The notes beneath the pieces are model-generated. The model did not search any database. It was given only the letters and a program-made list of their open reading frames with translations, and was not told where the DNA came from. From Actinomycetes bacterium (GTDB lineage: Bacteria; Actinomycetota; Acidimicrobiia; Acidimicrobiales; Acidimicrobiaceae): a stretch of 37,850 nucleotides of DNA. The stretch covers positions 1 to 37,850 of the forward strand of contig JAJYNL010000117.1 in NCBI GenBank assembly GCA_021786375.1, read 5' to 3'. The translations under genes were made by a program, and so were the position numbers. How positions within the stretch are numbered: position 1 is the stretch's first letter; every line of letters starts with the position of its first letter. This document shows positions 1 to 37,850 of the stretch, piece after piece.

Positions 1-142
1 TATGCCATATCTAGGTACTACAGTAGCACACCAAATGCCAAGAACATCCAGAACTTGTAATATCCCTAGTCAGAGGCGAACTTCTACATCCAGCCAAAGT
101 CGGATCTCAGGGCGTCGGATCAGCTAGCCAGGAAGGTCCCGC

Positions 143-148
143 TAGGAT
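143..148 (+). promoter_or_regulatory. -10 box for the first gene (leaderless start)
   Basis: TAGGAT lies 8 bases before the ATG at 157. This spacing puts the transcription start at or next to the start codon, a layout repeated at several other genes of this window. The same hexamer is the -10 of the ilvB leader. The bases before it (1-142) are less GC-rich, and I see no gene in them. Confidence 0.4.
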
Positions 149-156
149 CGCGATAG

Positions 157-1499
157 ATGGCGCTACGGAACCCCCGGCCTTCCGCAGCAATCTCTTTCGA
201 GGGCTTCATACGCGTGCAAAACAGCGGCAACGCGTGGATCGTTGCGATGGTGGGCTGCACAGCGCTGGCCATATCGGTACTCGCTTCGGCCGCCACCACC
301 ACCCCGCTAAAGCAGGTAGAAGAAAAGGCTCCGCTGCCGACAGCGAGCTCCGCATCCACCACGTCGGCCGCGCTCGCGACCGCCGGCGAGCAGGCTCCGT
401 TCCCGCCGAAAATGACGCCTCAGATGCGCTCGGCGGCCGAGGCCGCCGCTCAGGCCTTTCCCTGGCCGGCACGACTGATTGCGGGACTGGCGCCGAATCA
501 ATACGTCACTGCGCTGATGCAGCAGGGTGCGGCAAGCCGCTACGCCTTCGCCGAAGTTAACCAAACCACGCCTTCAGGCAATGCGACATACCTGACTGAC
601 ATCGACCTCGCGACGGGCGCCATCGACCTCGGCCAAAGGACCAGCGGCGTGCCCACCCAAGTCGGCTCCGAGATAAGCCTCTCCGTCCCGGCGATCACGA
701 CCTCCCACGGCCGGCCGGTCGGACCATGGCACCTTTCATGGGTTCAGCCGGGCACCCCGCGAGCGAGCGGCGACCTCGTGGTCCCGGCCGCAGGCGATGG
801 ATGGTGGCGGCCGGTCGCCTCCCAAGTCGACGAGCGCACCTCGGGATACATCTGGGCCTCATGTGCGAACGAGGTCTTCGCGGTGAACCTGGCCACCGGG
901 ACGACATCGCATATCATCACCTTCAACGCCGCCGGCTCGGCCAGCGCCGCGGACAAACTCGATTGCGCCACCAAGGCAGGCACCCCCCAGGTGCAAAACC
1001 CGGCGCTCAGCGTCGGCGGGGGTGCGCTCTACGTGCCGGTCGATTACCTGACCGCCGATCCGACCGCCCACATCCCGGTGCGAGTCTTCGAGTTGGCCCT
1101 GCCCTCCGAAAAGGTCGAAGGCCAGGCCATCTTGGAGAGCGCCATGGCCGGCCCAACGCTCGGTCCGGTACCAGGCGGCGTTTGGGCAAGCTGGAGGGGG
1201 GCATGATGGGCGATGCGGAACTGTTCTCCGACAACGGACTGACCGTCGTGGCAAGCTGGTACCCAAAGGGTGCCGTGCCGGATCCGGTATGGGCGGTTCC
1301 CACGCCGCATGTGACCTGGATCCAGTCCGGGGTGCAGATCTCCTGCATCGCGCCGGGCGGCGCAGATGTTCTGGCCAGCACCCCGATACCCTCGCAGGAT
1401 CCGCAACTCGAGGCCATCGCGGTTTGGAACGGCCGCCTCTTCGCGACCGAGGGGCCGGCGCTTCATGAGATTACTCCGCCAGCATCCTGTAATGCCTAA
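157..1499 (+). CDS. Membrane-anchored or exported protein of unknown function, broken by a frameshift
   Basis: I do not recognise the family. The reading frame from ATG 157 starts with a short basic segment and a hydrophobic stretch at about residues 24-46, so the product is probably exported or anchored by its N-terminus. The rest has repeated strands of the type seen in beta-propeller proteins (LTDIDLATGAI, VFAVNLATGTT), but this is only an impression. The frame stops with TGA at 1204-1206. The next frame, from the ATG at 1203, continues with a sensible protein ending at 1499. The break lies right after a run of six G at 1196-1201. One extra G would join the two parts smoothly as WRGG-MMGDAELF. 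Either the gene is a recent pseudogene or the assembly lost one G. The total would be about 447 residues. Confidence 0.6.
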
Positions 1500-1513
1500 C
1501 CGGCAGACCCCTC

Positions 1514-1543
1514 TTGCATGCTTGGCGCGCCTGAGGCTATGCT
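1514..1543 (+). promoter_or_regulatory. Promoter of the leuA leader
   Basis: TTGCAT at 1514-1519 and TATGCT at 1538-1543, 18 bases apart, form a good sigma70-type promoter. The -35 hexamer is identical to that of the ilvB leader promoter. The -10 box ends 8 bases before the GTG at 1552 in the leader peptide frame, so transcription should start almost on that codon. Confidence 0.55.
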
Positions 1544-1545
1544 CT

Positions 1546-1590
1546 ATGCCAGTGACAACGCAGATCTTCACCGCGCTACTACTGACCTAA
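1546..1590 (+). CDS. leuL: Leucine leader peptide of the leuA attenuator
   Basis: A 14-codon frame encodes MPVTTQIFTALLLT and stops with TAA at 1588-1590. It holds three consecutive leucine codons (CTA CTA CTG), two of them CTA, at 1576-1584. It is followed at once by a hairpin and an intrinsic terminator before leuA. This is the classic design of a leucine attenuator: a ribosome stalled on Leu codons when charged tRNA-Leu is scarce keeps the terminator from forming. The start is uncertain. ATG 1546 has GAGG at 1533-1536 upstream, but that motif lies inside the promoter spacer. If the promoter at 1514-1543 is used, translation more likely starts without a leader at GTG 1552 and gives a 12-residue peptide. 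Too short for ordinary gene finders. Confidence 0.75.
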   Translation: MPVTTQIFTALLLT

Positions 1591-1592
1591 CA

Positions 1593-1618
1593 GCGAGCTC
1601 GCCAAAGAGCCAGCTCGC
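1593..1618 (+). promoter_or_regulatory. First hairpin of the leuA attenuator
   Basis: GCGAGCT at 1593-1599 pairs with AGCTCGC at 1612-1618. The stem begins just 3 bases after the stop codon of the leader peptide, so a ribosome at the stop or at the Leu codons would affect whether it folds. The 5' arm is also part of a perfect 10-base palindrome (1593-1602). I could not identify a convincing antiterminator pairing by eye. Confidence 0.5.
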
Positions 1619-1623
1619 CGACG

Positions 1624-1655
1624 CCTCCTGCTCCCAATGGGACAGGGGGTTTTTT
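1624..1655 (+). terminator. Intrinsic terminator (attenuator) ahead of leuA
   Basis: CCTCCTG (1624-1630) pairs with CAGGGGG (1643-1649), and TCCC (1632-1635) with GGGA (1639-1642), leaving one bulged C and a three-base loop. Six T follow at 1650-1655. It lies between the leader peptide and leuA, 51 bases before the leuA start, so it must be conditional for leuA to be expressed. Confidence 0.85.
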
Positions 1656-1706
1656 ATTTGTCCAGCCAAGGCGTGAACCGGATCTGCACACGGAGAAAGG
1701 CAACCA

Positions 1707-3266
1707 ATGGCGCAAGGCCAAGAACAAGAGAAGCTGATCATCTTCGACACCACACTTCGGGACGGCGAGCAGTCGCCTGGCATTTCCCTCGATGCCACCG
1801 AAAAGCTGGAAATCGCGGAGCAGCTCGCGCGCCTAAACGTCGACTACATCGAGGCCGGCTTCCCGGTTGCCAGCCAGGGGGACTTCGAAGCCGTACGGAT
1901 GATCGCCGAGCGAGTGGAAGGACCTGCCATCGCGGCGCTTTCACGCACTCACCTCTCGGACGTCGACCGCTGCTGGGAGGCGCTCAAGCCCGCGGCCAGG
2001 AAGAGGATCCACGTCTTCATCTCCACCTCGCCCAGCCACATGGAATCCATGCTCAAGATGACCGAAGCCCAGGTGCTGGCCGAAACCCGCGCCGGTGTAG
2101 CCCGCGCACGGGGATACACCGAAGACGTCGAGTTCTCGCCTCAGGACGCCACCCGCACGCCACTCGATTTCATGATCGAAGTACTGCAGGCCGCGGTCGA
2201 CTCCGGAGCGACGACCCTGAATGTCCCCGACACAGTCGGCTACGGGATACCTTGGGACTTCGGTGCCCTGATCGGCTATGTGCGCAAGAACGTCAGCGGG
2301 GACTACATGATCTCCACCCACTGTCACAACGACCTGGGGTTGGCCACCGCCAACTCCCTGGCCGGGGTCCAGGCAGGGGCGAGGCAGGTCGAGGTTTGCG
2401 TAAACGGACTTGGCGAGCGGGCCGGTAACGCCGCGCTTGAGGAGGTGGTGATGGCGGTGAAGATCCGCTCCGACATCTTCCAGGGCCTCACCACGCAGGT
2501 ACGGACCGAGGAGCTGGCACGCACCTCTCGGATGGTGGCCCGGCTGACCGGCTATCCGGTCCAGTACAACAAGGCGGTGGTCGGGCGCAACGCCTTCGCG
2601 CACGAGTCCGGAATCCACCAGCACGGGGTTCTGGCCGATCGCTCGACATATGAGATCATCGACGCCGAGAGCGTGGGGCAGAAGAGTTCCCAGATCGTGC
2701 TGGGCAAGCACTCCGGGCGCCACGCCTTCTCTGACACCTTGACCAAGATGGGCATCAACATCAAAGGTGACGCCCTGAACGCGGCCTTCACCCGCTTCAA
2801 GGAGCTGGCGGACCGCAAGATGGATATCACCGAGGCGGACCTCGAGGCGATCGTCGCCGAGGAGCTGGGCACCGTGGCCACCGACGCCTTCTCCCTGGAG
2901 GAACTCAAGGTTTCCGGCGGAACCGTGGGTACGCCCCAGGCGACCGTAGCCATTTCCTCGGCGGCGGGCCGGGTGGAAGCGACAGCCGAGGGCAACGGCA
3001 TGATCGATGCCGCGGGCCAGGCAATCCAGAAGGCGACTTCCATCAGCGCCAATCTGATCGGCTTCTCGGTCTCCTCGATAACGGGTGGAGTTGATGCAAT
3101 CGGCGACGTAGTTGTCCAGCTCGAATCCGATGGGGTAAAGGTCTCGGGCAAGGGGATCTCCACCGACGTGGTGGAGGCTTCTGCGCGCGCGTATCTGAAC
3201 GCCATCAATCGGCTGCAGCGCGCGCTGGTCCGCCGCGAGGTGGCCGAGCGCGAGGTCGGTCCCTGA
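1707..3266 (+). CDS. leuA: 2-isopropylmalate synthase LeuA
   Basis: LeuA condenses 2-oxoisovalerate with acetyl-CoA, the first committed step of leucine synthesis in the cytoplasm. The protein has 519 residues, the usual length of the bacterial LeuA type 1 form and shorter than the roughly 600-residue form of mycobacteria. The DTTLRDGEQSPG motif of the metal-binding active site is at residues 14-25, and the HCHNDLG metal-binding histidines are near residue 205. The C-terminal third (about 390-519) matches the leucine-sensing regulatory domain of the family. The start is supported by GGAGAAAGG just upstream. The gene is preceded by a leucine attenuator and followed by a long terminator hairpin, so it is probably transcribed alone and controlled both by attenuation and by feedback inhibition. 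Confidence 0.95.
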   Translation: MAQGQEQEKLIIFDTTLRDGEQSPGISLDATEKLEIAEQLARLNVDYIEAGFPVASQGDFEAVRMIAERVEGPAIAALSRTHLSDVDRCWEALKPAARKRIHVFISTSPSHMESMLKMTEAQVLAETRAGVARARGYTEDVEFSPQDATRTPLDFMIEVLQAAVDSGATTLNVPDTVGYGIPWDFGALIGYVRKNVSGDYMISTHCHNDLGLATANSLAGVQAGARQVEVCVNGLGERAGNAALEEVVMAVKIRSDIFQGLTTQVRTEELARTSRMVARLTGYPVQYNKAVVGRNAFAHESGIHQHGVLADRSTYEIIDAESVGQKSSQIVLGKHSGRHAFSDTLTKMGINIKGDALNAAFTRFKELADRKMDITEADLEAIVAEELGTVATDAFSLEELKVSGGTVGTPQATVAISSAAGRVEATAEGNGMIDAAGQAIQKATSISANLIGFSVSSITGGVDAIGDVVVQLESDGVKVSGKGISTDVVEASARAYLNAINRLQRALVRREVAEREVGP

Positions 3267-3297
3267 TATCCAAAGGACTCGTTAGCGCCCGCGTCGT

Positions 3298-3340
3298 AGC
3301 CGCGAACTCACCACCAACCTCAGGTGGTGAGTTCGCGGCT
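3298..3340. terminator. Long hairpin between convergent leuA and decarboxylase genes
   Basis: A perfect 18-base-pair stem (3298-3315 with 3323-3340) with a 7-base loop lies between the end of leuA and the end of the convergent decarboxylase gene. Its right arm covers the last codons of the decarboxylase gene, whose stop codon is in the loop (3320-3322). Being symmetrical it can end transcription from both sides. It lacks a clear T-run directly after the stem on the plus strand (TTTT occurs a few bases later). Confidence 0.7.
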
Positions 3341-5872
3341 CGCCTTTTCCGACACCTTGGCAAGCTCCTCCACGAATTCGCGCAGGACCTCTTGGCGGTG
3401 CATCCTCCGCAGTGAAACCAGATAAGGGTTCATGACCGTGGAGCGAAGCACGACGATACCGGAGCGCGGATAGGCCTCGGCGAAGTCGCCGATGCCGGCC
3501 GTCTTTGCGAAACCATCCAGGGCGGGGGCCGGATAGGTGGGCTCCGAGAAGACCGTCTTGGAAAGGAAGAAGGGCTGGGAGTAGCTGTAGTTGCGCTGCC
3601 CGGCCTCCGCCCGGATGGCAAAGCTCTGGTAGACCCTCTCGGTGAGGTCGTTGAAGCGATCCAGCGTCGTTCCGCCTTTGGGGGTGATCCCGAAAATCAC
3701 GATGTTGGTGTCGGGCGGGACTGGATCCGTCCCTTTGCGCGCAAAGGTCACCACCTCGAAGCTGCGGCTCCGGTCGACCACCCCAAGAGCTTCATCCAGG
3801 TGGACCAGCCACTCGTAGAGTTCACGCGAGGCGATCCATGAGCTCCGCACTATCGCGCCATGATTGACCCTGTCAAGGGGGAGCAGCTCGGTGTTGAGCC
3901 AGAGCGCGGTCGCCGGAAAGCTCGGGCGCGACCCCTCGAGGGTGTAGGGCGCGAAGGCCTCGGTGGCGATGTCCCCCGCCTTGCCCAGGCCGGACGGAGT
4001 GGCCGGCTCCACCAGGTGGCGAGGCGGGACGTGCACCACCCTGGAATCGGCCATGGAGGTGATGTAGGGCGCCTTTTCCCTCACCAGCAGCCTCACCCAG
4101 TCATTGCGAAACGCCACGGCCCCACAGGGGTAGTTGACGTAACCCATCTTGTGCGGATCCACCGTAACCGAATCCGCCTCGCACATGGCCTCGAGCGCTC
4201 CCACCACATCAGGATCATCGAAGCTCACCCTTACCTCGGCACGGAAGAAGAGTTCGGACATCTCCCGGTAGTCGAAGCGGGCCAGCTCCAGCTCGATCGT
4301 GTCCGCCACGTCCTGGGCTGCACGGGCGGACCTGACAGCCGGATCGTCCCTCTCGGTTGCATGGCGCAGCCGGTCGGCGGAGGCGGGGCCACCCCCGGCC
4401 AGCTCGCGCGCTAGTTCGGCGCAGGTCGTTATCGCCTGGTCAAGGTCCTTCTCCTTCACCTGCGCGGCCAACAGGCGCAGCAGCCGCTCACAACGCTCCG
4501 TGTCCTCCGGTGTGATCGGCGAGACCGAGCAGGCCTCCTGTAATGTCTCCACCACGGCCGGGGCGTATTCGGAACGGATCCAGGCCGCGTCCGCGCCTTC
4601 GCGATCCCGCTCGGCTACGGGAAGCCGCCCGGGCCCGGCAAGCCAATCCACCAGGGCCGAGGCCACCCGATGGAAGCGCTCCTCGACCGACTCGAGCAGA
4701 AGGGTGCGGAAGAAGCCGCCCCAGGCGGCGTCTATGTGCAGCCAGAAGCTGACCCCGTCGGATTCCAGCCGATCACGCAGCGCGACGACTTGGTGAACCG
4801 GATCGACCGCCCCCTCTTCGGTAGTGCCCGCGATGGCCACCACCGCCAACGGAATCCTCCCCGCATCGACCTGCTCGTGCACTTTGGCCTCGAGATCATC
4901 CAGATCAAGGCGAAAGCGGGAGTCGAGCGCCACCGTCACCAGCGCATCCCTCCCCAGCCCAAGAAGGTTGAGCGCCTTGGAGATCGAGTAATGGGCGGCG
5001 CCGGAGACAAAGATTGCCGGCGGGAAGTCGGCCAGGCAGCGCGATATACCGTTTGCCACCGAGTACTGCGACTCGGTCTCCAAGTATGCCCAGGCCGCTT
5101 CCGCCAGCTTGGAGTCCTCAATGGAGGAGCCCAGCTTCCCGCGCACGGATTCCAGGTAAGCGGGAACCAGGCCGAGCACGGCGCGCGGCGGTAGTAGGAG
5201 CAGCTCCCGCCGCTCCAAGCTGCGCAGGTCCTTCCAAGTCCCCGGCTTGACCTCCACACGCATCTCAAGGTCAAGCGCATTGGCGACGTCCTGGATCGAA
5301 AGCGGGAAGTAGCGGACGGTGCGCGCGATCCAGAGTGCCTCGATATTGGCAACCGTACCTCCCGAGGTCAAGTGGCACCAGGAGTACTCCTGCTCGAGCA
5401 GCTGCCGATAGCGCTGGAGGGATGACTCTGTGACCATCGCCGGTGGATCGGGGGGTGGTGTGAAGCCGATCATCTCCACGAGGCGCCTGCAGGCGTCGAT
5501 CTCGTACTCGACCGTCACCGCACCCGTCTCGGAGGTGACGTTGTTGGAGTTGTACAGCAGCCCGGCCAGCGAACCGACCAGAGCTGGAATGGTGGTCTCC
5601 CCTTGCTGGTGAGCTATGTAGCGCGGCGAGTAGAAGGGGAAGCTCCGCCGCAGGCGCGAGAGCATCTCATCTACTCGCTCGTCCAGGTCGCTGCGCTCGC
5701 GCTGGAAGCCTTCCATCCCCACCGGGGAGACGAGCGTTCCGTCGGCCGGGTAATAGTTGCGCCTCCAGTGGAAGTAGTCGTCCAGAACCCGGTCGAAGAG
5801 GCCCTTCACGTACTGGCCGCTCTCACCCTTGGGGCCGGGGAAGAAAGCCAGGAAGCGCTCGTACTGATCCAT
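3320..5872 (-). CDS. Group II PLP-dependent decarboxylase with a large insertion
   Basis: The protein belongs to the glutamate/tyrosine/aromatic amino acid decarboxylase family, which removes CO2 from an amino acid using pyridoxal phosphate. Visible signatures are the substrate-domain SGGTVANIEALW, the cofactor-binding HIDAAWGG (Asp381) and the PLP-lysine motif DPHKMGY (Lys575). It has 850 residues, against about 470-550 for usual members. Much of the excess sits between Asp381 and Lys575, 194 residues where AADC or GadB have about 32. This inserted part is rich in charged helices. ATG 5872 is chosen because GAGGA precedes it; an upstream frame to 5938 adds a basic, non-homologous stretch. 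The substrate cannot be told from sequence: glutamate, aspartate, tyrosine and others are possible. The gene stands alone, divergent from the HNH gene and convergent with leuA. Confidence 0.85.
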   Translation of the reverse strand: MDQYERFLAFFPGPKGESGQYVKGLFDRVLDDYFHWRRNYYPADGTLVSPVGMEGFQRERSDLDERVDEMLSRLRRSFPFYSPRYIAHQQGETTIPALVGSLAGLLYNSNNVTSETGAVTVEYEIDACRRLVEMIGFTPPPDPPAMVTESSLQRYRQLLEQEYSWCHLTSGGTVANIEALWIARTVRYFPLSIQDVANALDLEMRVEVKPGTWKDLRSLERRELLLLPPRAVLGLVPAYLESVRGKLGSSIEDSKLAEAAWAYLETESQYSVANGISRCLADFPPAIFVSGAAHYSISKALNLLGLGRDALVTVALDSRFRLDLDDLEAKVHEQVDAGRIPLAVVAIAGTTEEGAVDPVHQVVALRDRLESDGVSFWLHIDAAWGGFFRTLLLESVEERFHRVASALVDWLAGPGRLPVAERDREGADAAWIRSEYAPAVVETLQEACSVSPITPEDTERCERLLRLLAAQVKEKDLDQAITTCAELARELAGGGPASADRLRHATERDDPAVRSARAAQDVADTIELELARFDYREMSELFFRAEVRVSFDDPDVVGALEAMCEADSVTVDPHKMGYVNYPCGAVAFRNDWVRLLVREKAPYITSMADSRVVHVPPRHLVEPATPSGLGKAGDIATEAFAPYTLEGSRPSFPATALWLNTELLPLDRVNHGAIVRSSWIASRELYEWLVHLDEALGVVDRSRSFEVVTFARKGTDPVPPDTNIVIFGITPKGGTTLDRFNDLTERVYQSFAIRAEAGQRNYSYSQPFFLSKTVFSEPTYPAPALDGFAKTAGIGDFAEAYPRSGIVVLRSTVMNPYLVSLRRMHRQEVLREFVEELAKVSEKASRELTT

Positions 5873-6014
5873 TGGTTCCTCGCACCCCCCGGGTAGATGC
5901 GCCCACGGCCGGCGTGGCCGTTCGCATACAAATGGCAACCCACGAAACTAGCATCCAGGCGCCCGAAAGAGCGAGTGCGGCCGTGCGGCCGTGGAATACA
6001 CGAGCCGGCCATCA

Positions 6015-6026
6015 CGAGCCGGCTCG
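6015..6026. promoter_or_regulatory. Perfect 12-base palindrome in a divergent promoter region
   Basis: CGAGCCGGCTCG is a perfect palindrome, and a half copy (CGAGCCGG) lies 14 bases upstream. It sits where the -35 element of the HNH gene would be, between two divergent genes. It may be an operator, but short GC palindromes are common in such DNA. Confidence 0.25.
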
Positions 6027-6035
6027 ACCCAATGC

Positions 6036-6041
6036 TATCCT
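6036..6041 (+). promoter_or_regulatory. -10 box for the HNH gene (leaderless start)
   Basis: TATCCT ends 6 bases before the GTG at 6048, the ideal distance for transcription to begin on the start codon. No ribosome binding site is visible before this codon, which fits a leaderless message. Confidence 0.45.
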
Positions 6042-6047
6042 TGCCTG

Positions 6048-6953
6048 GTGGTCGAGGACGGCTTCGAGCTGCGCTTGGCGCTGATGGAGTGGCTGGCGGC
6101 GCAGGTGGCGGCGCGTGGCCCGCTGGAGAGCGCCCGGCTCGAGACCTTCACCTACCGCGGCGAGCGCCTGCGCCTGATCGACCAGCACGGCATCTGGGCA
6201 CCCAAGGGCTTCCATTGCGCACTGACCATCCGGACAACCTTCACTCCGCCCAACCAGATTCCGCCCTACGTCGACCGGGAGGGGGAGGACGGCCTCGACT
6301 TCTACAAGTACGAGGGCACCGACCCCAATCTCGCCACCAACCGCAAGCTACGGGCCTGCATCGAAACGGGATTGCCGCTGATTTGGCTGCGTGGTGTCGC
6401 CATGGGCGTCTACCTGCCTGACTTCCCAGTCTACGTGGTCGAGGATCATCCCGCCAACCTCGAAGTGGCCCTGGAGGTCCGCTCCTGGCAAAGCGTGCCG
6501 ATCCTTGGAGAGGAGCCATCGGAACTCTCTCCCGAACGCCGCTGGGGAGTGGCCCTGACGCGCACCCGCCTCCACCAAAGGGTCTTCCATGAGCGCGTCC
6601 TCCACGCCTACCAGGGTTCCTGCTCCATCTGCAGGCTGCGCCATCGAGAGCTTCTCGACGCCGCACACATCATCCCGGATTCGCAGAGCGGCGGGGAGGC
6701 GATCGTCCCGAACGGCCTCACCCTCTGCAAATTACACCATGCCGCCTACGACGCGAACCTGCTCGGAATCACCCCCGACTACCGGATAAAGGTGCGCGAG
6801 GAGATCCTTCGCGAGGAGGATGGCCCGATGCTCCTGCACGGCCTGAAGGAGGTTCACGGATCGAAGCTGGCCGTCGTTCCCAGGGAAAGGAAGGCCAAGC
6901 CCGATCCCGAGCGGCTCGCGCAACGATTCCAGCACTTCCTTGGCCTCACCTGA
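6048..6953 (+). CDS. HNH endonuclease (putative restriction-type nuclease)
   Basis: The C-terminal third is an HNH nuclease domain with two CxxC-type zinc positions and the central histidine: CSIC at about residue 192, AAHIIP about 18 residues later, then NGLTLCKLHHAAYD. The N-terminal 180 residues contain no motif I can name. They resemble the sensor-like part found before HNH domains in predicted restriction endonucleases of the COG3440 type, which is inference from the overall layout. The product would be 301 residues from GTG 6048. An in-frame ATG at 5991 would add 19 residues of poor character that cover the promoter. No methyltransferase is adjacent, so it is a lone nuclease, perhaps acting on modified or foreign DNA. 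Confidence 0.8.
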   Translation: MVEDGFELRLALMEWLAAQVAARGPLESARLETFTYRGERLRLIDQHGIWAPKGFHCALTIRTTFTPPNQIPPYVDREGEDGLDFYKYEGTDPNLATNRKLRACIETGLPLIWLRGVAMGVYLPDFPVYVVEDHPANLEVALEVRSWQSVPILGEEPSELSPERRWGVALTRTRLHQRVFHERVLHAYQGSCSICRLRHRELLDAAHIIPDSQSGGEAIVPNGLTLCKLHHAAYDANLLGITPDYRIKVREEILREEDGPMLLHGLKEVHGSKLAVVPRERKAKPDPERLAQRFQHFLGLT

Positions 6954-7048
6954 TCCCTTGTCGGCCGCCAAGCGGCGCATCCCGCTGTGACATAGTCCCC
7001 TTTTGGGGCCGTAAATCCCGGCTCTAGCTTTCTGGCTGGTAAGGCAGG

Positions 7049-8311
7049 ATGCGGAGCGGGCAAATGGAACTCTCGACGATTACCCCTTTCATAGAGGCCG
7101 CCGCGCTCGGTCTGGGCGTGGGCCTGGAACGGGAGTGGGACAGTCGCGATGGCGGAGAGCTCGCCACGGGTTCGCGCACCTTCGCCTTGGTTGGTTTGCT
7201 CGGCTGTGTCGCCGCCTCGCTCAGCCCCTACATGGTGGCAGCAGGGCTGCTGGCCATCGGAGCAATCGGTGTGGTCGCCTACATACGGACCGCAGTAAGG
7301 GACGTTGGAGCCACCACCGAGGTCGCGCTGGTGCTGACATATGCCTTTGGCGCGCTGGTTTGGTCCAACGCGCAGCTCGCACTCGGCTTGGCCGTAGTTG
7401 CCGTGGTTCTGCTCGCCTCCAAGCGGCGTATCCACGGGCTGACGGAGAGCTGGCTCAGGCAAGTGGAGGTCGACGACGCAATCCGCTTCTTCGTCATCGC
7501 CTTCGTAGTCCTGCCGGTCCTGCCCGACCGGGCCCTCGGCCCTTGGGGCGCCATCAACCCTTACCACATCTGGGTTCTGGTGGTGGCCATGACCGGAATC
7601 AGCTGGCTTGGCTACATTGCTGTGCGGCTGGTGGGCGCCTCCAACGGGACCTTGGTGGCCGGCTTCGCGGGTGGATTCATCTCCGCATCGGCCACCACCG
7701 CCTCCATGGGTTCCGCCTCGAGACAGCCGGGGGCGCCCAAGGCGGTGCTGCTTGCCGGCGCGATCGGGGCGAGCGTCGCGACTCCTGTCCAGCTCTTCCT
7801 GGTACTTGGCGTGGCCAGCCCCACGGTGCTGTCGGCAATGGCGGCCCCACTCGCGGTCGCTTTGGCAATCCTTGTCGCCGAAGGCGTGGTGATCTTCTTA
7901 CTCGCTCGCGGGAGGGCGCATGGCTCCGACAGGGTCGCCCCGAACCGGCGACCTTTCTCTCTCCTGCCTGCGCTATCGCTTGCTGCCCTTATAACCGTGG
8001 TGTTGGTGGCATCGCGATGGGGCGCGGAGGTGTCCGGCAGCGCGGGCACCCTCGCCACCACGGCCCTGGCCGGATTCGCGGATGCGCACGCTCCAGTGTT
8101 GTCAGCGGCCTCCCTGTTCACGGCGGGATCCCTGAGTGAGCACGTGGCGGTTCTCGCAGGCTCCGCGGCGCTCCTGACAAACACGGTCACCAAGGTGGGA
8201 TTGGCCTTTGTGACCGGCGGCGCGCGGTTCGGTGTACCCTTCGCGGCCCTTTTGGTACTTCCGGTCGCCGGATACACTATGGCCCTTTCGGCGAACGGCG
8301 CTTTTGGTTAA
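7049..8311 (+). CDS. MgtC/SapB plus DUF4010 family membrane protein
   Basis: A 420-residue polytopic membrane protein with about ten to twelve hydrophobic segments. The N-terminal part shows the MgtC/SapB features (ALGLGVGLEREW, then GSRTFALVGLLG), and the C-terminal two thirds match the DUF4010 type with the conserved GFAGGFISASATTASMG. The function of this fusion family is not established; transport or a role in ion homeostasis is assumed. ATG 7049 has AAGG before it, while the in-frame ATG at 7064 has GGAG at a better distance of 7 bases and may be the true start. The stop codon overlaps that of the convergent ABC ATPase by 4 bases, so neither gene has room for a separate terminator. Confidence 0.8.
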   Translation: MRSGQMELSTITPFIEAAALGLGVGLEREWDSRDGGELATGSRTFALVGLLGCVAASLSPYMVAAGLLAIGAIGVVAYIRTAVRDVGATTEVALVLTYAFGALVWSNAQLALGLAVVAVVLLASKRRIHGLTESWLRQVEVDDAIRFFVIAFVVLPVLPDRALGPWGAINPYHIWVLVVAMTGISWLGYIAVRLVGASNGTLVAGFAGGFISASATTASMGSASRQPGAPKAVLLAGAIGASVATPVQLFLVLGVASPTVLSAMAAPLAVALAILVAEGVVIFLLARGRAHGSDRVAPNRRPFSLLPALSLAALITVVLVASRWGAEVSGSAGTLATTALAGFADAHAPVLSAASLFTAGSLSEHVAVLAGSAALLTNTVTKVGLAFVTGGARFGVPFAALLVLPVAGYTMALSANGAFG

Positions 8312-9000
8312 GAGGGGGACTCTATCCTGGCGCGGTCGGGCTTGCCCTGATAGACAAGCTTTCCATCAGAGATGGCCAGCATCGCGCCGCACACTTGGAG
8401 CAGGTCAGGGAGGTGCGTCGCCACCAGAACCGCGGCCCCGGCTTCGGCGGATTCCGTGAGCGACGCGGCCAGGGAGCGCACACCGGGCCCGTCCAATCCG
8501 TTGGACGGCTCGTCGAGAATGAGCAGCTTGTAGGGGCGCACAAGGCCCATCGCCAGCGACACCTTCTGGCGCTGGCCCCTCGAGAAGCCGGATGGCAAGG
8601 AATCGTGCAACTCACTTATCGAGAAGCGGCGCAAGAGGTCATCCGCCCGAGCAGAGAAGTCCTCCACCCCGCACAGCCGTGCCGAGAAGGCGAGATGCTC
8701 CCATACGGTGAGATCGGCATACAGGGCCGGCTCGTCGAAGATGATCGAAGTGACCGAGCGCGCCTGCCGCGAACCCGCCGCAGCGCCGAGAATCTCGATG
8801 CGCCCCGAATCCGGCTTGGAGAGGCCCGCGACGGTGCGGATGATGGTGGTCTTGCCCGAGCCGTTTGGGCCGACTAGAGCGGTCACCGAGCCGGGCGCGA
8901 GAGCGAAGCTGATGCCATTGACGGCGGCATGGTGGTCGAAGCTCTTTGTCAGCTCCTTGACCTCAAGCACTTTGGCTTTGGTCTTGGCCTCAGCAGCCAT
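8308..9000 (-). CDS. ABC transporter ATP-binding protein
   Basis: A 230-residue ATPase subunit. Walker A GPNGSGKT is at residues 44-51, the signature reads FSRGQRQKV (139-147, a variant of LSGGQ), and Walker B LLILDEP is at 159-165 followed by the D-loop GLD. The short form and neighbouring permease suggest an ABC-2-like exporter. A strong GAGGAG precedes the ATG. It lies 15 bases after the permease gene, and so at the end of the run ilvB-ilvN-ilvC-permease-ATPase. Substrate unknown. Being in the ilv operon makes a link to branched-chain amino acid metabolism possible, but this is inference. Confidence 0.9.
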   Translation of the reverse strand: MAAEAKTKAKVLEVKELTKSFDHHAAVNGISFALAPGSVTALVGPNGSGKTTIIRTVAGLSKPDSGRIEILGAAAGSRQARSVTSIIFDEPALYADLTVWEHLAFSARLCGVEDFSARADDLLRRFSISELHDSLPSGFSRGQRQKVSLAMGLVRPYKLLILDEPSNGLDGPGVRSLAASLTESAEAGAAVLVATHLPDLLQVCGAMLAISDGKLVYQGKPDRARIESPS

Positions 9001-9015
9001 GATTCACAACGCTCC

Positions 9016-10584
9016 TCATTCGGCCGATATCACGTTCCGGGCCCGTAGCCAGGCCCAGGTTCCCACCGGCACCACCAGCGAGAAGAATGCTCCTGAAAGC
9101 GCGTCGGTCTCAGGCGGCCGCCCCAGGCTAACCGCGTGGTGGGAGTTCAAGGAAGGCAGAAGCCATACCGATGCTGCCACCAGCGGAACCAGCTCCAAGA
9201 AGATTCCGAATGACTGGGCCTCCGGGGTAAGAAGGCCGACACCCACGCTAGGAGCGCCTGACCTGACGGCGGTTATGGCCGCCCCGAAGACAACCGACAC
9301 TCCCATCGAGAGCGCCACCGAGGCCACTACCGCCAGCGGGACCCCCTTCACGAACAGGGAAGTCGCCATTGACGCCGCCTCGAAGAGCACCACCCCGACG
9401 ATCACCGGCAGGACAAGCAGCCTGGAGACCAGCCAGCCGTCGTCGACAGGGATATTGACGAAGTTGACCGGCCGATCCACCACGGAACTGAGCGCATCCA
9501 CCAGCTCAAGACCGGCCGCGAATGCGAGGGGGATGGCGGCCAGGTAGGCAAGTGCCCCCTTCTCCCAGGCGAGCGTCGCCAGCCAGCTCGAGACGAGCAC
9601 CAGCGCCAGAAGGCGAACGTATCGCCGGATCGACCAGTGTGTGAAGTTGGCGAGCGAGCGGAGCACGGGCGCCATGCGAGGGGAAGGCAGCAACCGCCAG
9701 AGAAAGGCAAAGGCCCGCCTCGGGCGGTAGCCGTCTTCGGACAGCGCGCGGGAGGCGAGTATAACGGCTCGTATATCCCTGGTCGCCAAGCCGAAGCGCA
9801 GCCTGGACACCATCTCGGAGTGACGCTCGATCTTTTCAATGTCGGCACTGCCAGTTCGCATGATACCAAGTGCCCCAAGGACAGCCCATGCGCCGAGCGC
9901 CGTGAAGGCGAGCGTCGTACCGCCCGTTCCGTATCGCAGGGTCTGGCCGGAGAGGTAGAAGGGATCGATGTGCAGGCCGCTCAGGTAGGCGGCGGCCTCG
10001 AAGGCGGCAAGCAGAAACCCGATGCCGTAAGCCACCCGCCTGCCCAGGGCAAGCGAGAGGGAGATGGTGGAGCCCGCTCCATAGGCGAGGCCGGCCATCG
10101 CGCCCAGGGCGCCAAAGCCCAGGGGCGGGTCAGCGGGATGGGCGGGCGACAACGTCCGCGCGCCGAAGCCGATCGCCGCCCCGAGAAAGGCTCCCGCGAT
10201 GGCGTAACGGATGACCGCGCGCACGGCCTTGCCGCGCAGCAGCCGCTCGCGATTCATCGGAGAGAGGAACAGAAGCCGCAACTCGGCGGCGAAGAGGGAG
10301 AGGGGCGCTCCCCGGCTACCGGCTGCCAGGCCGCCTGCCAGGGCAGCCACCAGGACCACCGCACCTATACGGGGCGCGAAAGACGAGAAGGCCGCCACCT
10401 GGGCACTGGTGAAGACGAAGAACTTCGAGGCGGTCGCCGCCACGTCCAGAACGAGCAGGACGGCGATGGCCGAAAAGTACCCCTTTACGATGACGTTGAG
10501 CAGGTCGTGACTTGCGGCGAAGTGGGACCTGCGTGCCGAGGAGAGGTCGCGGAGAACCGCCCTCTCCTGCACAGCCTGGCTCAA
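9016..10584 (-). CDS. Polytopic membrane protein, probable ABC-2-like permease partner
   Basis: A 522-residue protein with roughly twelve hydrophobic segments and a soluble loop in the middle (about residues 235-300). I do not recognise a named family. The adjacent ATPase gene makes it the likely membrane subunit of that transporter. The TTG start at 10584 follows the ilvC stop codon directly (TAATTG), and GGAGG lies just before the ilvC stop, so its translation is coupled to ilvC. A GTG four codons downstream is an alternative start. Its position means that it is transcribed under the ilvBNC attenuator unless an internal promoter exists; I saw none. Confidence 0.7.
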   Translation of the reverse strand: MSQAVQERAVLRDLSSARRSHFAASHDLLNVIVKGYFSAIAVLLVLDVAATASKFFVFTSAQVAAFSSFAPRIGAVVLVAALAGGLAAGSRGAPLSLFAAELRLLFLSPMNRERLLRGKAVRAVIRYAIAGAFLGAAIGFGARTLSPAHPADPPLGFGALGAMAGLAYGAGSTISLSLALGRRVAYGIGFLLAAFEAAAYLSGLHIDPFYLSGQTLRYGTGGTTLAFTALGAWAVLGALGIMRTGSADIEKIERHSEMVSRLRFGLATRDIRAVILASRALSEDGYRPRRAFAFLWRLLPSPRMAPVLRSLANFTHWSIRRYVRLLALVLVSSWLATLAWEKGALAYLAAIPLAFAAGLELVDALSSVVDRPVNFVNIPVDDGWLVSRLLVLPVIVGVVLFEAASMATSLFVKGVPLAVVASVALSMGVSVVFGAAITAVRSGAPSVGVGLLTPEAQSFGIFLELVPLVAASVWLLPSLNSHHAVSLGRPPETDALSGAFFSLVVPVGTWAWLRARNVISAE

Positions 10585-12192
<1,608 letters not shown>

Positions 12193-12196
<4 letters not shown>

Positions 12197-13917
12197 CGTG
12201 CACCCCCGTAACTTGGCCCAAGCACGATCTCGTCGTTGCTGGCCCCGGCAGGGACCATCGGGTATACCTTCTCGCCGGAGTCGATCCGGAACTCAATGAC
12301 CACCGGCCGGTCATTGATGTCGTTGGCCTTCTCGATGGCCGGCGCAACCTCTTCCGGCGCCTCCACGCGCAGGGCGACGCAACCCATCGCCTCTGCCCAC
12401 TTGACGTAGTCCGGAAGGTCAGGAGAGAGATAGACCTCGGAATATCGCTGGTCGTAGAACATCTCTTGCCACTGGCGGACCATCCCCAAGTAGGCGTTGT
12501 TGAGAAGTGCGATCTTCACGGGTATGCGCTCCGCGGATGCGGTGACCAGCTCCTGTGCGGTCATCTGGAAGCACCCGTCACCGTCGACGGCCCAAACCAC
12601 CTTGTCGGGCCTTCCCACCTTGGCACCGATGGAGGCGGGAACGGCATAGCCCATGGTCCCGAGTCCGCCGGAGTTGACCCATGCGTTCGGATGATCGAAG
12701 CGCCAGTACTGGGAGGCCCACATCTGATGCTGCCCGACTCCCGATGCCAGGATCGAGCCCTCGGGAGTCAGCGAAGAAAGAGTCTCGATGACGTACTGGG
12801 GCTTGAGACCGTTCCCGGATCCGTCGCGGTCATAGGAGAGCGGGTAGAGCTTCTGCCACTCGCGAATCCGAGAGATCCACGGGGCCAGGTCCGCCTGAAC
12901 CATCTCACCGGCCTCACCCTTGTCAAGGGCCTCGATAAGATCCTCGATGACGGAGCGCACGTCCCCGACGATGGGAATGTCGGCGTGACGTATCTTGGAG
13001 AGCTCCGCGGGGTCGATGTCGACGTGGATGACCTTTGCCTCGGGCGCGAACCCGGAGAGCTTGCCGGTGACCCGGTCGTCGAAACGTGCGCCAAGCGTAA
13101 CGAGAAGGTCCGACTTCTGCATGGCGGTCACCGCGCTGTAGTTGCCGTGCATTCCGGGCATCCCGAGACAGAGCGGGTGGCTGTCCGGGAAGGCTCCTCG
13201 CGCCATCAGGGTCGTCACGACCGGTATGCCGGTCTTCTCCGCCAAGGTGAGCAGTGCCCTGGAAGCTCCGGCGCGAATTACTCCGCCACCGACGTAAAGC
13301 ACCGGACGCCGCGCCTCCTTGATCATCCTGGCTGCGGCCTGGATCGAGCGGGGATGCCCCTTGGTGGTCGGCTTGAATCCGGGCAGGTCCACCGCGTCGG
13401 GCCAGTACCAGTCCATCATCTGGTTGCTGACGTCCTTGGGGACGTCAATGAGGACCGGCCCCGGCCGTCCGTTGGTCGCAACGTGGAAGGCCTCGGCAAC
13501 CACTTCGGGAATCTCCGCGGCGTCGGTTATCAGCCAGTTGTGCTTAGTGATGCTCATGGTGATGCCGGTGGTGTCGGCCTCCTGGAAGGCATCCGTGCCG
13601 ATGGAGGAGGTGGCGACCTGGCCGGTGATGACGACCATCGGGGTCGAGTCCATGTACGCATTCGCCAGCGGGGTAACGATATTGGTGGCAGCCGGACCCG
13701 AGGTCACCATCGCCACTCCCGGGCGATTTGTCACCTGTGCGTAGCCCTCGGCCATGTGGCCGGCTCCCTGCTCGTGACGGACGAGTATGTGCCGGATGGG
13801 CGAATCGATGATCGGATCGTAGACCGGCAGTATCGCTCCGCCGGGAAGTCCGAAGATCACCTCCACGCCTTGCATCTCGAGGCTCTTTATGAGGGCCTGT
13901 GCCCCAGTCAGTTTCAT
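12193..13917 (-). CDS. ilvB: Acetolactate synthase large (catalytic) subunit IlvB
   Basis: A ThDP-dependent enzyme joining two pyruvate molecules, or pyruvate and 2-oxobutyrate, in the first common step of valine, leucine and isoleucine synthesis. The 574-residue protein shows the catalytic glutamate region ([15 protein letters not shown]), the FAD-binding middle domain and the ThDP/metal motif [15 protein letters not shown] ending in LLNN. The lead position of the operon and the attenuator at 13979-14076 place the whole run ilvB-N-C-permease-ATPase under control by branched-chain aminoacyl-tRNA levels. Confidence 0.95.
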
Positions 13918-13978
13918 CTCATGCTTTCCTTTGCGTCAAAGTCCGGAGGATCTTCGCACATGGGTTCCCTTTGGATAC

Positions 13979-14002
13979 AAAAAAGCCTCCCGCTAGGGAG
14001 GC
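13979..14002 (-). terminator. Intrinsic terminator (attenuator) ahead of ilvB
   Basis: Read on the minus strand, GCCTCCC and GGGAGGC form a 7-base-pair stem with a 4-base loop, followed by six T (13984-13979). It lies between the branched-chain leader peptide and ilvB, about 60 bases before the ilvB start, so it must act conditionally. Confidence 0.85.
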
Positions 14003-14007
14003 AAAGC

Positions 14008-14036
14008 AGCGCCGCTGATAAACAGACCGCGGCGCT
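14008..14036 (-). promoter_or_regulatory. Leader hairpin of the ilv attenuator
   Basis: On the minus strand AGCGCCGC (14036-14029) pairs with GCGGCGCT (14015-14008) across a 13-base loop. The first arm overlaps the stop codon of the leader peptide, so a ribosome finishing the peptide covers it, while one stalled on the Leu/Val codons does not. This is the position expected for the sensing hairpin of an attenuator. In addition GCCTCTC in the leader coding region could pair with the 3' arm of the terminator. Confidence 0.55.
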
Positions 14037-14076
14037 ACTCGATCGTTACTACAACTAGAAGAGAGGCGCTTTTCAT
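14035..14076 (-). CDS. Branched-chain leader peptide of the ilvBNC attenuator
   Basis: A 13-codon frame on the minus strand encodes MKSASLLVVVTIE and stops at TAG (14037-14035). Residues 6-12 are Leu-Leu-Val-Val-Val-Thr-Ile, a run of the three end products plus threonine, the precursor of isoleucine. It is like the leader of the Corynebacterium ilvBNC attenuator, which carries a similar LVVVT core. The -10 box of the promoter ends 9 bases before the ATG, so the message has almost no 5' untranslated region and no ribosome binding site: the peptide is probably made from a leaderless transcript. Confidence 0.85.
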   Translation of the reverse strand: MKSASLLVVVTIE

Positions 14077-14085
14077 GTAGAGCAC

Positions 14086-14114
14086 ATCCTAATCGTCGGC
14101 CCCGGAGGATGCAA
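14086..14114 (-). promoter_or_regulatory. Promoter of the ilvBNC leader
   Basis: On the minus strand TTGCAT (14114-14109) and TAGGAT (14091-14086) are separated by exactly 17 bases, a near-ideal sigma70-type promoter. The -35 is identical to that before the leuA leader. Confidence 0.75.
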
Positions 14115-14120
14115 TACCGT

Positions 14121-14167
14121 CCTCCCGCGTTGCATGCACGGGAGGGCGGACCAGCCTAAAGGCTGGT
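14121..14167 (-). terminator. Two tandem hairpins at the end of ilvD
   Basis: ACCAGCC/GGCTGGT (14167-14161 with 14156-14150) spans the ilvD stop codon, and CGGGAGG/CCTCCCG (14145-14139 with 14127-14121) follows. Neither has a T-run, so they may act as weak or Rho-assisted terminators, or protect the 3' end. They separate ilvD from the ilvB promoter. Confidence 0.4.
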
Positions 14168-15865
14168 TACGGCGCCCAGTTCGGCACCTTGGACAAGCTT
14201 GGCGTACTTTGCCAGCACACCGCGGGTGTAGCGGGGCTCGGGATGCTTCAAATTGGCGAGCCGGCGTGCCAGCTCATCCTCGGGGACATGCAGTTCGATA
14301 CTCTTGGAATCCAGGTCCACTGTTATGCGGTCACCATCCGCAACCAGCGCTATCGGGCCATTGTCCACCGCCTCCGGTGCGACGTGGCCGATGGACAGCC
14401 CGTGGGTTCCACCACTGAAGCGGCCGTCGGTAACAAGCGCGCAGTCCGATCCACGGCCCGCGCCCTTCAGAGCGCCGGTGACTGCGAGCATCTCGCGCAT
14501 GCCGGGCCCTCCCTTGGGACCCTCGTAGCGGATCACCAATACGGTGTTGGGTTGTATCTCACCGGCAAGAATGGCTTCCAGCGCCTTCTCCTCGCCGTTG
14601 AAGACTCTCGCCGTGCCATCGAAGCTGGTTGCGCCGGCGTCGACGCCGGCGACCTTGAGTACTGCGCCCTTTGGGGCGAGCGAGCCGCGAAGAATCACGA
14701 TCCCGCCTACCGCATGGATCGGGTCCGACAACGGGTGGACCACGGTCCCGTCGGGAGCGGGCGGATCCAGTTCGGCCAGGTTCTCAGCCACGGTCTTGCC
14801 GGTGACGGTAACGCAGTCACCGTGCAGCAGCCCCGCCTCGAGCAGGTGGCGCATCACCATGGGTACTCCACCCACCAGATCGAGGTCACTCATGTGAAAG
14901 CGGCCGTGGGGCTTGGTGTCGGCGATATGCGGGGTACGGGCGGCAATGCGGTTGAAATCGTCCAGGGAAAGATCCACCTGTGCCTCGTAGGCGATCGCCA
15001 TCAGGTGGAGCACCGCGTTGGTCGAGCCACCCAGGGCCATGACCACCGCGATCGCGTTCTCGAAAGCCTCGCGCGTCATTATCGCGCGAGCCCTCAGATC
15101 GAGTTCAAGCAGACGGATCACGGCCTCACCCGAACGATAGGCGTAATCCATCCGCCGCTTGTCAACCGCGGGGGCCGACGATGATCCCGGCAGCGCCATG
15201 CCTAAGGCCTCGGCCGCCGACGCCATGGTATTGGCGGTGAACATTCCCGCACAGGAACCGATGGTGGGGCAGGCGTTGGTTTCGATCAGGGCTAGTTCCT
15301 CGTCCGTCAGCCCACCCGTCGCCCGGGCGCCTACGGCCTCGAAGACCGAGACGATGTCAAGTGCCCGGCCGTCGGCGTGGCCCGGCATGATGGTCCCGCC
15401 GTAGAGGAAGACCGCCGGAAGGTCGAGGCGGGCCGCCGCCATCAGCATCCCCGGCAGCGACTTGTCACAGCCGGCCAGGGCCACGAGCCCGTCAAAGCGC
15501 TCGGCGTGCATCATGGTCTCCACCGAATCGGCGATAACTTCGCGGGAGACGAGTGAGGCGTGCATGCCCTCGTGCCCCATGGAGATGCCGTCGCTGACCG
15601 CAATGGTGGTGAACTCCAAGGGGAACCCGCCTGCCGAGAAGACCCCGTCCTTCGACCTCCTGGCAAGCTCGGCCAAGGGAAGGTTGCAGGGCGTCACCTC
15701 GTTCCAGGACGAGGCGACCCCGATCTGGGGCTTGTCCCAATCCTCGTCGGTCATTCCCACAGCCCGCAACATGGCGCGGGCGGGAGCCTTGGTATAGCCC
15801 TCGGTGACATCCTTGGAGCGGATCTTGAGGTCGCGGCGGTAGGCGTTCTTCTCGGTTGGCTGCAT
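14156..15865 (-). CDS. ilvD: Dihydroxy-acid dehydratase IlvD
   Basis: IlvD dehydrates the dihydroxy acids made by IlvC to the 2-oxo acids of valine and isoleucine, with an iron-sulfur cluster as Lewis acid. The 569-residue protein carries the cluster cysteine regions [13 protein letters not shown] and [18 protein letters not shown] and the C-terminal [15 protein letters not shown] motif. ATG 15865 is chosen because a -10 box lies 8 bases upstream; a TTG at 15877 is also in frame but falls inside that box. ilvD has its own promoter and is separated from ilvB by hairpins and by the attenuator, so it is not directly subject to the ilvB leader. Confidence 0.95.
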
Positions 15866-15873
15866 GGGCTTTA

Positions 15874-15879
15874 ACAATA
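15874..15879 (-). promoter_or_regulatory. -10 box for ilvD (leaderless start)
   Basis: TATTGT on the minus strand ends 8 bases before the ATG of ilvD. A moderate -35 (TTCCGC) lies 17 bases further upstream. There is no ribosome binding site in the short interval. Confidence 0.45.
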
Positions 15880-15923
15880 GCCAAGGCCGTGGGCACGCGG
15901 AAATGCCAAGAACCCTGGCGCAT

Positions 15924-17276
15924 CTAGTCGGCGGTGATCGCTCCGCTGTCGCGATCGGTCCCGCGCCGCGTCGTCACGCCCAATGCGGCAAGTGCCACCA
16001 CCAACGCCAGACGGCCGGTCACGTCGGACTCCAGGTTGTGGCGGGCGATCTCCTGGCCCTCACCGTGCCAGACGATCAGCGTGAGAACGATGCTCACCAC
16101 CATCAGCGCCAGGCCTTGGACCAGGAGCCTTTCGTCGGCATCGTCGCCGATGATCAGCGAGGCCGTCAAAAGCGCGCCGAGAATCAGCAGCCATCCGGGG
16201 GGAAAGACGATGTCGTCGATCAGCCGCGGATAGCTTTGGCCCCGGGGCGCGTAGCCGCGAACGTTGGACGAAACCGAATTGAAGCACTGCGTCGGCTGTT
16301 GGAAAGGCTCGAACAAGACATAGCCGGGATGAGTGGCGAGGTAGAGCAGGTATGCGCGCGACGCGGAGTGGCGGAACCAGGCATCCAGGGATGAGAAGGC
16401 CGGATCCGCGGCATGGTAGATGACCACCTTCGCGTACCCGGCAGGCGCAGGGGTGGCAGTCGCGAGCGCGTCGATCGCCTGAGCGTCGGGCATGCCGTGG
16501 GCGCTGAACCACGCCACCCGCTCAGGGAAGGGAAAGATCCTCACATAGAAGACGTCTTTCAGATAGACCGAGGTCCGCTTGGTTCCCACGGCCACGTAGA
16601 GCGCGCCAAGGGACACCGCGGCGACGCAGACGGCAGCCGCCCACTGGAGTCGCCGCTCGGGCTTGTCGTAAAGGCCGAATATCGCGAGCCCGAGCGCGAG
16701 GAGTCCGAAGAGCATCACCTCCGAGTCCCTGAGTAGCACACCGGCGAAGGTCGCCAAGCCCAGAGCGGGCACAAGAAGTCGGGACCCGCGCAGGCCGACC
16801 CAGCTTGCCAAGGCAAGCGCGTTCACTGAGAGGGTGAAGCTTTCGGTGAGGATGGAGTAGTCCCAGAGCGAGATGGACTGGGCCACCGCCGTGCAGGCGA
16901 TGAAGGCGGCCACCGGGTAGCGGAACCAGCCGCGGCCGATGCGCCCGAACACCGCGAGGGCCAGCACGTCGAAAGAGAGGGCCGAGAACACGCCCTGGGC
17001 GAGAAGCATCCCGCGCCCATGCCCGAGGAGGCGTATCAGGTAAGGGTAGAGTGGCGGGCGCGAGCGCGTGAAGAGATCTCGCAGCGGGGTCGAGCTGAGC
17101 CGGATGTAATCAAGCGAGTCCTGCCAGATAAGCGGCCGCGAGTGAAGTAGCGGTCCCACGACATACATCCACTGAAGTACCGCCACGCCAACGACGATCG
17201 CCATTCCGGCGACAACTGTGGCTCGGCTCTCGGCACTGGGTTCCAGTGCGTCGCGCCCCAGGCGATGCACCTGCAC
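15924..17276 (-). CDS. Polytopic membrane protein, possible GT-C type glycosyltransferase
   Basis: A 450-residue membrane protein with about ten hydrophobic segments. After the first segment comes a loop with [14 protein letters not shown], and later [15 protein letters not shown]. This arrangement recalls the first extracytoplasmic loop of GT-C lipid-linked sugar transferases such as the PMT/ArnT group, where an acidic residue is catalytic. The resemblance is from layout only. A large soluble loop (about residues 230-330) follows. The GTG start has a perfect -10 box 6 bases upstream, indicating a separate leaderless transcript rather than read-through from gatB. Substrate unknown. Confidence 0.6.
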
Positions 17277-17282
17277 ACGACG

Positions 17283-17288
17283 ATCATA
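17283..17288 (-). promoter_or_regulatory. -10 box for the GT-C-like gene (leaderless start)
   Basis: TATGAT on the minus strand lies exactly 6 bases before the GTG at 17276. This is one of the clearest leaderless arrangements in the window. Confidence 0.5.
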
Positions 17289-17370
17289 CCCGAGTGCCGT
17301 GCCGCATCGCCGGGGCCAAAGGTCGTGAGCCCTGCTTCTCCGATGTCAGCCGACGCGGCGCCGGCGCTGT

Positions 17371-18831
17371 TCAGCTCTGGGCACTCTCCCGCTTTCCTGC
17401 CAGCAAGGCCGAGAAAACCCGCCCGTTGACCTTGCCTCCGGAGGCCTTCATGGCGGCTCCGATGAAGAATCCTGCCAGCTGGTTCTCCCCGGCCATATAA
17501 CGGCCCCACTCGTTGGGGTGCTCTGCAGTCACCCTGTCGACCAGAGACCCGACCTCATCGTCGGAAAGGCCCACGAATCCGAGCGCGGAAATGGCCTCCT
17601 CGACGGCTCCTCCCGTCTCCGCAAGCCAGGCCATTACGGCCTTGGCCTGGGTGGCGGAGAGCCGTCCGGAGTCCTCCGCCTTCAAGACCCCCACAAAGGC
17701 TTCGGGCGAGAGGGCCTCCCCCGCGCCGACCAGGGCAGCAAGCTCGTTGGCAGCTCTCGACAGCGCGAGCTTGAATGGCAGCCCCGCCTCGGCCGCCGAG
17801 CTTACGAAGCCATCTAGATCCAGGCCGATGCAGGTGCCGATCTGCTCCAGCTCCGACCGATTCGGCTTTCCGCCGGCCAGATCCGACAATGCAGCCCGGC
17901 GCGCGGGAGGCAGCACCGGCAATTCGGCGCGCACCAGCTCGACCATCTCGCTCGAAGGCTCGAGCGGCACCAGGTCCGGCTCGGGAAAGTAGCGGTAGTC
18001 GTTCGCCTCCTCCTTGGAGCGCAGAGACGAAGTGACGCCCTGGTCCTCGTTCCAGTGGCGGGTCTGCTGGCGCACACGCCCGCCTTCCTCGACGATCTCC
18101 ATCTGCCTGCGCGCCTCGTATTGGATGGCGCGGCCAAGGGAACGGAGGGAGTTGAGGTTCTTTATCTCGCACCTGGTGCCCAGCTCTTCGGTCCCCTTTC
18201 GGTGGACCGACACGTTGGCGTCCACCCGCAGCGAACCCTCCTCCATCTTTCCGTCGGTGGCACCCGTGGCGACGAGGATTGCACGCAGCTCGGAGACGTA
18301 CTCGCGGGCCTCCTCCGCGCTCTCCATATCAGGTGCGGAGACTATCTCCACCAGTGGGATCCCTGAGCGGTTGTAGTCAACCAGTGAGAAATCGGCTCCC
18401 TGGATGCGCCCGGAGCTGCCCACGTGGGTGGTCTTCCCGGTGTCCTCCTCGATGTGCGCCCTCACGATCCCCACCCGCTTCCCGGCCACCGGGAGCTCCA
18501 GATATCCCTCGACGCATATCGGCTCGTCGTACTGGGAGATCTGGAAATCCTTGGGCATGTCCGGGTAGAAGTAGTTCTTGCGCGCAAAGACACTGCGGCG
18601 AACGTCGCAGTTGAGGGCAAGACCGATGGCGATCGCATATTCGACCGCGCGGCGGTTCAACACCGGCAGCGCACCCGGGAGCCCCAGGCACACCGGGCAG
18701 ATGTTGGTGTTGGGAGGCGACCCGAAGACGTTCGCACATCCGCAGAACAGCTTGGTGGCGGTGCGAAGCTCGCAATGAACCTCCAGCCCTACAGTTATCA
18801 GGTATTTGTCCTCGAGCGACAAAGCAGGCAT
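17371..18831 (-). CDS. gatB: Aspartyl/glutamyl-tRNA amidotransferase subunit B
   Basis: GatB binds misacylated Glu-tRNA-Gln or Asp-tRNA-Asn and phosphorylates the carboxylate before amidation. The 486-residue protein has the family N-terminus (VGLEVHCELRT, then KLFCGC), the central LVDYNRSGIPLVEIVS and RCEIKNLNS motifs, and the C-terminal YqeY-like tail domain. ATG 18831 is chosen because GGAACGGAAGG precedes it; a TTG five codons upstream is possible. It follows gatA by 21 bases in the operon gatC-gatA-gatB. Confidence 0.95.
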   Translation of the reverse strand: MPALSLEDKYLITVGLEVHCELRTATKLFCGCANVFGSPPNTNICPVCLGLPGALPVLNRRAVEYAIAIGLALNCDVRRSVFARKNYFYPDMPKDFQISQYDEPICVEGYLELPVAGKRVGIVRAHIEEDTGKTTHVGSSGRIQGADFSLVDYNRSGIPLVEIVSAPDMESAEEAREYVSELRAILVATGATDGKMEEGSLRVDANVSVHRKGTEELGTRCEIKNLNSLRSLGRAIQYEARRQMEIVEEGGRVRQQTRHWNEDQGVTSSLRSKEEANDYRYFPEPDLVPLEPSSEMVELVRAELPVLPPARRAALSDLAGGKPNRSELEQIGTCIGLDLDGFVSSAAEAGLPFKLALSRAANELAALVGAGEALSPEAFVGVLKAEDSGRLSATQAKAVMAWLAETGGAVEEAISALGFVGLSDDEVGSLVDRVTAEHPNEWGRYMAGENQLAGFFIGAAMKASGGKVNGRVFSALLAGKRESAQS

Positions 18832-18852
18832 CCTTCCGTTCCCCAACCGCGG

Positions 18853-20325
18853 CTACGCCGCTCCGCCAGAGCCGGCGGCCTTGGCCCACTCCGGCACAGC
18901 CGCCTCCGAGGCCGCCGCCTCGAGGGCCATGGCCACCCTGAACATCACGCCCTCGCGCAGCGCGGGGGCGAGAACCTGAACACCGGCGGGCATGCCGTTC
19001 TCGGCGGGGCCGAATGGGACGCTCATGCCCGGGTGCCCGGCGAGGTTCGAGGGTATGGTGCACACGTCGGACATGTACATCGAAAGCGGATCGGAGCGTT
19101 CCCCGAAGCGGAAGGCCACCGTGGGGGAGGTTGGGGAGATCAGCGCGTCGAAGTGCTCGTAGGCCGCGGCGAAGTCCCGCGCGATGAGTGTCCTCACCTG
19201 CTGTGCCTTCCCATATAGCGCGTCGTAGTAGCCGGCCGACAATGCGTAGGTGCCGAGCATTATCCGGCGCTTCACCTCGGCGCCGAAACCCCTCTCGCGA
19301 GTGCGCAGGTAGGTTTCGGTGATGTCCTCGCCCTCTACGCGCAGGCCGTAGCGCACCCCATCAAAGCGGGCCAGATTTGAAGAAGCCTCGGCGGGGGCAA
19401 TCAGGTAGTAGGCCGACAAACCGTAGCGTGCCGCCGGCACAGATACCCTCTCTATGGCTGCCCCTGCGGCTTCCAGGGCCGCAATGGCGGAATCAAGCAC
19501 CGAGGCCACCCCGGAAGAGACGCCCTCGAGCATCTCCTCGACAACGCCTATGCGCATGCCCTGGACGCCCTCGGCGATACCCGAAGCGTCGAAGCCCACA
19601 CCGAGCGAGGTCGAATCCATGGGATCCCGAGATGCGATCACCGACAGCAGGGCGGCGGCATCCTCGACGCTTCTGGCGAACGGGCCGATCTGGTCCAGTG
19701 AAGACGCGAAAGCGATGAGACCATATCTGCTAACCAGGCCGTAGGTGGGCTTGGCACCCACCACGCCACAGAGCGATGCCGGCTGCCGGATCGAGCCCCC
19801 GGTGTCGGAGCCGAGTGCCAGGGGCGTGAACCGGGCCGCCACCGCCGCGGCGCTTCCGCCCGAGGATCCGCCTGGCACGCGGGAGAGGTCGATTGGGTTC
19901 CGGGTGGGGAAAAAGCCGGAGTTCTCGGTGGACGAACCCATGGCGAACTCATCCAGGTTGGTCTTGCCTATGACGATGGCGCCCGCCGACTCAACCCTCT
20001 GCACAACCGTTGCGGTGTACGGTGGCCGCCAGCCCGCCAGAATTCGGGAGGCGCAGGTGGTCTCCACTCCACGCAGGGTCATGTTGTCCTTTACGGCAAT
20101 CGGCACACCTGCGAGCGGTCCCACCTCCTCGCCGCGGGCGATCGCCTCGTCGATGCTCCGCGCCCGGTGGCGAGCCTCGTCCGCCAGGACGAGCAGGAAC
20201 GCGGCGACCTCACGGTCATGAGCGGAGATCTCGCTCAGGTGCGCCTCCACGACCTCGGTGGCCGAGAGCTCTCGGTTGCGCACCGCGGAAGCAATCTCCC
20301 GGGCGGCCATATCCACAATTGCCAC
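18853..20325 (-). CDS. gatA: Aspartyl/glutamyl-tRNA amidotransferase subunit A
   Basis: GatA is the glutaminase subunit that supplies ammonia to GatB. The amidase signature with the Ser-cisSer-Lys triad is complete: lysine in PIAVKDNM and the two serines in GGSSGGSAAAVAARFTPLALGSDTGGS (the pattern is split here only for reading). The length is 490 residues. GTG 20325 has GGAGGA six bases upstream; a GTG at 20331 overlaps the gatC stop and an ATG at 20310 is also possible. Translation is coupled to gatC in either case. Confidence 0.95.
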   Translation of the reverse strand: MAIVDMAAREIASAVRNRELSATEVVEAHLSEISAHDREVAAFLLVLADEARHRARSIDEAIARGEEVGPLAGVPIAVKDNMTLRGVETTCASRILAGWRPPYTATVVQRVESAGAIVIGKTNLDEFAMGSSTENSGFFPTRNPIDLSRVPGGSSGGSAAAVAARFTPLALGSDTGGSIRQPASLCGVVGAKPTYGLVSRYGLIAFASSLDQIGPFARSVEDAAALLSVIASRDPMDSTSLGVGFDASGIAEGVQGMRIGVVEEMLEGVSSGVASVLDSAIAALEAAGAAIERVSVPAARYGLSAYYLIAPAEASSNLARFDGVRYGLRVEGEDITETYLRTRERGFGAEVKRRIMLGTYALSAGYYDALYGKAQQVRTLIARDFAAAYEHFDALISPTSPTVAFRFGERSDPLSMYMSDVCTIPSNLAGHPGMSVPFGPAENGMPAGVQVLAPALREGVMFRVAMALEAAASEAAVPEWAKAAGSGGAA

Positions 20326-20327
20326 GA

Positions 20328-20630
20328 TCACTCCTCCCCCATGATGCGGGGAACGAGGAACATGCCCGCCTCAGAGCTAGGCGCAGAGGCCAGTACCTCC
20401 TCGCGGTCGAGGGAGTCAGCCACCACGTCCTCGCGCATGACGTTGCGCATGGAAACGGCGTGCATGGTCGGCTCCACACCGGCGATGTCCAGGGCGCCTA
20501 TGTCGCGGGCGTGGGCAAGCACCGCAGAAAGCTGCCGGGAGTAGAGATCGGCCTCTTCGTCGGTAATCGCCAACCGGGCCAGGTGTGCGATATGGAGTGT
20601 CTCATCTCGAGAAATCTGGTCGGAAGACAT
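20328..20630 (-). CDS. gatC: Aspartyl/glutamyl-tRNA amidotransferase subunit C
   Basis: The small GatC subunit wraps around GatA and stabilises the complex. The 100-residue protein shows the family pattern ETLHIAHLARLAITDEE near the N-terminus and the C-terminal stretch ending in PRIMGEE. ATG 20630 is chosen because a -10 box lies 7 bases upstream. The frame is open 8 codons further, through the promoter. First gene of gatCAB; a complete GatCAB implies that Gln-tRNA and/or Asn-tRNA is made by the indirect route. Confidence 0.9.
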   Translation of the reverse strand: MSSDQISRDETLHIAHLARLAITDEEADLYSRQLSAVLAHARDIGALDIAGVEPTMHAVSMRNVMREDVVADSLDREEVLASAPSSEAGMFLVPRIMGEE

Positions 20631-20637
20631 GCAATAC

Positions 20638-20643
20638 AGCCTA
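20638..20643 (-). promoter_or_regulatory. -10 box for gatCAB (leaderless start)
   Basis: TAGGCT on the minus strand ends 7 bases before the gatC ATG. There is no ribosome binding site in the interval. Confidence 0.4.
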
Positions 20644-20682
20644 TGGCCCTCCAATGGCCGGCGTCCCGGCCGGACCAGCGCC

Positions 20683-21426
20683 TCAGGATGCGAGGAAGTC
20701 CAGCATCTCTTTCGTTATCAGGTCCTTGTCGTAGTCCAGCGTCGCCACGTGATACGAGCGCTCCAGAACCACCCGCTTGACCGATGCGGCCTGGGCGGTC
20801 AGGTATTCCCCGGACTCCACCGGAACCACATGGTCCTGTAGTGAGCTGAAAAGGAGAATCGGCATTTGCAGTTCGCCGACGCGGGGCGCCACTCGCGCAG
20901 TGTTCAAGAAGAGGCTACGTGCGGCCCGGATCGGAGAGCCATCGTAGGATGCCTCCCTGATCTCGGGGTCGGCAATGTCGGAACCGACGGCGGGGGCCAC
21001 CTCGACACCCGCCTCCAGCAGCTGGTCCAGAAGCGTCAGATAGCTATCGGCGGGAGGAAGCACCAGGGGGTTGATGAGAACCATCCGTTCCACCCGCGAG
21101 TCCGAGAGGCCAAGATCAATCGCCAGGGTCCCGCCCATTGAGATCCCCACAACCATGACGGGCGACTCACCTCCGGCCAGATCGTCCATAGCCCTCCGCG
21201 CGTCCTCCAGGTAGTCCTCGTACCGGGTAGGCACCATGTCATCCAGCGAGGTTCCGTGCCCACGCAGGAGGGGGACGTAGAGGTCGTATCCCGCCGCGGC
21301 GGCTGCCTCGATCTGGGGTTCCAGCGTGGCCGGGGCCCCCGTAAAGCCATGGATGAAAAGCACCTTCCGGCTGCCGGGCACGCCCCGGCGCCTGCGAGGA
21401 GCATCAAAACCCGCTTGATCGGCCAT
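20683..21426 (-). CDS. Alpha/beta hydrolase, carboxylesterase or monoacylglycerol lipase type
   Basis: A 247-residue serine hydrolase. The oxyanion motif HGFTG is at residues 26-30, the nucleophile is Ser96 in GISMGG, the acid is the Asp of SSLQDHVVP, and the histidine is in YHVATLD near the C-terminus. The size and motifs match the Est30/monoglyceride lipase group, which cleaves short carboxylic or monoacylglycerol esters. No signal peptide is visible, so it is cytoplasmic. ATG 21426 has GAGGTGGG before it; a GTG two codons upstream is an alternative. The natural substrate is unknown. Confidence 0.85.
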   Translation of the reverse strand: MADQAGFDAPRRRRGVPGSRKVLFIHGFTGAPATLEPQIEAAAAAGYDLYVPLLRGHGTSLDDMVPTRYEDYLEDARRAMDDLAGGESPVMVVGISMGGTLAIDLGLSDSRVERMVLINPLVLPPADSYLTLLDQLLEAGVEVAPAVGSDIADPEIREASYDGSPIRAARSLFLNTARVAPRVGELQMPILLFSSLQDHVVPVESGEYLTAQAASVKRVVLERSYHVATLDYDKDLITKEMLDFLAS

Positions 21427-21548
21427 TCCCACCTCACACTCGTGCCGGCCATAGAGCCGGTGGATCGAAGGGCCACGCTATCACCGCCCCCGGGTTCCGC
21501 GCATCGTCCCTTCGGCGTTGCGCACCGAGCCAACACGCCTGAGGCGCC

Positions 21549-21554
21549 TAGAAT
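21549..21554 (+). promoter_or_regulatory. -10 box for the SCP2-domain gene
   Basis: TAGAAT lies 24 bases before the GTG start. Here a normal leader with GGAGG (21567-21571) follows, in contrast to the leaderless genes. No clear -35 was found. Confidence 0.35.
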
Positions 21555-21578
21555 TTATGCAGCAGTGGAGGTTGCCGG

Positions 21579-21998
21579 GTGGAAAAGTACCAGTTCCTCT
21601 CCCAGGAATGGATCGATAAGGTGCGCGAAATGCGCCAAGCCCACGTCGACGAGCATGGAAAGCCGGCCGCCGACTTCGAGATCCGCATGAACCAGGTTGT
21701 CACCGACATTCCTTTTGGCGAAGGTGAGCTCAAGACCTATATCGACACCAGCCAGGGTTTCCTCGACATCGAACTGGGTGAACTCGCCGATGCCGAGATC
21801 ACGGTGCGGATCGATTACGAGACCGCCAAGAGCATCTTCGTAAACCTCGATACCCAGGCCGCCATCACTGCTTTCATGAACGGCCGCATCCGAATCACCG
21901 GTGATTTCACCAAGCTGATGTCACTGCAGGGCGCGGTCTCCCCTGACGGGCTCAACCCCAGCGACGTGGCGAAGCGAATCCAGGAGATCACGGCCTGA
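21579..21998 (+). CDS. SCP2 sterol-binding-fold domain protein
   Basis: A 139-residue single-domain protein of the SCP-2 fold, which binds lipids or acyl chains in a hydrophobic tunnel. The characteristic second half is present: ITVRIDYETAKSIFVN, then FMNGRIRITGDFTKLM. Small stand-alone SCP2 proteins are frequent in actinobacteria and are usually linked to lipid or steroid metabolism, but no such genes are adjacent here. The GTG start is supported by GGAGG 7 bases upstream. It is convergent with the kinase gene, only 9 bases apart. Confidence 0.8.
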   Translation: MEKYQFLSQEWIDKVREMRQAHVDEHGKPAADFEIRMNQVVTDIPFGEGELKTYIDTSQGFLDIELGELADAEITVRIDYETAKSIFVNLDTQAAITAFMNGRIRITGDFTKLMSLQGAVSPDGLNPSDVAKRIQEITA

Positions 21999-22003
21999 CG
22001 GCA

Positions 22004-22019
22004 ATGCTCACTGAGTCGC
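22004..22019. repeat. 16-base direct repeat, copy at the kinase 3' end
   Basis: ATGCTCACTGAGTCGC here is identical to 23979-23994. This copy covers the last codons and stop of the kinase gene and the gap before the SCP2 gene. Confidence 0.6.
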
Positions 22020-24005
22020 GACGATGACCTGCGACCCGTAGAGTACGACCTTCCCTGGCACGGGAAGCTGCCCCGTCACCTGCGAAGCGCCGGACGGATT
22101 GGAGCCCGAATAGAGGACGAGCGTCAGTCCAATCTGCTTGAGCGTTGCCTCGGCCTGGGATAGCGTCGCACCGAGCAGGTTGGGGACCGTCACCAGATGG
22201 GGACCCTGCGAAACGGTGATGGTGATGACCGTGCCGCGCGCCACCTTGTTTCCCGGCGCCACGCTTTGGGACATGACCACGCCGGAATTGACCGTGTTGG
22301 AGTAGGCCTGCACCACCGTCACGCCCAGCTGGATCGCCGCGAGTTGGGCGCTGGCCGCGGCCTGAGTCGCGCCGACCAGGTTCGGGACGGTCCGTGGAGC
22401 AGGACCTTCCGAGATCACCATGGCCACCGCCGTCCCGGGTCGCACCATCTCGCCTGCCATGGCCTGGGAGATCACGTCACCGGCATTGACGGTTTCGGAG
22501 TACTCTGCAGTCTCCGTATAGGTCAGGTGCTCGGCCGAAAGTGCAGCCTGCGCGGCCGCCTTCGTCTCACCCACCACGCTTGGCACGCGCACATCCGGAG
22601 GACCGAGCGAGATGACCAGGGAGATCTTTGTCCCTTTCCAGAGGGACGAGCGCGCCGTCGGAGACTGGGAGACAACCTCCCCCTCGGGTACCGTGTGCGA
22701 GTGGGTCCAAGTAATGCTTCCCTGGCTGAAGCCCGCCTTCTTGATCATCGACACCGCCACGGCCTGGGTGCGGGAAACGACGTTGGGTACTGCGGCCGAC
22801 TCCAGGCGCCAAGCCGCAAAATACCCTGACGCGGCGAGGAGGATCGCGACAAGAAGCGCCAGGCCCAGCTTGCGCCACGGCCCGGCCAGGATCCCCTTGC
22901 CTTTTGCCTTGCCCGGCTCTTGCGTGGCACCGGCGGGCTCGGATGCGGGCAACGAATCCATCCGGGCGGTGGCATTCGTGGACGGCCCTTGAGCCACATG
23001 GCCGTTCAACCCGTCGTCCTGGTCGTACAAGCTTGGAGCCACGACCAGCTCCTGGATCCGTCCGGCCGCCACCGGGGCCTCGGCATCGACAGGCTCCAGG
23101 CGAGCCACTTGAGTCGGGGGATCGGTAGCCGCCGCCGAAGGGGAGAACTTTTCCACCTTGAGCAGCTCCGGAACCGGAAGCGCCCGCTGGATGAGGCCCG
23201 CCTCTTCGGCAATCTTCGCCGCGGTCCAGCGCTCGGCCGGATCCACCTTGCCCATCATCCGGATCAAAGGGGCAAGCTCGCCCAGCTGCTCCGGGACGGA
23301 CAGGTCGTCCTTGGTGCGGGCAATCAGCGTCCCCAGGGTTGTGTCCGCGACGAAGGGAAGCTCGCCGGTAACTGCCTCGAGCATCACCAGGGCAAAGGAA
23401 TATATGTCGGCGGCCTGGTTGGCTGCGTTACCCATCGCCTGCTCGGGAGAGGCGTACCGCGCCGTGCCGAGGACCGTGCCAACAGGCTCGGTCCAGGCCG
23501 CCTCCGACAGCGCGCGGGCAATGCCGAAATCGGCAATTCTGATCCTTCCCTCCTCGTCGAAGAGCAGGTTCGATGGCTTGATGTCTCGGTGGATGTAGCC
23601 ACGCGCATGCGCGTAGGCGAGGGCGCCCGCCACATCGCCGCTGATCTTGGCGGCCTGGGAGATGCTGAGGCGCTGGCCGCTGTCAAGAAAGTTGCGCAGC
23701 GTTCCCCCGGCGAGGAATTCGAACACCAGATAGGGCGAGCCCTCGGCCTCGCCCCAGTCGAACACCTTAACGATGTTCGGGTGATTGAGCGATGCGGCGG
23801 CTTTGGCTTCGGCGTGGAATCGGCGGATGAAGGCCGTATCGGCGCTCAAGCCTTCGTGGAGGAGCTTGACGGCGACCTTGCGCCCGAGCGATAGGTCGCG
23901 GCCTAGGTAAACAACACCAGACCCGCCTTGGCCAACCAGGTCGACCAACACATACCTGCCCGACAGGACTGCTCCGAGATGCTCACTGAGTCGCTTCAAC
24001 CGCAA
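22008..24005 (-). CDS. Ser/Thr protein kinase with four PASTA domains (PknB-like)
   Basis: A transmembrane Hanks-type kinase of 665 residues. The kinase domain (about 17-275) has the glycine loop GQGGSG, catalytic Lys47, HRDIKPSN with Asp141, DFG at 159-161, and activation-loop threonines near 177-181. A Pro/Ala-rich linker leads to one membrane segment (about 380-399) and then four PASTA repeats (404-665) outside the cell. In actinobacteria and firmicutes such kinases sense muropeptides or lipid II and control cell wall growth and division. The usual partners (PBP, FtsW/RodA, phosphatase) are not adjacent. The TTG start at 24005 is the only reasonable one before the kinase fold but has no good ribosome binding site, so the start is uncertain. 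Confidence 0.93.
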   Translation of the reverse strand: MRLKRLSEHLGAVLSGRYVLVDLVGQGGSGVVYLGRDLSLGRKVAVKLLHEGLSADTAFIRRFHAEAKAAASLNHPNIVKVFDWGEAEGSPYLVFEFLAGGTLRNFLDSGQRLSISQAAKISGDVAGALAYAHARGYIHRDIKPSNLLFDEEGRIRIADFGIARALSEAAWTEPVGTVLGTARYASPEQAMGNAANQAADIYSFALVMLEAVTGELPFVADTTLGTLIARTKDDLSVPEQLGELAPLIRMMGKVDPAERWTAAKIAEEAGLIQRALPVPELLKVEKFSPSAAATDPPTQVARLEPVDAEAPVAAGRIQELVVAPSLYDQDDGLNGHVAQGPSTNATARMDSLPASEPAGATQEPGKAKGKGILAGPWRKLGLALLVAILLAASGYFAAWRLESAAVPNVVSRTQAVAVSMIKKAGFSQGSITWTHSHTVPEGEVVSQSPTARSSLWKGTKISLVISLGPPDVRVPSVVGETKAAAQAALSAEHLTYTETAEYSETVNAGDVISQAMAGEMVRPGTAVAMVISEGPAPRTVPNLVGATQAAASAQLAAIQLGVTVVQAYSNTVNSGVVMSQSVAPGNKVARGTVITITVSQGPHLVTVPNLLGATLSQAEATLKQIGLTLVLYSGSNPSGASQVTGQLPVPGKVVLYGSQVIVATQ
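23979..23994. repeat. 16-base direct repeat, copy at the kinase 5' end
   Basis: Identical to 22004-22019. This copy encodes residues 4-9 of the kinase in a different reading frame from the copy at its 3' end, so the identity is not due to protein sequence. Confidence 0.6.
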
Positions 24006-24022
24006 TCACTAGCCCGGTAGGG

Positions 24023-24034
24023 GTAGGCGCCTAC
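24023..24034. promoter_or_regulatory. Perfect 12-base palindrome upstream of the kinase gene
   Basis: GTAGGCGCCTAC is a perfect palindrome 17 bases before the kinase start codon, in the 103-base gap after ligA. It could be an operator. I see no clear promoter or terminator in the gap. Confidence 0.25.
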
Positions 24035-24108
24035 AGCGCCTCCGCTGTGCCATAGCCACCATCCTAGATCAGCCGCCCCCAGCCGATAACCCGCCCCAAG
24101 CTGCGGAG

Positions 24109-27305
<3,197 letters not shown>

Positions 27306-27357
27306 AGCCGTCCGCCTCCGGGCCCGGCGGGGGCGGCGGATACACCCGTGGCCGCTA

Positions 27358-28242
27358 TCACGAAAGGCTGAACCCGCAGTCGAGCCCCTTCAACACGCTG
27401 GCCAACACGCTGGGGCGGTCCGAAACTATCCCGTCAGCTCCGCGCTTGACCAGAGCCTTCATCTCGCGCTCATCGTTGACGGTCCAGACGTGGACGGCCT
27501 TGCCCGCCTGGTGGGCCGCCTCCATGAACTCCTCGGTGGCCAGCTCGATCTCGCCGTAGTAGCGAGGGATCTGGAAGGCGACGAACGGAAGGGACTTGGC
27601 CATCGCCACGGCTGAGGCGGGACTGGAGACTAGGGCGAAGTAGAACTCGCTTACCTCTCCCGGGCCCGCCGAGGTTGCGATGACGGAGTTGAGCTTGCGT
27701 ACGGCGAATAGTGAGGAATCCCTGAAGGAGGCCACCATCACCCGATCCTCGGCGCGTGCGGCGAGGATCTCTTCGACGACCTGTGCCTCATAGGGCTCGG
27801 CATTGGGGGGCGCCTGCTTGATGTCCACGTTGATGATCGCCTTGGGGAAGAACTCCAGCACCTCCGAAAAGCGCGCGATACCTAATGTGCGATCGCGAGG
27901 CGCCCGGCCCCTATAGGGATAGCTTCCCGGGCCGGCACCAACGGTTATCGCCTCGCCGCTGCCGGGAACGAACCAGTAGGCGTTGTCGAGCTGGCCCAGC
28001 TCGTCCCAGGTGAGCTGGGCAACCAAGCCTTCACCTGAGGAGGTCCTGTCGACGCTCTCATCATGCATCACCACCAGAACGCCGTCGCGGGTGCGATGCA
28101 GGTCCAGCTCCAGCCCGCCTAGGCCGGCTTCGAGAGCCCTCGACATCGCCCACAAGGTCGATGAGGGCCCCTCTAGGGCACCGCCCTGGTGCGCGTAGCC
28201 GATCACCCTCCTGGAAAGCCAATCACGAGACACGCCTGGCAC
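27358..28242 (-). CDS. Glycerophosphodiester phosphodiesterase family protein
   Basis: A 294-residue TIM-barrel phosphodiesterase that hydrolyses glycerophosphodiesters to glycerol 3-phosphate and an alcohol. The active site is visible as AHQGGALEGPSST, then LELDLHRTRDGVLVVMHD, with the metal-binding glutamate, aspartate and histidine. The usual HRG is HQG here, a variant that I believe is found in several actinobacterial homologues. No signal peptide, so it probably acts in the cytoplasm. It starts with GTG, is divergent from the unknown gene at 28271, and leads the run GDPD-mnmA-ligA. Confidence 0.85.
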   Translation of the reverse strand: MPGVSRDWLSRRVIGYAHQGGALEGPSSTLWAMSRALEAGLGGLELDLHRTRDGVLVVMHDESVDRTSSGEGLVAQLTWDELGQLDNAYWFVPGSGEAITVGAGPGSYPYRGRAPRDRTLGIARFSEVLEFFPKAIINVDIKQAPPNAEPYEAQVVEEILAARAEDRVMVASFRDSSLFAVRKLNSVIATSAGPGEVSEFYFALVSSPASAVAMAKSLPFVAFQIPRYYGEIELATEEFMEAAHQAGKAVHVWTVNDEREMKALVKRGADGIVSDRPSVLASVLKGLDCGFSLS

Positions 28243-28255
28243 CTGCTTACGCCGC

Positions 28256-28261
28256 TAGATT
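28256..28261 (+). promoter_or_regulatory. -10 box for the unknown gene at 28271 (leaderless start)
   Basis: TAGATT ends 9 bases before the ATG at 28271, the same distance as in the ilvB leader. There is no ribosome binding site in the short interval. Confidence 0.4.
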
Positions 28262-28270
28262 TACTCTTAC

Positions 28271-28849
28271 ATGCTAGATCACGTCCTCCTCGAGCTTGTC
28301 TCCGTCGTCCGCGAAGCGGTCGAGGACTCGATGCTCGAGCAATCAGACATCGATGAGCGGATGGTTATCGATGTCTGGGGCGGCGGCATCGACTACGAGG
28401 CCAGTTACACGATTCCAGGGGAGCCGGAGCCGCCGCGGGTACGCGCGGACCTGTCCTTCGCCTGGTCGACTTTCAGCCAGAGCGCCTACCGGTCCTGGTG
28501 GATGGGGCAGCCGATGCAAGATCCGCCCGGGTTGGAGATGGGGGTCTCGTTCCGCCTTCAAATGCAGGACGCCGCGCCGGACTTCGAGGCCGCGCTGGAG
28601 CTTTTTCCGGAGCAGGCGAACTTGGGGGACGTTCTCACCTTCGAGCGCGCCGGACTACTCCATTCGAGCTTCCACGAAACGCAGCTAGGTCATGTTCACC
28701 ATTCGCTCGAGGTGCCATACCGCGCCGAACTTCTGCTGGCCGAAGAACTCCTTTCAGACCCCCAGGCCCTGAAGACGGCCATAGATCCCCTCGGCCGGTG
28801 GCTTGCCTCCTCGCTGGTCGGCCTCGCCGATCGCTATCTTCATCACTGA
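28271..28849 (+). CDS. Unknown protein, 192 residues
   Basis: I do not recognise this protein. It is acidic, has no membrane segment or signal peptide, and carries several tryptophans (WSTFSQSAYRSWWMG). The N-terminus is helical and acidic, the middle looks like beta strands, and the C-terminal 50 residues look helical. The coding potential is good: a leaderless-type start, GC-rich third positions, and a tight arrangement between two genes. It overlaps the end of the convergent PfkB gene by 7 bases and is divergent from the GDPD gene with a 28-base gap. Confidence 0.75.
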   Translation: MLDHVLLELVSVVREAVEDSMLEQSDIDERMVIDVWGGGIDYEASYTIPGEPEPPRVRADLSFAWSTFSQSAYRSWWMGQPMQDPPGLEMGVSFRLQMQDAAPDFEAALELFPEQANLGDVLTFERAGLLHSSFHETQLGHVHHSLEVPYRAELLLAEELLSDPQALKTAIDPLGRWLASSLVGLADRYLHH

Positions 28850-29829
28850 CCGAGCAAGCCCCCGGCCAGCTCCGCTAGGCGCACCGCGGGACGGGCGCCG
28901 AAATGCGAGATAACCTCGGCGGCGCAAAGGCAGCCGAGTTCGCCTCTCGTGCGTAGATCCGCGCCGCTCTCCACCGCCGCCAGGTATCCGGCGGCGAAAA
29001 GATCTCCGGCACCGGTTGTGTCCACGACCTCGGTCGAAAACGCATGCACCTCGACCCGCTCGGATCCGGAGTAGACGAGAGCTCCCTCTGCGCCCAGGGT
29101 TATTGCGCCCTGGGGCACGAGCTCGGCCAAGCGGTCAACGGCGCTTGCCGCGTCGGCGGCGCCCGTGAGTTCGCAGGCCTCCCCCTCGTTCCCGAGAACC
29201 AGGCCAACCCCGCCGGAGTGAAGCATCTGGTAAATCTCCGCCTTGCGCCGCTCGACGAGGTTGCGGTCCGAAAGTGAGAAGGCGATGCGGCGCCCCTCGA
29301 TCGGGTTGGCGAGCATCCGGTTCATAACCGCCTCGGCACCGGGGGAATCGAGAACGTACCCTTCGAAATAGACGATCCCCGGGGCCGGCTCCTCCAACAA
29401 CGCCTCCATGGCACGGGCGACTCCCGTCGATGCACCGAGATGGGTCAGCATGGTTCGCTGCCCCTCGGGGGTGACGACGACCACGCAATGGCCCGTCCTC
29501 TCACCATCTTCGCCGTAGTGTACGGGCTCGAACTTCACGCCCGCCGCCGCCAGGTCGGCGGCGTAGGTCTCGCCAAAGGCGTCCCTTCCAAGCGTGCCTA
29601 TGAAGGAGGCCTCTCGGCCGAGGGAGGCCACACCAACGAGCGTGTTTGCCGCCGATCCGCCCGAAGTCGCCTTGACCACGCTGAGATGCTCCAGGATTCT
29701 CGCAGTCTCCGAGGTCTCCACCAGCACCATGGTCCCCGCCTCGAGCGAAAGAGCATCCAGGAATGAGTGGTCGGCCTCGACGAAGAGATCCACGATCGCG
29801 TGCCCTACCCCGATAATCGCCAAAGCCAC
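28843..29829 (-). CDS. PfkB-family carbohydrate or nucleoside kinase
   Basis: A 328-residue kinase of the ribokinase/adenosine kinase superfamily. The N-terminal signature GGSAANTLVGVASLG and the C-terminal ATP/anion-hole motif TTGAGDLFAAGYL, with the catalytic aspartate, are both present. The overall pattern, including ATSGGSAANT and a C-terminal FGARPAVRL, is closest to the adenosine-kinase-like sugar kinases seen in many bacteria. The substrate (adenosine, ribose, fructose or another) cannot be fixed from sequence. GTG 29829 has only a closely spaced GGGAG; a TTG two codons later would have better spacing. Confidence 0.88.
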   Translation of the reverse strand: MALAIIGVGHAIVDLFVEADHSFLDALSLEAGTMVLVETSETARILEHLSVVKATSGGSAANTLVGVASLGREASFIGTLGRDAFGETYAADLAAAGVKFEPVHYGEDGERTGHCVVVVTPEGQRTMLTHLGASTGVARAMEALLEEPAPGIVYFEGYVLDSPGAEAVMNRMLANPIEGRRIAFSLSDRNLVERRKAEIYQMLHSGGVGLVLGNEGEACELTGAADAASAVDRLAELVPQGAITLGAEGALVYSGSERVEVHAFSTEVVDTTGAGDLFAAGYLAAVESGADLRTRGELGCLCAAEVISHFGARPAVRLAELAGGLLGQ

Positions 29830-30109
29830 ACTCCCGTTTCGCGCGGCAATATCTGCGCCACCACCTAATCAGCTTAAACCGCGCACGGCGCCCGCAGAGT
29901 TCGCTCGCTTGCTACCAGGAAGCAGAGTGGCCGCTCAGCACGTAGTTGACCCAACTCGGCAACTCACCGGGAACCTGGAGGCAGCGACCAGGCGACGCCT
30001 CCTTGGCGCACCTCCCAAGCCGGCCGAGCAGAGCTTGCAAACCCTCACCGCGATATGTGTACGGTGGCTGCGCGCTCGGCAAACGACCACCTATGCCGTC
30101 ACCATCAAC

Positions 30110-30115
30110 TACGTT
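30110..30115 (+). promoter_or_regulatory. -10 box for the aminopeptidase gene (leaderless start)
   Basis: TACGTT ends 7 bases before the GTG at 30123. The rest of the 293-base gap between the PfkB and aminopeptidase genes holds no gene I can support. Confidence 0.4.
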
Positions 30116-30122
30116 GGGGCGG

Positions 30123-32669
30123 GTGAGCAACGCTAGCTATCGCCTATCCGAATCCATCCGTCCGACCCGCTACCGCCTTTCTCTCGCGCCCGATATCGCC
30201 GCTGCGACGTTCACCGGCACGGTGGAGATCGACGTGCAACTGGCCGAGGCCACCAGCGAGATCAGGCTGAACGCCGTCGATCTCGAGATCTCCTCTGCGG
30301 TGGTGCAGACCCCTGGCGGCCAACTCGCTGCCTCGGCGACCTTCGACCCGGAAAACGAGATGGTGGCGCTCGACCTTGACTCCCCCGTCGGCCCGGGCCA
30401 GGCCACCCTGAGGATCGCATTTACCGGCATCCTCAACGATCTTCTTGCCGGCTTCTACCGCTCCAACTTCAAAGACGACAACGGCAACACGGTTTGGATC
30501 GCAACGACCCAGTTCGAATCCACCGACGCTCGCCGGGCCTTCCCTTGCTTCGACGAGCCTGCCATGAAGGCAGTCTTCGAAATAGAGCTGATCGTCGATG
30601 CAAACCACCTTGCAGTCTCCAACGGCGCCGAGGTGTCGAGTGAAATGATCGGCGACGGTCGCAAGAGGGTGCGTTTCGAGCCCACCATGGCCATGTCAAC
30701 CTACCTGGTTGCCTTCGTCGTCGGACCACTGGTGGCGACCGAGCCACGGATGGTGGGCAACACGCCCCTCCGAGTGATCCACCGACCGGGCTGGGAGAAG
30801 TTGACCACCTTCGCACTGGACTGCGGCGCCCACGCGCTCGAATTCCTGCAGGACTTTTTCTCCATCCCCTATCCGGCCAGCAAGCTGGACCTCATCGCCA
30901 TCCCGGATTTCGCCTTCGGGGCCATGGAAAACCTTGGAGCGGTCACCTTCCGCGAATCCGCACTCCTGGTCGACGCCCAGGCCTCGTCCCAGCCCGAGCG
31001 GGAACGCATCGTGGACGTCGTCTCACACGAGATCGCCCATATGTGGTTCGGTGACCTGGTCACCATGAAATGGTGGAACGGCATCTGGCTGAACGAGGCT
31101 TTCGCCACGTACATGGAGACCCTGACCACCGACCACTTCGAGCCCGACTGGCGGAAATGGAATTCCTTCGGCATCTTCCGGGCCGCCGCTCAGGCCACCG
31201 ACTCTTTGCACTCGACCCGCCCGATCGAATATGCGGTTGCCAGGCCCGCGGACTGCGCCGCGATGTTCGATGTCCTCACTTACGAAAAGGGCGGCAGCGT
31301 GCTGAGAATGCTCGAGCGCTATCTCGGCACCGACCGGATGCGCCAGGGCATCTCCCACTACTTGGACAAGTACCGCTATTCGAACGCCGAGACCACCGAC
31401 CTCTGGGACGCGCTCGAGGAGGTCACCGGAGAACCGGTTCGGGCCTTGATGGACACCTGGGTGTTCCAAGGTGGGTTGCCGGTGGTCGAAGTCACCGTTC
31501 GCGGTGAGGAGATCTGGGCACGCCAGGAGCCGTTCTCCTTCCTGCCGCAGCGCCCTGCTGACTCGGCCATCGGCCAGAGCTGGATGGTTCCTCTCGCCGT
31601 GCGCAAGCTTCACGACTACGATAACGTCCGCCAGCTGCTCCTTACCGGGCCGGAGCAGGCGATCGGCTCGCTTTCCGACGGGGTACCGGTCGTGAACGCA
31701 CATGGCCCTGGCTACTACCGGGTCGCGTACTCGGAGGAGCTCCTCAATCGCCTCCTGGATTCCTTCTCGCACCTGGACGAGCTCGAGCGCTTCAATCTGG
31801 TGTCGGATTACTGGGCAATGGTGGTTGCGGGACGCGCCCCGTTCGCCGGCTTCCTTTCCATAGCTTCGGCCTTCTCAGCGGGCGCCTACCCCGAAGTAGC
31901 CGGATGGACCACGGTGATCGGGGGCTTGCGGGCGGCGGCCACGGCACTGGGGCCCGGGGCCGACGCCGAGTTGACCTCCACAGCCAGGCGGCTGATCCAG
32001 CCGATGCTGGTGAAGTTAGGTCTGAGCCCGGAGCCCGGCGAGCCCGAGACCAACGGCGTGCTGCGATCGCGAATCATCGGCACCCTGGGCACCTTGGTCC
32101 GCGATCGGGAAATAATCGAGATGGCCCGTGAGGCCTTCCGCGCGGAGATGTCCAAGGAGGGCCCCCTGGAGCCATCGTTGGCCGTGGCAATACTGGACAC
32201 GGTCGCGGCCAACGGGGATGAAGCAGACTATGCGTTCGTACTTGACCGCTTCCGCCATCCCGAAAGCCCCATCGATGAGCAGCGCTTCCTCTCGACGCTG
32301 GCATCTTTCGAGATCCCGGCGCTCGTCAACCGCACTCTCCCGATGACCTTGGACGGCATTCGCAGCCAAGATGCCCCCTTCGTGATCGCCCGCATGCTCG
32401 CCAACCCGGCCACCCAGGCGCTGACCTTCGACTACATGGTCTCCAACTTCGAGCGCATGGTCGAGATCTACCCGGGCTCCACCATCGTGAGAATGCTGGA
32501 GGGTGTCACAGCCCTCTACAGCCCGGTGATGCTGGAATCCGCCGAGCGGGTGCGGGGCTTCCTCGCAACTGCACAGGTTCCGGAGGCCGGCAAGCGGGTC
32601 GCACAGATCACCGAGCGCTACGAAGCCAACCTTGCCTTGGCCAAGCGGCTGACAGCGGATCTCGCCTAA
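30123..32669 (+). CDS. pepN: M1 family zinc aminopeptidase (PepN type)
   Basis: A cytoplasmic zinc aminopeptidase that removes N-terminal residues from peptides. The 848-residue protein shows the GAMEN substrate motif at residues 266-270 and the zinc site HEIAHMW (His302, Glu303, His306) with the third ligand Glu325 in WLNEAFATY. The N-terminal beta domain and the C-terminal ERAP1-like helical domain are complete. The frame is open upstream to 29946, but that part is arginine/proline-rich and unlike the family. GTG 30123 starts just before the conserved YRLSESIRPTRYRLSLAPD stretch and has a -10 box 7 bases away, so I prefer it. Confidence 0.93.
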   Translation: MSNASYRLSESIRPTRYRLSLAPDIAAATFTGTVEIDVQLAEATSEIRLNAVDLEISSAVVQTPGGQLAASATFDPENEMVALDLDSPVGPGQATLRIAFTGILNDLLAGFYRSNFKDDNGNTVWIATTQFESTDARRAFPCFDEPAMKAVFEIELIVDANHLAVSNGAEVSSEMIGDGRKRVRFEPTMAMSTYLVAFVVGPLVATEPRMVGNTPLRVIHRPGWEKLTTFALDCGAHALEFLQDFFSIPYPASKLDLIAIPDFAFGAMENLGAVTFRESALLVDAQASSQPERERIVDVVSHEIAHMWFGDLVTMKWWNGIWLNEAFATYMETLTTDHFEPDWRKWNSFGIFRAAAQATDSLHSTRPIEYAVARPADCAAMFDVLTYEKGGSVLRMLERYLGTDRMRQGISHYLDKYRYSNAETTDLWDALEEVTGEPVRALMDTWVFQGGLPVVEVTVRGEEIWARQEPFSFLPQRPADSAIGQSWMVPLAVRKLHDYDNVRQLLLTGPEQAIGSLSDGVPVVNAHGPGYYRVAYSEELLNRLLDSFSHLDELERFNLVSDYWAMVVAGRAPFAGFLSIASAFSAGAYPEVAGWTTVIGGLRAAATALGPGADAELTSTARRLIQPMLVKLGLSPEPGEPETNGVLRSRIIGTLGTLVRDREIIEMAREAFRAEMSKEGPLEPSLAVAILDTVAANGDEADYAFVLDRFRHPESPIDEQRFLSTLASFEIPALVNRTLPMTLDGIRSQDAPFVIARMLANPATQALTFDYMVSNFERMVEIYPGSTIVRMLEGVTALYSPVMLESAERVRGFLATAQVPEAGKRVAQITERYEANLALAKRLTADLA

Positions 32670-32845
32670 GAGGACTCACAGTGAAGCCCAGCTCAGCCAC
32701 AGGTCCATCTCATAACAAATTCACCCATTAGGAAATAGCATCTCTGCACGATGGTCGCACATTTCAACGGTCGGGTATTGCCCGGGCTCAGCCCGCTGCC
32801 GCATGAGCGCAGCGGCGGCACGGCTCAGCACGCCGGAGCCCGGCG

Positions 32846-34372
32846 TTGAGTAGGCCCGCACGCCTCACACTCAAGGTGGTGGCGGTACTGGTCGCCGTCG
32901 CAGTCCTGGCTATCGGTGGATTTGCGCTGTACGGGCAGATACTCCTCGACCGCGTCCACCGTGTTGTCATCAAGTCCGAGGCGCCACAGCAGTCGGGCCA
33001 GCCGATAAACATCCTCTTGATTGGAAACAACACTCGCACCGGACTGAATCCGGCGGAGGCAAAGTCATTCGGCTCTGCCAGCCAGGTCGGAGGTGGTCGT
33101 GCGGACGTGTCGATGATCGCCCACTTCAACCCGAAGACCAAGCAGGTGACCCTCCTTTCAATCCCCCGAGACCTCTTTATGCCGATACCCGGAACCAAAC
33201 AGCTGCAGAGGGTTGATGCCGCACTTAACCCAACCGCCAAGACAGGCGGCCAGGAGAACCCCGACAAGCTGGTGCGAACCATCGAGTATGACCTGGGTAT
33301 CCCCATCCAGCACTACGTCGAGCTGAATTTCGACACCTTCCAGGGCGTCGTCAATGCGCTTGGTGGGATCCGTATGTACTTCCCGATGCCCGTTCGAGAC
33401 CGTGAGTCGGGCCTAAACGTGACCACCCCCGGCTGCCGCACCCTCAACGGCTTTGAGGCGCTGCAGGTGGTGAGGGCACGGCACCTCGACTACCAGACAC
33501 CCCAGGGCGTTTGGGTTCGAGACCCGCTTGGGGACCTCGCACGCACGCGGCGCGACCATATCTTCCTGAAAGTGCTGGCCGAGCAGGTTAAGGCGAAAGG
33601 CCTATCCAACCCGGTACAGGATCTCAAGCTGCTACAGAACATCTACCCCTACCTCACGCTGGACTCCGCCTTCAGCGAGTCAGAGCTGCTTTCGCTAGTG
33701 CTCACCTACCGCCATACCGACCCGGCCACGATCCTCACCGGCACACTCCCCATCGCCTTCGAAGGCGGCAACACCGGATATGTGTACAACGGCGCCAACT
33801 ACGGCGCTATCGTCTTCCCGCAAGAGCCGGCAGACACCCAAATGATGTCCCGGCTCGCAGGTGTGACCACGCCGTCGATTCCTCCGTCGTCGATCGAGGT
33901 GGCGGTGGTCAACGGATCGCACTCCGCAACCCTCGCCGGCCAAACCGCCCAGGGCCTCCAAGCCTTGGGCTACCGGGCAACCCAGGCCGGGTCCACCACC
34001 CCCACCGCGAACCCGGCGGAATCGATCATCTACTACACCCCCGGCAACATCGCCAAGGCGGAGGCACTTAAGGCCTCCCTTGGTGGTTCGGTAATCATGG
34101 GTGAAGTCCCCTCGACTGGATTCGGCGCCCCGATCGAGCTTCTGGTCGGAGATCAGCTGGCGGTGGCGCAGGCGGTACAAAGTGCGTCGTCCAGCACTTC
34201 CACCACCAGCCCGGTGGCCACCAGTACTACGGCGTCAGCGAACACGGCCAGTACGGCTGCGACAGGGACGACGGCCACTCCCCCGGTCACCATTCCTGAT
34301 GTCACCGCAGCCACTCAGGTGAACACCAGCCAGAGCCCCCAGCCTTGGGACCCGAGGGCCTGCCCGACCTAG
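32846..34372 (+). CDS. LytR-CpsA-Psr (LCP) family cell wall protein
   Basis: LCP proteins transfer lipid-linked glycopolymers to peptidoglycan on the outer face of the membrane. The 508-residue protein has a short basic N-terminus and one membrane anchor (about 8-30). The LCP domain follows (about 50-230) with INILLIGNN, RADVSMIAHFNPKTKQVTLLSIPRD, RVDAAL and VVRARHLDY, holding the pyrophosphate-binding arginines and aspartates. A LytR_C domain (about 350-440: IEVAVVNGS, GYRATQAG) and a Ser/Thr/Ala-rich tail end it. The TTG start has GGAG 7 bases upstream. The 176-base gap before it is AT-richer and ends in GC hairpins (for example CCGCTGC/GCAGCGG), perhaps an operator or leader structure. The tail may be disordered or glycosylated. 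Confidence 0.9.
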   Translation: MSRPARLTLKVVAVLVAVAVLAIGGFALYGQILLDRVHRVVIKSEAPQQSGQPINILLIGNNTRTGLNPAEAKSFGSASQVGGGRADVSMIAHFNPKTKQVTLLSIPRDLFMPIPGTKQLQRVDAALNPTAKTGGQENPDKLVRTIEYDLGIPIQHYVELNFDTFQGVVNALGGIRMYFPMPVRDRESGLNVTTPGCRTLNGFEALQVVRARHLDYQTPQGVWVRDPLGDLARTRRDHIFLKVLAEQVKAKGLSNPVQDLKLLQNIYPYLTLDSAFSESELLSLVLTYRHTDPATILTGTLPIAFEGGNTGYVYNGANYGAIVFPQEPADTQMMSRLAGVTTPSIPPSSIEVAVVNGSHSATLAGQTAQGLQALGYRATQAGSTTPTANPAESIIYYTPGNIAKAEALKASLGGSVIMGEVPSTGFGAPIELLVGDQLAVAQAVQSASSSTSTTSPVATSTTASANTASTAATGTTATPPVTIPDVTAATQVNTSQSPQPWDPRACPT

Positions 34373-34614
34373 AGTCCGAGCATCGAGCCTCCCGCCCTGG
34401 AGGCGCGGTACGTGCCAGGGCATCGGTCGCGGAGGCTGCACGCTGGCAGGGCCCACCCGGCCCCGGCCAGAAGATACGCCTGGCTCTCGGCGGACAGCTT
34501 TCCGGCGTGCAACAGGGAGATCACCACTGCCATGGCCGGATCGATGGCCGCTCCCTCCGGCTCGCCATGGGTACGGCTGAGCACCGCCACTCCCATCGCA
34601 TCGCCGGGACCCAT
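34369..34614 (-). CDS. Small protein of unknown function, 81 residues
   Basis: I do not recognise it. Support comes from AGGAG six bases before the ATG at 34614, codons with GC-rich third positions, a plausible helical core (about residues 26-52), and a 4-base convergent overlap with the LCP stop codon like that of the convergent pair at 8308. The last 25 residues are less protein-like, and the gene lies next to mobile DNA remnants, so it may be a truncated gene. The bases from 34615 to 34733 hold nothing I can identify. Confidence 0.4.
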   Translation of the reverse strand: MGPGDAMGVAVLSRTHGEPEGAAIDPAMAVVISLLHAGKLSAESQAYLLAGAGWALPACSLRDRCPGTYRASRAGGSMLGL

Positions 34615-34733
34615 CACGCACTCCTACATTGGCTGGGAAATCACCGCCATTTATCCCGGCCCGGTCGTTAGGCCCGTGGGGGTCCGAAACCAGACGCCAG
34701 AGCTCCTTGCATGATGCGATCATCGCTGCGTAG

Positions 34734-34915
34734 TCATGGGCCGCTCTTGACCGAGTAGACGAGGGTGAGTTCGGTACCCAGGCAGATGGTCTTGGTGGCA
34801 GTCAGGTCCTCGCAGAGCCGGGCGATGGCCGCCGTGCGTCGTGGTGCGGCAAGCGGGTCGAGCCGCACGTGGATCTCGCCTCCGACGACCTCGAGATTGC
34901 CCGGGGCGCCGTACG
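34734..34915 (-). pseudogene. C-terminal fragment of an unidentified protein, probably from a mobile element
   Basis: The last 60 or so codons of this minus-strand frame read like a real protein end (GEIHVRLDPLAAPRRTAA, then LCEDLTATKTICLGTELTLV), while the upstream part of the frame is the antisense of a recombinase remnant and not protein-like. The change occurs near 34915. The tail recalls the ends of transposase or recombinase proteins, but I cannot name the family. Confidence 0.4.
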
Positions 34916-35340
34916 TCGGCCTGCGCGACGTTGATGGGACGCCGCTACGGTTCGCCCCCCACGGCTTCCACCGGATCTTCGCCACCGAGGCCGTGAACAT
35001 CGATCGTCGGCGCCGGTGTCGGCCAGCCGAGGAGTACCGGGAGCCGACCGCGGCTGAGTGGAAGGAGTTCGAGACCCACTTCGGCCAGCGCACCGTCGCC
35101 CTCGGCACCTTCGCCCGCCCCTACGGCGGCCCCTACGGCGGCCCCTCGGCCCACGAGCACACCTGCGTACGCTTGTCCCATGCTGCGGGTCGACCCGGCC
35201 CAGTTGCCTCGCCTCGAGACCATCGAGGTGAACGTCCGCGGTCGGCTCGCCGAGGCCCCCGAGATGAACTGGCGAGGAGAGGTGGCAGGCCTGGAAGTGT
35301 CTCTCCGCCACGTCATCAACAAGGAGGCCACGCCCCGTGA
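34916..35340 (+). pseudogene. Remnant of a tyrosine recombinase (phage-type integrase)
   Basis: The frame reads LRDVDGTPLRFAPHGFHRIFATEAV and then jumps to RRRRCRPAEEYREPTAAEWKEF. In intact integrases of this type the first part is PHDFRRIFATEAV and is followed by the HENLATTQGYVAVY segment with the nucleophilic tyrosine. Here the HxxR arginine is histidine and the tyrosine segment is deleted. A 12-base tandem duplication gives PYGGPYGG near 35121-35142. An extra T at 35173/35174 shifts the frame: correcting it restores CVRCPMLRVDPAQLPRL, the family's C-terminal stretch, which continues in the other frame to about 35340. Without doubt inactive. Confidence 0.8.
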
Positions 35341-35415
35341 GCACCGAGGCTCCTTCGCCTGCCAGCGCCCGGCGACACTGACAATCACTCCATCACGGGA
35401 AGTTGTACAGAGAAA

Positions 35416-35730
35416 ATGCCAATCGGCGCTGTAACGAGCCAGGCGGGAGACCTCGAGCCCCAGGACGATCCCGGCCCGGCCCATGCCCACTTCGGCCACG
35501 AGCTTTTGGAAGCCCTCCCGGTCGGCGGCCGAGGAGCCCGAGAGGCCCTTGTCGCAGTCGATTACTTGTATCTGGTCCAGCTGCCAGCCCATGGCCAAAG
35601 CCCTCTGGCGCAGGGCATACTGGCGAGCCGAGGACTCCGTGTTGAATGCGACCTCGTGCAGGGTCGGCTGGCGCAGATAGAGATAGGCTCCCCGCGCCAA
35701 GTGCCGGGGTGTCACCTTCTGGGGCGGCAA
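35416..35730 (-). pseudogene. N-terminal remnant of a serine recombinase with the nucleophile lost
   Basis: The minus-strand frame begins VTPRHLARGAYLYLRQPT and continues with ESSARQYALRQRALAMGW, DCDKGLSGSSAADREGF and IVLGLEVSRLARYSADWH, the typical resolvase domain of large serine recombinases. The homology ends at DWH (about 35416), after which the frame runs into unrelated sequence. The motif that should read RQST reads RQPT: the catalytic serine is replaced by proline (CCG at 35665-35667), one base change from TCG. The protein would therefore be inactive even if complete. It lies tail to tail with the tyrosine recombinase remnant. Confidence 0.8.
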
Positions 35731-36213
35731 GGTTCATGGCTCTGGATGCCCGGCCAAGTTGAGCGCCATCTGGGCCAGTGCCGCCACGATGGCGTCATCC
35801 CCACACCCTCGGGACGGTCCCGGGGTTGGTGTAGCGGGGTGGACAGCGCCCGCCAGGTGCGCATCCAGGCGGCCATCCCCTGGCGCATGAGGACCGCGAC
35901 CCCTCCGGCGACAATGGCTATGGCGGCGAAGTTAGCGTCAGCTCCGAGCATTCTCCAGCCAATGCACAAGCTGTAGCATGGCTGATGCTTCCTCAGCATA
36001 ACTGGGGAGCACCGGGTGAATGGGCCAACGGCCTTGAACCACTGTGGCAGCGCAAGAGTTACTGGCGGTGGTGCGAATGGAGGGCCAACGGCCGGGTGCC
36101 TGGGATCAGGTTCGGGAGGCTATGGAATTCCCCAAGCCGATCCTCCCTCGCGGATGGCCACGGCTGGACCCAACTACATGACAAATGCATGGACGCAAAT
36201 GATCTGGGGCCTC
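35731..36213. other. Region without a supportable gene, within mobile DNA remnants
   Basis: No convincing gene on either strand. A minus-strand frame (35712-35999) has a short hydrophobic stretch (ANFAAIAIVAGGVAVLM) but no good start signal, and its second half is not protein-like. GGGCCAACGGCC occurs twice, at 36022-36033 and 36082-36093, exactly 60 bases apart. Confidence 0.5.
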
Positions 36214-36392
36214 TGACAGGCCCCACGAAAACTGGTCCGGCCGAAATGTAGGTTAGAGCCTCCAGAATGGAAATGGAGGTATCCGACGATGAAGTCCAAG
36301 CACCACACCCCCGAGCAGGTGATCCGAAGGCTCGGCCGTTGGCGACGAGATGCTCGACAAGGGAGGCACCGTCGCTGAAGTGGTCCGCTCCT
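36214..36392 (+). mobile_element. Left end of an IS3-family element (truncated)
   Basis: TGACAGGCCCCACGAAAACT at 36214 looks like an IS3-type terminal repeat: it begins with TG and is followed 75 bases later by the start of orfA. The element is cut at about 36392, where a different element end begins. The right end is not in this window, so the repeat cannot be confirmed by its partner. Confidence 0.6.
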
Positions 36393-36405
36393 TGTCGGCG
36401 GCCAT
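36289..36405 (+). pseudogene. Truncated, frameshifted IS3-type orfA transposase start
   Basis: ATG 36289, with GGAGG ten bases upstream, begins MKSKHHTPEQVIRRLG, the typical N-terminal helix of IS3-family OrfA. An extra base at about 36337 shifts the frame, and the next frame continues VGDEMLDKGGTVAEVVRSL, as in the family (GDxMLxEGKxVAEVxRxL). The helix-turn-helix is then lost where the neighbouring element end starts. Not functional. Confidence 0.8.
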
Positions 36406-36500
36406 GAAATAAATCCCATCTGGCGGCCATCAGCAACGCCCGACCTACGGCCACCAATTGTCCACGTGAGCGGCCATGGGTTTTCCCCATGCGCGGCCAC
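36393..36500. repeat. Array of five GCGGCCA-type repeats, probable IS21-family element end
   Basis: Five copies of a (GC)GGCCA(T/C) core have their GGCC at 36400, 36425, 36449, 36472 and 36495, that is 25, 24, 23 and 23 bases apart. The first begins with TGT at 36393, directly where the IS3 orfA is cut. Multiple internal repeats at the tips are typical of IS21-family elements, and the spacer words (AAATCCCAT, TTTTCCCCAT) resemble theirs. No istA or istB gene follows, so this would be a solo end. Confidence 0.6.
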
Positions 36501-36608
36501 GTAATTAGGGCGCCGTACGGACAGATTCCCCGGAATGGGGGCTCCCCTTGAGCTTGAATCGGAGTTGATGACATCCGTACGAGCCCAAGGAGGCCCCCTT
36601 CCATCTAA

Positions 36609-37210
36609 TCACTGGAAACTTCTGACCCCGGAGCGGCCCCGTCGCATGCTCGGGCCACTGTCAGCCCCGTGCGCGATATCGTCGCACGGTCCCAGCCCGC
36701 GCACGAAAGCCGCGACCTCTTTGTCGCCACAAGCCACTACGACCATCTCCACGATCCGACGCATATGGCCGCCCATCGCCTCATCGAGCCGTGCAAAGGC
36801 GTCCAGCGATCCGTCCCTGAAGCACAGCTTCGACCAAAGGCACGGGAACAAAGGGCGCCGGTTTGAACATCTCTGACAGCAACTTGCGCCTCCCGCCCCC
36901 CGCGATGTAGACCAGGGTGGGCCACCAGAGGTAATCGGCGCTGTTCGAAAACAGCCCTGCTACGCCGCGATTAGCAAGGCGCTCGAAGATCTCATCGCCC
37001 GGACGTAACTTGTCGCAGTAGTAGCGGCGGCCATGTACAAGGTGCTCATCTGCAGTCCGAACTCCATAGTCTCGGAGTGAGGTAATGGAGAAGCCGGTCT
37101 CTGCCAGCATGTGCGCCACCGCGTCGAGGCTGCCTTTAGGACAGTCGTAGATCGCGATCCCGGCTGTTACAGATAGACCATCCCGGCCGCGTGCAAAGGC
37201 CCACTTCCAA
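36609..37210 (-). pseudogene. Unknown gene interrupted by a frameshift
   Basis: Two minus-strand frames make one plausible protein. The upstream part reads AGIAIYDCPKGSLDAVAHML, then RYYCDKLRPGDEIFERLANRG and LFSNSADYLWWPTLVYIAGGG, ending in PFVPVPLVEA. The other frame goes on with CFRDGSLDAFARLDEAMGGHM to a stop at 36609. The switch lies near 36830, and removing two bases (or adding one) joins them as VEA-CFRDGS. I do not recognise the family. The N-terminus is unclear: the frame stays open to 37302, through the operator of the toxin-antitoxin module, and I see no good start. Probably a decayed cargo gene. Confidence 0.45.
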
Positions 37211-37229
37211 TAAGCACCGGACGTGAGTA

Positions 37230-37251
37230 GTAGTCGCAATGTGACTACAAT
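37230..37251 (+). promoter_or_regulatory. Promoter and operator of the toxin-antitoxin module
   Basis: GTAGTC (37230-37235) and GACTAC (37243-37248) form an inverted repeat with a 7-base spacer. The right arm overlaps a TACAAT -10 box (37246-37251). A repressor bound here would block the promoter, as expected for autoregulation by the ribbon-helix-helix antitoxin. Confidence 0.6.
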
Positions 37252-37283
37252 GTAAGGCAATGCCGACTTCGGGGAGAACCGCC

Positions 37284-37550
37284 ATGGGCAAAGCCGATAC
37301 ATACGTTCGCGCCCGCATTGATTCAGTGACCAAGGAACGTGCAGCCGACGCGTTGGAAGAGATGGGCTTGTCCATCTCCGATGCCATACGCCTGCTGATG
37401 CTGCGTATCGCCGACGAGCGCCGCTTGCCGTTCGAGGTGAAAGTACCTAATGCCACCACCCGCAAGGCAATCGCCGAGCTTGAGGCGGGCAAGGGGAAGA
37501 GCTTCGGCAGCATTGAAGCGCTGATGGCGGAGATGAATGCGGACGATTGA
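37284..37550 (+). CDS. RelB/DinJ family antitoxin
   Basis: An 88-residue antitoxin with an N-terminal ribbon-helix-helix DNA-binding domain (about 1-45: YVRARIDSVTKERAADALEEMGLSISDAIRLLMLRI) and a charged C-terminal part that would bind and neutralise the toxin. (The motif is given as one domain; its key feature is the DinJ-type GLSISDAIRLLM.) ATG 37284 has GGGGAG at good distance; an ATG at 37260 is in frame but without a ribosome binding site. The 3' end overlaps the toxin gene by 14 bases. Likely binds the inverted repeat at 37230-37248. Confidence 0.88.
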   Translation: MGKADTYVRARIDSVTKERAADALEEMGLSISDAIRLLMLRIADERRLPFEVKVPNATTRKAIAELEAGKGKSFGSIEALMAEMNADD

Positions 37551-37821
37551 ACGATCATCTGCATTCAAGCGCGACTACAAGCGCGCCAAGGCAACGCCTC
37601 GGCATTCCAAAGACTTGGATTTGGTCGTATCAGCGGTACTAGGGATGCTGGTTGTCGACCAGGGGTTGCCAGAGAGCAACCGTGACCACCCACTTGGGGG
37701 CGATTGGGTCAGTTACCGCGAGTGTCACATCAAACCCGACCTGCTGTTGATCTACCGTAAGCCAGACCCCGGTACGTTGTGGCTGGTGCGCCTTGGTTCA
37801 CACAGCGAACTATTCCGCTGA
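37537..37821 (+). CDS. YafQ-family mRNA interferase toxin
   Basis: A 94-residue RelE-superfamily toxin of the YafQ type, which cleaves mRNA on the ribosome. The catalytic residues of YafQ are all present: His in NRDHPL, His and Asp in ECHIKPD, and the C-terminal His in GSHSELF followed by Phe. The start codon lies inside the antitoxin gene, giving coupled expression with the antitoxin made first. The gene looks intact, in contrast to the broken genes to its left. Confidence 0.9.
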   Translation: MRTIERSSAFKRDYKRAKATPRHSKDLDLVVSAVLGMLVVDQGLPESNRDHPLGGDWVSYRECHIKPDLLLIYRKPDPGTLWLVRLGSHSELFR

Positions 37822-37850
37822 TTGGCTTCGCTGTAGAGAAGGCGGGGGAC

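Follow-up and report, generated by a model that had tools for sequence, protein, structure and literature searches.

The ilvB leader in the window and its homologues

How could a short leader control the ilvBNC operon when its two hairpins have no bases in common? This question is raised by the window, by which we mean the whole 37.85-kb stretch of DNA analysed here, from an Acidimicrobiia genome. The leader unit, read entirely from the minus strand, sits between ilvD and ilvB, ahead of ilvBNC, and the upstream ilvD, like the operon genes, is confirmed by Pfam. The elements that a sequence-only reading had named (a -10 box, 9 bases from there to an ATG, and two hairpins of which the second is a terminator with T6) are all present, on a strand which that reading left unstated. 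They are arranged as follows:

14109 to 14114 (-): -35-like TTGCAT, from reading the sequence
between TTGCAT and TAGGAT (-): spacer of 17 nt
14086 to 14091 (-): -10-like TAGGAT, 9 nt before the leader ATG
14076 to 14079 (-): predicted transcription start, placed from the -10 position (7-10 nt past the box, giving a 5' UTR of 0-3 nt)
14035 to 14076 (-): leader ORF MKSASLLVVVTIE with its stop, 13 codons plus TAG (ATG at 14076, TAG at 14037-14035)
14047 to 14061 (-): control codons CTT CTA GTT GTA GTA (Leu-Leu-Val-Val-Val), the GTA codons being -5 and -4 from the stop
14004 to 14040 (-): H1 hairpin with a 12-bp outer stem and the stop codon within its 5' arm, from folding
13985 to 14002 (-): intrinsic terminator stem GCCTCCC-TAGC-GGGAGGC, beginning 1-3 nt past H1, from terminator scan and folding
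13979 to 13984 (-): T6 tract
12193 to 13917 (-): ilvB, acetohydroxyacid synthase large subunit, start at 13917 (Pfam)
11612 to 12196 (-): ilvN, acetohydroxyacid synthase small subunit (Pfam)
10585 to 11640 (-): ilvC, ketol-acid reductoisomerase (Pfam)

For comparison, the ilvB upstream regions are taken from 110 related loci and 60 more across the phylum, from which a rule that chooses the start codon without use of the promoter gives 93 distinct class-level leaders. The rule demands a terminator and branched-chain codons, so both are present in the set by construction; the results for the -10 box, the Shine-Dalgarno strings, the stop codon, GTA, H1 and the linker are independent of it. Because the 93 loci are phylogenetically related, the counts below are not independent events and are given with no P values. 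The best-named relatives are Acidimicrobiales and other Acidimicrobiia, and the leader peptide is retained in genus relatives. This comparison, together with the Pfam-confirmed genes, supports the original assignment of the unit as a branched-chain leader of ilvBNC.

The next question is how distinctive the unit is. Defined mechanically, the unit as a whole matches once in the window (at 14076) and not at all in 40 Markov-simulated windows. A covariance model built from 64 ilvB leaders, the window leader among them, ranks the window leader top in the genome at 58.1 bits, with the next match at 20.8. The model recovers most of the class loci left out of its building and has matches in 119 of 149 class genomes. 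In an Rfam search, the best matches are far below the gathering score and none is above it.

Two abutting hairpins and the control they may exert

We turn to the two hairpins, both of which are found on folding the window leader, the second being detected by the terminator scan as well. H1 begins -6 to +4 nt from the first base of the stop codon in 93/93 leaders and folds at -19.5 kcal/mol on average (mean z of -4.0 against mononucleotide shuffles), and the gap from H1 to the terminator stem is 0-6 nt across the class leaders, with no shared bases. When the named structure is scored on a 64-sequence alignment, two-sided changes are seen in 8/8 H1 pairs and 4/8 terminator pairs, and the covariation totals 88 cells, where shuffles give 35 and slid controls no more than 33. 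Run on the MAFFT alignment, RNAalifold recovers the terminator only, because the linker length shifts H1. Pairing tests of own against other-species sequences show that the H1 arms and the terminator arms each favour their own partner. Among the 93 loci the ilvB terminators are of two kinds by sequence, 81 with CCTCCC/GGGAGG and 11 with CCCCTCG, and these hold steady across the class. The idea that the terminator CCTCCC is an anti-Shine-Dalgarno signal was rejected: the cimA copies described below carry GCCGCCC, so the design does not need CCTCCC.

Where, then, is the antiterminator? The unit had been called an attenuator, and the leader ORF and the terminator that this name implies are there; the conventional antiterminator/terminator switch is the part that does not stand. 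Pairing tests over 64 diverse leaders, and nascent-RNA folding, detect no upstream partner for the 5' arm of the terminator. This arm pairs with its own leader at -5.6 kcal/mol, with the leader of another species at -5.9 and with a shuffled leader at -7.9 (64 leaders), weaker than shuffled, as if mispairing were avoided. In the nascent RNA, with the ribosome at the control codons, its paired probability is mostly below 0.3. Two candidate helices were tried and rejected. In plain folding of the window leader, codons 2-6 pair with the U tract and the 3' arm of the terminator, but this pairing is lost in relatives and comes too late in transcription for an antiterminator; a protector helix between the control-codon region and either half of H1 pairs no better than between species. 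As no competitor for the terminator bases is found, we do not class the unit as a classical trp-type attenuator and regard it as an attenuator-like variant.

Folding of the leader in the presence of a ribosome was among the checks suggested along with the original claim. With the ribosome edge taken as 11-14 nt beyond the first base of the A-site codon, the modelled H1 folding energy remaining is 0.91-0.99 at codon -4, 0.48-0.91 at codon -3 and 0.08-0.11 at the stop, so that H1 is kept at the first position and lost at the last. In this model codon -4, where GTA concentrates, is the last stall position sparing H1. The terminator hardly responds: masking H1 takes its pair probability from 0.975 to 0.971. 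H1 and the terminator coexist, and thermodynamics alone yields no switch.

These results narrow the ways in which the leader could work. A ribosome halted at the stop codon does not reach as far as the terminator start, so any control by ribosome position must go through H1. Since H1 and the terminator share no bases, H1 must affect the terminator without overlap, and for starvation to turn the operon on, H1 must oppose it. Starvation is reported to do so in relatives (PMC11857589; PMC13236596).

We arrive at a reading to which we give a probability of about two in three, namely that the unit is a leaderless ribosome-mediated attenuator of ilvBNC in which H1 folds in front of a stalled ribosome and counteracts the terminator that it abuts. 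RNA polymerase would start at the leader AUG or within about 3 nt of it, and a ribosome would load on the bare 5' end, as the conserved geometry and the lack of a Shine-Dalgarno site suggest, and translate MKSASLLVVVTIE. When the GUA-reading Val-tRNA or Leu-tRNA is short, the A site of the stalled ribosome would hold codon -4 or one before it, the RNA beyond would stay free and H1 would fold. When charged tRNA is ample, the ribosome would reach the UAG inside H1 and, by the computed geometry, block H1; the terminator would then form and transcription stop. The weakest step is the link between the hairpins, where folded H1, 0-6 nt upstream, would hinder terminator closure sterically or kinetically in the RNA exit channel. 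The base of a closing terminator is deep in the exit channel of the polymerase. From this geometry, a rigid helix lying 0-6 nt upstream would need to enter the channel behind it and could block closure. If the abutting-hairpin idea is true, termination depends on the length of the H1-terminator linker; our literature search found no published test of antitermination by an abutting hairpin.

Could H1 act in the opposite direction, or through timing? It might promote termination, or be a pause hairpin that keeps ribosome and polymerase in step, with regulation resting on timing. Pause hairpins do come before the terminators of classical trp-type attenuators, and H1 would sit some 10-14 nt before the terminator loop. 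We consider this improbable, though the best of the alternatives, for a termination-promoting H1 would turn the operon off under starvation, contrary to biosynthetic logic, and a pure pause leaves a stalled ribosome indistinguishable from an absent one.

Slightly less probable again is the classical trp-type arrangement, in which a stalled ribosome lets an antiterminator overlapping the terminator 5' arm form. It follows an identical ribosome-position logic, and such a model is proposed for C. glutamicum (PMC11857589) and M. tuberculosis (PMC13236596). It is at odds with the pairing energies given above, by which the terminator 5' arm does not prefer its own leader, with the low paired probability of this arm when the ribosome is at the control codons, and with the layout, in which H1 finishes ahead of the terminator start.

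Control codons and copies before other genes

Do the codons of the leader carry a signal? GTA is present in 92/93 leaders and makes up 63% of their Val codons (175/277) versus 4.9% in ilvB. In 70/93 leaders it occupies codon -4, counted from the stop. The preference concerns Val: Ile and Thr codon use in the leaders tracks ilvB, and Leu is just mildly shifted. The tRNA genes detected in the genome include three for tRNA-Val, one each with anticodon TAC, CAC and GAC, and the isoacceptor expected to read GTA is the one with TAC. That selective tRNA charging plays a part in the control of attenuators is accepted theory, and we infer that it may be the reason for the choice of GTA. The stop codon is also unusual, being TAG in 75/93 leaders versus 4/86 ilvB genes. 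This preference is consistent with the stop codon serving as part of H1 (UAGCGC...GCGCUA), and in leaders with a TGA stop the 3' arm of H1 can change to match (e.g. L071).

A second leader unit is found before leuA:

1514 to 1656 (+): second leader unit, with TTGCAT at 1514-1519, TATGCT at 1538-1543 and a GTG at 1552 opening MTTQIFTALLLT, which ends in a stop
1593 to 1618 (+): H1 of the leuA leader
1623 to 1650 (+): terminator of the leuA leader, with a T tract to about 1655
1707 to 3266 (+): leuA, downstream of the second leader unit

It reads TTGCAT-18-TATGCT-8-GTG, then MTTQIFTALLLT, then H1 and an abutting terminator, and is the second match of the covariance model in the genome, a weak one of 20.8 bits at 1564-1659 (+). 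The leuA genes of relatives are preceded by the same arrangement. A third weak match of the model (G000:C64) lacks such a leader.

Second matches occur in 20 other class genomes (L214-L233), before cimA, leuA or leuB. The cimA (citramalate synthase) leaders have Ile codon runs with peptides of the AIIIIL type, the leuA leaders have Leu codon runs (LLLLM), and those of leuB (3-isopropylmalate dehydrogenase) have Val and Ile codons (VVITT/AIIVIP). In each of the 20 the stop is TAG and 0-5 nt separate H1 from the terminator; the terminator sequences differ and are unrelated. The match of control codons to pathway across the copies is good evidence, at the level of sequence, that the sensing is real. 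The strict -10 pattern is found in only 8/20 of these leaders, so the leaderless geometry is less well supported in those copies.

It is also conceivable that H1 and the terminator simply form one strong two-hairpin terminator, behind a short ORF that is regulated otherwise or not at all, with no codon-dependent switch. Both hairpins are able to form together, double hairpins lying next to each other after stop codons are recognised as terminators (PMC8355165), and altering the regulatory codons in the ilvB leader of S. coelicolor is reported to leave regulation unaffected (Seliverstov et al., PMC1262725), which counts against codon sensing. We think this unlikely, at about one chance in ten and a little below the trp-type arrangement, since it leaves unexplained the pathway-matched codon runs, the Val-only preference for GTA, its placement at codon -4 and the stop inside H1. 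In favour of the main reading, a reporter of ilvB1 from M. tuberculosis in which LVVI was changed to AAAA gave low, unresponsive expression (PMC13236596).

Beyond the class, four ilvB leaders from other actinobacterial families (L150, L151, L153, L164) have an H1 that touches the terminator with no linker (e.g. ...GTACGCGC directly followed by GAACCTCCC), which suggests that the design may reach outside the class. A wider proposal can be put forward tentatively, with confidence well short of even: that Acidimicrobiia and some other actinobacterial lineages have a minimal, antiterminator-free attenuator, in which a ribosome-gated hairpin at the stop codon, 0-6 nt from the terminator, decides its closure in the exit channel, and which is reused before ilvB, leuA, cimA and leuB with matching control codons. 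It would be a conserved, apparently reused attenuator without the structure that textbooks deem essential.

The predicted leaderless start and known systems

We finally consider how the leader begins. The promoter had been described as excellent. The 17-nt spacer is as described, and 67/93 homologous leaders have the arrangement TTG-15..19-[TC]AnnnT-5..10-start, versus 10/700 other start codons; the adjective is overstated, for the matches to the E. coli consensus are 3/6 at -35 and 4/6 at -10, weak by that yardstick, and a 9-of-12 promoter scan lists no promoter at the ilvB leader. A [TC]AnnnT hexamer ending 5-10 nt before the leader start is present in 80/93 loci, compared with 62/836 (7%) of other ATG or GTG codons in the same regions. 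Its interior is variable in the homologues (TAAGCT, TATTGT, CACACT, CAGAAT), and the distance from its end to the start codon is kept at 5-10 nt. Shine-Dalgarno 5-mers occur at 0/93 leaders versus 42/86 ilvB genes, and 4-mers at 11/93 versus 71/86. A leaderless geometry, as the first reading proposed, is thus what the homologues retain, and a 5' UTR of about 0-3 nt, with predicted leaderless initiation conserved across the class, is strongly supported by these sequence comparisons. An in-frame GTG at 14085 was tried as an alternative start and rejected, being missing in the relative L003.

The sole Shine-Dalgarno-like string of the window leader is AGGA inside the -10 box (14090-14087, minus strand), and with the hexamer interior varying, it is no conserved ribosome-binding site. 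That transcription starts upstream and this AGGA, 10 nt before the ATG, recruits the ribosome is very improbable: TAGGAT is retained in several members of the genus, but other leaders keep T/C-A-nnn-T and not AGGA, and the 4-mer and 5-mer counts contrast sharply with those at ilvB.

Is a leaderless ilvB leader new? It had been presented as unusual, and that claim of novelty falls, because such leaders are already reported: in C. glutamicum transcription starts one nucleotide from the leader ATG (PMC11857589), and the ilvB leaders of C. diphtheriae (PMC5784534) and S. lividans (PMC8079986) are described as leaderless. The finding as first stated therefore adds a new lineage to a known mode of attenuation; our search found no paper on leaderless start sites in Acidimicrobiia. 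What seems undescribed, among the open-access papers that we searched, is the antiterminator-free design of two hairpins with the stop inside the first. Leader peptides and terminators of ilvB have been noted in Corynebacterium, Mycobacterium and Streptomyces, with the mode of regulation unclear (PMC1262725).

The closest comparison is ilvBNC of C. glutamicum (IlvL MTIIRLVVVTARRLP; Morbach et al. 2000 via PMC11857589), which shares the operon, an LVVVT-like run, a terminator with U tract and, as predicted here, the leaderless start. The model published for it has three hairpins and includes an antiterminator that overlaps the terminator, whereas here there are two that do not overlap, with the stop inside H1; the distance from leader ATG to ilvB is about 160 nt here and 292 there. 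In the Corynebacterium ilvB-II motif (PMC10272879), P1 spans the uORF and the antiterminator comes from the P1 loop; our first hairpin begins at the stop codon and the motif is not matched. The ilvL of S. lividans (MRTRILVLGKRVG), given with further leaderless leaders in PMC8079986, is a leaderless branched-chain leader before ilvB, as is predicted for ours, but it and the Streptomyces-like loci L134, L137 and L143 have a TGA stop, a long interval before the terminator and no compact H1-terminator pair. The ilvB1 uORF of M. tuberculosis (PMC13236596) resembles ours in its LVVI codons including GUA, whose change abolishes the response, and in its intrinsic terminator; it differs in the mutually exclusive antiterminator and terminator described there and in its UGA stop. 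Other short leaderless ORFs tied to attenuation of the genes behind them are the mycobacterial polycysteine ORFs (Canestrari 2020, as cited in PMC13236596), where the amino acid is Cys and the attenuation is cited as translational, and S. meliloti trpL, whose transcript begins at its ATG (PMC7298713), for a different amino acid.

One more hairpin lies between ilvD and the ilvB promoter. At 14120-14151 (-) the window reads CCTCCCG...CGGGAGG, with the same arms, CCTCCC/GGGAGG, as the ilvB terminator and no T run. It is not a clear intrinsic terminator, so transcripts from ilvD may read through into the leader, and such RNA would not be leaderless.
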